In this document: one piece after another, positions 1 to 64,000 of the stretch
Layout: each line of letters starts with the position of its first letter
How positions within the stretch are numbered: position 1 is the stretch's first letter
Notes under the pieces: generated by a model
The model's input: only the letters and a program-made list of their open reading frames with translations
What the model was told of the DNA's origin: nothing
Databases searched by the model: none
Made by a program: the position numbers and the translations under genes
NCBI RefSeq assembly: GCF_004168285.1
Contig: NZ_SEWF01000002.1
Location: forward strand, 124,001-188,000
Reading direction: 5' to 3'
DNA length: 64,000 nucleotides
From: Emticicia agri
GTDB taxonomy: Bacteria; Bacteroidota; Bacteroidia; Cytophagales; Spirosomataceae

Positions 1-893
1 TTCTGATTTTAGCTGTTATTGGTTGTATTAGTTGTACAACTAATCAAAAAAGTATTGTTAATATCCCATACCCTCAACCATTTCCTGATTCTACTGCACG
101 TACTTTTTTGCCCGGAATCGTTTCTAAAGAGGGCATAGATTTCAATTCGGCATTTTCGCCCGATGGCAAATCCTATTATTTTACAAGGTCAGAAAACAGA
201 CGTTGGACTATTTATGTAACTCATTACGATGGTAAGGGGTGGTCAGAGCCTGTAGTTGCTCCTTTCAGTCAGGATAAATACTCAGTAGCAGACCCGGCTT
301 TTGCGCCTGATGGCAAACTCTATTTTATTTCAAACAGACCTAAAACGGTAAAAGATACCTTATCAGATTTTGATATATGGTATGTGAAACCACTCTCTGA
401 GGGACAATGGTCTGCCCCTGAAAACCTGGCAGTTGTTAATTCTGATAGTGTAGAATATTATATGTCTTTTGCCAGCAATGGCAATATGTATCTGGGTTCT
501 GCAAGGGCTGGTGGCCTTGGCATGGAAGATATTTATATAAGCAGATATGTGAACGGGCAATATACCAAACCCGAAAACCTTGGCCCAGCTATTAATTCTG
601 TTTATTCAGACCATGACCCATGTATTTCGCCTGGCGAAGATTTTATGATATTCAAATCAGAAAACAGACCTGACGGATACGGGGAAGCAGATTTATATGG
701 CTCTCAATTGGGGAAAGATAAAAAATGGCTAAGAGGAGTAAATATGGGTAAGCCTTTTAATACAAATACTTATGAGTATTGTGCATACCTGACACCCGAT
801 TTAAAATATTTTTTCTTTAGCAGCGAAAGAAACGTGAAATGGATTAGTGCAGATTTTCTGAAAAAACGTATTGGCGAATTATGTAAGGAGTAA
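1..893 (+). CDS. PD40/TolB-like beta-propeller lipoprotein, 5' truncated by window edge
   Basis: The frame is open from base 3, so the start codon lies outside the window. The first residues read LILAVIGCISC, the end of a lipoprotein signal peptide with a candidate lipobox Cys. An internal TTG at 108 is not a credible start because it would remove this signal. The mature part carries repeated propeller blades of the form FSPDGK, APDGKLYF, ASNGNMYL, SPGEDFMIF and TPDLKYFFF, typical of PD40/WD40-like repeats in Bacteroidota surface lipoproteins. It probably acts at the outer membrane as a binding scaffold; the ligand is unknown. It converges on the next gene with a gap of only 3 bp. Confidence 0.85.
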   Translation, partial: LILAVIGCISCTTNQKSIVNIPYPQPFPDSTARTFLPGIVSKEGIDFNSAFSPDGKSYYFTRSENRRWTIYVTHYDGKGWSEPVVAPFSQDKYSVADPAFAPDGKLYFISNRPKTVKDTLSDFDIWYVKPLSEGQWSAPENLAVVNSDSVEYYMSFASNGNMYLGSARAGGLGMEDIYISRYVNGQYTKPENLGPAINSVYSDHDPCISPGEDFMIFKSENRPDGYGEADLYGSQLGKDKKWLRGVNMGKPFNTNTYEYCAYLTPDLKYFFFSSERNVKWISADFLKKRIGELCKE

Positions 894-896
894 AAA

Positions 897-2141
897 TCAG
901 GGCTGAACCTGACCGAAATTCCATTTGGCTAATAGTTCATATCTGTTGGTAGGAGCAATACTTAAAATATCGGCCGAAAAGCCATTGCCCCAGCAGGCTC
1001 TGGCCTCTATCATAAGCCTTTTACTTCTTACGCCAAGCCCGGCAATTAATCCTTGTTCGCTTTTTCTGTCAAACGACGATACAAGTTCAGACTGTCCTCC
1101 GTCAATGTCCTCTACCACACTTCTGTCATTTACAATAAAAGCATTTGATATACCTCCTAAAACATAAATAGAGGGCTTGCCTATATAAAAAGTATATCTG
1201 AACAGATTCTGTATGCCTAAATAACGAATATCATACCGGAAACGACTTTCTACGTCGGTAGCTGTGCTTTTCAGTGCATAGGTATGAACTTCGTTCTGAA
1301 TAGCGAATTTTCCTCTCCCTCTGGCAAAAACGTAATTCAGAAATACCCCTCCTGCCGAGGTGATATTGCCATTGCCTTGTACATATACATAATTGGGCGG
1401 GGTAGAGGTAGATATAATGTGTCTGATACGAGAGTACCCTGCTCCGGCTGCTACGCCATATTCCCACTTGCCACGGCTATTCTGTGCCAGTTCAGGTTTC
1501 AGAATTATTTTGAAACAATCGTTATAACTGTCTATCAACTTTTTTATGTCTTTGGTATAGTAGTCAGTATTCTGAACCGGAAGTTTTTTGCAGGCATCGG
1601 CCAACAGTTCAGATAATTGTAGCTGATATTGTTTGATTTTAGCGGTCTGGTTTCCTGTTTCAATAATATGGTATACCAGCGCTTCAAAGGTATTGTTCTG
1701 TTTAATTAAAAAATGCTCTTCTGAATCTTTATCTACAAAATGATACAGCGTTGCCTTGCCTGCAGAGAGTACCCGCACAAAAGCATTTTTCTGGGTTAGT
1801 CTTTTAGTTCTGTTATAATAAGCACCTAAGCTCGGGAAGACAATCTTACTGCCATTTCTGGGGAGTTTTTCAATGGCAAAACTTAATGAAGTGTAGGTTT
1901 CCTGATTAAAATCTATAATAAAACCACTTAACTCAGTGCTGCTGTAAACAAAACTGGGTTGGTTCATTTCTCTCTTGAAAAAAATTTCAAGAGGGCTTTT
2001 AATCCATTCTTTATAATCAATAAAGCCACTCAGGGTATCTTTATCGGCCGTTATTAATTTCCCTTTGATGAAGTTTCTTTGAGCAAGGCAAAATTTGGCA
2101 ATAAAGATTAACAAGAGTGTGGTTGTTAGTTTAGTTCTCAT
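897..2141 (-). CDS. Outer-membrane beta-barrel-like protein, tandem paralogue A
   Basis: 414 aa. Signal peptide ends at FCLAQ (about residue 20). The N-terminal half contains KDTLSGFIDYKEWIKSP. The C-terminal part (about residues 225-414) starts at GKWEYGVAAGAGYSR and has alternating aromatic/hydrophobic strands ending in YELLAKWNFG, as in small PorT/OMP_b-brl type barrels. It is clearly homologous to the next minus-strand gene: both share DTLSG-IDYKEWIKSP, HF-DK-SE-HFLIK, GGVFLNYVFARGRGK and RYLGIQ-LFRYTFYIGKPS. No precise function can be assigned. Outer-membrane location is inferred from the signal peptide and the strand pattern. Confidence 0.75.
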   Translation of the reverse strand: MRTKLTTTLLLIFIAKFCLAQRNFIKGKLITADKDTLSGFIDYKEWIKSPLEIFFKREMNQPSFVYSSTELSGFIIDFNQETYTSLSFAIEKLPRNGSKIVFPSLGAYYNRTKRLTQKNAFVRVLSAGKATLYHFVDKDSEEHFLIKQNNTFEALVYHIIETGNQTAKIKQYQLQLSELLADACKKLPVQNTDYYTKDIKKLIDSYNDCFKIILKPELAQNSRGKWEYGVAAGAGYSRIRHIISTSTPPNYVYVQGNGNITSAGGVFLNYVFARGRGKFAIQNEVHTYALKSTATDVESRFRYDIRYLGIQNLFRYTFYIGKPSIYVLGGISNAFIVNDRSVVEDIDGGQSELVSSFDRKSEQGLIAGLGVRSKRLMIEARACWGNGFSADILSIAPTNRYELLAKWNFGQVQP

Positions 2142-2397
2142 AAATCCAGCATTCCCTTATTCAAAGATATTGAAATAATACTTTTATTACTCAAAATCTG
2201 AATAAAATTTATTCAATAGCGAATAAACGTAAAATTTTACATTTTACCAACTAAATGCCTGATTCTTACAGATTTAAGTATTTATAACTATACGTTAACA
2301 GCTACGGCACATCGGATAGTTTTTTATAGGTTGAGGATTCAGAAAACAGCAAGCTTTAAACGGGTTTATAAGCTGATAAAAGCCGGAATAATTAAAC

Positions 2398-3645
2398 TTA
2401 TTGTATAGCTATTTTGCCAAAATTATATTTCAGTAGTAAGTCAAGCCTGTTGTTTGGAATAGTAACATTTGCACCCGTAGTGAAGCCATTTCCCCTATAA
2501 TACCGGGCTTCAAGCATAAACCTTTTTTGACTCATACCTACCCCGACAATGGCTCTTTGCTCATCGTTTCTGATGGCCCAGGGTAGATAAACTAACTCTT
2601 CGGTAGAGCCATCTCTGCGGGTAAGTGTACTATTCTGTTTAATAATAGTGGCATAAGAAAAGCCGATCAGGGCATATACAGAGGGCTTGCCTACGTAAAA
2701 TGTATAACGAAATAAATGTTGCAGACCTAAATAGCGCATATCATAATGAAAATGCTCGTTATCATAAGTGGTTAAACTTTTTGTCTGATAGGTGTGTAAT
2801 TCATTCAGGAGCGCATATTTGCCTCTACCTCTGGCAAAAACATAGTTGAGAAACAAACCACCCACGGGAGTAATGCGTGCATCTCCCTGAACTTCGGTAT
2901 ATCTGAAAGGATTAGCCATGGCATGTTTCATTTTTGTATAGCCTGCTCCTAACATAATACCATACTCCCATCTGCCTTTATCTTTTTGTGGCGAAACCGT
3001 TTGTACTGCTCCGCTGAAGCAACTATTGTAGCTATCTATCAACTTCCTTAAACTACTGACATAATATTCTGTGTGATAGATAGAAAGCGGCTTACAAGAT
3101 TCGGTTAATAGTTTTGATAGCTGACTGCGGAATTCGGTGAATTTGGCAGAATGATGCTTGGTTTCAACAATATGATAGACAAGTACCGTAAGCGAATCGT
3201 CTTTTTTTATCAGAAAGTGAGGTTCAGAATTTTTATCTACATAATGGTAAAGGATAGCTTTACCATCAGATGCTATTCTGACAAAGGCATTGATAGATTC
3301 TATTTTTCGGATACGATTAGTATATTCTTTCATATTGAAATAGACAATTTTATTGCTACTTCTGGGAAGATTTTCAATCTCAAATTTTAAAGTATGATAG
3401 GTTTCCTTATTGGAGTTAATACTGAATCCGGCTATCTGAGAGGTTGTGTAAGTGCGTGCAGGTTGAGTAGGGTCGTCTTTGAAAGAAATCTGATTTGGGC
3501 TTTTAATCCATTCTTTATAATCAATATATCCGCTGAGCGTATCTTTGTTAAAAGTGAAGATTTTGCCTTTAGTAAAGTTTTTTTGTGCCAGGCAGATATG
3601 CGTAATAAAAAAGAGTAGTAGGGTGAAGTTTAGTTTAGATTTCAT
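2398..3645 (-). CDS. Outer-membrane beta-barrel-like protein, tandem paralogue B
   Basis: About 415 aa from the ATG at 3645. The open frame extends upstream to 3708, but the start at MKSKLNFTLLLFFITH gives a proper signal peptide ending CLAQ, so I prefer it. Organisation matches the preceding gene: an N-terminal domain with KDTLSGYIDYKEWIKSP, then a barrel-like half beginning GRWEYGIMLGAGYTK. The pair lies head to tail on the same strand with 256 bp between them, so this is a local duplication that has since diverged considerably. Function unknown. Confidence 0.75.
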   Translation of the reverse strand: MKSKLNFTLLLFFITHICLAQKNFTKGKIFTFNKDTLSGYIDYKEWIKSPNQISFKDDPTQPARTYTTSQIAGFSINSNKETYHTLKFEIENLPRSSNKIVYFNMKEYTNRIRKIESINAFVRIASDGKAILYHYVDKNSEPHFLIKKDDSLTVLVYHIVETKHHSAKFTEFRSQLSKLLTESCKPLSIYHTEYYVSSLRKLIDSYNSCFSGAVQTVSPQKDKGRWEYGIMLGAGYTKMKHAMANPFRYTEVQGDARITPVGGLFLNYVFARGRGKYALLNELHTYQTKSLTTYDNEHFHYDMRYLGLQHLFRYTFYVGKPSVYALIGFSYATIIKQNSTLTRRDGSTEELVYLPWAIRNDEQRAIVGVGMSQKRFMLEARYYRGNGFTTGANVTIPNNRLDLLLKYNFGKIAIQ

Positions 3646-3737
3646 TTTGTCATTAGCTTGTCTATTACCCAAATATAGTGAATTATCTATGGATTGAGGA
3701 AAAGACAAGCTAAATATAGTAGTATTGTATAGCGTGA

Positions 3738-4637
3738 TTATTTCTTATACTTACACAAAGAATTATCCGCTTTCAGGTAGTAAGATTTAAAGTTGAGGGC
3801 TTTGGGGTCCATGCAACCTTTAAGGTTCAATAATTCTACTTTACTGAACTCTATCGGGTGGCTTTCGGCTTGTAGGGCTATGTAGCCTTCTGCTAATGGC
3901 GTACTGTCTTTCTTTAACCATTCCTGTGCGGAGGCATCGTCTATATGTGCCTCTTTGAAACCATAGTCTTTGCTTACAAATCCACCACCTACCTGTGGTT
4001 TTTCAAAAGCAAAAACTACCTGGTTATCAATCAAATGTTGTACTAATGAATCTCCCAGCACAAGGGCTTCTATGGTTACCCATTGGTCTCCATCATAGGT
4101 TTTCGACCATGAGTCAATGCAGTGTTGAGTATTAAGTTTTCCTTTGATATACACCTGTGTACCTGGCGTACAAAGATTAGCTGTATGGCGTTCGCCTTTA
4201 CCCAAGCCTCCCAACATCTGCAATTCTAATGAAACAGGGAAATCCTGGCCTTTTGACAGACTGGCTGCTGATTGCGAATGAAGCATTACACCACTGTTTC
4301 TGACATTCCACGAAGCACCGCCTTTGGTCTGATTGCCTACAAAGCGATAGGTAAAACGCAGTTTATAATAAGAAAAAGGCTGATTGTAGTAGAGATGACC
4401 GAATTTTCCGTCGAACTCTTCGTATTCATCATACGCAATTTGCAGAATGCCGTCTTTAACACGGAAAGTATTCTTGTAGTTGTCGTTTAACTCTTGTCCG
4501 GCTATTTTAATGTCCCATCCTGTCAGGTCTTTGCCATTAAATAGCTGTTGCCATTCTTCTTTTTCAGGGTTGTTTTTTTGTGCTTGTGCAGTGAAACAAA
4601 AGGCCATTAGAATAAAGGCCAATAGTGGATTTTTCAT
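3738..4637 (-). CDS. Secreted DUF1080 (3-keto-disaccharide hydrolase-like) protein
   Basis: 299 aa from the ATG at 4637. The frame is open to 4697, but MKNPLLAFILMAFCFTAQAQ is the signal peptide. The body is a DUF1080 concanavalin-like jelly roll: LFNGKDLTGWDI, FRVKDGILQI, SGVMLHSQ, LELQMLGG, WVTIEALVLG and SHPIEFSKVELLNL. Characterised members of this family act on 3-keto sugars; whether this one does is inference. After the domain comes a short tail GCMDPKALNF with a further Cys, resembling the GC-DP-A-NY-(x)n-C motif found on many Bacteroidota secreted proteins. Confidence 0.85.
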   Translation of the reverse strand: MKNPLLAFILMAFCFTAQAQKNNPEKEEWQQLFNGKDLTGWDIKIAGQELNDNYKNTFRVKDGILQIAYDEYEEFDGKFGHLYYNQPFSYYKLRFTYRFVGNQTKGGASWNVRNSGVMLHSQSAASLSKGQDFPVSLELQMLGGLGKGERHTANLCTPGTQVYIKGKLNTQHCIDSWSKTYDGDQWVTIEALVLGDSLVQHLIDNQVVFAFEKPQVGGGFVSKDYGFKEAHIDDASAQEWLKKDSTPLAEGYIALQAESHPIEFSKVELLNLKGCMDPKALNFKSYYLKADNSLCKYKK

Positions 4638-4693
4638 GTTCGATTTTACAGATGAGGTTGAATCCTTAAAGGTATTAAACTCTACCCGAAAAA

Positions 4694-5215
4694 TCAAAAC
4701 TCAATGGTAGTACTCTTGATTTTTGAATTGAAAAGAAAGGTTTTCTTTTGACCTGTATAGAAGAAATTAACCAGATTGGTTTGGTCGTCGAATAATTCCT
4801 GCATTATATCATTGTAGATAACATGGTCTTTTACAGCCTGGCTATCCGGTATTTCGACATATACCCAGGTAGCATCGCCTTCTATTTCTTTGCCTAAATA
4901 GTTGATAGGTTTTTTCTGCTTTTGCGGATTAATGATAGCAAAATGTTGCTGAATGTATTTGCTTAACAAGGCATCACTGTTATCATTCTTGCCACCAACC
5001 ATTATTTTTTGCCCATTGTTGAGTTTAGTGAGGGCATTCTCTAAATCGTCGGTAAACAAGCGAATGGTTATTTCAAGAGACTTCTCTCTGGGATTATACT
5101 GTATTTCGGTAAGCGAAGTATGAAAGGCGTGTAAAGCCGTTGCTTTTTCTGTTTTCTGAACTTGCAACGGAAAAATAAGAAGTGCGAAAGAGAGTATGAA
5201 GTGTAATAACTGCAT
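4694..5215 (-). CDS. DUF6702 family protein
   Basis: 173 aa with an N-terminal hydrophobic signal (residues 1-17). It matches the DUF6702 pattern: an early HAFHTSLTEIQYNPREKSLE segment, ITIRLFTDDLENAL, NYLGKEIEGDATWVYVE and a C-terminal strand ending in TTIEF. These small proteins are commonly found next to rseP or other envelope genes in Bacteroidota; no biochemical role is established. It is transcribed in the same direction as rseP but is separated from it by a strong hairpin at 5237-5270. Its stop lies 56 bp before the DUF1080 start. Confidence 0.75.
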   Translation of the reverse strand: MQLLHFILSFALLIFPLQVQKTEKATALHAFHTSLTEIQYNPREKSLEITIRLFTDDLENALTKLNNGQKIMVGGKNDNSDALLSKYIQQHFAIINPQKQKKPINYLGKEIEGDATWVYVEIPDSQAVKDHVIYNDIMQELFDDQTNLVNFFYTGQKKTFLFNSKIKSTTIEF

Positions 5216-5236
5216 TCTATGAAAATATATAAAAGA

Positions 5237-5270
5237 ATCGGGGTAGAATGAAACGCTATTCTACCCCGAT
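5237..5270 (-). terminator. Perfect 13-bp hairpin between rseP and the DUF6702 gene
   Basis: Arms ATCGGGGTAGAAT and ATTCTACCCCGAT are perfectly complementary around an 8-nt loop. Read on the minus strand, the hairpin is followed by TTCTTTTATA, a weak U-tract. It is placed just after the rseP stop and probably ends the rseP transcript, or attenuates readthrough into the DUF6702 gene. Confidence 0.7.
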
Positions 5271-5277
5271 AAAACTA

Positions 5278-6612
5278 TTATCTAAACAATGCCTTAAAAG
5301 TATCGTTGAAGAGTACCAATACCATCAGTGTCAATAAAATGAATGTACCTACTTGCTGGGTACGCTCCATAAACTTCTCTGATGGTTTGCGTCGTGTAAT
5401 CATTTCGTACAATAAAACTACTACGTGACCACCATCTAAGGCTGGAATCGGAAGAGCATTCATAAAGGCTAAGCCCATCGAAAGCAGACCTGTTAGTCCC
5501 CAGAATCTTTCCCAGTCCCAATAACTTCCAAACCATTGGGCTAAGCCTACCGGACCACTTACTGCATTACCGGCAGAAATGTGTCCTTTAAAAATACGCC
5601 CGAAACCTTTAATCTGGTTAGGAATTACAGACAATGCTTCTGTAGCACCTACACCAAAGGCTTCGCCAAAGTTATATTTTTGGGTACTTGCCACTAATTG
5701 TGAGTTTGCTCTGAAACCCAATTTAGATTCGCCTGAAACAACGGGATATAGTTTTACCTGCTGACCGCCTCTCTCAACTACTAATTCAATTTTTTTATTC
5801 TTGTATTTTTCCAGCTCAGTCTGAAACTGCTGAAAATAAGAAACTGGCGTACTATCAATTTTTACAATCTTGTCTCCTTCTTTTAGTCCGGCTTTTTCTG
5901 CTGGGGAGTCTTTAGTTACTTCTCCCACTTTAAAAGGCATTATCGGCTCAATAAAAGGAACTTTAGTCGCTACCTTATCAATCAGATTATTCGGAACAGG
6001 TATTTGTTTAATTTCTCCGGCTCTTTCTACTGTAAATTCGGTATTTTCCTGCATCAAAGCGGCACGCACTTCACCAAAATCGGCATAATCTGCGCCATTA
6101 ACTTTCATGATTTTATCGCCGCTCTTTAATCCGATTTCCTGGGCTAACGGATAAGCATAAATCCCTGCCTTGTTTACCTCTGCTTTTGAATAGTATTCAT
6201 CGCCCCATACAAATTTTACTCCCCAGAATATCAAAATCCCTAAGATGATATTTACAATGATACCCCCTAACATCACAAACAGACGTTGCCAGGCTGGTTT
6301 TGAACGGAACTCATCAGGCTGAGGTTCTGAAGAAAGCTGAGAAGCATCTTTGGTTTCGTCAATCATCCCTGCGATATCTACATAACCACCTAATGGAAAC
6401 CAACCTAAACCATATTCGGTATCACCTACTTTCTTTTTCCACAAGGCAAAGTTCAGCACATTAGGTAATGGGAAAAGGAAGTCGAAGAATATATAAAATT
6501 TATTTACACGAATACCAAAGATACGAGCAAAAATAAAGTGTCCAAACTCATGTAACCCGACCAGAATTGTTAAGGCAAGCAAAAGTTGCCCAATCATTGT
6601 TAATACTGCCAT
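5278..6612 (-). CDS. rseP: RIP metalloprotease RseP (site-2 protease)
   Basis: 444 aa inner-membrane zinc protease. The catalytic HEFGH motif is at residues 21-25 in the first membrane helix, and the second metal-binding motif LDGGH lies near the C-terminus (PIPALDGGHVV), followed by the last helix. Two PDZ domains lie between, recognisable by GLKSGDKIMKVNG and GLKEGDKIVKIDS. The full length and all key residues indicate an active enzyme. The known role is intramembrane cleavage of anti-sigma factors and leftover signal peptides. No sigma or anti-sigma gene is adjacent here. Confidence 0.97.
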   Translation of the reverse strand: MAVLTMIGQLLLALTILVGLHEFGHFIFARIFGIRVNKFYIFFDFLFPLPNVLNFALWKKKVGDTEYGLGWFPLGGYVDIAGMIDETKDASQLSSEPQPDEFRSKPAWQRLFVMLGGIIVNIILGILIFWGVKFVWGDEYYSKAEVNKAGIYAYPLAQEIGLKSGDKIMKVNGADYADFGEVRAALMQENTEFTVERAGEIKQIPVPNNLIDKVATKVPFIEPIMPFKVGEVTKDSPAEKAGLKEGDKIVKIDSTPVSYFQQFQTELEKYKNKKIELVVERGGQQVKLYPVVSGESKLGFRANSQLVASTQKYNFGEAFGVGATEALSVIPNQIKGFGRIFKGHISAGNAVSGPVGLAQWFGSYWDWERFWGLTGLLSMGLAFMNALPIPALDGGHVVVLLYEMITRRKPSEKFMERTQQVGTFILLTLMVLVLFNDTFKALFR

Positions 6613-6853
6613 TAGAAAATTGAATAAATTTAAAGATAATGTATAGGTTATTTAGCCATAAAATATCCTGTTTTGCAAACGCAAATGCTTGGGTGTTCGT
6701 TCCATTTTCGCTAAATCCTACGTTCAGCCTGCATAATCTATGCCACTACTAACGAAAATACATTCAAAATTAGCATACTTATTAATGAAAAGAACGATTT
6801 TTAATTAAATCTTTGTTAAACGATTAGTAGATACCCATATTTTAATATCCACA

Positions 6854-7849
6854 ATGGAATTGTGCATGAATCCAGTAAAGTACGATGTAATTATTATAGG
6901 CGGTGGCCCGATAGGGCTTGCGTGCGGTTTAGAAGCCCAGAAGGCGGGCTTAAAGTATGTAATATTAGAAAAAGGCTGCCTGGTTAACTCTTTATATAAC
7001 TATCCTGCGAATATGACTTTTTTCAGTACCTCTGAACGTTTAGAGATAGGAGAGGTGCCTTTTGTATCAAATAATGCCAAACCTACCCGTAGCGAGGCAT
7101 TAGAATATTATCGGCGGGTAGCAGCACATAAGCGTCTGAACGTAAGGCTTTTTGAAGAGGTATTGCAGGTAATGCCAAAAGATACAGAAGGTTATGAGGT
7201 AATCAGCAAAAAGAATACTTATGAAACCGACCATATTATTATTGCTTCGGGCTTTTATGATATTCCACAGAAATTGGGGGTAAAGGGTGAAGACTTAGCA
7301 AAGGTAACCCACTATTACAAAGACCCGCACTTTTATGCTTTCCAGAAAGTTTTGGTAGTAGGAGCCAATAACTCGGCGGTTGATGCCGCTTTGGAAACCT
7401 GGCGTAAGGGCGCCGAGGTAACAATGGTTATCAGGAAAGGCGAAATAGGCAGACGAGTAAAATACTGGGCTAAACCTGATATCGAGAATAGAATTAAAGA
7501 AGAGTCTATCAAAGCATTTTTTAATGCTGAAATTGCAGAGATACGGGAAAATGAAGTAGATATACAAACCCCCAATGGTATAGAGACGATAGCAAACGAC
7601 TGGGTGATTTCGATGACGGGGTATCAACCTAATCTGGCATTCCTGAAAAAAATAGGGATTAATTTATCGGAAGATGAAATCATGAAGCCGGAATATAATG
7701 ATGATACAATGGAAACCAACCTGAAAAACGTGTATCTGGCAGGGGTAATTTGTGGCGGTATGGATACCCATAGCCTATTTATAGAAAACTCACGGGTACA
7801 CGCTGAAAAGATTGCACAGAAGATAATAAAAACCCCACAATTGGCTTAA
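6854..7849 (+). CDS. ypdA: YpdA family bacillithiol-disulfide reductase-like flavoprotein
   Basis: 331 aa. The N-terminal FAD-binding motif is DVIIIGGGPIGLACG, and a second nucleotide-binding motif VLVVGANNSAVDAALE (about residue 165) is the NADPH Rossmann fold. YNYPANMTFFSTSERLEIG is typical of YpdA/Bdr proteins, which reduce oxidised bacillithiol; some Bacteroidota make bacillithiol. The ATG at 6854 was taken; the ATG at 6866 (MNPVKYD) is an equally plausible start. The gene stands alone on the plus strand between two minus-strand blocks, and its stop codon sits in the loop of its own terminator. Confidence 0.88.
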   Translation: MELCMNPVKYDVIIIGGGPIGLACGLEAQKAGLKYVILEKGCLVNSLYNYPANMTFFSTSERLEIGEVPFVSNNAKPTRSEALEYYRRVAAHKRLNVRLFEEVLQVMPKDTEGYEVISKKNTYETDHIIIASGFYDIPQKLGVKGEDLAKVTHYYKDPHFYAFQKVLVVGANNSAVDAALETWRKGAEVTMVIRKGEIGRRVKYWAKPDIENRIKEESIKAFFNAEIAEIRENEVDIQTPNGIETIANDWVISMTGYQPNLAFLKKIGINLSEDEIMKPEYNDDTMETNLKNVYLAGVICGGMDTHSLFIENSRVHAEKIAQKIIKTPQLA

Positions 7850-7864
7850 TCGTGGGGTTTTTAG
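7828..7864 (+). terminator. Rho-independent terminator overlapping the ypdA stop codon
   Basis: Arms AAAACCCCAC and GTGGGGTTTT enclose a 12-nt loop that contains the TAA stop of ypdA, followed by a short T-run. With flanking A and T tracts it could work on both strands, so it may also stop readthrough from ftsI. Confidence 0.85.
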
Positions 7865-7882
7865 AAATAAGGAAATTCTTTA

Positions 7883-9979
7883 TTACTGCAAAACCAAGGA
7901 AATTGTCTTGGGTTGTTCTAATGCTACATCAGCCACTTTGCCTATGCCTGAATATTTTACCTTGTAACCTTTATTTTCCAGTAAGTATATGGCATCACGT
8001 AGGGTCATGCCTTCTACATTAGGTAAATCGGTATTATCACTTACTACACGCCAGGCTATGCTATTACCATTTTTAACAGCTTTTGCCCAACCAGCATTAC
8101 CGGGTGCATTTTGTAGCCCCAGTGTTTCTGCTACAGTTCTGAAATCTTCTGCATAGCCACTTTGCTCATGTGTTTCAATTTTCTGTACATTGCTGTTTTT
8201 GTTTTTAGCCGGATGAATGGCTACATCATAAGCAAAGATTTTATCAGCAATGGTACGGAATACCGGAGCCGCCACATCACGAGCGTAAAGGTTTGTCCCT
8301 TGTGGTTCGTCGATAATGACAGCACAACTGTATTTAGGATTATCGGCAGGAAAGAAACCGATAAAAGCGGTATAATATTGCCCCTGTACATAGCCGTTTT
8401 CCCTTTTCTGAGAGGTACCTGTTTTCCCGGCTACTTTACAGAACCCTGTATTGATATTTTGGGCTGTTCCATTTTCTACGACACCTTTCATCATTTCATG
8501 TACCAGCTTAATGGTGCGGTCTGAGCAAATCTGACCTTCTTCTTTACGGCCTTCAAATTTCTCTATCACTCTGTCGGCCTCCTTTATTTCTTTCACAATA
8601 AAAGGTTGTACCCAGTGTCCGCCATTGGCAATAGCATTATAAAAAGTAAGCATTTGCAGAGGCGTCAGCCGGCTTTCATAGCCTATCGACATCCAGGGGA
8701 CGGTTGTAGAACTGAAAGTAGAACTTTTTCCATTCTTAATGATGGGTTCTGTTTCGCCTTTCAACTGAAAACCAACAGGCTTGTCTAATCTGAAATTGCT
8801 CAGGTAGGACACAAAGTTATCGGCTCTTGAGAAACCAAAATAATTTTTAACCAGGGTATAAATACCTACATTACACGAATGTTCAAATACTTGTCTCACA
8901 GTCTGATTGCCGTGTTTTTCTGAACATTTCATTTCAATATTATTATGCATGATAGAACCGCCGCAATAGGCAGCCGGAGCATCTAACCCTAATTTACTTT
9001 TCTCTAAAATAGCCACCATACTTGCCAGTTTAAAAGTAGAACCCGGGTCGGTACCTCCTTTTACGGCATAGTTGAAGTCTTCGGTATAGTAAGTCTCACC
9101 TTTTTTAGTCCTGCGTGAAAGATTCGTAATCGCTTTAATCTGTCCGGTAGCCACTTCCATGACTATGGCTGAACCATACTTGGCATTGGTACTTATTACC
9201 TGATTTCGTAGAGAACTCTCAACAATATCCTGAAAATTAACATCGATGGTAGTTACTACATCTTGCCCTGCTTCCGGGCGAACTTCCGGCGTATCTTCTA
9301 TGGGTTTCCATGCACCTCCGGCTAACCGTTGAAAAAGCCCTACACCGTCTCTTCCGGCCAGATAATTATTAAAGCTGAATTCGATTCCGAAATCTCCTTT
9401 CGATTGGGTATCACGGTCAAGTTTTCCGATAGAGCGCAAGGCCATATCGTCAAAAGGCATTACCCTACGGTTCAGTTGTTCAAACTTACCACCCCCTTTC
9501 ATTTTGCCTTCACGAAAAAAAGGATAAGTTTTGATTTCTTCCATTTCCTGAAAATCAACCAGGCGGTCGCCAAAAGCCACAAATTTTACTTTTCTACTTT
9601 TTCGGGCATTCAAGATTAATTCTTTGTACTGATTGGGCGTACGGTCCTGAAAGAAGTCTGATAATAAGTTGGCTAATGAGTCTAAATGGTCATTAAAAAA
9701 CTTGGTTTTAGCTCTGGATACATCTAAACCAACACGATAGCGGGGTACCGACGTAGCCAGTAAACTACTGCCATCAGTAGCATAAATATTGCCACGGGTA
9801 GCTTTTATCTGCATAGGTTTGCGTTGTACTTTCGCAACTTTGTTCATCCATTTCTTTTTCTGAAATACCTGTACAACAAATATCTGAGCAGCTATAAGCG
9901 AGCCTATCAGAAATATTAAACCGAAAGTAAGTTTGGCTCGCCATTGAATTTCTTCACGGATAGAGGGCTTCGCTGACAT
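7883..9979 (-). CDS. ftsI: FtsI/PBP3-type penicillin-binding protein with C-terminal PASTA domain
   Basis: 698 aa. A short cytoplasmic tail is followed by one membrane helix (about residues 16-36, LTFGLIFLIGSLIAAQIF). The dimerisation domain begins at the R-GNIYA motif (ATRGNIYATDGS). The transpeptidase has STFK (about residue 313), SCN (about 367) and KTGT (about 519). The last 60 residues, starting near NVEGMTLRDAIYLLENKGY, form a PASTA domain. It makes septal peptidoglycan cross-links during division. It follows ftsL on the same strand with a 24 bp gap. The rest of the dcw cluster is absent. Confidence 0.95.
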   Translation of the reverse strand: MSAKPSIREEIQWRAKLTFGLIFLIGSLIAAQIFVVQVFQKKKWMNKVAKVQRKPMQIKATRGNIYATDGSSLLATSVPRYRVGLDVSRAKTKFFNDHLDSLANLLSDFFQDRTPNQYKELILNARKSRKVKFVAFGDRLVDFQEMEEIKTYPFFREGKMKGGGKFEQLNRRVMPFDDMALRSIGKLDRDTQSKGDFGIEFSFNNYLAGRDGVGLFQRLAGGAWKPIEDTPEVRPEAGQDVVTTIDVNFQDIVESSLRNQVISTNAKYGSAIVMEVATGQIKAITNLSRRTKKGETYYTEDFNYAVKGGTDPGSTFKLASMVAILEKSKLGLDAPAAYCGGSIMHNNIEMKCSEKHGNQTVRQVFEHSCNVGIYTLVKNYFGFSRADNFVSYLSNFRLDKPVGFQLKGETEPIIKNGKSSTFSSTTVPWMSIGYESRLTPLQMLTFYNAIANGGHWVQPFIVKEIKEADRVIEKFEGRKEEGQICSDRTIKLVHEMMKGVVENGTAQNINTGFCKVAGKTGTSQKRENGYVQGQYYTAFIGFFPADNPKYSCAVIIDEPQGTNLYARDVAAPVFRTIADKIFAYDVAIHPAKNKNSNVQKIETHEQSGYAEDFRTVAETLGLQNAPGNAGWAKAVKNGNSIAWRVVSDNTDLPNVEGMTLRDAIYLLENKGYKVKYSGIGKVADVALEQPKTISLVLQ

Positions 9980-10003
9980 GATTTTTTTGTTAGTTGGATT
10001 TAA

Positions 10004-10384
10004 TTACTCTTTTACCACTATTTTGTTAGGGGGTGTAATGTTTTCTTCCAGCCCTTTATCTGTTAGCTTTTTAGCAATTTCAGATTGTTTGCTGGCAAAC
10101 ATATAGCGTGATTTCTGCGAAATATACTCAGCACGTTTTTCTTCCATATCATTACGGGTTTTCTCAATTTTTTTGATAAAACCTTCGTAACTGTGTTGAA
10201 CATAAATGTAGAAAATACAAAGAACACCTAACCAGACAATGCGTTTGAGTGTTTCGGTAGGAAGAGAATCCCCTAAATTGAATCGGTTACTAAGCCATGT
10301 GTTGATGCGTTCGAAAAGCCCGGCTTTGCGTGGAGCCTTGGGCACAGCAGGTGCAGAACGGTGGCGAAAGGTATTGGTTGCCAT
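10004..10384 (-). CDS. ftsL: FtsL-like cell-division protein
   Basis: 126 aa bitopic protein: a basic Pro/Ala-rich cytoplasmic N-terminus (about 47 residues), one membrane helix (RIVWLGVLCIFYIYVQ, about 48-64), then a heptad-like periplasmic coiled-coil (IEKTRNDMEEKRAEYISQKS). Size, topology and position immediately upstream of ftsI fit FtsL, which is too divergent to recognise by sequence alone. Its usual upstream neighbours mraZ and rsmH are not here. Confidence 0.75.
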   Translation of the reverse strand: MATNTFRHRSAPAVPKAPRKAGLFERINTWLSNRFNLGDSLPTETLKRIVWLGVLCIFYIYVQHSYEGFIKKIEKTRNDMEEKRAEYISQKSRYMFASKQSEIAKKLTDKGLEENITPPNKIVVKE

Positions 10385-10511
10385 TCCGATAGATGATTTA
10401 TAGTTATTATTAAAGCACGATTGTCAAACAAATGTATGAATTATCTCCTGATTCTGTCAAAAGTTGTGCAATTTTTTTGTAAATTTTAATACTAACCCAA
10501 TCATCTACAAC

Positions 10512-10546
10512 AAAAAAATCGCCCTTACTGAAAGAACGATTTTTTC
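10512..10546 (-). terminator. Hairpin terminator downstream of the phyH gene
   Basis: AAAAAAATCG and CGATTTTTTC enclose an inner CTT/AAG helix. Read on the minus strand the structure ends in GCGATTTTTTTG, a good U-tract. It lies about 80 bp past the PhyH stop and separates that transcription unit from ftsL. Confidence 0.65.
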
Positions 10547-10627
10547 AAGGTATTGTTTTAATATTTACAAATTTATAACTTATTCATTCATAAGCGTTTC
10601 ACTTGTATTTCTACACGTTCTTTTCTA

Positions 10628-11434
10628 TCAGGAAAAGACCGTTTCTAACTGCTGTTTCTTTGGGAAATCGGGTGTTACCAGATCTGCCTCCGGTTTATAA
10701 ATATAGGGCATCGGGAAACCCCTTTCCTGAAAGGTTGGTTCTGCCATATTGTTATAACGCAACTGGATAGACCAACGGATATTATTCGTAACATTATTCC
10801 CTGAACGATGTACCAAAAACGCCGAAAAAACCAGTAAATCCCCCACTTCAAACTCGGTCTGGATATAGGCATCTTCTGGTAAATCTTCCTGAATACTGCC
10901 TAAATAACCCGATGTATCCGCTTTCAGTAAGCCATCTTTGTGGCTGCCAGGTAAAATCTGTAATGAACCTAATGCTTCACCACAATCTACCATCGGAAAC
11001 CACATAACAATACTATCTAATGAACCCTGACCTGTGCGCCAGTCCTGATGTGCCCCTAATTTCCAATGGCTACCACCTTTTGACAAGTAGCGACTATTGA
11101 ACTGCATGGCAGGACGTACCCCAATCATGGGAAAATCGTAACCCAGCGATTTTAGTAAGTTAATCAATTTAGATTCTGTACCTAAACGGTGCAGAGATAT
11201 TAAATGCTGTGCTTGTTTACCAGTATTAACAAAAGTATTGAAATCGGCTTCGAACAAATCAAACATGGCTTGCTCAAACTCATCTTTATTATCAATATCT
11301 ACACTTTTGCCCAATACCCGTTGAATCTGCAAGGCAAAAAGTTTACGGGCTTCGGTATATATCTGATTGATTTCTTCTTTGCTAAAGAAATTTTTCAGAA
11401 TAATATAGCCGTCTTTGTTAAATTGTTCTTTCAT
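10628..11434 (-). CDS. Phytanoyl-CoA dioxygenase (PhyH) family Fe(II)/2-oxoglutarate oxygenase
   Basis: 268 aa. The iron-binding 2-His-1-carboxylate triad is visible: H129-x-D131 in GAHQDWRTG and the distal H209 in FLVHRSGNN, followed by R220 for 2-oxoglutarate binding. GSLQILPGSHKDGLL is the typical jelly-roll segment. Members hydroxylate lipids, small metabolites or sugar-linked substrates. It is the last gene of a minus-strand run with a methyltransferase and a propeller glycosidase, which suggests a role in modifying a surface glycan or secondary metabolite. The substrate is not predictable. Confidence 0.88.
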   Translation of the reverse strand: MKEQFNKDGYIILKNFFSKEEINQIYTEARKLFALQIQRVLGKSVDIDNKDEFEQAMFDLFEADFNTFVNTGKQAQHLISLHRLGTESKLINLLKSLGYDFPMIGVRPAMQFNSRYLSKGGSHWKLGAHQDWRTGQGSLDSIVMWFPMVDCGEALGSLQILPGSHKDGLLKADTSGYLGSIQEDLPEDAYIQTEFEVGDLLVFSAFLVHRSGNNVTNNIRWSIQLRYNNMAEPTFQERGFPMPYIYKPEADLVTPDFPKKQQLETVFS

Positions 11435-11530
11435 TGTTACTATAGCTTATAATCCATTCAAAAAATTAAATAATAGGTCAAAATAAACTGCTGTAGTAAG
11501 CCTATAAAATGATTTTTATCAGTATAGCTT

Positions 11531-12865
11531 TTATTTCTCTAAAATAGCATAGCCAAAGCCTGCTCTACCAAACCCATTACCATTGTATAACAGATATTTT
11601 TTATTATTATGTTCATAACAATAAGCATAATCTATCATTTCATAATCAAAATCATTCGGATTCTCTGATTTATGAATTCCTACCAGATTATCTTTACGTT
11701 CCCATTGGAAACCATCTTTCGATTCGGCATAACCTAAACGATAACTTTGGTTGCGGTCGGTGCGGTAATCTCTGGTATGTCGATAAGAATAATACATCTT
11801 GAAGATGCCATCTTCAAAAAACACACTTGGGCGACCTACTGCGTGTAAAAAATCATCAAATGGCAGAGCTATATCGCCTGTAGGTTCCCACTTAATACCA
11901 TCTTCAGATACTGCTACACGGCAATCGTAATAGGGTTCAGGGTATCCATGTATGTACTCGCATTTTTGTCCTGAAATATACCACATCATCCAACGACCAT
12001 TTACGTACATAACCGATGGCTGCGCTGCCCAGATAGGATTGTGGATTGATCTATCCATAATAGGCCCACGGAACATTTTCTTGAAGGTAATTCCCCCATC
12101 AGTACTGATAGATAACCCCATAGACAGACGGTAAGAGTTGTGGGTGCGATTCCAGCCTGTATAATACAACCAGATGTCTCCGTTTGATTGCGGTACAAAC
12201 CAGGATGGCATTGCTCCTGTTTCGTCGTACTCGCCCGGCCCGCCTAAATCTAATACGAAAGTATCGTGGATATAAAGGATTTTAGTCGGGTCGTCATAGT
12301 CCACATCAATAAATGTCGGACGTGATTGTCCCTGGTCGTCTCTTGATGAAAAATATACTCTCAAAAAATCTTTATGTTTGTAAGCATAAGGCACTTGTGC
12401 ATGCGAACGACTATGTGCCAAAGTACCATCTGGTTTGTAGATTACCCCTTTTTTTTGCCAAATGGGAGCCACACCCCCAGCCCCTAAAGGGGGGCTTTTA
12501 TCTTCGTTTATCATTCTTTTGATAATATTTAATATCTCTTCGGTGGAACGGCTTAAAACTTCATTTGTAATTCTCAACACTGTAATTCCAACCGATTTAT
12601 AAAATTCGTCTTTTTCTTTATCTATTAATTTTTGCTCTTCAGTGTTATGAACACTACCATCAATTTCAATTACTAATTTAAGAGAGTGACAGTAAAAATC
12701 TGCTATATAATTGTCAATCGGGTGCTGTCTTTTGAATCTAACACCTAACTGACTATTAGAAAGAAAATGCCACAAATGCTCCTCCATCGGTGTAGGGTTC
12801 GCTCTCAATTTAGCAGCCTTTTCAAAAATAATATTCCCAGCCCCATAAAACATATTCTCCTTCAT
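11531..12865 (-). CDS. In-frame fusion: DUF559 nuclease-like domain + GH43/GH32-like beta-propeller glycosidase
   Basis: 444 aa. Residues 1-120 are a complete DUF559 domain: NPTPMEEHLWHFL, RFKRQHPIDNYIADFYC, LKLVIEIDGSVHN and ITVLRITNEVL, with PD-(D/E)xK-type acidic residues D56, E67 and D69. Residues 124-131 (SPPLGAGG) are encoded by an inverted-repeat arm. Residues 134-444 form a five-bladed propeller glycosidase-like domain beginning IWQKKGVIYKPDG, with FSSRD, SIHNPIWAAQPSVMY and VGRPSVF. Homologues of the propeller normally start at about that point. A GTG at residue 132 (12472) could still start it independently. The DUF559 part appears to have arrived as a cassette between the methyltransferase and glycosidase genes. 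Confidence 0.85.
   Translation of the reverse strand: MKENMFYGAGNIIFEKAAKLRANPTPMEEHLWHFLSNSQLGVRFKRQHPIDNYIADFYCHSLKLVIEIDGSVHNTEEQKLIDKEKDEFYKSVGITVLRITNEVLSRSTEEILNIIKRMINEDKSPPLGAGGVAPIWQKKGVIYKPDGTLAHSRSHAQVPYAYKHKDFLRVYFSSRDDQGQSRPTFIDVDYDDPTKILYIHDTFVLDLGGPGEYDETGAMPSWFVPQSNGDIWLYYTGWNRTHNSYRLSMGLSISTDGGITFKKMFRGPIMDRSIHNPIWAAQPSVMYVNGRWMMWYISGQKCEYIHGYPEPYYDCRVAVSEDGIKWEPTGDIALPFDDFLHAVGRPSVFFEDGIFKMYYSYRHTRDYRTDRNQSYRLGYAESKDGFQWERKDNLVGIHKSENPNDFDYEMIDYAYCYEHNNKKYLLYNGNGFGRAGFGYAILEK
12471..12496. repeat. Left inverted-repeat arm of the DUF559 cassette
   Basis: A C-tract, then CCCCTAAAGGGGGG. It is translated in the minus-strand fusion as SPPLGAGG, so it acts as the linker between the two domains. 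Confidence 0.7.
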
Positions 12866-12886
12866 AGCCTGAATGTATTTTGTGTT

Positions 12887-12913
12887 AGCTCCCCTTTAGG
12901 GGCGGGGGGGCGG
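12887..12913. repeat. Right inverted-repeat arm of the DUF559 cassette
   Basis: AGCTCCCCTTTAGGGGCG followed by a G-tract. It abuts the methyltransferase stop codon and lies 22 bp upstream of the DUF559 start, so it could also supply the 5' leader of the fusion mRNA. Confidence 0.7.
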
Positions 12914-13801
12914 TTATTTGTTCGCCTTACGGTTGCGTTCAGCTCTGATTCTCCAGTTATCCTTAAAATCTTTCCCCGGAATTTGAAGATTTACATTAAC
13001 TGTCGGAGCTTTTTTGGTTTTCTTAAATTCTAATACATAATAGCCATTACCAAAAATCCATTGCAATTTTACGTCTTTCACATTCTTTGGTAAATCTTGT
13101 AGAGGGACCTGGTCGGCAAACATGGGGTTGGCATCCATCAATATCTGATAGGTTTTCTGGTCTCTTAGCCATGCACCTACGCTTTCGTCGCCCACAACTA
13201 CTCTGCCACCCACTTTTACCACACGGTTGAATTCTTCGAATGCTTTGGCTCTTTCTGAAAACGTATTAATGCCCCCAAAATGAAAAACAGCATCAAAATA
13301 ATTGTCTTCAAATGGCAGGTAAGCACCATTCCCAATGAAATAATCTATCGTTACGTCTTTCTTATCGGCAAATTTCTCTTTCGCATGACCCAACATGGCA
13401 GGAGATAAATCAGATAAAACGGCATGACCGCCCGGTGTGATTTTATCAATAATATATGCTGAATCTTTTCCTGTACCAGCCCCAACTTCTAATACCTTCA
13501 TACCCGGTTTTAGCTTCAACATACCAATCATGGTTTTGCGTGTGGCTGCTTCGTTGGCATGTAAAGATTGGAATACCCATGATACGCCACGGTCATAACG
13601 CAAGTGGGCATCGTTATAAGCTACTTGCTCTTTGCGGTCTTGCTCGAAAAGTTCTTTTGGATAAACTAAATCTACAATGTTGTGTATATCATACGAGAGG
13701 GGTTCTTCCTGAGAGGTATTATGAAGTGTTTTGCCGTCGGCCGAAAGAACCAATTTAGTTCTGGTTTTAGGGCAAATCAATTGGTCAAAAAATTGAGTCA
13801 T
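12914..13801 (-). CDS. Class I SAM-dependent methyltransferase with Trm112-like N-terminus
   Basis: 295 aa. An N-terminal Trm112-like segment (FFDQLICPKTRTKLVL, LSYDIHNIVDLVYP) precedes a Rossmann methyltransferase. SAM motif I is VLEVGAGTGKDS (about residues 103-114), the acidic residue ends the next strand in AVLSDLS, and motif IV/post-I is FDAVFHFGGIN. It resembles UbiE/Methyltransf_11 enzymes acting on small molecules. The stop codon touches the DUF559 cassette. It is the first gene of the run leading to the glycosidase and PhyH, and is isolated from higBA upstream by a hairpin terminator. Confidence 0.85.
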   Translation of the reverse strand: MTQFFDQLICPKTRTKLVLSADGKTLHNTSQEEPLSYDIHNIVDLVYPKELFEQDRKEQVAYNDAHLRYDRGVSWVFQSLHANEAATRKTMIGMLKLKPGMKVLEVGAGTGKDSAYIIDKITPGGHAVLSDLSPAMLGHAKEKFADKKDVTIDYFIGNGAYLPFEDNYFDAVFHFGGINTFSERAKAFEEFNRVVKVGGRVVVGDESVGAWLRDQKTYQILMDANPMFADQVPLQDLPKNVKDVKLQWIFGNGYYVLEFKKTKKAPTVNVNLQIPGKDFKDNWRIRAERNRKANK

Positions 13802-13852
13802 TATTTGGTCTATATCTATGTTAAAGCGTCAAAGTTCAAGATTTTTGCTGAA

Positions 13853-13903
13853 AAAACCATAGGAAAAAGGCAGATTCTATGGATTAGTTTATCCTATGGT
13901 TTT
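13853..13903 (-). terminator. Terminator after higA
   Basis: 12-bp arms AAAACCATAGGA and TCCTATGGTTTT. Read on the minus strand the structure ends in GGTTTTTTC. It sits 22 bp past the higA stop and should end the higBA transcript before the methyltransferase gene. Confidence 0.75.
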
Positions 13904-13925
13904 GGTGAAAAAGTGTAAATAGATT

Positions 13926-14288
13926 TTATAATGCTAAAAGACTATCAGCAGAAATCCCCAAATTATGATATAGATTTTTAATCATCCTAAGAGTGAGAGG
14001 CCTCTTTTTATTTAAAACTTCCGATACTCTCTCTTTGCTTCCAAAGTATTTTACTAAATCTTTTTGATTCAATCCTTCTTCTTCCATTTTATATTTTATA
14101 GCTTCTATTGGGTCAAGTGGAGTGATCGAATACTGTTTTTTCTCATAATCCTCTACCAGAATAGATAGAACCTCCAATAGATCAGCCTCTTTACTATTTT
14201 CAGGACAATCCCAAAGTTGCCTGATATTATTCATTGCAGTAGTATATTCTTCTGCCGTTTTGATTGGGGTAATAGTTATATTTTCCAT
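13926..14288 (-). CDS. higA: HigA-type antitoxin, XRE-family DNA-binding protein
   Basis: 120 aa. The C-terminal half holds a helix-turn-helix: LDPIEAIKYKMEEEGLNQ, KDLVKYFGSKERVSEVLNKK and TLRMIKNLYHNLGI. This is the usual architecture of HigA-like antitoxins partnered by a RelE-fold toxin. The toxin gene is directly upstream with a 10 bp gap, which is the toxin-first order of higBA. The N-terminal half (ITPIKTAEEYTTAMNNI) probably contacts the toxin. HigA-type antitoxins normally repress their own promoter; a fitting palindrome lies upstream of higB. Confidence 0.9.
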   Translation of the reverse strand: MENITITPIKTAEEYTTAMNNIRQLWDCPENSKEADLLEVLSILVEDYEKKQYSITPLDPIEAIKYKMEEEGLNQKDLVKYFGSKERVSEVLNKKRPLTLRMIKNLYHNLGISADSLLAL

Positions 14289-14298
14289 AACATAATAA

Positions 14299-14598
14299 TT
14301 AAAATTCTATGGTTCTAGCATCAATTTTATCATATTCGGCATGAGTGCCAATAAACTTTATCCAACATATTTGTTTATCGTACCGAAATGCTACAATCAT
14401 TCTGTATTTATTTCGTGAGATATTAAATACTATACGAGTATTACCAACAAAATCAGCATCTTTATACTCGATAATAACTTCTTGCGGTGTTTTATAATTG
14501 CCTTTAGACATTTTCTTTATCCACTCCTGAATACTCGCTTGCGAATCAGGATATTTGTCGATAAACTCTTTTAATGTTTTAATTGCAATAATTCTCAT
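14299..14598 (-). CDS. higB: HigB-type mRNA interferase toxin (RelE superfamily)
   Basis: 99 aa, full length for the family. It shows the HigB pattern: early DKYPDSQASIQEWIKK, DADFVGNTRIVFNISRNKYR, then MIVAFRYDKQICWIKFIGTHAEYDKID near the C-terminus. The final FIGTHAEYDKI segment with its His is conserved in ribosome-dependent HigB nucleases. It is the first gene of a two-gene operon with higA. Confidence 0.92.
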   Translation of the reverse strand: MRIIAIKTLKEFIDKYPDSQASIQEWIKKMSKGNYKTPQEVIIEYKDADFVGNTRIVFNISRNKYRMIVAFRYDKQICWIKFIGTHAEYDKIDARTIEF

Positions 14599-14616
14599 AA
14601 TAGTATATTAACGTAA

Positions 14617-14653
14617 CAAAAATACAAAAAGTTACCATTTGGGTAACTTTTTG
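14617..14653 (-). promoter_or_regulatory. higBA promoter -7 element with overlapping operator palindrome
   Basis: A perfect Bacteroidota -7 element TATTTTTG (14617-14624, minus strand) lies 19 bp before the higB start. Directly upstream is a perfect 12-bp inverted repeat, CAAAAAGTTACC and GGTAACTTTTTG around a 5-nt centre (14625-14653), where the -33 spacer should be. Position and symmetry suit a HigA operator. Because a T-tract follows it, the same hairpin could also terminate the acyltransferase transcript. Confidence 0.6.
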
Positions 14654-14695
14654 TGCGATTTATTTACTAGGAATCTTTTAAAATCCTTTTAGAAC

Positions 14696-15361
14696 TTACA
14701 AATTAATATCCTTACTCGAAACCTCAGATTTTACGGCCGGATTACCTTTCCAGATACTCCAAGGCTCGGTTTTGGCCTTGGTTAGGTTGGCTCCCATAGC
14801 TATTAGTGTGCCTTCGCCTAAGGTACAACCATCACGGATGGTGGCATTCACACCAAAGAATGAGTATTCACCTACCACACAACGACCTGATAATACTACA
14901 TGAGAAGTAAAATAGACATGGTCTTTTATTTCGCCGTGGTGACCGATGTGATTACCACTCCACAATACTACATTATTGCCGATTTTTACAAATGGCTGAA
15001 TAGTATTGTCTTCTAATATGAAACAGTTTTCACCAATCTGTTCGGTTAAAACAGTTGCCTTGGAACTTATATAAGAGATACACTCGTAACCCATCTCTTT
15101 AATTTCGCCATATACTTTTGCCCGAATCTGGTTCATTTTGCGTTCGCTCAATGGGGCAAAGAATTTATATTCTGCAGGAGGGAAAAGTTCGGGAACATCT
15201 TCAAAGGCTACCAATTGTATGCCACAGAAAGAAGTTTCGCCTTCTTTGATATAGGCTTTGTTTTTAGTGAATGCTACAATTTCATGCTCCGAGTCATGTG
15301 TGAGGTAATAATGGGCTAATTCTGCCACTAATTCAGTACCGAAAACTACTACTTTTGCCAT
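14696..15361 (-). CDS. Left-handed beta-helix acyltransferase (PglD/NeuD-like)
   Basis: 221 aa. The N-terminal 85 residues resemble the PglD/NeuD nucleotide-sugar-binding domain (AKVVVFGTELVAELAHYYL). Hexapeptide repeats follow: IGENCFILEDNTIQPFVKIGNN, LWSGNHIGHHGEIKDHV and CVVGEYSFFGVNATIRDGCTLGEGTLI. The His pair in GNHIGHHGEI is the usual catalytic site for O- or N-acetyl transfer. It follows a WbqC gene by 12 bp, so a role in making or modifying a surface-polysaccharide sugar is likely. Confidence 0.85.
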   Translation of the reverse strand: MAKVVVFGTELVAELAHYYLTHDSEHEIVAFTKNKAYIKEGETSFCGIQLVAFEDVPELFPPAEYKFFAPLSERKMNQIRAKVYGEIKEMGYECISYISSKATVLTEQIGENCFILEDNTIQPFVKIGNNVVLWSGNHIGHHGEIKDHVYFTSHVVLSGRCVVGEYSFFGVNATIRDGCTLGEGTLIAMGANLTKAKTEPWSIWKGNPAVKSEVSSKDINL

Positions 15362-15373
15362 TGGGATTTTTGT

Positions 15374-16072
15374 TTAAACCAACTCAAATTCTTTTAAATA
15401 CGCATGAATCGCCTCAACCGGACAAAACATTAACAGGTCAATCATCGAAAGCCAGGGTACAAATTCATGGCTGAACTGCTTATACTGAATGGGCTTCGAT
15501 TTGATAAAATTAAGTAAGATTTTATTATCGGCAAAAAGTTGTTTATCATAAATAGCCATTCCGCCGATAGGATTGATGTAATGGTCAGTTTTTTCCTGCA
15601 AGCAAATATCTAAAATACGTTCCTGTGCTTTCAGATGTTGGTTATTATAGACAACCGAACTATCCACAATTTCTGTATAAATACCTACATATTGGCAGGT
15701 TGCTTTCAGGCTTGTGGTACAAAGCTCGGCTATATTTGCAGGATTAGACTGAAAAACCTGTTTAAGAATGGCTAAAGTTTCCTGATAAAAAGGTGCTTTT
15801 TTATAAGACTGTTCTATTGTCTTAAAAAACTTTTTGCTCCATGCTTCCAGATTATCTACTTCAATCTCTCTGATTAACCTATTCTGACTGGCGCTAATCA
15901 ACGGGAGTGTAAACATAGATGCCTTTCCGTTAATCAGAATATTATTCCTGTTTATCCAGCCTTTGTTGATATAAGCTACATCGTCATACACTATAAATTT
16001 ATCAACGGCACTGATTAATTGGAAATAACCAATGTAGGGAAAAATGTATGGCTGCATGATTCCGATAGTCAT
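15374..16072 (-). CDS. WbqC-like family protein
   Basis: 232 aa. The N-terminus IGIMQPYIFPYIGYFQLI and the following VDKFIVYDDVAYINKGWINRN region are hallmarks of the WbqC family, found in O-antigen and other surface-polysaccharide clusters. A role in attaching amino-acid groups or in sugar modification has been proposed, and the chemistry is not settled. It lies 3 bp after the GT-C-like membrane protein and 12 bp before the acyltransferase, so the three genes form a tight operon. Confidence 0.92.
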   Translation of the reverse strand: MTIGIMQPYIFPYIGYFQLISAVDKFIVYDDVAYINKGWINRNNILINGKASMFTLPLISASQNRLIREIEVDNLEAWSKKFFKTIEQSYKKAPFYQETLAILKQVFQSNPANIAELCTTSLKATCQYVGIYTEIVDSSVVYNNQHLKAQERILDICLQEKTDHYINPIGGMAIYDKQLFADNKILLNFIKSKPIQYKQFSHEFVPWLSMIDLLMFCPVEAIHAYLKEFELV

Positions 16073-16075
16073 AAC

Positions 16076-18115
16076 TTATTTAGTTTTTACAGTTTGAGGA
16101 TTTAATTTTCGCAGAAAAAAGGCACTTTCTTCTACGGGAGTATCATTGTGCTCATCGCCTATACCTAAAGCAATATCACCTTGCTGATAGGGCAGCACAC
16201 CTTTAGAATAAAACAGGTATTCAGCTTCAGCAGGTATAGGTTTTACCCTGCTACGGAACGGATGAATAGGTATCAGCTTGCGTTTAAACTCCTCTCCCCA
16301 GAGTGGATATTCAAAGTCTTCGTGCTCTTGTTGTGTACCTAAGGCAACAATGGCATTTTTAGGTACGAGTTCGTCAAATCGTTTATAGGCTTCATAAATG
16401 TCCGGACGGGCAATGGTTACCTGTTCCATTCGAGACATATTAAAGATATTTCTTTCAGTAAATATCGGATGAACACGTGTAAATAAAATACTACAAACAG
16501 CCGAAACCCCAACTACTAAACAGCAAAGCAATTGCCAGTATTGCCAGATTTTATGTTTTTCAGACAAAACATAAAATGCCGCCAACAAGGGCATACACCA
16601 AACCGCCATGTTCAGAAAATATCTTGCTTTAATAGGGTCGTAAGGTGCTGAATAACTTAATGAAAGAAAATGTAATAGAGATGCTGCTACCAATATCAAC
16701 AAACTTTTCTGAATAGTAGTGATGGTGCGGTAGTTTCTGATAGCATGATAAAAGAGTATCAGCGCAACAGGTAATACCATTCCAAAACTGATAATACCCC
16801 AATAAGGGCGTTCAATATAAAAACGGATAGGATGGTCGAAAGAAAAATAGGATACTACTGTAAATTTTTCTCCCTCTATAGGTAAACTGCCCAAAATTTT
16901 ATCAGGAATATATCGGAATATATCATTAATTTTTTTGCCAATGTCTGTGCTTCGGAGGCCATCAAGATTCAGAAAATCAGAAGAATAGCGACCAATGTTC
17001 AAGGCAATATTTTTGATTTTTTCTTTCCCGGTATACTCTTCAACTCCATGCCATTTCATGACCATCGGCGGTGCCGAAAGGCTACCCAAGCTGAATTTTC
17101 CTACCTCCTTTATATTACCAATATAGCCTGTAGGCAGTACATATATAGCAATACTAATCAAGAAACTACTTACGAAGAGATTGATGTTTTTATAAAACTC
17201 TTTTTTTCGTAAAACCGTATAAATTGCCACAGCAAAAGCTGCCGGAGCAATGAGTAAAAAGGTAACCTTGTGCCCAATCCATACACCTGCAATTAAGGCA
17301 ATTAGAATAATATTGAGTGGTGTAGGTTTTTGTTTGAATGAAAACAATGTATAAGCTAAAATACCTAAATAAGCACTTAGTACTATATCGGTTTCAGTAG
17401 TAGTAGCTTGAACTAAAGCTGTTGGCAGTAAAAGCGTAATCAGACCTACAAAAAGCGAAGCAATAAAGTTTTTGGAGATTTTATAAGCAATACCATAGCT
17501 GGATAAAGCAAAAAACCAATAGGAGAGGTAATGAATTACCTTAAACCCTTTTTCACCTAATACATGATAAAAAAACAGCTGCAATGTGGGCAATGAGTTC
17601 GGATAAAAATCAATTGTCCAGGTAGTGCCCTGCAAGCGGTCCATATTCCCATTTTGCAGGTAGTAAGCACATTTAACCAGATGTCCGGTCATACTATCCC
17701 ATTCGTTCGGGAAGGTAACAAATGAAATAATCAGGTTTATGATAGCTGTAATGAATACTGCTAATAAAAGAATACCAAAAGAAACCTTATTTAAAACAGG
17801 CTGATTAAGCCAGTTGGTTGCTAACTTTTGTTGTAAGCCTTGGAAACCTGTTTGTAGATTAAAATGATGATTATTGGCTATCTGCCTGAAAAGAACATGG
17901 AATAAAGTAGCTATTACATTTGCCGATGCACCCCAATAGACAGGTTGATTAATCAGATTGAGTTTTGCTAAGAAGAACCCTGTTGGAATAATACACGAAA
18001 CCAGACCAAGAAACCATTTGAGACCGTAATCGCTCAGGCTTTCAGAAATGTAGGCAGCATTTCGGTGGATTTGCCAGATGAACAAAAGAAAAAGGAGCAG
18101 AAATATCCAATACAT
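16076..18115 (-). CDS. Polytopic membrane protein, probable GT-C-fold glycosyltransferase
   Basis: 679 aa with roughly a dozen hydrophobic segments across residues 1-560 and a soluble C-terminal part. The first large loop contains FPNEWDSMTGHL, an acidic residue where GT-C glycosyltransferases carry their catalytic Asp. TTTETDIVLSAYLG is typical of GT39-like helices. It would take a polyprenyl-phosphate-linked sugar and transfer it outside the inner membrane. Neighbouring WbqC and acyltransferase genes support a glycan role. The family assignment is tentative. Confidence 0.65.
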   Translation of the reverse strand: MYWIFLLLFLLFIWQIHRNAAYISESLSDYGLKWFLGLVSCIIPTGFFLAKLNLINQPVYWGASANVIATLFHVLFRQIANNHHFNLQTGFQGLQQKLATNWLNQPVLNKVSFGILLLAVFITAIINLIISFVTFPNEWDSMTGHLVKCAYYLQNGNMDRLQGTTWTIDFYPNSLPTLQLFFYHVLGEKGFKVIHYLSYWFFALSSYGIAYKISKNFIASLFVGLITLLLPTALVQATTTETDIVLSAYLGILAYTLFSFKQKPTPLNIILIALIAGVWIGHKVTFLLIAPAAFAVAIYTVLRKKEFYKNINLFVSSFLISIAIYVLPTGYIGNIKEVGKFSLGSLSAPPMVMKWHGVEEYTGKEKIKNIALNIGRYSSDFLNLDGLRSTDIGKKINDIFRYIPDKILGSLPIEGEKFTVVSYFSFDHPIRFYIERPYWGIISFGMVLPVALILFYHAIRNYRTITTIQKSLLILVAASLLHFLSLSYSAPYDPIKARYFLNMAVWCMPLLAAFYVLSEKHKIWQYWQLLCCLVVGVSAVCSILFTRVHPIFTERNIFNMSRMEQVTIARPDIYEAYKRFDELVPKNAIVALGTQQEHEDFEYPLWGEEFKRKLIPIHPFRSRVKPIPAEAEYLFYSKGVLPYQQGDIALGIGDEHNDTPVEESAFFLRKLNPQTVKTK

Positions 18116-18186
18116 TCAAATAATAAGGGCTTCTTGAATTACAAAGGTAAGGCGGAATCAGGTTCCGTCCTAAACTATAAACCTGT

Positions 18187-19452
18187 TTAAACCAAAAACT
18201 CAAATAAATCAGGTTTTTTGTTGATGTATTCAAACTGGATATTATGGTCTTTCATACGTTGAACCAATGGCTGATAATCTGATTTGTTTTTTAATTCAAT
18301 GCCTACTAATGCAGGCCCACGCTCACGGGAGGTTTTTTTATTATATTCAAAAAGCACAATATCATCAGTAGGTCCCAAAACATCGTTCAAAAACTCTTTA
18401 AAAGCGCCTGCACGTTGTGGGAAACGTATGATGAAGTAATGTTTTAAACCCTCATACAACAAAGAACGCTCTTTGATTTCTTCGGTGCGGGTAATATCGT
18501 TATTTCCACCACCAATGATACAAACTACGTTTTTGCCCTTAATTTCATCTTTCAGAAAGTCTAAAGCAGAAACTGATAAAGCACCGGCAGGCTCGGCAAC
18601 GATGGCTTCTTCATTATACAATTCAAGAATGGTAGTACATACTTTTCCTTCAGGAATCAGAATGATTTCATGATTGAGATTTTGCTTGCAGACTTCAAAA
18701 GTTAAGTTTCCGGCACGTTTTACGGCTGCGCCATCAACAAACTTATTTATCTCATCTAAGGTTACTACTTGTCCGGCTTCCAGAGATTTCTTCATAGTTG
18801 GCGAACCCAACGGCTCAACAGCAATCAGTTTGGTTTTAGGTGATAACTGTTTAAAAACAGTCGATACCCCCGACGCCAAACCACCGCCACCAATGGCAAA
18901 AATAAGGTAATCTATTTTAAAATTAGAGTCTTTAAAGATTTCAAGCCCAACTGTGCCTTGCCCTTCTATGACCTGTAAATCATCAAACGGATGAATGAAT
19001 GTAGCATCTTGTTCCTCGCAAAAAGTTTTAGCGGCAAAATAGGCATCGTCGTAGGTATCACCTACCAGTTCAATCTTTACAAATTCTTTTCCGAACATAC
19101 CCACTTGCTTAATTTTCTGGGCAGGCGTTGTCGTAGGCATAAAGATGGTACCAGTTACACCCATTTTTTTACAGGCATAAGCAAGTCCCTGGGCATGGTT
19201 GCCTGCACTGGCACATACCACTCCTTTATCTAATTGTTCTTTAGACAGGCTTGCCATTTTGTTGTAGGCACCTCTGATTTTATAAGAACGCACTACCTGT
19301 AAATCTTCACGCTTGAGGTAAATATCGGCTCCATAACGTTCTGAAAGATTCAAATTGTGCATTAATGGCGTATGTGTAGCTACGTCTTCAAGCCTTTCGG
19401 CTGCGACATACATATTGTCTATGTCTGGAAAGATTAATGTTTTTTCTGACAC
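18187..19452 (-). CDS. ilvA: Threonine ammonia-lyase (biosynthetic threonine dehydratase)
   Basis: 421 aa. The PLP lysine lies in VVRSYKIRGAYNK (about residue 55), the phosphate-binding glycine loop is AIGGGGLASG, and the Ser/Asn motif is CASAGNHAQGLAYA. The C-terminal 80 residues (LKHYFIIRFPQRAGAFKEFL) form one ACT-like regulatory domain, as in the shorter IlvA class, rather than the two domains of E. coli IlvA. It converts threonine to 2-oxobutyrate, the first step to isoleucine. It is the last gene of the ilv run but follows a strong terminator. Confidence 0.96.
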   Translation of the reverse strand: MSEKTLIFPDIDNMYVAAERLEDVATHTPLMHNLNLSERYGADIYLKREDLQVVRSYKIRGAYNKMASLSKEQLDKGVVCASAGNHAQGLAYACKKMGVTGTIFMPTTTPAQKIKQVGMFGKEFVKIELVGDTYDDAYFAAKTFCEEQDATFIHPFDDLQVIEGQGTVGLEIFKDSNFKIDYLIFAIGGGGLASGVSTVFKQLSPKTKLIAVEPLGSPTMKKSLEAGQVVTLDEINKFVDGAAVKRAGNLTFEVCKQNLNHEIILIPEGKVCTTILELYNEEAIVAEPAGALSVSALDFLKDEIKGKNVVCIIGGGNNDITRTEEIKERSLLYEGLKHYFIIRFPQRAGAFKEFLNDVLGPTDDIVLFEYNKKTSRERGPALVGIELKNKSDYQPLVQRMKDHNIQFEYINKKPDLFEFLV

Positions 19453-19551
19453 GGTTTTGTTGATGCTGGTGATTGGTTAAATGAGTGTTTAACCTATTTT
19501 AATTTCTTTTAAATGAACAGGTAACGCTTAATAGCTTACCCGAATTTTTGC

Positions 19552-19559
19552 CAAATGTA
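19552..19559 (-). promoter_or_regulatory. Candidate ilvA promoter -7 element
   Basis: TACATTTG on the minus strand matches TAnnTTTG exactly and lies just after the ilvC terminator, about 100 bp before the ilvA start. No TTG is seen at the expected -33 distance, so the site is provisional. Confidence 0.4.
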
Positions 19560-19570
19560 ATAAAAAATAA

Positions 19571-19598
19571 AATGAGTAGGTGTTTTTACCTACTCATT
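19571..19598 (-). terminator. Strong terminator between ilvC and ilvA
   Basis: Perfect 11-bp arms AATGAGTAGGT and ACCTACTCATT with a 6-nt loop, followed on the minus strand by TTATTTTTTATT. It implies that ilvA is at least partly transcribed from its own promoter. Confidence 0.88.
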
Positions 19599-19625
19599 CC
19601 ATGCTTAATCTTATTAAATAAAGAA

Positions 19626-20669
19626 TTAGTTTCTTTCTGGTCTCAGGCTACGTACGGTAGCACCTGCCTGCCACATTTCTGACTCACGTAATTCTGCTAA
19701 TTCTACTTCTAATTTCTCACGGTAATCAGGTTGAGAGTTACGCTCGATAGATTGAGCAGCCTCTTTTTGTGATTTTACGCTTTGATACAATTTCTTGAAT
19801 ACAGGTTTGGTTGCATCATGGAAAGGTTTCCACCAGTCTAAAGCACCACGTTGCGCAGTAGTAGAACAGTTGGCATACATCCAGTCCATTCCGTTTTCTG
19901 CTACTAATGGCATCAACGATTGTGTTAATTCTTCTACTGTTTCGTTGAAAGCTTCTGATGGTGAGTGACCATTTTCACGCAATACTTCGTATTGAGCAGC
20001 GAAAATTCCTTGAATAGCACCCATCAAAGTACCTCTTTCACCTGTAAGGTCAGAAGTTACCTCACGGTAGAAATCAGTTTCAAACAAATATCCTGAACCT
20101 ACACCGATACCCATTGCAATGGCTGTTTCACGTGCATGACCTGAAGCATCCTGATATACTGCAAAGCTTGAGTTCAAACCTTTGCCTTCTACGAATAAAC
20201 GACGAAGTGATGTACCTGAACCTTTAGGAGCTACTAATACAACATCAACAGTTTTAGGAGGTTTGATACCAGTCTTTTTACTATAAGTAATGCCGAAACC
20301 GTGCGAGAAGTATAAAGTTTTACCTTTTTTAAGGTATTTCTTAACGGTTGGCCACAAAGCGATTTGAGCAGCATCAGACAAAAGGAAACAGATAATATTA
20401 CCTTTTTTCAATGCGTCTTCAATGTTGAAAAGTGTTTTGCCCGGTACCCAACCATCAGCTACTGCTTTGTCGTAGGTTTTACCAGGACGTTGACCAACAA
20501 TTACATTAAATCCGTTGTCACGCATATTCATTGCCTGACCAGGACCTTGTACACCGTAGCCAATTACAGCGATGGTTTGTTTTTTCAAAAACTCTCTTGC
20601 TTTTTCAAGAGGGTACTCTTCGCGGGTTACTACTTCTTCTTCAACACCGCCAAAATTTAACTTTGCCAT
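19626..20669 (-). CDS. ilvC: Ketol-acid reductoisomerase
   Basis: 347 aa. The N-terminal Rossmann domain has TIAVIGYGVQGPGQAMN, followed by the cofactor-specificity loop GQRPGKTYDKA. LVAPKGSGTSLRRLF and DLTGERGTLMGAIQG carry the acidic Mg2+ ligands and the catalytic helical domain. The length suits a class I enzyme. It converts acetolactate or acetohydroxybutyrate to the dihydroxy acids for valine and isoleucine synthesis. On the minus strand it is the next ilv gene after ilvN, but is separated from it by the 0.8 kb GxxExxY repeat cassette. Confidence 0.97.
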   Translation of the reverse strand: MAKLNFGGVEEEVVTREEYPLEKAREFLKKQTIAVIGYGVQGPGQAMNMRDNGFNVIVGQRPGKTYDKAVADGWVPGKTLFNIEDALKKGNIICFLLSDAAQIALWPTVKKYLKKGKTLYFSHGFGITYSKKTGIKPPKTVDVVLVAPKGSGTSLRRLFVEGKGLNSSFAVYQDASGHARETAIAMGIGVGSGYLFETDFYREVTSDLTGERGTLMGAIQGIFAAQYEVLRENGHSPSEAFNETVEELTQSLMPLVAENGMDWMYANCSTTAQRGALDWWKPFHDATKPVFKKLYQSVKSQKEAAQSIERNSQPDYREKLEVELAELRESEMWQAGATVRSLRPERN

Positions 20670-20706
20670 TTTATTGTTTTGTTTTGTGTTATTACTATTT
20701 GTCTGA

Positions 20707-20858
20707 TTTTGTCTGAACTGTGATTTACCTGATTTTTGTGATTACACTGATTAGTTATTGGACAGAATTACACAAAGGCTACTTCAATGATTAACTCCTG
20801 TTTTAAATATTTTATTTTTCAGTGAAATCATTCAATCAGTTAAATCAAAATTCAAGAC
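20707..20858. repeat. Inverted-repeat pair R1/R2 downstream of the GxxExxY gene
   Basis: R1 reads GTCTGAACTGTGATTTACCT. The reverse complement of R2 reads GTCTTGAATTTTGATTTAAC. The two continue similarly for about 40 bp and are separated by about 66 bp. Confidence 0.65.
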
Positions 20859-20862
20859 TAAC

Positions 20863-21257
20863 TCATGATGATTTATACTTTGAATTCATTAATCTTTTCA
20901 TTTCCAAACTTTCGCTACCAAAATTTATTAGCAAACCTACTTCAAGATTATAAGCTTCTAAATAATTGATAGCCTGGGCATAATGTACATTTTCTAATTT
21001 GACAATCGCTTTTAGTTCAACACTTACTTTCCCCTCTATTAAAAAATCTACTCTCCTTGTGCCAATACATTCATTTTTGTAAAGTATGGGCATTTCAAAT
21101 TCTCTATTGAAAAAAACATTATTTCGTTGAAACTCTACTTCTAAAGCTCTCTGATAGATAACCTCCTGAAAACCATTCCCTAAAACTTTATGAACTTCAA
21201 TCGCACAGCCAATGATTTTTGATGTAATAGAGGAGATTTGTATTTATCGTCTATCAT
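20863..21257 (-). pseudogene. GxxExxY family protein (PD-(D/E)xK_3-like), frameshifted near its 5' end
   Basis: The canonical protein of about 125 aa starts MIDDKYK at 21257, but that frame is lost after a few codons. The family sequence continues in another frame as SKIIGCAIEVHKVLG, GFQEVIYQRALEVEF, TRRVDFLIEGKVSVELKAI and AQAINYLEAYNLEVGLLINF. The GxxExxY signature is GNGFQEVIY. A stop codon precedes the main frame and no ATG occurs before an internal one at 21093, which would give only 76 aa lacking the signature. One indel near 21240 explains this. It is probably a decayed gene, unless a rare start codon is used. Confidence 0.75.
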
Positions 21258-21273
21258 TGTCTTGGTTGTTTTA

Positions 21274-21477
21274 TCTGAACTATGATTTAACCGCGCGGCG
21301 TCCGCTGATTTATATGATTGCGCTGATTTGTTTCTTACAAAATATATAGTCTATTTCACATGAAATTAATTACATTTACCATGAAACGTTTTATTAAATC
21401 AAAAAACAACCATTACATTTTTTCAGTGAAATCATTTAATCAGCGGACGCCGCGCGGTTAAATCATAGTTCAGACAA
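21274..21477. repeat. Inverted-repeat pair R3/R4 with G+C-rich core
   Basis: Both arms contain TCTGAACTATGATTTAACCG and then CGCGGCGTCCGCTGATT, with no mismatch over 37 bp and opposite orientation. The G+C-rich insertion in the core is absent from R1/R2. The R4 arm ends about 8 bp from the ilvN stop codon. Confidence 0.85.
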
Positions 21478-21484
21478 AATGACA

Positions 21485-22024
21485 TCATAAATAATACTCC
21501 CATTCGGCAATTTCCTCAGGTAGGTATTCTATTAAACCTTGTGGAGTTTTACCTACGGCTACTCTTCCTGAGCGTACAAACTCGATAATGCCATGCGGTT
21601 TGATATACTTGAAAAAGTCGAAAATCTCTCTTTCTGTACCTGTTTTTTCAATAACCACATAATCAAGCCCCCAATAAACGACCCATGCTTTATGAACTTT
21701 GTTGATGTTTTCAACATCGATTACCTTACCATCAATAGGGGTCGAGATTTTGTAGAGGGCAATTTCGTTGTAAACGATGTCTTCGTTGAGATAACCGAAA
21801 ACAGCCGCCACTTCTACGATTTTACGAATCTGACGAACGAGTTTTTCTACCTCTTCCCGTTTATCATGTTTGATAACAATCGTAAAACGAGAGATGCCTT
21901 TTCTTTCAGTTTCCGAAACAGTCAAAGATTCAATGTTGATTCTTCGCCTGGTAAAAATAATTGTGATTTTGTTGAGTAATCCGATGCTATTTTCGGTAAA
22001 TACGCAAATAGTGTATGTTGTCAT
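21485..22024 (-). CDS. ilvN: Acetolactate synthase small (regulatory) subunit
   Basis: 179 aa. An N-terminal ACT domain (TYTICVFTENSIGLLNKI, RRRINIESLTVSETE, SRFTIVIKHD) is followed by the C-terminal IlvN domain (AALYKI-type segment, FDFFKYIKPHGIIEFVRSGRVAVGK). It binds valine to give feedback inhibition and activates IlvB. It lies 91 bp after ilvB, with an imperfect palindromic repeat filling that gap. Confidence 0.95.
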   Translation of the reverse strand: MTTYTICVFTENSIGLLNKITIIFTRRRINIESLTVSETERKGISRFTIVIKHDKREEVEKLVRQIRKIVEVAAVFGYLNEDIVYNEIALYKISTPIDGKVIDVENINKVHKAWVVYWGLDYVVIEKTGTEREIFDFFKYIKPHGIIEFVRSGRVAVGKTPQGLIEYLPEEIAEWEYYL

Positions 22025-22035
22025 GAATGATAATC

Positions 22036-22115
22036 GTGAATTAGTGAATAGCGAATGGTGAATAAGAAGAATGACAAAAAGTTTTATTCACTAATTCGCC
22101 ATTCGTTATTCATCA
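22036..22115. repeat. Imperfect palindromic repeat between ilvB and ilvN
   Basis: The left arm contains GTGAATAGCGAATGGTGAAT. The reverse complement of the right arm contains TGAATAACGAATGGCGAATT. It fills nearly the whole gap. A related AGTGAATGAGTGATT family recurs at 27600 and 27830. In RNA it would fold into a hairpin that could adjust ilvN expression. Confidence 0.65.
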
Positions 22116-23876
22116 TTATTCCAATCGTATCTCCGAAACGCTGGTGCCTGCCGGAACCATTGGGAAAACGTTTTCTTCTTTTTCTACTAATACTTCTAAA
22201 AGATAAGCCTTGTCTGATTTAAGCATTTTATCTAACGAATCGCTCAGGGTTTCTCTTTCTGAACAAGTATGCCCCTCTATACCGAAGCCTTTGGCAATGG
22301 TAATGAAATCAGGGTTTTTTAACTCTACAAAAGAGTAGCGGTTATCGAAAAACAATTGCTGCCATTGGCGTACCATACCCAGATAATTATTATTCAGAAT
22401 GATCATTTTCACGGCAAGGCCACTCTGTGCTATCGTACCTAACTCCTGAATAGTCATCTGAAAACAGCCATCACCTATAATACCTACTACCTCACGGTGT
22501 GGCGCACCCATTTTGGCACCGAATGAAGCCGGAATGGCAAAACCCATTGTGCCCAATCCGCCTGATGCAATGTAAGAGTGCGGCTTGCGGAACTGATAAT
22601 AGCGGGCCGCCACCATCTGGTGCTGACCTACATCAACTACAATACAGGCTTCGCCATTGGTTTTATCAGAAAGCATGGCTACTACTTCGGCCATTTTAAT
22701 TTTGCCCTCACCTTTCAAATCACGCAAGGTTACTTTCTGGTGTTCTCTGGCATCTAATTTTCTGAATTCATTTTTCCAGCCTGTAAAATCTCCTTTCTTT
22801 ACCAAAGGCATCAGCATTTTTAAGGCTTCTTTGGCATCACCTACCACTGGTGCTTCGGTCTTCTTAATTTTTTCAATTTCAGAAGGGTCAATCTCTATAT
22901 GTACAATCTTGGCTTGCTTGGCAAATTTGGTAGAATCTCCCGTTACACGGTCATCAAAGCGCATTCCAATCGCAATCAATACATCGCATTGGTCGGTCAT
23001 GACATTGGGCGCATACATGCCGTGCATACCCAACCAACCCATATAATTCGGGTGGTCGATAGGCATCGCCGAAAGTCCTAACAAGGTACTTGCACAAGGC
23101 ATATCTGTTTTTTCTACAAATTCCAGTAACTCCTGTACTGCATCGGCAATGAGTACACCGTGCCCGAATAAGATATAAGGGCGTTTGGCTTTATTAATCA
23201 GTTCTGCTGCCTTTTCTATCTGGTCTTGTTTGGGAACAATACGTGGGCGATAGGTAACCAGCTTATTAACTTTCCTGTATTCAAATTTTTCAGTCATTTT
23301 ATTGGCCTGTGCATCACGGGTAAAATCAATTACTACCGGACCAGGCTTACCTGTTTGGGCAATGTAAAAGGCTTTAGCCATAATTTCAGGCACTTCGTCG
23401 GCACTGGTTATCTGATAGTTCCATTTGCAAACTGGTGTAGTAACACCAATCATATCAGTTTCCTGAAAAGCGTCAGTACCTAATAAGGTTGATTTTACCT
23501 GACCTACAATACAAACCAATGGGGTACAATCAATGATAGCATCAGCAATAGGTGTAATAAGGTTGGTACCACCCGGGCCCGAAGTTACCAGACAAACACC
23601 TGTTTTTCCACTGACACGTGCATAGCCTTGTGCGGCATGCCCTGCTCCTTGTTCATGACGTACCAGAATATGATTCAGGCGGTCAATATAATCATAGAGG
23701 GCATCGTAAGTTGGCATAATAGCACCACCCGGATAACCAAAGATGGTATCTACTCCTTCGGCTAACAAACATTCCATCATGGCCTGTGCTCCTGAAAGAA
23801 AATCTTTCTTCTGGGGTTGCTCAAGACTGATAGCGAAAGTCTCTTGTTTAGCTTCTACTTCTAATAAATTTCCCAT
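22116..23876 (-). CDS. ilvB: Acetolactate synthase large (catalytic) subunit
   Basis: 586 aa thiamine-diphosphate enzyme. The catalytic glutamate is in LVRHEQGAGHAAQGYA, the FAD-binding middle domain follows, and the C-terminal ThDP motif is GDGCFQMTIQEL...NNNYLGMVRQW. MAHA-type residues (SGGLGTMGFAIPASFGAKMG) are intact. It condenses pyruvate with pyruvate or 2-oxobutyrate. An N-terminal extension of about 25 residues precedes the conserved LSGAQAMMECLLAEGVD. Transcribed between the FkbM gene (45 bp upstream) and ilvN. Confidence 0.97.
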   Translation of the reverse strand: MGNLLEVEAKQETFAISLEQPQKKDFLSGAQAMMECLLAEGVDTIFGYPGGAIMPTYDALYDYIDRLNHILVRHEQGAGHAAQGYARVSGKTGVCLVTSGPGGTNLITPIADAIIDCTPLVCIVGQVKSTLLGTDAFQETDMIGVTTPVCKWNYQITSADEVPEIMAKAFYIAQTGKPGPVVIDFTRDAQANKMTEKFEYRKVNKLVTYRPRIVPKQDQIEKAAELINKAKRPYILFGHGVLIADAVQELLEFVEKTDMPCASTLLGLSAMPIDHPNYMGWLGMHGMYAPNVMTDQCDVLIAIGMRFDDRVTGDSTKFAKQAKIVHIEIDPSEIEKIKKTEAPVVGDAKEALKMLMPLVKKGDFTGWKNEFRKLDAREHQKVTLRDLKGEGKIKMAEVVAMLSDKTNGEACIVVDVGQHQMVAARYYQFRKPHSYIASGGLGTMGFAIPASFGAKMGAPHREVVGIIGDGCFQMTIQELGTIAQSGLAVKMIILNNNYLGMVRQWQQLFFDNRYSFVELKNPDFITIAKGFGIEGHTCSERETLSDSLDKMLKSDKAYLLEVLVEKEENVFPMVPAGTSVSEIRLE

Positions 23877-23921
23877 GTCAGAATGGTTTTTAAAGTATCA
23901 TTGATTGTTGTAAGTCCGTTA

Positions 23922-24653
23922 TTAATGGTTTTGTTTTCTTACGAAAATGCCTTCACCCTGCATCAGCCTTCCGTCTTTAGGGTCTTTCAGTTCGGGTAGA
24001 ATCGTAAATAATTCAAAACCTAATTCATCTAATTTGCTGATTACCTCATGGTACAAAGGGCCTTGTTCATAAAGTGGTACAAATGAAATCTCAGCCTGAA
24101 TCACATTAATATAAGGTAATAGGGTTGTGGCTCCTGCCAGTACATTTAATTCGTAACCTTGTACATCAATTTTTAAATAGATTGATTGGTATTGTCGGGC
24201 TATTTCTGGCGTAATTACCTCATCTAATCGTTTAATCTGAATTGTTTCAGTTGACTGGTAGGCAGTATCAGGTGCTAAATCTGTGTGATTTTTGTGCATC
24301 CCTAACAATGAACTACTGGCAAAGTTTCCAGCAATATTGATAGCCAATTCTTCATTTTTTGTCCCGAAACCTATATTATGACATATCCATTTCGGGTCTT
24401 GGTCTGCTTTGGCTTTGAGTTTTTCAAAACTGGCTTTAATGGGTTCAAAAGATACAATTTCACCGCTATAACCCATCTCTCTTGCCTCCTGGCCGTAAGT
24501 CCCGACAAATCCGCCTACATCTAATAGTAAATCAACCTTATGAGAGGCTAATAAATGTTTGATTAAGGCAAACGGAGAGTTCATGACATTGAAGCGACGA
24601 ACTTCCATATTCAGGTATTTCCGGGCAAACTTCTTTACAAAATCGTCTATCAT
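23922..24653 (-). CDS. FkbM-family SAM-dependent methyltransferase
   Basis: 243 aa. SAM-binding motif LLLDVGGFVGTYGQEARE (about residues 38-55) and the FkbM segments EIVSFEPIKASFEKL, IYLKIDVQGYELNVLAGA and VIQAEISFVPLYE are all present. Members methylate oxygen atoms of sugars or small molecules. It lies 10 bp after ilvD and 45 bp before ilvB, so it must be co-transcribed with the ilv genes although it has no known place in branched-chain amino-acid synthesis. Its substrate is unknown. Confidence 0.88.
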   Translation of the reverse strand: MIDDFVKKFARKYLNMEVRRFNVMNSPFALIKHLLASHKVDLLLDVGGFVGTYGQEAREMGYSGEIVSFEPIKASFEKLKAKADQDPKWICHNIGFGTKNEELAINIAGNFASSSLLGMHKNHTDLAPDTAYQSTETIQIKRLDEVITPEIARQYQSIYLKIDVQGYELNVLAGATTLLPYINVIQAEISFVPLYEQGPLYHEVISKLDELGFELFTILPELKDPKDGRLMQGEGIFVRKQNH

Positions 24654-24663
24654 AGATTCTTGA

Positions 24664-26343
24664 TTATAAGTCTGTTACACAGCCTTCGCTGGCTGAACTC
24701 ACATTCTTGATATATTTTCTTAAAACACCTCTCGTAAATGGCGATTCTTTTGGCTGCCATGCTGCTCTGCGTGCGGCCAGTTCTTCGTCAGATACATGCA
24801 GAATCAATTGATTGTCAACGGCATCAATCGTAATCTTATCTCCATCTTTTACCAGCGCAATCGTACCGCCATCAAATGCCTCAGGTGTAACGTGGCCTAC
24901 TACAAAGCCGTGAGTACCACCAGAGAAACGACCGTCGGTAATCATGGCTACCGAATTACCCAAACCTGCACCCATTACCGCCGAGGTTGGTTTCAACATT
25001 TCAGGCATTCCCGGTCCACCTTTTGGACCTTCGTTACGAATGACTAATACATGACCCGGTTTGATTTCGCCTTTGCTCAAAAACTCAATTACTTCTTCTT
25101 CACGCTCACATACTTTGGCAATACCTTCAAATCTTTCACCTTCTTTTCCGGTAATTTTAGCTACTGCTCCTTTTTCAGCCAGATTACCATACAAAATCTG
25201 TAAGTGTCCGGTAGCTTTAATCGGGTCAGTAACAGGTCTAATCATATTTTGCGTAGTGAAATCTAAATCCATAACCTCCTCCAGATTTTCAGCAACTGTT
25301 TTACCTGTAATGGTCATACAACCGCCATGAAGCAAGCCAACTTTCAAGAGATATTTCATTACTGCCGGTACACCGCCTATGGCCATCATGTCTTCCATGT
25401 AGTATTTGCCTGATGGTTTCAGGTCACCTAACAATGGCGTGCGGTCTGAAATAGCCTGAATATCATCTAAAGTAAATTGGATACCTGCCGAAGAGGCAAT
25501 AGCTATATAGTGTAATACGGCATTAGTAGAACCACCCAGCGCTATCACAACTGTCATCGCATTTTCGAAGGCTTTGCGGGTCATGATGTCACGTGGTAGA
25601 ATTTGTTTTTCTAACAGGTTTTTCATGGCTGCACCGATAGCTACACATTCTGCTTTTTTGCCTTCGTGTGTCGCAGGGTAAGAAGAGCTGTTGGGTAAAC
25701 TCATGCCCATAGCTTCGATAGACGAAGCCATTGTATTGGCTGTGTACATACCACCACAAGCTCCCTGACCCGGAATTGAGTTTTGTATGACTCCCTTATA
25801 ATCTTCGTCAGAAATATTATTGGCAAACTTTTTACCTAATGCCTCAAAAGCTGAAACAATGTCTAATTTCTGTCCATGATAATGTCCTGATTTTACTGTA
25901 CCTCCATAAACCAATATAGCAGGGCGGTTTAGGCGAGCAATCGCCATCATAGCACCAGGCATATTTTTATCACAACCTACTACTGTAATCACACCATCGT
26001 ACCATTGCGCCGAAACTACATCTTCAATCGAATCTGCAATAATATCACGGCTTGGCAACGAATAACTCATGCCATCGTTTCCGTTTGTCATCCCGTCCGA
26101 TACCCCAATGGTATTAAAAATCAGCCCCACCATGCCATTTTCCTGCACACCTTTTTTTACATGAACTGAAAGCCCATTTAAATGTATATTACAGGGATTC
26201 CCTTCATAACCTGTGCTGGCAATACCAATCTGTGGCTTTGCCATGTCTTCTTCTGTCAAGCCAATGGCATAAAGCATGGCCTGAGCAGCAGGGTTTGTTA
26301 CTTCTTGCGTGAGTGTCCGGCTGAATTTGTTTAAAACGGTCAT
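24664..26343 (-). CDS. ilvD: Dihydroxy-acid dehydratase
   Basis: 559 aa. Fe-S cluster cysteines are in [13 protein letters not shown] and [14 protein letters not shown], with the third in [10 protein letters not shown]. The C-terminal domain has [14 protein letters not shown] and [16 protein letters not shown], whose serine acts as catalytic base in the family. It converts dihydroxy acids to the 2-oxo acids of valine and isoleucine. It is the first structural gene of the operon. The leader peptide and attenuator lie immediately upstream, with the terminator U-run ending about 45 bp before its ATG. Confidence 0.97.
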
Positions 26344-26389
26344 TGTGATTATTGCTGTTGTATATAAGTCGTAAATAATATCTGTTCAT

Positions 26390-26422
26390 AAAAAAGCCTT
26401 CTCCACTGTGTGAAGAAGGCTT
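26390..26422 (-). terminator. ilv attenuator terminator hairpin
   Basis: Minus-strand arms GCCTTCTTCAC and GTGGAGAAGGC pair over 11 bp (one G-U) with a very short loop, followed by a U-run of six. It lies between the leader peptide and ilvD, so transcription stops here unless the 5' arm is captured by the antiterminator segment. Confidence 0.93.
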
Positions 26423-26439
26423 GGGCTATGGTCGTGCGT

Positions 26440-26449
26440 CCTTCTTCAC
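26440..26449 (-). promoter_or_regulatory. Antiterminator segment of the ilv attenuator
   Basis: GTGAAGAAGG on the minus strand, directly after the leader stop codon, is perfectly complementary over 10 bases to CCTTCTTCAC, the 5' arm of the terminator. A ribosome reaching the leader stop would cover it and allow termination. A ribosome stalled earlier at Ile/Leu/Val codons would leave it free to pair and prevent termination. Confidence 0.85.
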
Positions 26450-26503
26450 CTACTTGTTTAGCAGGAGAATAATTGGCACGATAATGACTTTATTTGTACT
26501 CAT
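26450..26503 (-). CDS. ilv operon leader peptide (attenuation)
   Basis: A 17-codon reading frame encoding MSTNKVIIVPIILLLNK. Nine of 17 residues are branched-chain: two Val, four Ile and three Leu, with the run from codon 6 to codon 15 broken only by one Pro. It lies between a good promoter and a terminator/antiterminator pair, as in the classical ilv and leu leaders of enterobacteria. Translation of the regulatory codons would sense charged tRNA-Ile, tRNA-Leu and tRNA-Val. The stop codon is immediately followed by the antiterminator segment. Its function is to control transcription into ilvD. Confidence 0.9.
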   Translation of the reverse strand: MSTNKVIIVPIILLLNK

Positions 26504-26554
26504 GAATAAACTTCTCTATTTGCGAATCTTCGCTAAATGCGAATCATTTCTATA

Positions 26555-26587
26555 CAAATGTAAGTGAAACGATTTTTTAAATGCAAA
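26555..26587 (-). promoter_or_regulatory. Promoter of the ilv operon leader
   Basis: Minus-strand TTTG (26584-26587), then 21 bp, then TACATTTG (26555-26562), an exact match to the Bacteroidota -33/-7 consensus. The leader ATG lies about 50 bp downstream. A small TTCGC/GCGAA hairpin (26529-26543) occurs in the 5' untranslated region. Confidence 0.7.
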
Positions 26588-26664
26588 CTTTTTAGAATAA
26601 AATTTTGAAATTTATCATTTTTTGTACTTTTCTAAGCTTTGTTTATGTTAATTCTAAGAATTTT

Positions 26665-27564
26665 TTAGGCTCCGATTATCTCTTCGTAAGTAGCTTGTAC
26701 GCTTCTCTGGATACCATCGCCCTGCATTTCTGTTACACCTGGAATAGCTGTTACCTTCAGAATTTCTTCTTTAGATTTACCTGCTTTAACTTCGGCTTCT
26801 ACAAAATTCCATAGTTTAGAAAGGTAATCTTGAAATACTTTGATGTCGTCTTTGTTACCTGTAATTTTCTCAGGGTCAAAGGCATGACCGAATACAAACA
26901 AGGTTTGATTATCGAAAGTTTTCAGGGCTTTATCTAATACACTTATCCAGCTTTTCACAGAAGCACCTGCCGAACGGTCAACAAATGGATAACGACGATT
27001 GAAAAGCAAATCGCCCATGTGTACAATATTGGCGTTTTCAAAATGAATTAAGCTATCGCCATTGGTATGTCCTGCACCGAAGTAATGTGCCTTAATAGTT
27101 TCTTTACCAACTTTTTGCTTCCATGTATCGGTATAAGTCATGTCAGGATACAGTTGTTTGTCTTCTGTCTTGGCTTTCTCTGCCGATGCCTTCTGGTTTT
27201 TCAGTGAATTAGCATGGGCTACTACGTGTTCGGCAATGCCTTTGAATGCAATATTACCTCCTGAATGGTCGCCATGATGGTGAGTGTTAATTAAGAGTTG
27301 AATGGGTTTGTCTGATAATTTTTTCAATTCGCCAATCAGATGGGTGGACTGTTCGGGGAATTGTGAATCTACTACGGCCATGCCTTGTGGTGTAACCAGA
27401 TAGGCAATTGTGCCGCCTCTTTCAGTAAAAACGCCCACTCCACCCCGTAAATCCTTCATTTTATAGGGATTCTGGGCAAGCATAGCGGCTAATAATTCTT
27501 TGCCTGATAAAGTAAGGGCACCAAGCGTTAAGCCCGTAGTGTGTACAAAATTTCTACGATTCAT
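26665..27564 (-). CDS. Exported metallo-beta-lactamase-fold hydrolase
   Basis: 299 aa. The N-terminus MNRRNFVHTTGLTLGALTLS resembles a Tat or Sec signal with twin arginines. The metal-binding motif is NTHHHGDHSGGN, with later ligands in HTNGDSLIHF and VFGHAFDP. MBL-fold hydrolases cleave esters, lactones or lactams; the substrate is unknown, and the twin-arginine signal suggests periplasmic action. It is a single gene, separated from the next MBL gene by an interspersed repeat region. Confidence 0.85.
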   Translation of the reverse strand: MNRRNFVHTTGLTLGALTLSGKELLAAMLAQNPYKMKDLRGGVGVFTERGGTIAYLVTPQGMAVVDSQFPEQSTHLIGELKKLSDKPIQLLINTHHHGDHSGGNIAFKGIAEHVVAHANSLKNQKASAEKAKTEDKQLYPDMTYTDTWKQKVGKETIKAHYFGAGHTNGDSLIHFENANIVHMGDLLFNRRYPFVDRSAGASVKSWISVLDKALKTFDNQTLFVFGHAFDPEKITGNKDDIKVFQDYLSKLWNFVEAEVKAGKSKEEILKVTAIPGVTEMQGDGIQRSVQATYEEIIGA

Positions 27565-27599
27565 GGTTTTTGAAGATTAAGTTTACAGGTTGCGATAAT

Positions 27600-27860
27600 T
27601 TATTTAGTGAATGAGTGATTGAGCGAATTAGTGATTGTTGTCTGAACTTTGATTTAGCTGTCTGTTATCTTGAACTATGATTTAACTGATTGACCTGATT
27701 TTGTTTGAAACTATGATTTATGATTACTAAATATGCCTATAAGATGATAGCGCACTGATGAGGGGGCTAAATCATCAGTGTAATCAGGTCAATCAGCTAA
27801 ATCAAAGTTCAAGACGAATTAATCACTCAATCACAAAATCACTCATTCACTCAATTGTTA
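27600..27860. repeat. Composite inverted-repeat region between two MBL-fold genes
   Basis: TCTTGAACTATGATTTAACT (27668 onward) continues with GATTGACCTGATT. It is matched in inverted orientation at 27783-27815, about 33 bp with two mismatches. A further GTCTGAACTTTGATTTAGCT copy starts near 27640. The outermost arms (AATGAGTGATT near 27609 and AATCACTCATTCACTC near 27837) belong to the repeat type seen between ilvB and ilvN. The TGAACTATGATTTA core is the family flanking the GxxExxY pseudogene, but no gene is carried here. Confidence 0.75.
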
Positions 27861-28659
27861 AAGCCGCTTCTACCATATATCTCACTGATACATCATTTGA
27901 GACTAAGATTCTTACCAGATGATTCTCTCGTAGTTTCATGGCTTTGATGATTTCTTTTACTAATAGTCCTTTTTGATGCAGGTTTCTTACGTTTCCGCCA
28001 AAGTCTTCAAAATATTGTAATTTGGCCTGCATCTGTTGTTTTCCGTCCTTTAGTCTGGGATGATGCCCGCAAAAAAGCACGTCAAAGTCATATTGAAGCA
28101 CCTTTTTAAAAGATTCTACCTGTTGCCAGAATTTCTCTCCTTTTCTGAAAATCCTGATTTTGATGCCTACAAATAAATCGCCTGAAAAAAGCCAGCCTTT
28201 ATCTGGTTCTAAAAAAACGGTGTGGTCGTCAGAGTGCCCGGGTGTATAAATGGGCAATAGTTTATGGTGTGGAGTTTCAATAATTACCGGAAAATCGTAT
28301 ATAGGCTTTGTATAAGGCTTTACCTGACCGAAAAGGACTTTTTCGTACAAGTATAAATCAAAGCCCTGTTTCACTTTTTCTTGCGTAAATGGATGGGCAA
28401 ATACCTCTGCCTGATGCCCATGCGCTAATGCTGCTACATTTCCCGAATGGTCTTCATGAAAGTGTGTCAGCAAAATTTTCTCAATGTTTTTGTGCTGAAA
28501 AGTAGCTCTTACTTTCTCTTCACAATGTGCCTGTGCGGTATCAATTAATACATTATCTAAAATAAAACAGTACACATTAAACCACGGTTTGCCGATGGGA
28601 GCGTAACCAAATTTGAAAAGCTCTATATCGGCAAACTTTCTGTAGGTCAGATATTGCAT
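27847..28659 (-). CDS. Cytoplasmic metallo-beta-lactamase-fold hydrolase
   Basis: 270 aa without a signal peptide. The zinc motif is LLTHFHEDHSGNVAAL, with further ligands in TPGHSDDHTVF and FCGHHPRLKDG. The arrangement is that of glyoxalase II/RNase Z-type hydrolases, with a C-terminal helical region that may be LACTB2-like. The reaction is not predictable. It runs in the same direction as the GH3/beta-lactamase gene upstream, with a 52 bp gap, so the two may be co-transcribed. Confidence 0.82.
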   Translation of the reverse strand: MQYLTYRKFADIELFKFGYAPIGKPWFNVYCFILDNVLIDTAQAHCEEKVRATFQHKNIEKILLTHFHEDHSGNVAALAHGHQAEVFAHPFTQEKVKQGFDLYLYEKVLFGQVKPYTKPIYDFPVIIETPHHKLLPIYTPGHSDDHTVFLEPDKGWLFSGDLFVGIKIRIFRKGEKFWQQVESFKKVLQYDFDVLFCGHHPRLKDGKQQMQAKLQYFEDFGGNVRNLHQKGLLVKEIIKAMKLRENHLVRILVSNDVSVRYMVEAALTIE

Positions 28660-28711
28660 TTTTCTAAGAAATAGTGCCTTACGTATATGGCATACGAAAA
28701 GATTTGCCTTA

Positions 28712-31700
28712 TTACTTCACTATTTTATAAATTTCATCACCTATGGCTGTCCGGATATTCAGACTGCTGATTTTAACATTGTCACGGGTTGGATATACAC
28801 GGTTTGACAGGAATACATAAACGAAATTATATTTGGGGTCAACCCATACAAACGTACCTGTAAAGCCTGAGTGTCCATAGCTTTCCGGGGTAGCCAGCGT
28901 AGGGCCATTAGCTACTTTCGGATTGAAATCTATTTTATCAAAGGCAATGGCTCTGCGGTTTTTCAGTTCAGGAAACTGATACTTGGTACATTCTTCTACT
29001 ACCTCCGGCTTGATAAATTGGGTACCGCCATAACTACCTTTCTGCAAATACATCTGCATCAGTTTCATAAGGTCATTGGCATTGCCAAACAAACCTGCAT
29101 GACCCGAAATACCATCTAACATACCTGCGCCCTCATCATGTACACGGCCATGAATCAACGTTTTTCTGAATAAGGTATCTCTTTCGGTCGGTACAATCTG
29201 AGATTTCGGATAGAAACGCAATGGATTATAAGTAAGAGAATTGGCTCCTAATTGTTTATAGGTTTGTTTCAGATATTCTTCCCAGGGTACGCCTGTAATA
29301 CGAGGCATAAAGGTAGGGTAAGTATAATAGTGCAAATCGCTATATACATAACCTTGTTCGGGTTTTATAGGAGAATCTTCAATGGCCTGGAAAATCTTCT
29401 CTCTCCAATCTTTATGCAGCCACAAGCTATCGCTTACCTGTACAGGAAATTCATCAGAAGGTTTATTTGAAAGCGTATTTTTCTTCAATACTAATGTAGA
29501 GGAAGAAAGAGTTTCTTTCCACAAATTTTTATCTTCTTTAATGGCTTTCATCAGCAAAGCATTGTATTTCTTTTTACTCATAAATAGCTTCTTTCTATAT
29601 TTGCTTGCGTATTTTTCTTTAAATACCGGGCTATTTCTCACGCTTTTCACCGAATCAATCGCCTCCATCCAGAAAGGTATCCACGCTTTTAAACCTGATT
29701 TATGGGTAAGCATATCTCTGAATTTTAAATTGGCTTTATTTGAATTGTCAAATTCAGTATAGTAATCTTTGAAAGTCTTGTCTAAATTAAACTTGTCTAC
29801 GCTCATCAATTGCATCACAGCCAATAAGGAAGTACTTACTTTAGTTACCGACGCTAAATCATACAAATCTGTCAGTTTTACCTTCCCGCTTGATAGGGTA
29901 TTACCTGGTGCACTCAATACCAAATTAGAACTGGTGTTTTTTACCTTTTCATCCATTACATCATTCTTATTATCTGCCCGCAGCACCAAATCGTTATAAG
30001 TACCCCCTGTTTTGGCGGCTTCATAAGTATGATAACCAAAGGCTTTGTGGTAAATCACACGACCTTCTTTAGCAACTTCTAATACGGCACCCGGATACGC
30101 TTTTTCTCTCAAACCTAAATTTACTACTGAATCCATTTTGGCATTAAAAACCTCACTATTCAGACCTACCATTTCTGGCACACCATAAGCCAGACGACCC
30201 AAGGCTTTGGTTTGAATGCTCAGTTCTAAAGGATATTTTTCATTAACCGTTACAGGCAATTTGCCTATAAATGGAATAGCCCCGAAAATAGCCTGTGCCG
30301 AAGCATCTTCCATGTAGCTGGTTAACTGATAAGCCATTACAATAGCTTTTGCTTTTTCTAATTCTTCAAACTTATCAAGTGCATAAGGGTTGCCGAATAC
30401 TGTAACCACCGCTTTACCTGTGTTGACCAAAGCTTTTACTGCTTTTTTGTTGGCATCGGTTACACCATATTTGGCCGCAGGACGGATATTGTTCAGATGC
30501 ACCCCAACCACAATCAAGTCATAGTTTTTACTTTGCTCTATTACTCTGCTAATGGTAGAATCAGCCGCATTGGCAGGAATCATGAAATTATCAACTGCTG
30601 TATAGTTAGCCGCCATTTTCTGAAAAGTAGTTGCCTGACTGGCATCGATAGATACTACGGCAATTTTCTTAGTCAAATCTTTTACAGGCAGAATACCCTC
30701 CTCATTTTTCACTAAAGTAATAGATGCTTCGGCAAACTGGCGATTCAATACATCAGAATTGGTAGTATTCAGGTCTTTAATCAGATTTTCAATCTTTATC
30801 GGTTTGTAGCGGTCAAGTCCAACCCATGATTTTGCCATCAAAATTCTTTTTACCCGAAAATCAATCTCTTCCATTGATATTTCTTTATTTTCAATGGCTT
30901 TTTTGATTGCGGCTATCGCAGCAGGCACATCTTCAAAAGTTTCGAGTACATCATTACCTGACAGAATGGCTTTTACATTGGCTTGCCCGTTCGGGAAATA
31001 TTTTACTGCCCCTTGCATATCCATCGCATCAGTAAATACCAACCCCTTAAACTTTAAATCATCACGAAGTAAATCGGTTACAATTTTCTTAGATAGAGTA
31101 GAGGCTAAATTCTTGGTTGAATCTAAAGAGGGAATGCTGAGGTGGGCGGTCATGACGCCACTTAAACCACTGTTCATCAACATACGGTAAGGATATAGCT
31201 CAATATCATCAAGGCGTTTTTTATCATGCGCAATCAGTGGCAAATCATAGTGTGAGTCAACGCCTGTATCGCCATGACCTGGGAAGTGTTTGGCTGTTGT
31301 AAGAATACGCTCACTATTCATGCCCTGCATATAAGCCATAGCTTTGCTGGTAACATCATATTTATTCTCCCCAAAAGAACGAAAATTGATAACAGGGTTA
31401 TTGGGATTATTGTTAACATCTATTACAGGGGCATAATTGATATGTACACCCATTCTGCGGCATTGGCGGCCAATTTCGGCACCCATTTCCCTGACATCTG
31501 ACTCTCTGCCGCGCATAGCACCGAGGGTCATCTGATAGGGGAAACGAACAGTGCTATCCAGACGCATAGCCAAGCCCCATTCCAAGTCCATACCTATCAG
31601 CATCGGTACTTTCGACATGGCTTGTAGTTCGTTGACGATACGGGCTTGTGTAGTAGGCTGGCCCGCAAAAAATACCAGGCCACCCAATTTATAGTCTTGC

Positions 31701-31912
31701 ACCCATTTTTTGAGCTTATCAAAATTATACCCTTGTCCAGAGGTATTGCCACGTGGCATCAAAAGCTGACCGATTTTTTCTTCTAAAGTAAGGGTACTGA
31801 AAACAGAATCTACCCAACGCTGGTTATAGTTAGTAAGAAAATCGGGAGTCTTTTGTGCAAATGTGGATAAGGTGTTGATAAGTAGAAAAGCGAGCAACAA
31901 TACTTTTTTCAT
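28712..31912 (-). CDS. GH3 (NagZ-like) / serine beta-lactamase-like fusion protein
   Basis: 1066 aa with a signal peptide ending STFAQ. Residues about 25-380 are a GH3 domain with the NagZ catalytic loop KHFPGHGDTGVDSHYDLP and the Asp in VFTDAMDMQGAV. A GH3 C-terminal-like domain follows (about 390-570). Residues about 590-1066 form an AmpC-like domain with SVTK (about 688), YSD (the YxN-type motif) and GHSGFTG. Known Bacteroidota fusions of this type are thought to combine N-acetylglucosaminidase with a second peptidoglycan-cleaving activity in cell-wall recycling. A long insert near 760-830 is unusual. Confidence 0.92.
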   Translation of the reverse strand: MKKVLLLAFLLINTLSTFAQKTPDFLTNYNQRWVDSVFSTLTLEEKIGQLLMPRGNTSGQGYNFDKLKKWVQDYKLGGLVFFAGQPTTQARIVNELQAMSKVPMLIGMDLEWGLAMRLDSTVRFPYQMTLGAMRGRESDVREMGAEIGRQCRRMGVHINYAPVIDVNNNPNNPVINFRSFGENKYDVTSKAMAYMQGMNSERILTTAKHFPGHGDTGVDSHYDLPLIAHDKKRLDDIELYPYRMLMNSGLSGVMTAHLSIPSLDSTKNLASTLSKKIVTDLLRDDLKFKGLVFTDAMDMQGAVKYFPNGQANVKAILSGNDVLETFEDVPAAIAAIKKAIENKEISMEEIDFRVKRILMAKSWVGLDRYKPIKIENLIKDLNTTNSDVLNRQFAEASITLVKNEEGILPVKDLTKKIAVVSIDASQATTFQKMAANYTAVDNFMIPANAADSTISRVIEQSKNYDLIVVGVHLNNIRPAAKYGVTDANKKAVKALVNTGKAVVTVFGNPYALDKFEELEKAKAIVMAYQLTSYMEDASAQAIFGAIPFIGKLPVTVNEKYPLELSIQTKALGRLAYGVPEMVGLNSEVFNAKMDSVVNLGLREKAYPGAVLEVAKEGRVIYHKAFGYHTYEAAKTGGTYNDLVLRADNKNDVMDEKVKNTSSNLVLSAPGNTLSSGKVKLTDLYDLASVTKVSTSLLAVMQLMSVDKFNLDKTFKDYYTEFDNSNKANLKFRDMLTHKSGLKAWIPFWMEAIDSVKSVRNSPVFKEKYASKYRKKLFMSKKKYNALLMKAIKEDKNLWKETLSSSTLVLKKNTLSNKPSDEFPVQVSDSLWLHKDWREKIFQAIEDSPIKPEQGYVYSDLHYYTYPTFMPRITGVPWEEYLKQTYKQLGANSLTYNPLRFYPKSQIVPTERDTLFRKTLIHGRVHDEGAGMLDGISGHAGLFGNANDLMKLMQMYLQKGSYGGTQFIKPEVVEECTKYQFPELKNRRAIAFDKIDFNPKVANGPTLATPESYGHSGFTGTFVWVDPKYNFVYVFLSNRVYPTRDNVKISSLNIRTAIGDEIYKIVK

Positions 31913-32245
31913 GAGTTTACATTTTTGTCAGAATAGAAATCAAAATAAATCAAAAATAGCCAATAATCCTGCAAGGTTTTCAAAACGAAAGAAGATTTAA
32001 TAGTTTTTTGGCGTTTTCATGCCATAATGCCATACTTCATGGGTTGGCATCAGGTTTGAACTATAAAAAAAACGAATATTTTTTTTTATTATTCAAAACG
32101 TTTTGTACTTTCACTCTGACAATCTGGCAGGCCAGAATACATCATTCTCGGCCGTTTGGAAGTATGCAGAGGGATTAGTTTTTTATAATAATTAATTATT
32201 TGCTGTAAAGTATAAGGATTCCTTCGTATAAAAGGAACCGTAAAG
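31913..32245. other. Divergent intergenic region between the GH3 fusion gene and lon
   Basis: 333 bp, A+T-rich. Apart from the minus-strand promoter candidate, it contains a long T-tract and TACTTTCA near 32106, a weak -7 match for lon. I see no heat-shock CIRCE element. Confidence 0.5.
31951..31984 (-). promoter_or_regulatory. Candidate promoter of the GH3/beta-lactamase gene
   Basis: Minus-strand TTTG (31981-31984), 22 bp, then TATTTTTG (31951-31958), an exact -7 match, about 40 bp before the ATG. Spacing is slightly longer than usual. Confidence 0.4.
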
Positions 32246-34753
32246 ATGAATCTAAATTTGTGGTACATGAATCGTGAACTAATCTCCAGCCTTGTTATGG
32301 CACGCCAAGACGTAGAAAACGTAGAAATGATTGAAATCGCTTCGCCTGACGAAGTGATGGAGAATGAAAATAATTTGCCGACAGACTTGTCTCTGCTCTC
32401 TTTAAGAAACACTGTTTTGTTCCCCGGTATTGTTATACCTGTTACGGTTACCCGTGCAAAATTCATTAAAATGGTTAAAAAGGCTTATCGTACCGATAAA
32501 ACCATCGGTGTAATAGCGCAGATACGCCATACGCCTAACGAACCGACACCGGAAGATTTATATAAAGTGGGAACTATTGCTACCATCTTGAAAATGATTG
32601 TATTGCCTGATGGTAACGTTACCGTGATTATTCAGGGACGTCGTCGTTTTGAAGTATTGCAGTATAACCAGACAGAACCCCATTTAACAGCTTCTGTAAG
32701 ATATATTCCTGATAATTTCCCGAGTGTTCGCAAGAAAGAGGTAAAAGCGCTGATTCAAAGCCTGAAAGAAGCGGCTTACAAAATTCTTAGCCTGAACCCG
32801 GAAATACCGAAGGATGCCCAGATGGCCATCAGTAATATTGATAGCCCGAGCTTCTTAACACATTTCCTGTCGTCAAACCTGAATATCGAAATCAATGAAA
32901 AACAATTGTTGTTAGAAACCTTTGATGGAAGTGAGCAGGCACATAAACTGCTTGAACACATGATGAAGGAGATTCAGGTACTGGAAATCAAACGTGATAT
33001 ACAGAGCAAAGCAAGCCTTGACATAGACCAGCAACAAAGAGAGTACTATCTGCGTCAGCAAATAAAGGTATTGCAAGAAGAGTTAGGGCTCGAAACTCCT
33101 GATCAGGAGGTTGAAAAGCTACGGGCGAAAGGCGCAAAAAAGAAATGGAGCAAAGAAGCCAACGAGCACTTTAACAAAGAATTGAATAAAATTCTTCGCA
33201 TGAACTCAATGGCACCTGAATATGGCGTATCGCTTACCTATGCAGAGACCATGATAGAATTGCCTTGGAACGAATATACCAAAGATAACTTTGACCTGAA
33301 ACGTGCCAAAAAAATATTAGATTCCGACCACTCGGGTTTAGATAAAGTGAAGGAGCGTATCATTGAGTATCTGGCCGTATTGAAATTGCGCAGCGATATG
33401 AAAGCTCCTATCCTGTGCCTGTATGGCCCTCCGGGTGTGGGTAAAACTTCCTTAGGCAAATCAATTGCCAAGTCTCTGGGGCGTAATTATGTGCGTATGG
33501 CTTTGGGTGGTTTGCATGACGAGGCCGAAATTCGTGGACACAGAAAAACCTATATAGGTGCTATGCCTGGCAAGGTAATTCAGAACCTGCAAAAGGCTAA
33601 ATCATCAAACCCTGTATTTGTATTAGATGAAATTGATAAGGTTTCACGTGATTTCCGTGGAGACCCATCATCAGCCTTGTTAGAGGTATTAGACCCTGAA
33701 CAAAACTCATCTTTTAAAGATAATTACCTGGAGGTTGATTATGACCTCTCGAAAGTATTGTTTATCGCTACGGCCAATTCATTAGATACTATTCAGCCAC
33801 CTTTGAGAGACCGGATGGAAATTATTGAGATTTCGGGCTATACCGTAGAAGAGAAAATTGAAATTGCCAAAAAACACCTTGTGCCTAAGCAATTGGAACA
33901 ACATGGGATTAAAGTGAAAGATCTGAGAATAGATGATAAGGCAATTCAGAAAGTGATTGAAGGTTATACAAGAGAATCGGGTGTAAGACGTCTGGAACAG
34001 CAAATAGGAACTTTGGTGAGAAAAATAGCAAAAGCTATTGCCATGCAGGAAGAATACCCTAAACTGGTAAAAGCCGAGCATGTAGAAAAGATGTTAGGCG
34101 CACCCGTATTTGACCATGATTTATATGAAGGCAATGAAACCGCAGGTGTTGTAACAGGTTTGGCCTGGACATCGGTAGGAGGGGATATTCTGTTTATCGA
34201 GTCGAGCCTGAGCCGTGGCAGAGGACAATTAACTTTGTCGGGACAGTTAGGCGATGTGATGAAAGAATCGGCAGTAACGGCCTTATCTTACCTGAAATCG
34301 CACGCTGATGAAATAGGGATTGATTACCGTATTTTCCAGCATTACGATTTACACGTGCACGTGCCGCAAGGCGCTGTACCTAAAGATGGCCCATCGGCAG
34401 GTATTACGATGGTTACCTCAATGGCTTCTATCTTTACACAAAGAAAACTGAAACAAAATTTAGCCATGACAGGTGAGATTACCCTCAGAGGAAAAGTATT
34501 GCCTGTGGGTGGAATCAAGGAGAAAATCCTGGCGGCTAAACGTGCGGGTATCAAGGAAATTGTAATGTGTTATAAAAACCGTAAAGATGTAGAAGAAGTA
34601 GGAGCGGGCTATACAGAAGGGCTGACTTTTCATTATGTAGATTATGTACAGGAGGTATTAGATATAGCTTTACTACCTGAGCAAGTAGAAAATGCTATGA
34701 AATTTATATTGCCTGACGAAAAGAAAGAGATTCAGCCAGTAGAAATGTTGTAG
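32246..34753 (+). CDS. lon: ATP-dependent Lon protease
   Basis: 835 aa. The N-terminal substrate-binding domain starts near LPLRNT-like LSLRNTVLFPGIVIPVTV, followed by a coiled-coil region (YYLRQQIKVLQEELG). The AAA+ module has Walker A GPPGVGKTS (about residue 395) and Walker B VFVLDEIDKV. The protease domain has catalytic Ser in PKDGPSAGI (about 716) and Lys in KEKILAAKRAG (about 759). It degrades misfolded and regulatory proteins. Starts at 32246, 32267 and 32297 are all possible; the longest is given. Confidence 0.97.
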   Translation: MNLNLWYMNRELISSLVMARQDVENVEMIEIASPDEVMENENNLPTDLSLLSLRNTVLFPGIVIPVTVTRAKFIKMVKKAYRTDKTIGVIAQIRHTPNEPTPEDLYKVGTIATILKMIVLPDGNVTVIIQGRRRFEVLQYNQTEPHLTASVRYIPDNFPSVRKKEVKALIQSLKEAAYKILSLNPEIPKDAQMAISNIDSPSFLTHFLSSNLNIEINEKQLLLETFDGSEQAHKLLEHMMKEIQVLEIKRDIQSKASLDIDQQQREYYLRQQIKVLQEELGLETPDQEVEKLRAKGAKKKWSKEANEHFNKELNKILRMNSMAPEYGVSLTYAETMIELPWNEYTKDNFDLKRAKKILDSDHSGLDKVKERIIEYLAVLKLRSDMKAPILCLYGPPGVGKTSLGKSIAKSLGRNYVRMALGGLHDEAEIRGHRKTYIGAMPGKVIQNLQKAKSSNPVFVLDEIDKVSRDFRGDPSSALLEVLDPEQNSSFKDNYLEVDYDLSKVLFIATANSLDTIQPPLRDRMEIIEISGYTVEEKIEIAKKHLVPKQLEQHGIKVKDLRIDDKAIQKVIEGYTRESGVRRLEQQIGTLVRKIAKAIAMQEEYPKLVKAEHVEKMLGAPVFDHDLYEGNETAGVVTGLAWTSVGGDILFIESSLSRGRGQLTLSGQLGDVMKESAVTALSYLKSHADEIGIDYRIFQHYDLHVHVPQGAVPKDGPSAGITMVTSMASIFTQRKLKQNLAMTGEITLRGKVLPVGGIKEKILAAKRAGIKEIVMCYKNRKDVEEVGAGYTEGLTFHYVDYVQEVLDIALLPEQVENAMKFILPDEKKEIQPVEML

Positions 34754-34784
34754 TAATTAAACCGTTGAGAATATAATTGAGTAC

Positions 34785-34819
34785 GATAGCAGATGTGTTG
34801 GGCATCTGCTATTTTTTTT
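34785..34819 (+). terminator. Rho-independent terminator of lon
   Basis: ATAGCAGATG and CATCTGCTAT form a perfect 10-bp stem with a 7-nt loop, followed by eight T residues. It overlaps the last bases of the convergent alkA gene. The minus-strand reading lacks a T-run, so it serves lon. Confidence 0.92.
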
Positions 34820-35696
34820 ATCCGAGTAAAGAATGCCAGAAATAAAATGTAGCGTATCCACGCCAACCTGACCACTGGACAGCCATCTGGTTTAATTCGG
34901 CAATACTTGGTTTGGTGGCTAAGCCATATTGATTTTTTACAGCATTGTGTAATCCTACATCTTCTACCGGAAAAGCATCATAGCTTTTCAGACTTTTCAT
35001 CATCGAATAATTGGCCGTCCAGTTGCCTATACCTTTTATTGCAATCAGGTGTTGTTTGATTTCATCGTAAGTAAGTGCAGATAATTGCTGCTGAGACAAT
35101 ATGCCCTCTGCAAATGCCTTTGAAATATTAATGATGTATTGCGCCTTACCCCGACTGAATTGATGAGGCTGAAAATCTTCAATACTCAGTGATGCCAATA
35201 TTTCGGGAGTGGGTAAGGCATAAAAAGTTTCCCCTTCAAATACAATGCTTTTGCCAAAGTTGTGTACCAATCGCTGTTTTAAGGCATAGGCAAAATTAAG
35301 GTTGATTTGTTGCCCGATAACTGACCATACCAACGATTCGAAAAGATTAGGCATTCCTACCATTCTGAGACCATAATACTTCCGGCAAAGTTGAGATAAA
35401 GTGGCATCCTGACTGACTGCTTCATAAAAGGTCTTCAGGTCTGCTTTTAAATCGAACCAGTCTTCGATATAAGTTCTGACTTTTTCCTGAACAGCAGCCG
35501 ATTGATTATCGGTATGGATAGTTGCTATGAGCCCATTATCAAATGAAACAGAGAATAAAACTAACTCCTGATCTATGTCTAAAACCTTAAATATAATGTC
35601 CTCTTTAATGCTGTGCAGGCACTCTTTTTCGTTGCGAGACAAGAACTTTATCAACTCTTTATAGCTGAACTCTTCCGGTGTAGGTATATATATCAT
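34818..35696 (-). CDS. alkA: DNA-3-methyladenine glycosylase II (AlkA-like)
   Basis: 292 aa. An N-terminal AlkA_N-like domain is followed by the helix-hairpin-helix glycosylase fold. The hairpin is LIAIKGIGNWTANYSMM, and the catalytic Asp is in FPVEDVGLHNAV, both near the C-terminus. SLVWSVIGQQINLNFA is the conserved base-flipping region. It removes alkylated bases in base-excision repair. Converges on lon. No ada gene is adjacent, so alkylation-responsive control is not evident. Confidence 0.88.
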   Translation of the reverse strand: MIYIPTPEEFSYKELIKFLSRNEKECLHSIKEDIIFKVLDIDQELVLFSVSFDNGLIATIHTDNQSAAVQEKVRTYIEDWFDLKADLKTFYEAVSQDATLSQLCRKYYGLRMVGMPNLFESLVWSVIGQQINLNFAYALKQRLVHNFGKSIVFEGETFYALPTPEILASLSIEDFQPHQFSRGKAQYIINISKAFAEGILSQQQLSALTYDEIKQHLIAIKGIGNWTANYSMMKSLKSYDAFPVEDVGLHNAVKNQYGLATKPSIAELNQMAVQWSGWRGYATFYFWHSLLG

Positions 35697-35969
35697 TTGT
35701 GTTTAAAAATTTCGTCAGGTCAGGCTGAAATAAATACCTGAAATAATTTTATGAATTGTTGAAAGACTCAATTATATGCCATAACTTCGTGATTCGCAGC
35801 ATTTTAGGTACAACATCATTATAATAATAGCGGTTTCATATACTGTCATTTCCTTTACATTTATCTTTTACAGTATTTTTCCTGCGTATAGTTTAGATGG
35901 TTGTTCTTACTGATGAATCTATGAGTGAATGTATTAACCTTTAATTCATTTATTTTAACAACCTATCCA

Positions 35970-38219
35970 ATGAAGAAGACCGGGTCTTTACTAATAAGCC
36001 TTTTAATGCTTGTTTTTTGTGGCCACGCACAGCATCATAAAATATACAAAGAAGTTAATTCTGCCAAAACCCGCCTTATTCCTTCAACATCTTCTGAACT
36101 TTTTTATTCGCCTACTACTTCTGTCAGGCAGAATAGTTTTGTGGCAAACAGTTCGGCTGTAGAGTTTTCAGTAAACAAAACCGAATTAGTCAGATTATCA
36201 CAAAAACAGATTCCCTTTTTAAACTTATCTGTTCCCTCTTCTAATGGAAATGCTTTTGAGTTAGAATTAATTCCCATCAATATATATGGCCCGCAGTTTA
36301 AGGTAGTAAATGCGGCAAATCAGGAAGTGCCTTTCACCAAAGCTACACATTACAAAGGCGTTGTTAAAGGAGACCCCAATTCTTTGGTTGCCATAAGCAT
36401 TAGCGATAGAGAAATAAGCGGCTTTATTTCTAATCAGGATGGTACCTATGTTTTAGGTAAGCTCAAAAAATCGGAAAAACATGTATTATATAACGATAAA
36501 GACCTGCTTCAGAAACATGCTTACAAGTGTGGTTTCAGTGAAGAAAGTATCAGACAGGTAGCAGAATCAAATTCCTGTAGTGTGCCTCCCGTTCGTGACA
36601 GTAGTGAAGCATGTAATCCGGTACAGATTTATTTAGAAGCCGATTACCAGATATACAAAGAACAGGATTCTAGCATGGTAACTGCCACCGATTTCGTAAC
36701 CCGTTTATTTGCACAGGTAGTAGTTTTATATGACCGCGAATTGATAACAGTGCAGGTGTCGGAACTTAAAATCTGGGATACTGATGAGCCTTTTATGACA
36801 CCCTGGACCGCTACTTTTCAACAGGTATATCATGCCTTTGGTATGTACTTAAATGATAATCTGAATGGAAATTTTAATGGACATATTGCTCATTTATTGT
36901 CAGCTCGTCCTTTAGGGGGAGGCATGGGTGGAATAGATGTATTGTGTAGCAAAGGATGGTCTGTTACTACCGAGGTAGGCAATACTGTAGTAGAACTACC
37001 TACTTATTCAAGGCCTGTCAAAGTAATAGCTCATGAATTAGGTCATAATATGGGTTCGTCACATACAAACAGTTGTAAATGGCCTTGTGGTGCGCTTGAT
37101 AATTGCTGGACAATTGAGCAGGTACCAGGCCAGCCCTGGTGTAGTCTGAGTCCATTCCCTGAAGTAAGAGGCACTATTATGAGTTACTGCGATATAGCAG
37201 GGAGTATCAATTTATATAATGGTTTTGGGATATTGCCCGGCAATCTGATAAGAAAAAGAGTACAGGCCTGTATGGGCAATACAAAACCTGTGATTAATCT
37301 TAAAGCTATTAATATCTATCGGAACACAGCGCACCTTTTATGGGAGCATCTGGTAGGAGAGGGCGATTATACAGTGGAATACAAACCTGCTTCGTCTAAT
37401 ACATGGACAAGCAAAACAACTACTGAAGAGGGGCTTATGATTACAGGCCTTCTGGCAAATACTGTGTACGACTGGCGTGTAAAGGTCGATTGTTCTGTTT
37501 TTACTATGGCGACCTTTACTACCAATAACCAACCTCCGGTAGAGTACTGTAAGGTGAACTATACTTATCCCTGTGAAAGCTGGCAGATAAAGATTCAGAC
37601 AGTTAGTTTTAATAATACTTTTTTTACATTGATGTCAGGTTGTCCACCTCCGGGTGGACAGATGCTATATTTTAAGCCGATTCGTAATTTTGTAAAAGGA
37701 CAAACACAAAATTTCACTATCTATCCGGGTCATGGAGGACAGCCTTATGTGAATGTCTCTATCTGGATAGATTTTAATAAAAATGGTATTTTTGAAACAC
37801 CGGATAGAGTGTTTATGACAACTGATTCAGTTGAAGGAGGGCAAATCTCAGGGTCATTTATCATTCCCGACACCGCAGTTACGCAGCCATATACGCGTAT
37901 GAGAATAATCATAACCAGAGAAGAAGAGGCATCTACCTCTTGTGGGCCTTATCAGGCAGGTGAAACAGAAGATTATTTAATCAGTATTGTGGGTAATTGT
38001 CAACAGACACTAACACTTAATCACCCGTTTAATGATATTATGGCCGGGGGCCAGACCATACAGACCTTATCTATCGGAGGGTCTATTAATGCTGCTAACC
38101 AGATTTATGGTACAGGTACTACGGCAACCTACCAATCGGCAACCATAAATCTGTCTCCAGGGTTTAAGGCAGAAAAAGGGACAATATTTAAGGCAGAGAC
38201 TGGCGGATGTAATAATTAG
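35970..38219 (+). CDS. Secreted reprolysin-like (M12B) zinc metalloprotease with FN3, GEVED and 3-coathanger modules
   Basis: 749 aa from the ATG at 35970; the upstream open frame lacks a signal peptide. The signal peptide ends GHAQ. A propeptide (GVVKGDPNSLVAISISDREISGF) precedes the metalloprotease with HELGHNMGSSH at residues 355-365, the HExxHxxGxxH zinc site. Next come an FN3 domain (about 440-520), a GEVED-type domain (WIDFNKNGIFETPDR, GETEDYLISIVG) and a C-terminal 3-coathanger-like stack (INLSPGFKAEKGTIFKAETG). The protein is secreted and probably digests proteins or cleaves surface substrates. Confidence 0.9.
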   Translation: MKKTGSLLISLLMLVFCGHAQHHKIYKEVNSAKTRLIPSTSSELFYSPTTSVRQNSFVANSSAVEFSVNKTELVRLSQKQIPFLNLSVPSSNGNAFELELIPINIYGPQFKVVNAANQEVPFTKATHYKGVVKGDPNSLVAISISDREISGFISNQDGTYVLGKLKKSEKHVLYNDKDLLQKHAYKCGFSEESIRQVAESNSCSVPPVRDSSEACNPVQIYLEADYQIYKEQDSSMVTATDFVTRLFAQVVVLYDRELITVQVSELKIWDTDEPFMTPWTATFQQVYHAFGMYLNDNLNGNFNGHIAHLLSARPLGGGMGGIDVLCSKGWSVTTEVGNTVVELPTYSRPVKVIAHELGHNMGSSHTNSCKWPCGALDNCWTIEQVPGQPWCSLSPFPEVRGTIMSYCDIAGSINLYNGFGILPGNLIRKRVQACMGNTKPVINLKAINIYRNTAHLLWEHLVGEGDYTVEYKPASSNTWTSKTTTEEGLMITGLLANTVYDWRVKVDCSVFTMATFTTNNQPPVEYCKVNYTYPCESWQIKIQTVSFNNTFFTLMSGCPPPGGQMLYFKPIRNFVKGQTQNFTIYPGHGGQPYVNVSIWIDFNKNGIFETPDRVFMTTDSVEGGQISGSFIIPDTAVTQPYTRMRIIITREEEASTSCGPYQAGETEDYLISIVGNCQQTLTLNHPFNDIMAGGQTIQTLSIGGSINAANQIYGTGTTATYQSATINLSPGFKAEKGTIFKAETGGCNN

Positions 38220-38257
38220 CTTTGGTCAACCTTACCTGTTTTGACTTTGGAGGGCAT

Positions 38258-39529
38258 TCAGCGTTTGTCAACTCGTGCTTCTTTAATAATACCATTTCCT
38301 TTAAAAATGAAACCTACTTCTTTCAACTCGCCCAGAGATTTGGCATAGGTAGTTTGAAAGATTTCCTTACCATTTAGTTGAATGCTTACCTTTTGATTCT
38401 GGTTAGTAACTTTGATATGCTGCCAGTTGTAAACAGATGTACCAAAAGCAGTCAAGTCTATATTTTTGCCGTCGAATTTTCTTTCGGCAATATTCATGTT
38501 AAGATTGCTTTCGCAACCCTTTGCACTGAGATTGATATACATATACTCATGTTCGCCTTTGAGTAGTAAAGCTGTAGCAGGGCACACAATTCCGGTTGAA
38601 TCTATCTTGAAATCAGACGAGAATACAAAGTTGTTGCCATCTATTTTTAAATCCCGGCTGTGGTGAAAAGTAAGGATAAAAGGTTCGGCAATATCAATTT
38701 TATGACTGGTTAAAATGCTACTTCTTACACCAACAATGCCATCAGGAAGCCAGTATTTAGAAAGAAGTATTTTGTTTTCAATAGTATTCTGGTGAGCGGC
38801 AATCACCCAGTCATCGGTCTTGATATGCACCGGAATCTCTCTGATGATAGAATCATCGGCTATGAGTTTTGCCATATAATACCCTGGCAGGTAATAAATA
38901 TCAGTTTGTTGATGGTTACCCTTGGTTACCTCTACTCTCCGCCTCGTATCCCATGATTGCTGGATATAGAATTTTTTAGCATCTACTGAATCTACATTAT
39001 AAGTAAACACTACTGTATTGGGTACTACGTTATTGACCGATGTTTTTGCCGAAAACTGAATGGCAGAAGCAGGAACCGATTTTTTCAGGAATTTGTCTTT
39101 AAAGGCAAAAAATCCGACAGACAAAACCAATAGTAAACCTAATGCTGCCCATAAGTAAGCAAATCTTTGCTTTGGTAGTTCAGTGAGATGTTTACTATCT
39201 GTACCAATATTTTCAGTTAAAACTACTCTGCTTTTTTCATCAGTCAATTTCGTAGATTCCAGTTTTAAAGCCAACCAGTCTTTATTACGTGCAATCTGGC
39301 TTAGGGCATCTAAAGTAGCAATATGTGGCAGGCGGTTGTATTCATTTCGCCAGATGCGTTTGATAGTGGTAAGGCTGATTTTTACTCCTGATTTCTCTTC
39401 AATAAAAAATCCTAAAAACTCATAGTCTTTCTGTGTCCGGTTTTCAATCCGGCCAAGTCCTGCTTTCTGTGTAATTTCTTTTTTTAGTGTTTCTAATAAC
39501 TCTTTATCTGTTGAGTTTATATCGCTCAT
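38258..39529 (-). CDS. Transmembrane HTH-like regulator with periplasmic PKD/lectin-like domain (pair 1)
   Basis: 423 aa. The cytoplasmic N-terminus (residues 1-100) has SGVKISLTTIKRIWRNEYNR and IATLDALSQIARNKDWLAL, which resembles an HTH DNA-binding fold. A membrane helix follows (YLWAALGLLLVLSVGFF, about 124-142). The periplasmic part begins with a PKD-like segment, VPNTVVFTYN and IYYLPGYYMAKL. It ends with a concanavalin-like domain (NWQHIKVTNQNQKVSIQLNG). The plus-strand homologue at 49518 shares the same blocks in the same order. It is divergent from a secreted concanavalin-like gene at 39658. DNA binding and sensing are inferred. Confidence 0.75.
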   Translation of the reverse strand: MSDINSTDKELLETLKKEITQKAGLGRIENRTQKDYEFLGFFIEEKSGVKISLTTIKRIWRNEYNRLPHIATLDALSQIARNKDWLALKLESTKLTDEKSRVVLTENIGTDSKHLTELPKQRFAYLWAALGLLLVLSVGFFAFKDKFLKKSVPASAIQFSAKTSVNNVVPNTVVFTYNVDSVDAKKFYIQQSWDTRRRVEVTKGNHQQTDIYYLPGYYMAKLIADDSIIREIPVHIKTDDWVIAAHQNTIENKILLSKYWLPDGIVGVRSSILTSHKIDIAEPFILTFHHSRDLKIDGNNFVFSSDFKIDSTGIVCPATALLLKGEHEYMYINLSAKGCESNLNMNIAERKFDGKNIDLTAFGTSVYNWQHIKVTNQNQKVSIQLNGKEIFQTTYAKSLGELKEVGFIFKGNGIIKEARVDKR

Positions 39530-39657
39530 AATCAGGGTTTTATCAAAATAATCGTAAAACAGTTGTAAAACAATTCAATATCGTAAACCTAATTTTTAAA
39601 CCAGTCGGCCATCTTGCGGTATCAAAAAATATTACTCAAAATTTAATTGAATTTATT

Positions 39658-40722
39658 ATGAAAATGCTCAGAATCAAATCATTTATTGTTTATGCGCTTA
39701 CAATCTTCTCACTCAGTTTAAAAGCCCAGAGTACTCTGAAAGACTGGCAGGCTTTCTCGGAAAACAATGAGCCTGTTACTTTAACAGAACAAACATACAA
39801 AGAAAAAGCCTGTGTAAAACTGGATGGAAAAAAAGAAGCCATTGTTATTAACAAGTCTAAAAACTACCAGAATTTCAGAATAGAGTTTGATGTAGCCGCC
39901 AAAGTAATGGCAGGCGTTGGTTTTCATGTAAAAAACGAGCAGAACTACCAGTTTTTGTATTTCAGACCGGGCTATGGCGGTACACAGGAAGCCATTCAGT
40001 ATATTCCTATCTATAATGGAGGGTTAAGCTGGGTATTGTATCATTATCCGATTCATGAAGCTAAAACTGATATTGCTGCAATGGAATGGTTTCATGCAGC
40101 CATAGAGGTGCGGAATAAAATTATGAGGGTATTCGTGAATAACAAGAAAGAAGCAGATATGACCTTAACACTGATTGATACGGATACTGATAGTGGTAAT
40201 ATTCTGCTGAGAAGTATGTTTGGCGAAGCTTATTTTGCTAATGTGTATATTCAGGAAATACCTAATCCGATGACCGACTGGAGTATTTCTGAGCAGTTGC
40301 CACGTGATAAAACGTATGAATATACAGATGTGAAAAAAATGAAAACGTGGAATAAAATCAATCAGAAAAATGATGAAATGGTAAACCTGAAACGGTATTT
40401 TGAGTACCCGAACGGAACTGTTTTTGCCAAAAGAACGGTTACCTCAGAAGCAGATAAGCCACAATTATTGTATTTTGATTTTACCGGAAAACTCCAGATT
40501 TTTCTGAATGGCAAAGAAGTATTTAATTATGCCAAATACAAACTTGACCGATTGAACAATTATGAAAATTGTATTGTGCTTGATATGAAAAAGGGCGATA
40601 ATGAACTGACCTTTGTTATTGAAGGTGATGCTTTTGTATTTGGCAAGGGCTTTAATTCAATGGGTAGATTTCAACACCAGAACTGGGGTTTTATAGCCTC
40701 GCTGGCGGATAAAAACAGATAA
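39658..40722 (+). CDS. Secreted concanavalin/LamG-like protein with C-terminal jelly roll (pair 1)
   Basis: 354 aa with a signal peptide ending LKAQ. Residues about 20-200 are a DUF1080/LamG-like jelly roll: AIVINKSKNYQNFRIEFDVA, GVGFHVKNEQNYQFLYFRP, WFHAAIEVRNKIMRVFVNN and FANVYIQEI. The last 130 residues look like a galactose-binding-type jelly roll (LQIFLNGKEVFNY, GDNELTFVIEGDAF). The shared YxxxYFRP...AxQY blocks link it to the gene at 48720. It is divergent from the transmembrane regulator with a 128 bp shared promoter region, so regulation by that protein is a reasonable inference. Confidence 0.8.
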   Translation: MKMLRIKSFIVYALTIFSLSLKAQSTLKDWQAFSENNEPVTLTEQTYKEKACVKLDGKKEAIVINKSKNYQNFRIEFDVAAKVMAGVGFHVKNEQNYQFLYFRPGYGGTQEAIQYIPIYNGGLSWVLYHYPIHEAKTDIAAMEWFHAAIEVRNKIMRVFVNNKKEADMTLTLIDTDTDSGNILLRSMFGEAYFANVYIQEIPNPMTDWSISEQLPRDKTYEYTDVKKMKTWNKINQKNDEMVNLKRYFEYPNGTVFAKRTVTSEADKPQLLYFDFTGKLQIFLNGKEVFNYAKYKLDRLNNYENCIVLDMKKGDNELTFVIEGDAFVFGKGFNSMGRFQHQNWGFIASLADKNR

Positions 40723-40746
40723 ACGTTGGCTTTAGAAAATTGAAAA

Positions 40747-40781
40747 GGGTTAGAGAAGCCTGTTCGCTTTTCTAACCCCAA
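40747..40781. terminator. Bidirectional hairpin between convergent genes
   Basis: GGGTTAGAGAA and TTTTCTAACCC form a stem with one imperfect position. Read on the minus strand it is followed by TTTTCAATTTTC. It probably ends the LolA-like transcript and may serve the plus-strand gene too. Confidence 0.6.
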
Positions 40782-40808
40782 TATCCGCTATATTAATATA
40801 ACCTGCAA

Positions 40809-41516
40809 TTATGGTTTTTTGAATATTTTTTCATCAACAGAACCATTGATTTTTACTTTGTTGGTAATAAATGCAATGTTACCCATCTGACTTGATATAT
40901 CCATCGCATGGGCTATTTTAATGCCATCTACAGTTTTGTAATCAGAAAAACTTATTTCTGCTTCTTGCCCATTTCTACTTGCTTTTGACTTAGTTACTAA
41001 AAAAGTATTAGCATCAATATATTGGTCTACTACATCACCATCTTTAGTAGTGATTTTTAAATGATAATTATCTTTTTTATCAACTTTTTCAGTACCTACC
41101 AGTTCAACTTTGTTGCCCTTTTCTTTGTAATTAAAAAGCGGACCAAACGGATCGAGCTGACCCATTTGTTGTTTCAATTGGTCTGCAGGTAAATTTTCCG
41201 GCTCACCAGTTCCTCCCATCATCGTTGGGCGAATCATCCAGCCTGATGTACCATCAATGACTGTTACCATCGAATTACCCATGACAGTTGATTCTGAACG
41301 CAAAGCCTTATTAACCAGTACAGTATTTACCATTGGAATATCCATCCCGTTTACAGACAATGAAGTTTCTGTAACAATAGAATTAACAGATTTCAGTTTA
41401 TCGGCTCCGCCTATAGCTGCAATGTGTTTGTCTACAATTTCATCTACGGTCTGAGCGAAACTGCTAACCGAAATAAATGCCGCTACTGTGGTAGCAAAAA
41501 TTTTGTTCATTTTCAT
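40809..41516 (-). CDS. Periplasmic LolA-like/outer-membrane lipoprotein-sorting-type protein
   Basis: 235 aa. A signal peptide ends SSFAQ, followed by VDEIVDKHIAAIGGADKLKS, the usual start of a Bacteroidota family that folds like LolA/LppX. The rest is antiparallel beta strands with YIDANTFLVTKSKASRNG and EISFSDYKTVDGIKIAH. Such proteins bind lipid in the periplasm; a sorting role is not proven. It lies downstream of the TonB-type receptor in the same orientation (96 bp gap). Confidence 0.75.
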   Translation of the reverse strand: MKMNKIFATTVAAFISVSSFAQTVDEIVDKHIAAIGGADKLKSVNSIVTETSLSVNGMDIPMVNTVLVNKALRSESTVMGNSMVTVIDGTSGWMIRPTMMGGTGEPENLPADQLKQQMGQLDPFGPLFNYKEKGNKVELVGTEKVDKKDNYHLKITTKDGDVVDQYIDANTFLVTKSKASRNGQEAEISFSDYKTVDGIKIAHAMDISSQMGNIAFITNKVKINGSVDEKIFKKP

Positions 41517-41612
41517 TTTTGATTCAATTAAAGTTTATTCGTAAGTTTATTAAGGTTCTTTGTCAATTCCCTATCGTTGACGAGTATCAACGATAGGAGT
41601 ACTCTTTTAGTA

Positions 41613-44171
41613 TTATCTTGGTGTACCACCTCCCTGTGTACCACCGCCTTGTTGGCCACCACCTTGTCCATCACTCTTCACATCATCATTATTTACCGAG
41701 CGAGCTTTTTTCTTAGGAGCATCAACAGTCATTTTACCAAGTTTGTAGCTGAATGTTAAACGTACACCTCTGTTGTACATATAAATATTACTTACCTGAT
41801 TAAACTGTGCCGATTTCAATTCTGAACTGATGTTGAATCGTTTGTTAAAGAAGTTTTCTCCGGCAAGACCTATGCTACCTTTTTTGTTTTTAAAGTCTTT
41901 CTTGATACCTACAGTATAGAAGGCAAATCCGCCCTGATTACCTTGTAGCTGTACCTGATTTCCTTGCATAAAACCGAAGGCCTGCGCTCCCCAACCGTTT
42001 TTGAATGTAGCCTGTGAAAACAAGCCGCCACTTACGTTAAAGCCCGAATTGGTTAGGCTTTGTGTAACATTATCTATTCCTAACACCTGTCCGGTTAAGG
42101 TTGTATGAAGAATATTGGCAAATATACCTATATTCATCTTCGAGGTTACTGCCACGTTAGCAAAAATATTAGTACCATACGAATGCTGACGACCAATGTT
42201 CTTAAAGGTAGTAATGATTGCACCTTCAAGGGTATCAGACGGAATACGTACCTGCGAAATGGCATTGTTGGTAATACGTCCGAAGAATGAAGCATTGATA
42301 AAAGTTTTCTTGATGTTTTTGCTCAAGGTCAACTCAAAGTTATCAGTTATCTCAGGTTTCAGACTTGGGTCTCCAATGGTGATATTCTGTGGGTTAGCAG
42401 AGTTAAAGTTAGGATTCAACTGTTGTAAACCCGGACGTTGGATACGTTTGTTATAAGCCAACTTTACGGTTGTACCTTTAATGGTTTTTGAAGCATTGAT
42501 ACTCGGTACTAATATTCCGTAATCGCCTACTCCAATCGGCCCTCCTTCTTTTGTGCTGGCATCAATAAATGTGTGTTCGTAACGCAAACCCCCTTTTATT
42601 GTATAACGTTTCTTGGTAGTATAAGTATAAGAGCTATAAGCCGCCGCAATATTCTGATGGTAAGTCAGTTCACCTTGTGGCTGATTGATTTCAGTAGAGA
42701 AGTTACCGGTTGGCCCTGCAAACAGGAATTTATAATCGCTGGTTACCTCACGGAAGATGCCCTTACCACCAAACTCTAACATCTGGTTTTTCTTGATGGG
42801 CGTCTGATAATCACTCTGGAATGTAAACTCCTGATTAAGGTTTGTATTGATATTACGCTGACGGCCCGATGTTTGGCCTTCAGGGTTCATCAGGTTTGCA
42901 TCAAAATTATTAGTCAGGTCATTACGGCTATACAAAGTTGAGATACTCCATTCTTGCTGAGGTTTTTTGTAGGTGTGCAGATAATCCAGATTCACGTCAA
43001 CAGTTCCTGAAAGGTTGTCGGCATCTACATATCTTCTTGAACTGGCATCTGAGTTGAGAATACCATCATTATATATTTTTGTAACAAGGTCTTGCTGGTT
43101 AGAAAAGTTACGTACACCATAACGCACACCTGCTGTTAAGCTCTGGTTTTTGGCTAAATCGTAGTCAAAACCTAAGTTATATTGTCCGAATAAGCCGTGG
43201 CTCGAACCATCACCTGTTTGTTTGGTTAAAGTTGAAACACCATTCACAATACTTGTCTGGTCAAGTGAGGTTTTGGTAATAGTATTGTAAATACTACGTC
43301 CGAAACCGCCCAAGGTTACGCCACCTTTACCTTTTCTGTAACTGCCATTTAAACCTAACATTGACCCTCTGTTACCTAAACCACCATCAATATTCAGACT
43401 TAACCCTTGCAGATTATTCTTTTTAGTAATGATATTGATGATACCACCCGAACCTTCAGCATCATATTTTGCTGATGGGCTGGTAATTACCTCAACGGTT
43501 TTTATCTGGTCGGCCGGAATCTGTTTCAAGGCATCAGCTACACTGCTGGCAATAATAGTACTTGGTTTATTATTAATTAAAACTCTTATATTCTGGCTAC
43601 CTCTTAAAGATACGTTACCGTCAAGGTCAACAGTCAATAAAGGTACTTTACGCAATACATCTGCGGCATCGCCACCTTTGGCTGTAATATCTTTTTCGGC
43701 ATTATAAACCAGACGGTCAACTTTTTCTTCAATCAATGCCGCTTGTCCGGTTACTGTTACCTCATTCAGCAGTTTGGCACTGCTGGTAATAACCACATTG
43801 CCTAAGTCTAATTCCTGACCTTTTGCCAGAGTAACATCTATCGACTTTGTATTATATCCAATAAAAGTAACTTGTAATTTAAACGTGCCTGCGGCTACTT
43901 TGCTCATAGTAAATTTACCTTTTTCATCGGCCATTGTGCCATCAACCGGCTTACTTGTGGTTTTGTCAAGCAAGGCAATACTGGCAAATTCAACAGTTTT
44001 ATTGGTTGTTGAATCGACGATTGTTCCTGTAATTTTACTATTTCCTTTGGGAGTCTGGTCCTGCAAGGTCTTTGGAGCAGTACTACCCCCCATCGGGAAC
44101 TGCGCCATAGCAGGAGTTAATGAAGTAAAAATAGAAGCAATAAAAATAATACTTAGTGTAACTTTTTTCAT
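41613..44171 (-). CDS. TonB-dependent receptor-like outer-membrane protein (OMP_b-brl_3 type)
   Basis: 852 aa. Signal peptide, then a carboxypeptidase-regulatory-like beta sandwich (GTIVDSTTNKTVEFASIAL, about 48-130), then a plug domain (AEKDITAKGGDAADVLRKVP, RGSQNIRVLINNKPSTII, YDAEGSGGIINIITKK), then a long beta-barrel ending LTFSYKLGKM. The family imports oligosaccharides, metals or siderophores, or exports signals. The C-terminal tail after the barrel is basic (KKKARS) and then Gly/Gln-rich (GQGGGQQGGGTQGGG), an unusual ending because the last barrel strand is normally terminal. No SusD partner is adjacent. Confidence 0.92.
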   Translation of the reverse strand: MKKVTLSIIFIASIFTSLTPAMAQFPMGGSTAPKTLQDQTPKGNSKITGTIVDSTTNKTVEFASIALLDKTTSKPVDGTMADEKGKFTMSKVAAGTFKLQVTFIGYNTKSIDVTLAKGQELDLGNVVITSSAKLLNEVTVTGQAALIEEKVDRLVYNAEKDITAKGGDAADVLRKVPLLTVDLDGNVSLRGSQNIRVLINNKPSTIIASSVADALKQIPADQIKTVEVITSPSAKYDAEGSGGIINIITKKNNLQGLSLNIDGGLGNRGSMLGLNGSYRKGKGGVTLGGFGRSIYNTITKTSLDQTSIVNGVSTLTKQTGDGSSHGLFGQYNLGFDYDLAKNQSLTAGVRYGVRNFSNQQDLVTKIYNDGILNSDASSRRYVDADNLSGTVDVNLDYLHTYKKPQQEWSISTLYSRNDLTNNFDANLMNPEGQTSGRQRNINTNLNQEFTFQSDYQTPIKKNQMLEFGGKGIFREVTSDYKFLFAGPTGNFSTEINQPQGELTYHQNIAAAYSSYTYTTKKRYTIKGGLRYEHTFIDASTKEGGPIGVGDYGILVPSINASKTIKGTTVKLAYNKRIQRPGLQQLNPNFNSANPQNITIGDPSLKPEITDNFELTLSKNIKKTFINASFFGRITNNAISQVRIPSDTLEGAIITTFKNIGRQHSYGTNIFANVAVTSKMNIGIFANILHTTLTGQVLGIDNVTQSLTNSGFNVSGGLFSQATFKNGWGAQAFGFMQGNQVQLQGNQGGFAFYTVGIKKDFKNKKGSIGLAGENFFNKRFNISSELKSAQFNQVSNIYMYNRGVRLTFSYKLGKMTVDAPKKKARSVNNDDVKSDGQGGGQQGGGTQGGGTPR

Positions 44172-44387
44172 GATTTAGTTTTTTAACGATACAAATTTGC
44201 GTCAGAAAACTAACTCCTGAAACGGAAAAAGGATAAGTGTAAGATTTAGGCTGATGAACATAGGATATTACCCGATGAATGTTTTATCAGCTATGCTAAT
44301 GGCAACACAAGCATAACTGCCTGTTTTTCATGTACTTTTCAGGTATATAACTATTTCGATATTTATTAGAATAATACAAATAGGGGT

Positions 44388-45569
44388 TTATTTAGGGCCA
44401 ATAACAGTAAAATGCCAGGTACCTGATACACTAATTGCACTGCTGCTTACATTGGTAAACCTGATACTACAAGAAGTAGCAGTAACATTATAAGGAATAG
44501 TCAGGATTTTATCCCAACCACCCGTGCCGTTCTCTACCTGTGCAACTGATACCGTGGGTATGCCTGAAAAAGCCTCGTAGGAAAGTGTACTTATGATACT
44601 TGCGTTTGCAGCTAAAGAGAATGAGTAGCCCTCGGTTTCGTGTAAAATAATAAAAGGAGAGGCGGTATTATTCAACACAATGGTATGCGCATCTACCGTC
44701 AGTTCGCCTGAAATATCGGCATTTCCATATAGGAATGAGTTACCGCCTACACTTAAAGTACCGTTTACGCCAGCACCACCTGAAATAAAGGCATTACCGT
44801 CTGCATAAATATTACCGCTACTATTGATACTGAATACATTGCTGTTAGCCGAATTTCTGAAAATGAAACTTTCATTCGCCTGAAAATTCCTGAACTTCAT
44901 GCCATCTGTATCGTGTAAGATTTCTCCATAACCTGTATCATTCCCGTTCTCCATTCTGAGATGTTGTCCCCAGCCGCCATTGCCATCAGCTTTAATGTGT
45001 AGCCGGGCAATGGTTTGTGCATACGTAAGCTGACCGATTGACAATCTGGTGCCAACATTGGCTCTGGTCTGAAAAACTCCAGAAAAACCGGTATCAGAAT
45101 AACCATAGATACCAACACCTGATGAACTGATTCCGGCAACTCCCATGTTAGTATTACTTTTTCCGTAAACGCCATAAGAGCCTTCACTAATTGCATTTAT
45201 TGCCCTGTTGTTTACACTTTCAACATTTAATGCCCATCCGGTGCTTGTATTTTTTATATCCATCGTACGCCCTGAGCCATTATTAGTTAACGCAAACAGA
45301 CTTGTGGGAGAAGTAGAGCTACCACTTCCACTATAAGGCAAAGAGAAACTGCCTCCACCGCCACCACCTGTCATATCTACCCATGCAGTACCATTGCAGA
45401 AATACATTTTTCCATTGGTCGTGTTGAACACTTGTGTGCCTCTGACTGATGAATTGCAAGTACTTAAAGCCGAAACATTGCCTATTTTGGTGGCGTTGGG
45501 CAAAAGTGTGGTAGATTGGGCAAAAGTTTTACTGCCTGTCAGAAGTAGAAAAATAAAGAAATATCTCAT
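44388..45569 (-). CDS. Secreted tail-fibre/adhesin-like repeat protein
   Basis: 393 aa. Signal peptide ending TFAQ, then TRGTQVFN-like GTQVFNTTNGKMYFCNGTAW, a frequent start of Bacteroidota cell-surface fibre proteins. A Gly linker (GGGGGGS) follows, then beta-rich repeats (GVYGKSNTNMGVAGISSSG, SGNIYADGNAFISGG, LSVGGNSFLYGNADISG) like phage tail-fibre shafts. No intramolecular chaperone domain with its catalytic Ser is visible. Probably a trimeric surface fibre or adhesin. Stand-alone gene. Confidence 0.65.
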   Translation of the reverse strand: MRYFFIFLLLTGSKTFAQSTTLLPNATKIGNVSALSTCNSSVRGTQVFNTTNGKMYFCNGTAWVDMTGGGGGGSFSLPYSGSGSSTSPTSLFALTNNGSGRTMDIKNTSTGWALNVESVNNRAINAISEGSYGVYGKSNTNMGVAGISSSGVGIYGYSDTGFSGVFQTRANVGTRLSIGQLTYAQTIARLHIKADGNGGWGQHLRMENGNDTGYGEILHDTDGMKFRNFQANESFIFRNSANSNVFSINSSGNIYADGNAFISGGAGVNGTLSVGGNSFLYGNADISGELTVDAHTIVLNNTASPFIILHETEGYSFSLAANASIISTLSYEAFSGIPTVSVAQVENGTGGWDKILTIPYNVTATSCSIRFTNVSSSAISVSGTWHFTVIGPK

Positions 45570-45911
45570 AGCTAAAAATTGTGTCTGATGAACTCATAAA
45601 TGTAGATAATGCCTATGGAATGGGCAATCACGGTTTGCCGTGATTTTTGAGAAAGAAACTGCTAAATCTGGGAGTTTTAATGGGCCTGAAAATTTTTTTA
45701 AAAAAATATAAATATTTTAAATCCAACTTTAAAGAACCTTCGTATATACAGATATAAAAAAATCGTAAGATAAAATCCTACGATTTTCTGAGTTTAATAT
45801 AACTTTTGCTTGTCAATCTACATGCCCTAGATCGACAACAAATTTTACAAATTTTCTTCGTAAAAACCAATAAAAGTTCATGCAAAACGAAGTTAATAGA
45901 CATTTTAGGAT

Positions 45912-45938
45912 AAAAAACCCTTTAAATAAGGGCTTTTT
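45912..45938 (+). terminator. Orphan terminator-like hairpin
   Basis: AAAAAACCCTT-TAAAT-AAGGGCTTTTT: symmetric A and T tracts around a 5-bp G+C-richer stem. It does not follow any plus-strand gene in the window. Confidence 0.5.
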
Positions 45939-46046
45939 GTGTTAAAAAGATGTTTTCATTAATGATTTGTTCCTGATTGGAAAACTTCTGTGTTTTTAAT
46001 GCAAGCCCTTTTTTTGGGGTAAAAAATCACACAGAAACTGCTTTCA

Positions 46047-46076
46047 TTGTCATGGCATATCTTTTTTGTAATTATG
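46047..46076 (+). promoter_or_regulatory. Candidate promoter of the copper-storage-like gene
   Basis: TTG (46047-46049), 19 bp, then TAATTATG (46069-46076), one mismatch from TAnnTTTG. It ends 16 bp before the start codon. Confidence 0.4.
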
Positions 46077-46092
46077 TAAAAAAGATAATGTT

Positions 46093-46437
46093 ATGGCACA
46101 TCAAAGATTTCAACATTGCATAGACGAATGTATCTCCTGCGCAATTGCCTGTAGCCACTGCGCTACAGAATGTCTCAAAGAAGCTCAGGTGAAAGACTTG
46201 GCACACTGTATTCAGCTTGATTTAGAGTGTGCGGTTATTTGTCGTTCAGCCGCTGACCTCATGAGCTTGGGAAGCGAGTATAGTTATTATCATTGCACGA
46301 GTTGTATTGAAGTTTGTAATGCTTGTGCAAAAGAGTGCGAAAAACATGCCAGTATGGGTATGGAACATTGCAGAGTTTGTGCAGAGGCTTGCCGTAAATG
46401 TGCAGCCGCTTGTGAAGAAATGGTATCTGTGGTATAA
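46093..46437 (+). CDS. Four-helix-bundle copper-binding protein (Csp/DUF326 family)
   Basis: 114 aa with 19 cysteines at positions 9, 13, 16, 20, 23, 27, 39, 46, 50, 68, 71, 75, 78, 82, 93, 96, 100, 103 and 107. These fall in CxxxC and CxxC spacing along predicted helices. This is the signature of Csp-type copper storage proteins, in which inward-facing Cys residues hold many Cu(I) ions. No export signal is present, so it should be the cytoplasmic form (Csp3-like). The gene stands alone, and no copper ATPase or sensor is adjacent. Confidence 0.9.
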   Translation: MAHQRFQHCIDECISCAIACSHCATECLKEAQVKDLAHCIQLDLECAVICRSAADLMSLGSEYSYYHCTSCIEVCNACAKECEKHASMGMEHCRVCAEACRKCAAACEEMVSVV

Positions 46438-46822
46438 AATTGAGTGGTTAGCTTGCTCTTTTCAATAAAAAAAATTAAAGACTTGTTACCTTGACTTATC
46501 AAACCCGTCTAATGATTAAGATTAGTTATTAATCTTCAATTACAGTACACAGGTTGGGTCAAATTCGTACTGATAATTGTTTATCTAATGGCAAAAACCG
46601 TCAAACTGCAAAATAATGAATGACTTATTCTTAAAGTTGTAAGGCATTCATTATTTTTTGCTTCTCCTTTTCGTATTACTTCCGCTTGAAAGCAATTTGT
46701 CAAGAAAAAACAATATCTCTCTTCTGCTCACCGTTAGTAAGAACTTAAGTCAGGAAAATAAAATATAAAACTTCATCAGTAGAAACAGTTTTTGCTGAAA
46801 ACTCGTGTCTACGAATTAGCGT
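46438..46822. other. 385-bp intergenic region after the copper-storage-like gene
   Basis: Apart from the hairpin at 46611-46659 I see only A+T-rich DNA and no coding potential. The distance of the hairpin from the preceding stop (about 170 bp) implies either a long 3' untranslated region or a short separate RNA. Confidence 0.5.
46611..46659 (+). terminator. Strong terminator hairpin downstream of the copper-storage-like gene
   Basis: AAATAATGAATG and CATTCATTATTT are perfectly complementary over 12 bp with a 22-nt loop, followed by further T residues. Confidence 0.7.
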
Positions 46823-47116
46823 ATGAAACTAATTGCTAACATTCCTTTGGAGCAAATTCTCTTCCTTCAGGCCGACATCAATTATACCCAGATTTTCTTA
46901 AGCTGTGGCCGGACGCTGATTTCAGGATTTAATTTAAAAAAGTACGAAAACTTTTTCGAGCAGGAAAATTTTCTGAGAGTAAACAGAAGTTATCTCATTA
47001 ATCGGGATTGTATTCAGTATTATGACTCTTCAAATGCCAATTTGCATCTTAAAAACGGAATAGTAATTGACGTACCTCGTCGCCGTCGTGAACTGATTGA
47101 GCGCTTGGTAGTTTAA
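46823..47116 (+). CDS. Stand-alone LytTR DNA-binding domain protein
   Basis: 97 aa consisting of only a LytTR domain: ILFLQADINYTQIFL, SGFNLKKYENFF, FLRVNRSYLINRDCI and a C-terminal DVPRRRRELIERL. LytTR proteins bind DNA as dimers through beta strands. Most are response regulators with a receiver domain; this one has none and no kinase neighbour, so it would act without phosphorylation. It could control the following LRR lipoprotein gene, 183 bp downstream on the same strand. Confidence 0.88.
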   Translation: MKLIANIPLEQILFLQADINYTQIFLSCGRTLISGFNLKKYENFFEQENFLRVNRSYLINRDCIQYYDSSNANLHLKNGIVIDVPRRRRELIERLVV

Positions 47117-47299
47117 AATTTTTATTGCCTCTTCAATTAAGCATTGCTTGCTTGTTTACTTTCAAGTATTGAGAAACCAATCACCAAACTTTGCTGGTTG
47201 AGAAAAACTTTGCCGTAAAATAACTATTAGGGAGTTATATACGTGTGGCGTCCAACTTCAACAATTAAAGGTCAGTCAGAAGCATAAAATCAATGACTG

Positions 47300-48625
47300 A
47301 TGAGATATATTTTTTACCTGTTAATCATCGCATTTATGACAGGTGCCTGTGGGCAGGAACAGGATTTGGTTCCTAATCATGCTCCCGGCAGTTTTGAAGT
47401 AGGCACTTTTTTACAAAGTGACGGGAAAACTGTTTTTTTAAGATGGACACCTGCACAAGACCCTCATAATGATGAAATAAGCTATACCGTAGCTTATCGG
47501 GGAAAGAATATAAAGGGTATTAAAGAAACCCAATACGTATTAAATAATCTACCCTTTGGCAGTGATATTGAAGGGAGCATTACCGCCGAAGATGGAAAGG
47601 GAGGCCAGACAACAGTAAAATTTATTATTCAAACAGCCTCAAGCCATGTAGCTATTCCTGATTCGGCTTTTGAAAACGAGCTAATCAGACAGAAAATAGA
47701 TGACAAGAAAGATGGACTGCTGGCAAGAAGTGCGGCATTGCGTGTAACGGAACTGATTATAGCGGGTAAAGGAATTAATAACCTCGTAGGCATTAGTGCT
47801 TTCTCAAACCTAAGCTTTCTTGATTGTCAGGGGAATCGTCTGACACAGCTTTATCTGAATTACAATACCCAATTAAAATACCTCGACTGCCATAGTAATG
47901 AAATTAATGAATTGGAGATAAGAGACTGTGTGGCATTAGAAGAATTATACTGCCAGATGAACAACTTAAATAGTTTAAATATTTTAAGCAACAAGGCTCT
48001 GAAAAAACTCTGGTGTTTCTCTAATACTTTAACGTCATTGATTACAGATAACAATCCCGACCTTGAAACACTAAGTGCTTCTTTTAATAAACTGACTATT
48101 ATAGATATGAGTCAGAACAGAAAGTTAACAGAACTATCCTGTTCGTTTAATAATATATGGAAATTAGACCTCAGCAGAAATGAATTGCTACAATACCTGT
48201 ACTGTTCGGATAATGTACTGACTAATCTGGACATAAGTAAGAATACGATGCTTTATTCGCTCTTTTGTCAGTCTAATACGCTATCAACATTAGATATAAG
48301 CCGCAATGCCGAACTGGTTCATCTGCAATGTTTCAACAATCGTTTAGAAAGCCTGGATGTAAGCAAAAATGCTAAACTTTTGCATCTGTATTGTCAGGCG
48401 AATAACCTTACTTATTTAGGAGTAGGCAAAAACAAAGACCTATTTTACCTGAATTGTTCGGCTAATCGGTTAGAGAACTTAAACATTAGTCAGAATCTTA
48501 AATTAGTCTATCTGTTATGCTATAAAAACAGAATTTCTACCATCTGTATTAATGATTACGCTCGAATTCCGGCTTCCGGTTGGGAAAAAGACAAATGGGT
48601 GAGGTATGAGGTTTGTGAGTATTAG
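47300..48625 (+). CDS. Leucine-rich-repeat surface lipoprotein with FN3-like domain
   Basis: 441 aa. The lipobox is FMTGAC (Cys 17). Residues about 28-113 are an FN3-like domain (FLRWTPAQDPHNDEISYTV). From about 140 on there are about 13 leucine-rich repeats of 21-22 residues with pattern L..LDC..N.LT.LDIS.N (LSFLDCQGNRL, LEELYCQMNNL, LQYLYCSDNVL, LVHLQCFNNRL). The regular Cys in the consensus strand matches the TpLRR type found in Bacteroidota and Treponema. Surface-exposed protein-binding role inferred. Confidence 0.88.
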   Translation: MRYIFYLLIIAFMTGACGQEQDLVPNHAPGSFEVGTFLQSDGKTVFLRWTPAQDPHNDEISYTVAYRGKNIKGIKETQYVLNNLPFGSDIEGSITAEDGKGGQTTVKFIIQTASSHVAIPDSAFENELIRQKIDDKKDGLLARSAALRVTELIIAGKGINNLVGISAFSNLSFLDCQGNRLTQLYLNYNTQLKYLDCHSNEINELEIRDCVALEELYCQMNNLNSLNILSNKALKKLWCFSNTLTSLITDNNPDLETLSASFNKLTIIDMSQNRKLTELSCSFNNIWKLDLSRNELLQYLYCSDNVLTNLDISKNTMLYSLFCQSNTLSTLDISRNAELVHLQCFNNRLESLDVSKNAKLLHLYCQANNLTYLGVGKNKDLFYLNCSANRLENLNISQNLKLVYLLCYKNRISTICINDYARIPASGWEKDKWVRYEVCEY

Positions 48626-48658
48626 ATGTCTGGTTTCAGCTATCACATCTAAATTTCT

Positions 48659-48696
48659 TTGATAGCAGTCAGTTAGGGTGTATTGACTGCTATCAA
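48659..48696. terminator. Perfect 13-bp inverted repeat between convergent genes
   Basis: TTGATAGCAGTCA and TGACTGCTATCAA with a 12-nt loop, placed between the LRR gene (plus) and the LamG-like gene (minus). The T-tract is weak on both sides. Probably a bidirectional terminator. Confidence 0.65.
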
Positions 48697-48719
48697 TACC
48701 TATCATTTAAGCTATCCTC

Positions 48720-49361
48720 TTATTTTTTTTCAGCAGGCGTAACAATCAGATTTGTGAACGTACCAAGCGTCATTGGTCCTGTCCATAACCCGATTTTACC
48801 TGCTGAATTGGCTGCCAGACTTTCTACCACCAGACAAGGTTCTTTGGCCTCATTAACAAATGCTTTTATCAGAGGTTTTTCAATGACGATTCTGACATGA
48901 AACCAACCATCAGGGTCGGGTACGGGATTTACTTTATTTTCGTATTTGCCCGGCGAATCCTCACGTAGTTTAGACCAGGGATGAGCAGGCAGACTGCCAT
49001 ACTGTACAGCCCGTTTCCGACGGGCAGTATCCGGATTCATAAAGTTAAACGGGCGGAAGTAAATATGCTCGTAGGTTTTATCATCCTGAATATTAAATGC
49101 AATACCGATAAAACTCTGCTGTAAAATATTCTGTCCTTTCAAATTACATTCAATACTACCATTGTTCATCTGAAAATCGTTGAATACCATCATGCCATCT
49201 GAATCGTTTTTGCCAAGCACAATGGTATCTTTCCACACAGGCATGAGCCGATTATATACCGACCACCTGGCACCCTCTTTCAGGTCTATTTTTTGTGGTT
49301 TGCTTTGACCAAAAGCATTACTTACTACAGTAAGGAGCAGGAGTATTAATATTTTTTTCAT
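48720..49361 (-). CDS. Secreted concanavalin/LamG-like protein (pair 2)
   Basis: 213 aa from the ATG at 49361 (MKKILILLLLTVVSNAFGQ is the signal peptide); the longer upstream frame lacks one. The whole mature part is one DUF1080/LamG-like jelly roll: WKDTIVLGKNDSDGMMVF, FIGIAFNIQDDKTYEHIYFRP, AVQYGSLPAHPWSKL, WFHVRIVIEKPLIKAFVNE and KIGLWTGPMTLGTFTNL. YxxIYFRP and AVQY blocks are shared with the gene at 39658. It is divergent from the transmembrane regulator that starts at 49518, with a gap of about 156 bp. A carbohydrate ligand is probable but unproven. Confidence 0.82.
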   Translation of the reverse strand: MKKILILLLLTVVSNAFGQSKPQKIDLKEGARWSVYNRLMPVWKDTIVLGKNDSDGMMVFNDFQMNNGSIECNLKGQNILQQSFIGIAFNIQDDKTYEHIYFRPFNFMNPDTARRKRAVQYGSLPAHPWSKLREDSPGKYENKVNPVPDPDGWFHVRIVIEKPLIKAFVNEAKEPCLVVESLAANSAGKIGLWTGPMTLGTFTNLIVTPAEKK

Positions 49362-49517
49362 AGTTATTGAGGAATTCATGTGAGAATAATGTGTTGCCAG
49401 GAATTGCATTAGATTGATTTTTTTTGGCAAATTTGTAGGAAAGAAAAAGCTAATACTTGACCAAAGATGTACCAAAACAGGTTCATGTTTGTGCAAACCT
49501 AAATTTTGAATCATTAC

Positions 49518-50816
49518 ATGGAGTATTCAGAAGCAGAAAATATAGAAAAATGCAAAAAAGCCATTGAAGACAAGCTGAACTGGGGGAGTAGTGCCTTGTG
49601 GCTGAATTACGATTTTGAAAGGCTGAACGAACAGATATTTGCCGAGACAAACGTACAGATAAGTGTTTCTACTCTTAAAAGAATATTCGGCAAAGCCAGC
49701 TACCACAGTTCTCCGTCTTTGACTACACTCAATACATTAGCCCAGTTTATCGGGTTTACCAACTGGAGAGGATTTACCAAGAGTATTGTGCCGCAACCAA
49801 CAGTCTCCGATGCTCCGGTATCACCTGTGATTGCGCCTGAACCTGTTGTGGTTACTAAAAACCAACGGAGGTATTTTATTTATGGTATTATCAGTACACT
49901 GGCTATTATCAGTCTGATTGCTTTTATGGTACAGAAAGAAGAACCACTATTAGATAGTTCTAAATTTGCTTTTAAAGCTAATAAAATTGTGACTGAAGGC
50001 GTGCCCAATTCGGTGATTTTTACCTATGATGCTACGGCTACCAATATCAACGATTCGGTATTTATTGTACAGACATGGGATATGAAGCGCAGGAAAAAAG
50101 TAGATAGAAATGCACATAACCATTCGGCTATTTATTATTACCCGGGTTTTTTCAGAACAAAGCTGATAGTAAATAAGCAGATAGTAAAAGAGCATGATTT
50201 ACAGATTAAAACCGCTAACTGGCTGGCTTTGGTAGAGTCAAAGAAAGAAGCCCAGATGCCCTTGTATTTTGCTAAACCGGAGGTACTGAAAGGAGATGAA
50301 ATAAGCATAGACAGAGACTTGCTGAAAAAGTATAACCTATCGCTCCAGCCCGAAGCACCTAAAATCAGGTTTTTTAACCAGACTGATTTAGGCGAGTTAA
50401 TGAACGATAATTTTACGTTTGAAACATTCCTGAAAAATGATTTTTCAGATGGCACAGGTGCCTGCCAGAAAGTACAGGTGCTGATTCAGTGTAAAGATGA
50501 TATTATTATTATACCCCTATGTGCCAAAGCCTGTGTAGGTAATATTAATTTAGTTGCCTGTGGCACGGTTTTAACAAGTGCGGATGCCGATTTATCAGGC
50601 TTTGGTTGTGATTTAAACCAGTGGACGAAACTAAGAGTTGAAACCCGTAACAAGCAAATGACCTTTTTTGTGAATGATAAGAAAGCGCATACGCTCACAT
50701 TTGACCATAACTCAACCGGAATTGTGGGTTTACAGTATCGCTTTGAAGGTACAGGTGCTGTAAAAGACACATGGATTGAAGGCGCAGGAGGGAAGCATGA
50801 GTTTGTGATGAAGTAA
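49518..50816 (+). CDS. Transmembrane HTH-like regulator with periplasmic PKD/lectin-like domain (pair 2)
   Basis: About 432 aa from the ATG at 49518; a TTG at 49506 is a less likely start. Layout matches the minus-strand gene at 38258: cytoplasmic TNVQISVSTLKRIFGKASYH and SLTTLNTLAQFIGFTNWRGF, a Pro-rich stretch, a membrane helix (YFIYGIISTLAIISLIAFM), a PKD-like part (VPNSVIFTYD, TWDMKRRKKV, IYYYPGFFRTKLIV, IKTANW) and a concanavalin-like end (WTKLRVETRNKQMTFFVND). The periplasmic part has several Cys (C-Q-K-V, LCAKAC, VACG) that may form disulfides. Regulator role is inferred from fold resemblance and divergent pairing. Confidence 0.75.
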   Translation: MEYSEAENIEKCKKAIEDKLNWGSSALWLNYDFERLNEQIFAETNVQISVSTLKRIFGKASYHSSPSLTTLNTLAQFIGFTNWRGFTKSIVPQPTVSDAPVSPVIAPEPVVVTKNQRRYFIYGIISTLAIISLIAFMVQKEEPLLDSSKFAFKANKIVTEGVPNSVIFTYDATATNINDSVFIVQTWDMKRRKKVDRNAHNHSAIYYYPGFFRTKLIVNKQIVKEHDLQIKTANWLALVESKKEAQMPLYFAKPEVLKGDEISIDRDLLKKYNLSLQPEAPKIRFFNQTDLGELMNDNFTFETFLKNDFSDGTGACQKVQVLIQCKDDIIIIPLCAKACVGNINLVACGTVLTSADADLSGFGCDLNQWTKLRVETRNKQMTFFVNDKKAHTLTFDHNSTGIVGLQYRFEGTGAVKDTWIEGAGGKHEFVMK

Positions 50817-50860
50817 ATTTATAATAGTGTATATCAACCAATTCAAATTAAGTTTATAAG

Positions 50861-51163
50861 ATGATTTACATTACCCAACTAATTTTTGTAAAAGAAGGCA
50901 AAGAAGCCGTTTTTCATGAGTTTGAAGACCATGTTTTGCCCTTAATAGAGAAATTCAACGGCAAATTACTTTATAGAGTAAGACCTGACGACTCCGCTTA
51001 TATAGTAGCAGAAGGTGAAAAACCTTATGAAATACATTTTGTAACCTTTGAGTCAGAAAGTGATTTACAGGCTTATATGAAAGATGATGGGCGTTTGAAA
51101 TTTATTCACCTGAAAAATGAATCAGTTCAGTCAATGCTTTTGGTAAAGGGAGATAAGATGTAA
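50861..51163 (+). CDS. DUF1330-like small alpha/beta-barrel protein
   Basis: 100 aa. It has the compact ferredoxin-like repeat of DUF1330/antibiotic-monooxygenase-like proteins: YITQLIFVKEGKEAVFHEFE, GKLLYRVRPDD and FESESDLQAYMKDD. No catalytic residues can be named. Its TAA stop overlaps the ATG of the following flavin reductase (TAATG), so the two are translationally coupled and likely work together on a redox-active or toxic small molecule. Confidence 0.7.
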   Translation: MIYITQLIFVKEGKEAVFHEFEDHVLPLIEKFNGKLLYRVRPDDSAYIVAEGEKPYEIHFVTFESESDLQAYMKDDGRLKFIHLKNESVQSMLLVKGDKM

Positions 51164-51699
51164 TGGACATGGCGAAAAAGAAAGTATTGGGTATCTTAGG
51201 AAGCACCAAAGCCCACTCAAGTAATGAGCGGCTATTGAAAAAGATAGGAGAAGTCATGCAAGAGCACATCGACCTCACTATTTTTAATCAGATAGCAGAC
51301 CAGCCACATTTTAATCCTGACTTAGATAATGCAGAGGTAGCACCTGTGGTAACAGATTTCAGACAACAAATTGCCGAAGCTGACGGGGTAATCATTTGTA
51401 CGCCCGAATATGTTTTCAGTATTCCGGGAAGTTTGAAGAATGCTTTAGAGTGGACAGTTTCAACAGTGGTATTTACTGATAAACCTCTGGGTATTATTAC
51501 AGCGTCGGCATCAGGTGAAAAAGGGCATGAGCAGTTGCAATTAATTATGCGAACTTTAGGGGTAGATTTTACGGAAGATACTTTGTTACTGATTAGCGGT
51601 ATTAAAGGAAAGGTTAATAATGAGGGTGAAATCGTCCATGCAGAAACCTTGCATCAGGTAAAGCAGTTTTCGGAAGCGTTTGTAGCATATATTTCCTGA
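51163..51699 (+). CDS. NADPH-dependent FMN reductase family protein
   Basis: 178 aa flavodoxin-like fold. GILGSTKAHSSNERLL is the phosphate-binding loop for FMN, and ADGVIICTPEYVFSIPGSLKNALEW is the diagnostic segment around the isoalloxazine site. Members reduce quinones, azo dyes, chromate or flavins. The first codons (MDMAKKK) allow a start at 51163 or 51169; the overlap with the upstream stop supports the former. The frameshifted AraC-type regulator follows 17 bp later and may have controlled this operon. Confidence 0.9.
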   Translation: MDMAKKKVLGILGSTKAHSSNERLLKKIGEVMQEHIDLTIFNQIADQPHFNPDLDNAEVAPVVTDFRQQIAEADGVIICTPEYVFSIPGSLKNALEWTVSTVVFTDKPLGIITASASGEKGHEQLQLIMRTLGVDFTEDTLLLISGIKGKVNNEGEIVHAETLHQVKQFSEAFVAYIS

Positions 51700-51716
51700 A
51701 CTTAATTCTCTTACGC

Positions 51717-52594
51717 ATGAGCAAACAAGCAGATGTTTATAATCTTCCTGATGATATTTTCTCTGATAAATCATTCTTATCAGACCCTATTATCATGTAT
51801 GACTATGAAGCAAAAATGGGTACTTTTAAAGGGAGAAGTATTTTACACAGAAATGCTATAAGTCTTGTAATCAGTGGAGAGAAAACAATACATTTTGCTG
51901 AAAAATTAGTGAACATATACGAAAATGAATTTCATTTTCTGTCTTCAGGTAATTGCCTTGCCTCAATGGATTTATCGAAACAGGCAGTTTTCAGAAGTAT
52001 CTTAATCTTTTTTAATGATGAGGTACTTACCGAATTTTATGTAAAATATGCCAAATTAATCAACCCACTGCGCAACTCAGCCATTCGCCTTATATTTCTT
52101 TGGTAAAAGATGATTTTGTATATCATTATATAGATTCGCTGAAACTGATGCTGAAAAATCAGAGGCCGGTTTCAGAAGCTATGAAACTCTTGAAATTTGA
52201 AGAACTGATGTTGTATCTTCTGGAAAAATACCCGCAGATTATCCTGTCTTTTCAGCCTGAACGCAAAACTAATTTTGACGATATAGCCCTGAAAAAGATA
52301 GTAGAAATTAATCTGATGAATAACCTGACTCTGGAAGAATTAGCTTTTTTATGTAATACCAGTTTATCAACCTTTAAACGACGTTTTATGAAACTATATG
52401 GTATGCCGCCTAATAAATGGATATTACAACGTCGGATGGAAAAAGCCGCTCATTTACTCAAAAATTATCATATACGCACCAGTGAAGTATTTTATCAGGT
52501 AGGGTATGAAAATCACTCAAGTTTCTCGCAATCTTTTAAACACACCTTTGGCAAAACACCTAAAGAATATCAGACACAGTTATTGAACGCTTAA
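51717..52594 (+). pseudogene. AraC-family transcriptional regulator, split by a frameshift
   Basis: Two overlapping frames together make one normal AraC-type protein of about 290 aa. The first (51717-52106) encodes the N-terminal ligand-binding domain and ends abnormally in IRLIFLW. The second begins in frame with YISLVKDDF at about 52088 and encodes the linker and the double-HTH domain (LTLEELAFLCNTSLSTFKRR, VFYQVGYENHSSFSQSFKHT, FGKTPKEY). Reading CGCCTTATATT as CGC CCT TAT ATT would restore the frame, so loss of one C in a C-run is the simplest cause. It could be a real mutation or a sequencing error. Confidence 0.85.
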
Positions 52595-52641
52595 GAACGT
52601 TTTATGAACTAACAGCCTTAAAACTCTGAATGTGTGTGCTA

Positions 52642-52649
52642 TAATTTTG
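52642..52649 (+). promoter_or_regulatory. Candidate -7 element of the ester-cyclase gene
   Basis: TAATTTTG matches TAnnTTTG exactly, 24 bp before the ATG. No clear TTG is found at the -33 position. Confidence 0.35.
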
Positions 52650-52673
52650 CAGCACATTTAATAATCAGAGAAT

Positions 52674-53096
52674 ATGCAATCAATAATTGAACAAAACAAA
52701 GCCGTTGTTCTACGTTTCAATAAAGAATTTATTGAACAAGGAAACATGGAAACTTTCAAGGAATTAGTAGCTGATAATGTTATTAATCATTCGGCCCCTG
52801 CAGGGACACCTAACGGCCCTGAAAGCATGATTTATTTTTTACAGAATATTTTAAGAACGGGTTTCCCTGACCTGAAGGTTGAAATATTGGAACAGGTGGC
52901 AGAAAGAGATTTAGTAACTACCCGTAAGCAAATCAAGGCAACCCACACCGGAGAAATCATGGGGATTGCGGCTTCAGGTAAAACAGTAGCAATTAATATC
53001 ATTGACATTATCAGGCTACGAAATGGAAAGTATGCGGAGCATTGGGGTGCAAGCAATTTTTCGGAAATAATAGACCAGATTGAGCAGGTTGAGTAA
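52674..53096 (+). CDS. SnoaL-like ester cyclase family protein
   Basis: 140 aa alpha+beta barrel. FNKEFIEQGNMETFKELV, NHSAPAGTPNGPESM and the C-terminal IDIIRLRNGKYAEHWGASN are typical of SnoaL-like polyketide-cyclase relatives (NTF2 fold). Many members are not cyclases; a catalytic role is unproven. It carries its own -7 promoter element. Confidence 0.8.
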   Translation: MQSIIEQNKAVVLRFNKEFIEQGNMETFKELVADNVINHSAPAGTPNGPESMIYFLQNILRTGFPDLKVEILEQVAERDLVTTRKQIKATHTGEIMGIAASGKTVAINIIDIIRLRNGKYAEHWGASNFSEIIDQIEQVE

Positions 53097-53101
53097 AAGA
53101 T

Positions 53102-53140
53102 AAACATGAGCCACTTCAGAATGCAGGATGGCTCATGTTT
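53102..53140. terminator. Bidirectional hairpin between convergent genes
   Basis: Perfect 12-bp arms AAACATGAGCCA and TGGCTCATGTTT, 15-nt loop. Short T-tracts on both sides suit termination of the ester-cyclase gene and of the glucanase gene. Confidence 0.7.
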
Positions 53141-53172
53141 AAGACCTTTTCAGAGGAGGTATAAATTATAGA

Positions 53173-54489
53173 TTACTTAATCTGTGGGCTTTCAAACCCT
53201 AATTTTTTAAGCCCCTCTTGAATCTCAGGGATACCCATAAACAATTTCCAGAATAAACCGCTTCTGTGATTCTCAATCATTACCACAATTGGCCCCTGGT
53301 CAATAGCGAGGTAAGATTCCGCAACCCAGTTTTTCGATTCATTCATGGCGTCTTTAAAACCATATTCTCCCCATAGTTTATCACCTTTCTCTTCATAGAA
53401 ATAGCGCAAAGCCGCCATTGATTCTTTAGGTGTATAAGGAAATGCCGATAAAGCGGCAGTAGGGGTAATAACCCCTAAATCGTTGTCGGGTGCATGGGCG
53501 TTATAGCCCTCATGGTTATCGCTGGCTGTTAATCCCCAGCAATTAGCGCCATATCCTTTAAACTTATTCGGATTAGCCACGCAGTGCTTATAGTTAATCA
53601 ATGTATGATTCAGATTCTGTTGCCAGTAGTCGGCATATTGGTCTTTTAAACCCCGAGGGTCAAGACCCAGAAAAGAATATTGAGAAAAGAACAAAGGCCC
53701 ACCATAATCAAAACCTAAAGGGAGTTTTACGCCATAAAACTCTTTGCCGTTTTTAAAGTGGTCGCTTTGCGCCCAGCATTTAATATAGTGTTCACGTGTG
53801 ATAGGATAACGCTTAGAGGATGCTCCTAAAATATAGGTAATGAGGGTTTCGTTCCAGCCACGCAGTTCAAAATTCATCGCCCAGCCATTATTGGGGCTCC
53901 AATGCCAGTACAACTGGTTGACCGACTCTCTGGTAAACCAGTCAAATTCTAATTCGTCCCATAGCCAGGTGGTTTTCTGACGTATGTCTCTTTCGGTGTT
54001 AGTATCTTTGGTAAAGTATTGTCGGGCACACAGAAGACCCTGCAAAAGATAAGCGGTTTCTACTAAATCGGCTCCATCGTCTTTTCTCCCAAACGGAATG
54101 GTTTTGCCTGTTTCGCCGTCCATCCAGTGAGCAAAGGCACCATGATAACTCTGTGCTTTGAAAAGGAAATTGACAATTTTCCTGATTCTTTCGGCACCTT
54201 CTTCCCGTTTTATCCAGCCACGTTCTACGCCTGCAATAATAGCCATTACACCAAATCCGGTGCCGCCAATGGTACAGGTTTCGTGTCCATAACCAAAATT
54301 GGTATTGCTGCGCTCACGGGCAAGTCCGCTGGTTGGGTGTCCGAAATCCCAGAAATAACGTAAGGTTTGTTTTTGTACGAGGTCTAACAAGGCCTCATCA
54401 GAGAGTTTTTCAGTAGTTTTGTTGCTTTTCTGCCCATAAACCATAAAAGACACGCACCATAAGCAGAAAATGAGAATTTTAGTTTTCAT
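53173..54489 (-). CDS. Secreted glucoamylase-family protein (GH144-like beta-glucanase)
   Basis: 438 aa with a signal peptide ending YGQ. TLRYFWDFGHPTSGLARERS is the start of the PF10091/COG5368 (alpha/alpha)6-barrel. IGGTGFGVMAIIAGVERGW, FAHWMDGETG, DGADLVETAYLLQGLL and PTAALSAFPYTPKESMAAL follow in order. The characterised relative from Chitinophaga (GH144) is an endo-beta-1,2-glucanase, so that activity is the best guess; the older name glucoamylase is not supported. It is isolated from other sugar genes. Confidence 0.85.
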   Translation of the reverse strand: MKTKILIFCLWCVSFMVYGQKSNKTTEKLSDEALLDLVQKQTLRYFWDFGHPTSGLARERSNTNFGYGHETCTIGGTGFGVMAIIAGVERGWIKREEGAERIRKIVNFLFKAQSYHGAFAHWMDGETGKTIPFGRKDDGADLVETAYLLQGLLCARQYFTKDTNTERDIRQKTTWLWDELEFDWFTRESVNQLYWHWSPNNGWAMNFELRGWNETLITYILGASSKRYPITREHYIKCWAQSDHFKNGKEFYGVKLPLGFDYGGPLFFSQYSFLGLDPRGLKDQYADYWQQNLNHTLINYKHCVANPNKFKGYGANCWGLTASDNHEGYNAHAPDNDLGVITPTAALSAFPYTPKESMAALRYFYEEKGDKLWGEYGFKDAMNESKNWVAESYLAIDQGPIVVMIENHRSGLFWKLFMGIPEIQEGLKKLGFESPQIK

Positions 54490-54627
54490 ACATAATCAAG
54501 GTTGAAAGTAAAACACACGCCGGTTTTAAAAACAGGGTTAAAAAAACAAATTTTGAGCGTAGGAAGCAAGAAAATATCCGCTTAGTTCTCAAAGCAATAT
54601 TTGTACAATTGTCATTTTTTAAACAAA

Positions 54628-54657
54628 AATCAGCGGTTTATACTGTCAGAGCTGATT
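54628..54657 (-). terminator. Terminator of the LytTR response regulator/kinase operon
   Basis: AATCAGC and GCTGATT arms, followed on the minus strand by TTTTGTTT. It lies about 7 bp past the response-regulator stop. Confidence 0.7.
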
Positions 54658-54663
54658 GCTCAT

Positions 54664-55446
54664 CTACTTCTTTTTTCTGGAGCGAATTACATTTAATCGT
54701 TCTATCAATAGCTTACGCCCGCCTTCAATCAAGGGTAATTCGTGGGGCCCAACAAATATTTGGTTGTTTTCAATCTTATTGAGATGTTCTAAATTAATAG
54801 CCAAGGAGCGAGAGAGTTTGAAGAAATTATCAGGCAGAAAAGTGAGCAAATGACCGAATCCAACAGTAAAAACATTGGGGTTCTGGACATGATATTTTTT
54901 ATCAGGGTAAATGCGTTGAAACTCTTCCTGAGTCAGAAAAAATTCGGTATAAACCTTATCAGCATTGATATAGAAAATATTCTTGTAATTGATACGCACT
55001 AATTTGTTTTGGCCATCGGGTACATAAATATGGTCGGGCATAGAAACTATTTCGGGCATATTCCCCTGATAAAAGTTATGTATCGCCAACTCAATCTGCA
55101 TCGTCAATTCACTGGGTCTGAATGGTTTATGAAGATAGGCTAATGGATTTGTTTTTTTTGCCTTTTTAAAAGTTTCAGATTCTGTAAAGGCTGTCAGATA
55201 AATAAAAGGTATCGATTTGATCCGCAGCAATTCTTTAGCTGTTTCAATGCCGTCCGGTTGGCTGCCTCCAAAGTCAATATCAATTAATGCGAGGTCAGGG
55301 AGTTCTTTTTTCATTACCTGAATAGCCGATGAATAATCATGTGCCTTGCCACACACTACAAATCCTGCCTTCGTGAGATTTTCCTCAATCGTAAACTGGG
55401 TAAGTGGGTCGTCTTCCACAATCATAATGCGTAATATCTGATTCAT
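54664..55446 (-). CDS. LytTR-family response regulator
   Basis: 260 aa. Receiver domain (residues 1-120) with acidic pair E11-D12-D13, phospho-acceptor D56 in LALIDIDFGG, and K107 in YLHKPFR. A C-terminal LytTR DNA-binding domain (about 140-250) includes LVRINYKNIFYINADKV, FFKLSRSLAINLEHLNKI and LIEGGRKLLIERL. It forms a two-gene operon with the TPR histidine kinase; its ATG overlaps the kinase stop (ATGA). It should be activated by that kinase. Target genes unknown. Confidence 0.94.
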   Translation of the reverse strand: MNQILRIMIVEDDPLTQFTIEENLTKAGFVVCGKAHDYSSAIQVMKKELPDLALIDIDFGGSQPDGIETAKELLRIKSIPFIYLTAFTESETFKKAKKTNPLAYLHKPFRPSELTMQIELAIHNFYQGNMPEIVSMPDHIYVPDGQNKLVRINYKNIFYINADKVYTEFFLTQEEFQRIYPDKKYHVQNPNVFTVGFGHLLTFLPDNFFKLSRSLAINLEHLNKIENNQIFVGPHELPLIEGGRKLLIERLNVIRSRKKK

Positions 55447-57170
55447 GCGTTATGGTAGGTCATGTTTTTTGTTGTTCTACTGCTTTGTTTCTGGAAACTT
55501 AAAGAAAAGGAAGTACCGCCTTTTTCAAAATCGGCCTTGCCCTTTAATTTTTCAGCAAATAGCTGAATCAGTTTCAGACCAAAGGTCTTTTTCTCGCCAG
55601 CGTGTTCAAATCCCGGGCCATTATCAGTAACCCGAAGTAGTATCTGCTTATCTTTTTCATAACACTGAATGGTTAACTGAGGATTGAGTTCATTCGGGAA
55701 AGCATATTTACAGGCGTTGGTAACTAACTCATTGATAATGAGTCCCATGGGTAAAGCCTGCTCAACATGTAGCCAGCTACTATCTATCTCGTAATTTACA
55801 GAGACATCATGGTAGTCATAACTTCTCAAAACTCCTTTTACTAATTCAGAAATAAAAGCAGGGAGATCAATTTCAATGAGGCGGGCACCATCATAAAGCC
55901 GATGATGCACAATAGAAACAGCTTCAATCCTGAGTAAAGCTTCCAAAAGTGCTTTTTTAGCGGTTTCGTCGTCTATACGAGATGATTGAAGACTAAGCAG
56001 ATTGATAACCTGTTGCAGGTTATTTTTCACCCGATGGTTTTGCTCAGAGACCAAAGCTGCATTTTGGTTGCTGAGGGTTCTGTATTTTCTGAAAAACCAG
56101 AAGAAGATGATGCTTGTAAACAAAGTAAAAATTCCAATTGCTATAGCGATTTTAGTGAATTTCTCATGCTCTTTGAGTTGCGCCTCTTTCTTTTGGGTAT
56201 CATATTCTATTTTAAGGCGGGAAACCGCTCCATCACGGTCGGCATTTAAGGAGAAAAGATTCAGTTCATGGTATTGTTCATAATATTTAAGGGCTTCTTT
56301 ATAGTTATGAGTTTTCTTATTTAGCTCTAAGTATAATTTAAATAGTGTAATTTTATATTCATAGCTCCCAAGATTAGCAGTATCAACTATATAAGAGGCT
56401 ATATCTATCCATTTTTTAGCTTCATTAAAATTACGTATAGATAAATAGATTTCTCCCAAAGATGTAGAGTTAACAAATAAGTTATGAGAAGATTTTTGTT
56501 TAATAAAAACGCTATGTATTTTTTTATGATACTTGATAGTGGAAGTATAGTCATTTTGCAAATGAACACGGTTCCTATTATAAATTACATTACCATGATA
56601 ATTGATTTTCTTACCTATCTTATCAGCTTGTTTACGATAATATATAGCACTATCTAAAGAAAATTTACTATACTTCTGAGGCTGTTTTAGCTTTGCTTCA
56701 CTTCCCCAAATATGAATACCTGCTAACATAGTATAAGAACCCATGAGGCGTTCGTAAGCACCAACGTTACGAAAATTGATTGCTGACTTCTGAATAACTT
56801 GCATGGCCTCATCGTATTGTTTATTTTGTATAAAAAAATGAGCCATGAAACCATATACTTTTCCAAGACTTTCAGAATAGCCTAAAGGTTCTAAAATTCG
56901 TAGCGACCTTGTAAACCATTTTTCGGCAGTATAGAAATCTCCTATGCTAAGGTATCTTTTCCCCAATCTATAACAAACATCAGCTACCTCTAAGGAATCT
57001 CCTTTTAAAATAGTTTCCTCATATTCTTTTTTAGTTTTTTCAAGTCTGATATAATCATTTGCTCCCGGCAACTGAGATTTTTTAATATTTTCCTGCGCCT
57101 TTAAAAAAAGACTATGAAACGATAAAACAATGAATGTAAATAAAAAATACAGGTAGAGTTTTAAGCGCAT
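55443..57170 (-). CDS. TPR-containing membrane sensor histidine kinase (HisKA_2)
   Basis: 575 aa. Signal or N-terminal helix (YLYFLFTFIVLSFHSLFL), then TPR-like helices (YRLGKRYLSIGDFYTAEKWF, GEIYLSIRNFNEAKKWID) to about residue 310. A membrane helix follows (FTKIAIAIGIFTLFTSIIFF). The kinase core has the phospho-acceptor His in EQNHRVKNNLQQVINLL (about 377), a HisKA_2-type helix, and the ATPase motifs NELVTNACKYAF and VTDNGPGF. The periplasmic TPR domain would bind a peptide or protein. It is co-transcribed with the LytTR regulator. Confidence 0.93.
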   Translation of the reverse strand: MRLKLYLYFLFTFIVLSFHSLFLKAQENIKKSQLPGANDYIRLEKTKKEYEETILKGDSLEVADVCYRLGKRYLSIGDFYTAEKWFTRSLRILEPLGYSESLGKVYGFMAHFFIQNKQYDEAMQVIQKSAINFRNVGAYERLMGSYTMLAGIHIWGSEAKLKQPQKYSKFSLDSAIYYRKQADKIGKKINYHGNVIYNRNRVHLQNDYTSTIKYHKKIHSVFIKQKSSHNLFVNSTSLGEIYLSIRNFNEAKKWIDIASYIVDTANLGSYEYKITLFKLYLELNKKTHNYKEALKYYEQYHELNLFSLNADRDGAVSRLKIEYDTQKKEAQLKEHEKFTKIAIAIGIFTLFTSIIFFWFFRKYRTLSNQNAALVSEQNHRVKNNLQQVINLLSLQSSRIDDETAKKALLEALLRIEAVSIVHHRLYDGARLIEIDLPAFISELVKGVLRSYDYHDVSVNYEIDSSWLHVEQALPMGLIINELVTNACKYAFPNELNPQLTIQCYEKDKQILLRVTDNGPGFEHAGEKKTFGLKLIQLFAEKLKGKADFEKGGTSFSLSFQKQSSRTTKNMTYHNA

Positions 57171-57472
57171 TTAAATCAGGCAAATGTTGTGAGTACTATG
57201 ACGGAATTAACAAATTTTGGTAAAATTCATGACTTTAAAAGTTAAAACTCTGTATTTTTTTTTATCGGTATATACGTTGTTTTTGTTAGTCAGTTTTCGT
57301 CAGCTATAATAGGGTTTTTGTTTACATTTTTCCGGTGTTGAGCAGTAAGTAGATTTAAGATTTCAGCAAATACTTTCTTTTGAAGTTGCATTCAAAACAT
57401 TTTTGCTGAGGCTTTATAGCATAGCTTCAAAATAGTCTCAATTACTACTTTCATTTAAAAACACCCTTAATC
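57171..57472. other. 302-bp divergent intergenic region
   Basis: Between the histidine kinase gene (minus) and the beta-helix gene (plus). A+T-rich, with a TTTTTTTT tract and several ATTTTG-like fragments but no clear promoter pair or hairpin that I can support. Confidence 0.5.
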
Positions 57473-57481
57473 ATGTATCCC

Positions 57482-58447
57482 ATGAAAAAAAATCTTTACT
57501 TTCTTATTTGTATGATGCTTATTTCAACTGCTGCTTTTTCTCAGGCAGTAGTAAGAATCACAGCAGGCACAAATTTGCAGACAGCCATAGACAATGCCGT
57601 TGCCGGAACAGCCTTTTTAATTGAACCCGGTGGATACGGAGATATTACGGTTAGTAAAAGAGTAGCATTAATAGGGCCGGGGTATTTTAAAAACTTAGGC
57701 ACAGCGACGATTCTTAACCTTAATTTAGCAAGTGGTTCGGAAAATTCTATTGTAACAGGTATGAGCATTAGTCAAAACCTTAATATAGGAGCCAGTGGTG
57801 TAACTATTCAACGCAACCTTGCTAATATCATATCCATTGGATTCAATCCTACAATAGGGGGTGTTTATGTAGCAGGAGTAACTATAAAACAAAATTTTGT
57901 CCAAAGTTATATTGCTTTTTCTGAGAGTACTTCTAATGCTTATATTGGTAATAATATTGTTGTTGGTTATATAGGTATCAGTTCATATTATAATACAGGG
58001 CAAATCATTAATAATACGATTATAGATGATTTAGGATATCAACCTTATTCTTCCAGCTATCAAGTATTTTTTATTAATAATATTGTTGTAACAACGGATA
58101 CTGGAAATATTGGAACTAATTCCAATTTTACAAACAATGTTATAACAGACGGGCATTTTGCAACCACTGATGCATCAAATAAAAAAATAACAGATTGGAG
58201 TACTGTTTTTGTGGGTTATCCAAGCAATAATGGCTATACTAATGAGAGTCGTTATATGCTATTAAATACTTCTCCTGCCAAAGGAGCAGGTAGCGATGGT
58301 ACTGATTGTGGAGCTTTTGGTGGAAGCGATCCTTATGTATTACAAGGTTTTCCGGTTGGGCCTAATATTTATCAGCTTTCAGCACCATCGGGTGCAGCCG
58401 CAGGGCAGACTTTTCAGGTGCAAATAAAAGCCAAAGTTCAAAACTGA
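57482..58447 (+). CDS. Secreted parallel beta-helix-like protein
   Basis: 321 aa from the ATG at 57482 (MKKNLYFLICMMLISTAAFS, signal peptide); the ATG at 57473 adds three residues. The body repeats short hydrophobic-Asn turns (GSENSIVTGMSISQNLNIG, VTIQRNLANIISIGFNPTIG, NAYIGNNIVVGYIG), as in right-handed parallel beta-helices of the NosD or pectate-lyase type. No catalytic residues are recognisable. Near the end SPAKGAGSDGTDCGAFGG is a common closing segment of such helices. It is followed by a related secreted repeat gene 7 bp later, so they form an operon. Confidence 0.7.
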   Translation: MKKNLYFLICMMLISTAAFSQAVVRITAGTNLQTAIDNAVAGTAFLIEPGGYGDITVSKRVALIGPGYFKNLGTATILNLNLASGSENSIVTGMSISQNLNIGASGVTIQRNLANIISIGFNPTIGGVYVAGVTIKQNFVQSYIAFSESTSNAYIGNNIVVGYIGISSYYNTGQIINNTIIDDLGYQPYSSSYQVFFINNIVVTTDTGNIGTNSNFTNNVITDGHFATTDASNKKITDWSTVFVGYPSNNGYTNESRYMLLNTSPAKGAGSDGTDCGAFGGSDPYVLQGFPVGPNIYQLSAPSGAAAGQTFQVQIKAKVQN

Positions 58448-58454
58448 CAGGTCT

Positions 58455-59690
58455 ATGAAAAAAAGCGCAATCATATTTTTGTTGATTTGTAGTAGGATAT
58501 GTTCGGGACAAAATTTCAGTAATTTTGAATATTTTTTCACTACAGACCCTGGAGCAGGCAATGGCACTGCTATAACGGGCTACCCTAATGGGAATAATAT
58601 TACTTTTAACGCTAATATTACAGTTCCTGCCAATCTTACACCTGGCTTTCATTTTTTATGTGTCAGAGCCGGAACTCCCTCGGGGTCAAATGCTTTATTA
58701 AATCGCTGGTCGGTTGCGGCGAGCGTACCCATGATTATCAACGGAGGAGCTACAAGTACAGGCGATGGTTCAGTCATTACAAACGTAGAATACTTTTTTG
58801 ATAATGACCCGGGGGTTGGTTTGGCTACTAGGGTAGCTTTTGTCAACAATGGTAATGACACGGCTACACCTACTTTTTCAGCTAATGGGATTACGCCCGG
58901 CTTTCATCTGATGGGTGTTAGGGTAGGAACTGGAGCAGGAGGATGGTCTGTTACTGAATGTAGGCCAGTTATTGTTTTCCCAAGTGTAAATACTGCTTCT
59001 GGTTCCCAGAATCAGATTACCCGCATAGAGTATTTCTGGGGGAATGACCCGGGCTTTGGTGCAGGTACCAATGTAGATGTAACCCTTACCAATGAAGCAG
59101 TTATAATACCCATTACAGTTCCAAGTAATCTGGCTCCCGGTTATTATTTATTAGGTGTAAGAGCCAGAACGGGTGTGGCAGGATGGTCAAATACTCATGT
59201 TCAGCCATTTGTGGTATGGTCGCCTACAGTTAATCCCGGTGGACAAACAGGGGGACAGATTGTAAAGTTAGAATATTATATTGATGCTGACCCCGGTCAG
59301 GGCAATGGTATTAACCTTACCTATACGCCAAATCCGGGGAAAGATATTACATCAATGTCTAATCTGGATATTGGTGCTTTGCCTGTAGGGAATCATGTAT
59401 TTTATGTTCGTGCTTTAGATTCCTATGGACAATGGTCGGCACCTCGTGCAACAACATTTAGTATAACATGTAATAATGGCGTAAAATTATTCACGGCTCA
59501 GTCAGGCAGTTGGAATGATTTAAGTACCTGGGCTTGTGGGCGTATCCCTTTACCGACAGAAGATGTTTATATAAAATCTGCGCATAAAATTACAATCAAT
59601 TTAGGTCAGACAGGTCAATGTAAAACAATAGACAGTGGCTCGGGGGCGGTATTGGATGTAAAAGCGGGAGCTATTTTAAAAGTAAATTAA
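58455..59690 (+). CDS. Secreted protein with four EYF-DPG repeat modules
   Basis: 411 aa, signal peptide ending CSGQ. Four modules of about 80-87 aa begin near residues 24, 111, 191 and 272 with EYFFTTDPGAG, EYFFDNDPGVG, EYFWGNDPGFG and EYYIDADPGQG, each closing with PGFHFLCVRA, PGFHLMGVRV, PGYYLLGVRA or GNHVFYVRA and then W-S. The C-terminal 75 residues (GSWNDLSTWACGRIPLP, AHKITINLG) resemble G8-like or surface-layer repeats in Bacteroidota. The module is a repeated beta-sandwich of unknown ligand, and the DPG turn may bind calcium. Operon with the preceding beta-helix gene. Confidence 0.7.
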   Translation: MKKSAIIFLLICSRICSGQNFSNFEYFFTTDPGAGNGTAITGYPNGNNITFNANITVPANLTPGFHFLCVRAGTPSGSNALLNRWSVAASVPMIINGGATSTGDGSVITNVEYFFDNDPGVGLATRVAFVNNGNDTATPTFSANGITPGFHLMGVRVGTGAGGWSVTECRPVIVFPSVNTASGSQNQITRIEYFWGNDPGFGAGTNVDVTLTNEAVIIPITVPSNLAPGYYLLGVRARTGVAGWSNTHVQPFVVWSPTVNPGGQTGGQIVKLEYYIDADPGQGNGINLTYTPNPGKDITSMSNLDIGALPVGNHVFYVRALDSYGQWSAPRATTFSITCNNGVKLFTAQSGSWNDLSTWACGRIPLPTEDVYIKSAHKITINLGQTGQCKTIDSGSGAVLDVKAGAILKVN

Positions 59691-59705
59691 TGTTATTTAT
59701 AGTTT

Positions 59706-59739
59706 ATCAGTGCATTCAGAATACTTTGAGTGCACTGAT
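59706..59739 (+). terminator. Terminator of the repeat-protein operon
   Basis: ATCAGTGCA and TGCACTGAT arms with additional inner TCA/TGA pairs, followed by TTGGTTTT. Sits 16 bp past the stop. Confidence 0.75.
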
Positions 59740-59850
59740 TTGGTTTTATAGCTGTTTTAATGTAACTCATATCAGGTGATACGCCAATAATTCCCCCAAA
59801 ATCTGCAATTCCCTGAGAGAAATGAATATCTTTACGAAAAAGATAAGCTT

Positions 59851-60696
59851 ATGACCGCTAAAGATATTCTCTTACACCTGCGTATTCCGTTTTCTTTTTT
59901 TCTGATGCCTGTTTACTGGTTTGCCATCAGTCAGGCAAGTATCGTTGACAAAACCAAGGCTATATGGGTGTTTGTTATTCTGCATCTACTTATTTATACA
60001 GCCAGTAACGCCTATAATAGTTATTTTGATAAAGATGAGGGAAGCATTGGCGGTTTGGAAAAACCTCCTGCGGTAGATGATAAACTCTTCTGGGTGGCCT
60101 GGATAATTGATACCATTGCCATTATTTTAGGCTTTCTGTTGGTGAACCCACTTTTTGCCTTATTGATTTTTATTTATAGCATGGTATCAAAAGCGTATAG
60201 CGATGATAAAGTACGTTTGAAAAAATATGCTGTTGTCAGTTGGTTTATTGTGGGCTTGTTTCAAGGGGCATTTACTTATTATACTATTATATTAGCTGTG
60301 AGTAATAATGATGAACTTCTACAGCCGCATTTATTGCCTGCCATTATCAGCACATTGATGTTATGGGCAATTTATCCTATCACACAGGTCTATCAGCATG
60401 AGGAAGACCGTAAGCGAGGAGACCAAACCATGAGTATGCTGCTGGGTATCAGAGGTACTTTTGTTTTTACGGCTGTGGTTTTTACTGTAGCATTCAGCTT
60501 GTTCTTCCTTTATTTTCCTGAATCAGACTTTATCGTATTGCTCTTGTTTAATCTACCAACCCTGGCTTATTTCAGTTGGTGGTTTTTACAGGTATTAAAA
60601 GATAGTGGACAAGCTGATTTTCGCCATGTGATGTGGTTAAATCTCTTAGCTTCTTTTTGTTTGAATGGGTTTTATATCTGGTTGTATATGAGATGA
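59851..60696 (+). CDS. UbiA-family prenyltransferase
   Basis: 281 aa with about eight membrane helices. The first Asp-rich motif is NAYNSYFDKDEG (residues 53-64) and the second is YQHEEDRKRGDQT (about 184-196), which bind the isoprenyl diphosphate through Mg2+. A third conserved element YSDDKVRLKK follows the first motif at about residue 116. Members attach prenyl groups to aromatic rings (quinones, haem O, chlorophyll) or other acceptors. The acceptor is unknown, and no quinone or carotenoid genes are adjacent. It converges on fusA. Confidence 0.87.
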   Translation: MTAKDILLHLRIPFSFFLMPVYWFAISQASIVDKTKAIWVFVILHLLIYTASNAYNSYFDKDEGSIGGLEKPPAVDDKLFWVAWIIDTIAIILGFLLVNPLFALLIFIYSMVSKAYSDDKVRLKKYAVVSWFIVGLFQGAFTYYTIILAVSNNDELLQPHLLPAIISTLMLWAIYPITQVYQHEEDRKRGDQTMSMLLGIRGTFVFTAVVFTVAFSLFFLYFPESDFIVLLLFNLPTLAYFSWWFLQVLKDSGQADFRHVMWLNLLASFCLNGFYIWLYMR

Positions 60697-60716
60697 GTTG
60701 ATAGCAATTCTCAAAA

Positions 60717-60756
60717 ACAAAAACACCTACCTCGAAACCGAAGCAGGTGCTTTTTA
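60717..60756. terminator. Bidirectional terminator between ubiA-like gene and fusA
   Basis: CACCT and AGGTG arms with an inner TCG/CGA helix, flanked by AAAACAAAAACA and GCTTTTTAT. T-tracts are present on both strands. Confidence 0.75.
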
Positions 60757-60780
60757 TATAGACTAATAAGCTAAATCTTA

Positions 60781-62868
60781 TTATTTCGATTTTGCAATTA
60801 CACCGTCTGCAATGTTTTGAGGAACAATCTCATAGTGAGAGAACGTCAAGTTTGCAGTGGCACGACCTGATGACATCGTACGAAGATCAGTTACATAACC
60901 GAATAATTCAGAAAGAGGTACATCAGCTTTGATTACTTGCGAACCAGCTTTTGTATCCATGCCTTTCATCATACCACGACGACGGTTTAAGTCACCAGTG
61001 ATAGGTCCTGTATATTCGTCAGGAGTAACAACCTCTACTGCCATGATTGGTTCTAATAATTTAGGACCAGCCTGGCGAGCAGCTTCTTTGAAACCTAAAC
61101 GACCTGCCATTTCAAAAGAAAGTGAGTCAGAATCCACATCATGGTAAGAACCGTGGAACAAACGAACTTTCATTGAGTCAACCGGGAAACCGGCTAACGG
61201 GCCATTTACCATCGCTTGCTCGAATCCTTTTTGTACTGAAGGGATAAACTCTTTTGGAATGATACCACCTACAATATTATTAACGAATTCTAAACCTTGT
61301 TTACCATCTTCACGTGGTCCGATTTCGAATACGATATCAGCAAATTTACCACGACCACCCGATTGTTTCTTGTAAACCTCACGGTGTTCGATAGATTTAG
61401 TGATAGTTTCTTTGTAAGCTACCTGTGGTGCACCCTGGTTTACTTCTACTTTGAACTCACGACGCATACGGTCGATGATAATTTCAAGGTGAAGCTCACC
61501 CATACCACGGATGATAGTCTGACCTGTTTCTTCGTTTGATTCAACTTGTAAAGTTGGGTCTTCTTCAATCAATTTAGTGATTGCTTTAGAGAAGTTATCC
61601 TGATCAGCTGTTTTCTTAGGTTCAATCGCATACCCGATAACCGGATCAGGGAATACCATTGATTCAAGCACGATAGGGTTTTTCTCATCAGAAAGGGTAT
61701 CACCTGTTTTGATGTCTTTGAAACCTACTACCGCACCAATATCACCGGCACCTAAACGCTCAATAGAGTTTTGTTTGTTGGCGTGCATCTGGAAGATACG
61801 AGAGATACGCTCTTTGTTGCCAGAACGGTTGTTCAATACATAAGAACCGGCATCCAGACCACCAGAATAAGCACGGATGAAACACAAACGGCCTACGTAA
61901 GGGTCAGTAGCAATTTTAAACGCAAGGGCAGCAAATGGATCGCTTTCCGAAGGTTTACGTACTACTTCTGCACCTGTGTTAGGGTCTGTACCTTTAATGG
62001 CTTCTTTATCTAAAGGTGAAGGTAACAATGCCATCACGTAGTCAAGCATGGTTTGTACACCTTTATTTTTGAATGAAGAACCGCAAAGCATCGGAACGAT
62101 TTTCATGCTGATAACCGCCTGACGAAGTGCTGCCAGAATTTCATCTTCAGTAATTGAATTCGGATCTTCGAAGTATTTCTCCATCAAAGTATCGTCAAAC
62201 TCAGCTACTGCTTCTAATAATTTTTCACGGTATTCGGTAGCCTCATCCATCATATCGTCAGGAATTGGTACTTCAGTGAAAGTCATACCTTTATCTTGCT
62301 CGTTCCAAACGATACCACGGAAGTTAACCAGGTCAACTACACCTTTGAAATTATCTTCAGCACCGATGGGTAATTGAAGAGGTACGGCATAGCTACCCAA
62401 CATTTCCTTCACTTGTTTACATACGTTAAGGAAGTCGGCACCTGAACGGTCCATTTTATTAACGAAGCCCAAACGAGCTACGTTATAGTTGTTAGCCAAA
62501 CGCCAGTTAGTTTCTGATTGTGGCTCAACACCATCAACCGCACTAAATAAGAATACTAACCCGTCTAATACACGTAATGAACGGTTTACCTCAACGGTAA
62601 AGTCAACGTGACCAGGGGTATCAATGATATTGATGTGATATTTTTGGTCTCTGTAATTCCAGCCTACAGTAGTTGCAGCTGAAGTGATGGTGATACCTCT
62701 TTCCTGCTCTTGTTCCATCCAGTCCATCGTAGCAGCTCCATCGTGTACCTCACCGATTTTGTGGCTCACGCCAGCATAATAAAGGATACGCTCAGTGGTA
62801 GTTGTTTTACCTGCGTCAATGTGGGCAGCAATACCGATGTTTCTTGTAAATTTTAAATCGCGTGCCAT
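60781..62868 (-). CDS. fusA: Elongation factor G
   Basis: 695 aa. GTPase motifs are [18 protein letters not shown] (G1), the effector loop [17 protein letters not shown] (G3), NKMDRSGAD (G4) and GSSFKNKG (G5). Domains II-V follow; domain IV contains [20 protein letters not shown], and domain V contains [21 protein letters not shown]. It drives ribosomal translocation. Here it is not in the usual str operon (no rpsL, rpsG or tuf next to it). That raises the possibility that it is one of two EF-G paralogues in the genome. A good promoter lies upstream. Confidence 0.97.
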
Positions 62869-63327
62869 TTTTTTATATTTTTATCAAAATGTTTTTAAGG
62901 GTCTGATAATCAGACAATTTTGTTTAGAAACTTTTATCCAAGCTAAATTTAGGATTCCATTTCGGGGTGCAAAATTACGAAGACTTTTTGATATAATCAA
63001 AAACGTTTAAGTTTTTATGTATAAATCTTAGAGGTATAGAGAAACCCTTTATTTTGGTTTATATATTATAATTTTTCAAATTGTCAAAATTTGTAGAGTT
63101 TTATTATTTTACTCATCGTATGCCTGAATATATTCTATATCTGTGAAATACAAAAAAGTATAGGAAATGCTCTCCCAACTTTTCAACTCAATTTTATCAA
63201 AATTTCTACTTAAATTTTTTGCTCCTCCAGTAGTAATATTTGATTCTTATAAACGTATAGTGATTATATACAAACCTTTATGAAGCCGCTAACACAAACC
63301 ATCTGAAAAACGAACACAACCCAACTT
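62869..63327. other. 459-bp divergent intergenic region
   Basis: Contains the fusA promoter and a leader of about 100 bp. The remainder is A+T-rich and contains no gene, hairpin or repeat that I can support. The plus-strand serine-hydrolase promoter must lie near 63230-63310 (TTATAAACG, TTATATAC) but is not clear. Confidence 0.5.
62970..63001 (-). promoter_or_regulatory. Promoter of fusA
   Basis: Minus-strand TTTG (about 62998-63001), 20 bp spacer, then TAATTTTG (62970-62977), exact matches to the Bacteroidota -33 and -7 elements, about 100 bp before the ATG. The intervening leader is untranslated. Confidence 0.75.
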
Positions 63328-64000
63328 ATGAGAAATCTATTGCCTATTTTCTTTGCCATTACTATTGCGTTTACAGCGTTTTCACAAAACAAAAGTATAT
63401 TTCCGGATACAGCCATGCGGGAGATTGAGAAAGGTAAGTATCCTAACATCGACGGCATTGTTATTTCTCAGCATAATAAAATCATTTATCAACATTATTT
63501 TAATGGGCTAACAGAAAATTCTGTACACGATGTCCGTTCTGCATTCAAGTCTATTACTAGTCTGCTGATGGGTATTGCTATTGATAAAGGGTATATCAAA
63601 AATGTCAACGAAAAAGTGTATTCATTTTTCCCGCAATATCGTTCATTCAAAAATTTAGAACACAACAAATTGGACATGACCATAAAAGATTTGCTGGAAA
63701 TGAAAGGCGGCTTTGACTGTGAAGAATGGAATAGCACCAAAGATTGTGAAGATGAGATGGAACAAAGCAAAGACTGGCTTAAATTTTCGTTAGACCTACC
63801 TATGGCTCATAAACCCGGCACTCACTGGGATTACAATTCATCGGCCCCAATGGTAATTGGTGGCATTATTGAATCGGCAACCAAAATGCCCCTGGCTACA
63901 TTTGCCGCCACTTTTTTGTTTAAGCCTTTAGGCATAACAAATTACCGATGGACAAAAGACCCTGTTGGCCACTTCATGACGGCAGGCTCTTTTTATATGA
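63328..64000 (+). CDS. Secreted class C beta-lactamase-like serine hydrolase, 3' truncated by window edge
   Basis: The ATG at 63328 opens a frame of 224 codons running off the window. The signal peptide ends AFSQ. The nucleophile motif is SAFK in VRSAFKSITSLLMG (SxxK), and the second motif is YNS in WDYNSSAPMVIGG (YxN type). These are characteristic of AmpC/EstB-like serine hydrolases; many are esterases or peptidases rather than beta-lactamases. Substrate unknown. The third motif (HTG-like) would lie outside the window. Confidence 0.88.
   Translation, partial: MRNLLPIFFAITIAFTAFSQNKSIFPDTAMREIEKGKYPNIDGIVISQHNKIIYQHYFNGLTENSVHDVRSAFKSITSLLMGIAIDKGYIKNVNEKVYSFFPQYRSFKNLEHNKLDMTIKDLLEMKGGFDCEEWNSTKDCEDEMEQSKDWLKFSLDLPMAHKPGTHWDYNSSAPMVIGGIIESATKMPLATFAATFLFKPLGITNYRWTKDPVGHFMTAGSFYM

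Follow-up and report, generated by a model that had tools for sequence, protein, structure and literature searches.

Two genes that point away from each other, one coding for a candidate membrane-tethered regulator, which we call R, and the other for a secreted protein with a concanavalin A (ConA)/CBM66-like fold, which we call S, are paired across many genera, and the gap between them usually carries a strand-specific tandem array of short direct repeats. We consider it likely that R is a membrane-tethered one-component regulator, which controls S via this array in response to a glycan or sugar that it senses in the periplasm. Since both the pair and the shared site recur in related bacteria, this appears to be a little-known means by which these bacteria control what is secreted, and we found no description of the R/S pair in the open literature that we searched. 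R would represent a further class of regulators with a definable DNA site, allowing regulon predictions for many soil- and plant-associated genera. It would likewise offer a handle on DUF2911 and S-family proteins of unknown role, and the array would provide a direct way to test the docking of a membrane-bound regulator on a multi-site operator.

The window, a stretch of 64,000 nucleotides from Emticicia agri, holds two such pairs (Table 1), of which R2/S2 is a paralogue of R1/S1 (38258-40722), both being divergent. An earlier note on this DNA had pointed to a second copy of the divergent arrangement, to five sequence blocks shared by the regulators and to an inverted gene order between the copies, all of which our analysis bears out: the ORFs of both pairs are present, the alignment of R1 with R2 covers 430 columns at 25% identity (E=1e-32), and each block occurs in both proteins (STLKRI/TTIKRI, VPNSVIFTY/VPNTVVFTY, WDMKRR/WDTRRR, IYYYPG/IYYLPG and IKTANW/IKTDDW in the two regulators). 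The likeness between S1 and S2 is weak in a two-sequence comparison (24% over 94 residues, E=1e-6); iterative HMM searches seeded with either of them recover the same set of proteins, and the two belong to one family. As listed, the S2 ORF reaches to 49514 and has an N-terminal extension. Because two Emticicia orthologues begin there, its signal peptide most likely starts at the ATG with first base 49361, which sets the R2/S2 gap to 156 bp; for R2, the ATG at 49518 is probably the start. The E. agri genome encodes six R paralogues, and since S is the divergent neighbour of R1 and R2 alone, it is the main, but not the only, partner of R. The other four, including the sixth and distant paralogue P0008, face a DUF2911 protein (PF11138) and proteins of 238, 152 and 1103 amino acids; a Pfam scan of the 238- and 152-residue proteins gave no match. 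The 1103-residue protein (L012, 3130-6441, minus strand), which is divergent from P0008, is repetitive and has a Peptidase_S74 chaperone domain near its end, as found on phage tail fibres.

Table 1. Features of the two divergent pairs, in window positions.
Feature	Position	Strand	Basis
R1, regulator paralogous to R2, copy 1	38258..39529	-	
Copy-1 candidate operator, ~11-bp repeats, different half-site, TNGTAAAACA-like	39552..39589	.	
S1, secreted S-family protein with two domains, 354 aa, above the PF06439 cut-off	39658..40722	+	
S2, secreted ConA/CBM66-like protein with a single domain, 213 aa, corrected start	48720..49361	-	
Copy-2 candidate operator, four direct half-sites, spacing 11, 10, 10 bp	49461..49499	+	
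R2, membrane-tethered regulator candidate, 432 aa	49518..50816	+	ORF; 80 named relatives
R2 residues 1-90, HTH-like domain, all-helical and predicted to be cytoplasmic	49518..49787	+	AlphaFold; weak HTH_3 profile match
R2 residues 116-138, single transmembrane helix	49863..49931	+	AlphaFold; flank charges
R2 residues 151-239, beta-sandwich (PKD-like part)	49968..50234	+	AlphaFold
R2 residues 261-428, ConA/CBM66-like domain, two invariant Cys (C316, C339)	50298..50801	+	

A scan of genome contigs yielded 467 relatives of R, the best 80 of which, all from Bacteroidota, we refer to as named loci; they include Dyadobacter, Chitinophaga, Niastella, Pedobacter, Sphingobacterium, Algoriphagus, Galbibacter and Flavobacterium. 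According to a simple ORF caller, 77 of the 80 have a divergent upstream neighbour, compared to 142 of 555 other genes taken as background, and 66 of these 77 neighbours belong to the S family, with DUF2911 proteins (L116, L119), one contig edge, a short ORF and unrelated genes among the remaining 11. The pairing of R and S is not a product of chance. The earlier suggestion of a two-gene system is therefore upheld as far as the pairing goes, with S divergent at 66 of 80 named loci, but not in the sense that R would be exclusive to S; overall, the data largely support a linked R/S system.

R was detected in 110 of 200 genomes from the same family. S lies within 3 kb of 75 of the 117 full-length R listed there (E ≤ 1e-104), divergently in 74 cases; conversely, among the matches listed, R is found within 3 kb of 82 of 120 S (E ≤ 1e-39) and of 5 of 30 weaker S, or 87 of 150. 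S also occurs without an adjacent R. Every one of the 63 genomes with a two-domain S (E ≤ 1e-60) contains R, compared with 110 of the whole set of 200. In a phylum-wide sample of 296 genomes, R is present in 8 and two-domain S in 15, both at E ≤ 1e-60, with all 8 contained in the 15 (hypergeometric 5e-12, without a correction for kinship; our shuffle and hypergeometric statistics ignore relatedness throughout), and 7 of the 15 are without R at the threshold. By the places listed, 7 of the 8 R genomes have at least one divergent adjacent pair; in G310, R and S are 327 kb apart. As to the co-evolution proposed for the two partners, R and S distance matrices correlate (Mantel r=0.37, reached by 0 of 2000 permutations) in a test in which co-evolution and shared descent are indistinguishable, and it is not supported by the raw matching of paralogues within genomes, where 13 of 28 genome pairs agree, as at chance level. 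Where R has a clear preference, 10 of 10 pairs agree, with a cut set afterwards and three of the pairs being close Emticicia orthologues.

Inverted repeats, which had been anticipated in both promoter gaps, are absent from copy 2; its gap instead contains direct repeats at one helical turn, at a distance of 18 bp from the ATG of R2 and of 99 bp from that of S2. The copy-1 gap has one 8-nt inverted pair with 66 nt between the halves, which we judged to be a chance occurrence. The unit of the array, (G)T(T/G)CAA(G/A), is repeated directly and in tandem with a period of 10-11 bp. Of 62 of the 66 R/S gaps (L075, L082, L088 and L100 were dropped by length), 58 have CAAR-N6/7-CAAR pairs on the R strand, against a mean of 4.0 and a maximum of 9 in 200 shuffles, and 47 have CAAR triples at 10/11 bp (shuffle mean 0.6, maximum 4). 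The array is strand-specific, with 10-bp spacing at 53 loci on the R strand versus 5 on the other, and with a matrix trained on these same gaps, 58 of 66 reach a score of at least 13.2 on the R strand, but 3 of 66 on the opposite one. As some R starts look wrong (L162, L165), these counts are lowered. At paired loci, the first unit usually lies 53-80 bp from the S start and the last one 11-43 bp from the R start, with outliers. The consensus -7 box is TAnnTTTG; between array and S, this motif is not enriched (4 of 82 versus 2.2 in shuffles), whereas TTTG alone is (58 of 82 versus 21), and a sigma-70 scan, with 4 sites found and 7.0 expected, was uninformative.

The half-site is not the same everywhere. 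The common array is absent at R1, P0006 and P0008, and the repeats of the R1/S1 gap are conserved by eye in four Emticicia. In five genomes of family f26, which by its kinship label falls outside the window's class, the unit is CGTTCATTTA-like, and 6 of 6 sequences show it at 10/11-bp spacing (0.06 on average in shuffles, maximum 2; the pattern was written after looking); in G310, one of these genomes, the variant half-site precedes R as well as the distant S. Scanning whole genomes with a strict pattern gave no discrimination, with hits in 22 of 30 genomes with R and 16 of 30 without. A separate stretch, G034:C2:955819-955910, carries about eight tandem 11-bp units, TTCAAGGTACT, with the period and core of the array.

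What does the array accompany where the partners are apart? We assembled 37 of the 38 S (E ≤ 1e-39) without R within 3 kb, leaving out that of G153, plus 2 weaker ones. The array scores at least 18, in the same orientation, at all 24 two-domain S examined, and it is present at 2 and absent at 13 of 15 small S; control upstream regions on the same strand reach this score in 2 of 410 cases, both picked for their array, and otherwise in 0 of 408. In 8 of 8 Dyadobacter genomes in which both S and an unpaired full-length R were analysed, the array is found at S (25.4-30.5) and missing at R (-10.3 to 6.4). Likewise, the S2 orthologue of Emticicia G004 retains the array (25.3), although a search for an R2 orthologue was negative; next to it lies a gene similar to the one that follows R2 in the window. 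Nine S loci of genomes without detected R have no array, all being of the small type, so that absence of R and type of S are confounded in this set. In G454, where R was not found at E ≤ 1e-60, two S genes, one of them near a contig edge, have array-like scores of 14.1 and 27.5.

Conversely, at R without S (a set that leaves out R at G035, G026:C30 and G083), the score is at least 12 in 21 of 44 cases on the R strand and in 0 of 44 on the opposite strand. This set has 43 divergent neighbours, of which four are doubtful short ORFs; the others include DUF2911 (PF11138), MacB/FtsX permease-like, GFO/IDH/MocA and beta-lactamase-fold proteins, as well as a beta-helix-like protein below the cut-off. 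An unpaired DUF2911 gene has a strong array (31.9) in two genomes, a lead that came from the strict pattern scan. Distant R (L196 and L197 by scan, L198 and L199 by eye) face TonB-dependent receptors and are without the array. A secreted-looking gene of 164 amino acids (L185, 8029-8523, minus strand) has an upstream array-like score of 16.2 and is possibly another target.

On the protein level, the AlphaFold model of R2 (pLDDT 91, pTM 0.68, 55 sequences) places five helices in residues 1-90. For the 55 R members, this N-terminus scores above the cut-off for none of the HTH families among the 25 of 28 Pfam families listed. Its hhalign match to HTH_3 (PF01381), 41% over 29 columns, is suggestive at most, with a score of 23.3 versus 16.7 for the best of 50 column shuffles. 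A PDB sequence search with the N-terminal alignment, in which three full-length rows led to a 430-position profile, returned nothing, and there was no HTH structure among the 50 Foldseek matches listed for R2. These included sialidases, laminin-G-like domains and CBM66, mostly with low TM-scores (0.5-0.6 by target length for CBM66). The flanks of the R2 transmembrane helix favour an N-in topology, but the positive-inside rule does so in only 55 of 85 R. The C-terminus of R2 scores 18 against PF06439, below the cut-off, and the C-terminal profile of R matches that of S at 91% over 62 columns.

In its predicted layout, R would fit the ToxR/CadC type, which is described as having an N-terminal cytoplasmic DNA-binding part of the winged-HTH kind, one transmembrane helix and a C-terminal periplasmic sensor (PMC5936718); likewise, no phosphorelay domain was seen in R. 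Unlike in these regulators, the N-terminus of R is predicted to be all-helical, and its sensor is a beta-sandwich plus a ConA/CBM66-like domain. R most likely works like a ToxR/CadC-type one-component regulator, but none of the 55 members matches a winged-HTH family among the 25 of 28 Pfam families listed. The glycan switches known from Bacteroidota include SusR, hybrid two-component systems and ECF sigma/anti-sigma pairs, and SusR of Bacteroides has a C-terminal DNA-binding part, its half-sites being predicted at a distance of 67 or 77 bp from each other (PMC3878776). By analogy, R may resemble SusR-like regulators as a membrane regulator of Bacteroidota with periplasmic sensing, direct-repeat sites and carbohydrate-handling targets. 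Compared by description, it differs from SusR in its N-terminal HTH-like part, its ConA-like C-terminus and a site period of 10-11 bp, and it is unlike hybrid two-component systems in that neither histidine kinase nor receiver domains are matched by Pfam in R1 or R2.

S1 passes the PF06439 threshold (43.1 versus 26.8 bits) and is close in fold to the 3-keto-glycoside hydrolases of the PF06439/DUF1080 group and to CBM66 (PMC9007349; 4b1m, 8tda): the nearest PDB entries to its model (pLDDT 86) are CBM66, with a TM-score of 0.74 by target length for 4b1m_B, followed by DUF1080 structures. S2 differs from 3keto-disac_hyd (PF06439) in staying below the cut-off (19.5 versus 26.8 bits). Among 77 scanned R partners, 54 match PF06439 at E ≤ 0.01. 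The S profile matched a bacterial toxin structure (E=0.023), and toxin chains appeared in the fold list, which we attribute to chance or fold-level likeness. Five of the 77 partners match alpha/beta-hydrolase families. At L200, L215, L216 and L218, rows of S genes follow a 279-residue protein, which itself has a weak S-profile score of 34-42 bits.

We computed the pairing, the array, its persistence at S after R had moved, the co-occurrence and the domain layout, and we infer DNA binding by R, the sign of regulation and the ligand. The cytoplasmic HTH-like domain of R would bind direct half-sites one helical turn apart, and the transmembrane helix would join it to the periplasmic beta-sandwich and ConA/CBM66-like sensor. 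Because the array sits upstream of the divergent S, R would control S probably by activation, and because it is also near the R start, a paired R may limit its own transcription. Since exported S has the same carbohydrate-binding-type fold as the R sensor, R probably senses a periplasmic glycan or sugar and would adjust the output of a protein for its binding or processing.

With the same parts and the opposite sign, R might repress S and release it when the sensor binds its ligand. No data fix the sign, and the R start, too, is near the array; the usual position of the array, mostly 52-80 bp before S and upstream of a TTTG-rich stretch, is activator-like, and we think repression rather unlikely. 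Another possibility is that the array is the operator of an unlinked or global regulator of S, with R sharing the promoter region as a neighbour but acting otherwise, for instance as a membrane sensor that binds S. The persistence of the array at S where R is elsewhere, its presence at the G454 S genes and the weakly supported HTH nature of R would agree with this. We nevertheless regard it as improbable, because R paralogues whose partners are unrelated have the array too, on the R strand only, two-domain S is confined to R genomes in the family sample, the nine S loci of R-less genomes have no array, and the half-site changes by clade at R and S alike. Lastly, R and S might be neighbours by shared descent only and have no functional link. 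The modest Mantel correlation, the chance-level matching of paralogues and the 7 of 15 phylum genomes with S and without R would be in line with this, but the pairing spans many genera, co-occurrence holds where the genes lie apart, and the array is kept at unpaired S, which makes such a scenario very unlikely.

Beyond regulation of S by R through the array, a more tentative picture, which we see as possible if doubtful, is that a multivalent polysaccharide clusters the R sensors, so that receptors would dock head-to-tail on three to four half-sites one helical turn apart and the operator would count clustered receptors. S, with its sensor-like fold, would then compete for or trim the same glycan and thereby close a feedback loop, and paralogues would be kept apart by altered half-sites and a swapped partner gene.

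Some other genes in the vicinity of R2/S2 may be mentioned. A leucine-rich-repeat-like secreted protein (47300-48625, plus strand) adjoins S2. Further upstream, a small Cys-rich protein (46093-46437, plus strand) is encoded, which we take to be similar to copper-storage/DUF326 proteins. Downstream, two overlapping ORFs in different frames (51717-52594, plus strand) resemble the two halves, N- and C-terminal, of a single AraC-like regulator and look like a frameshift, a split gene or a sequence error.
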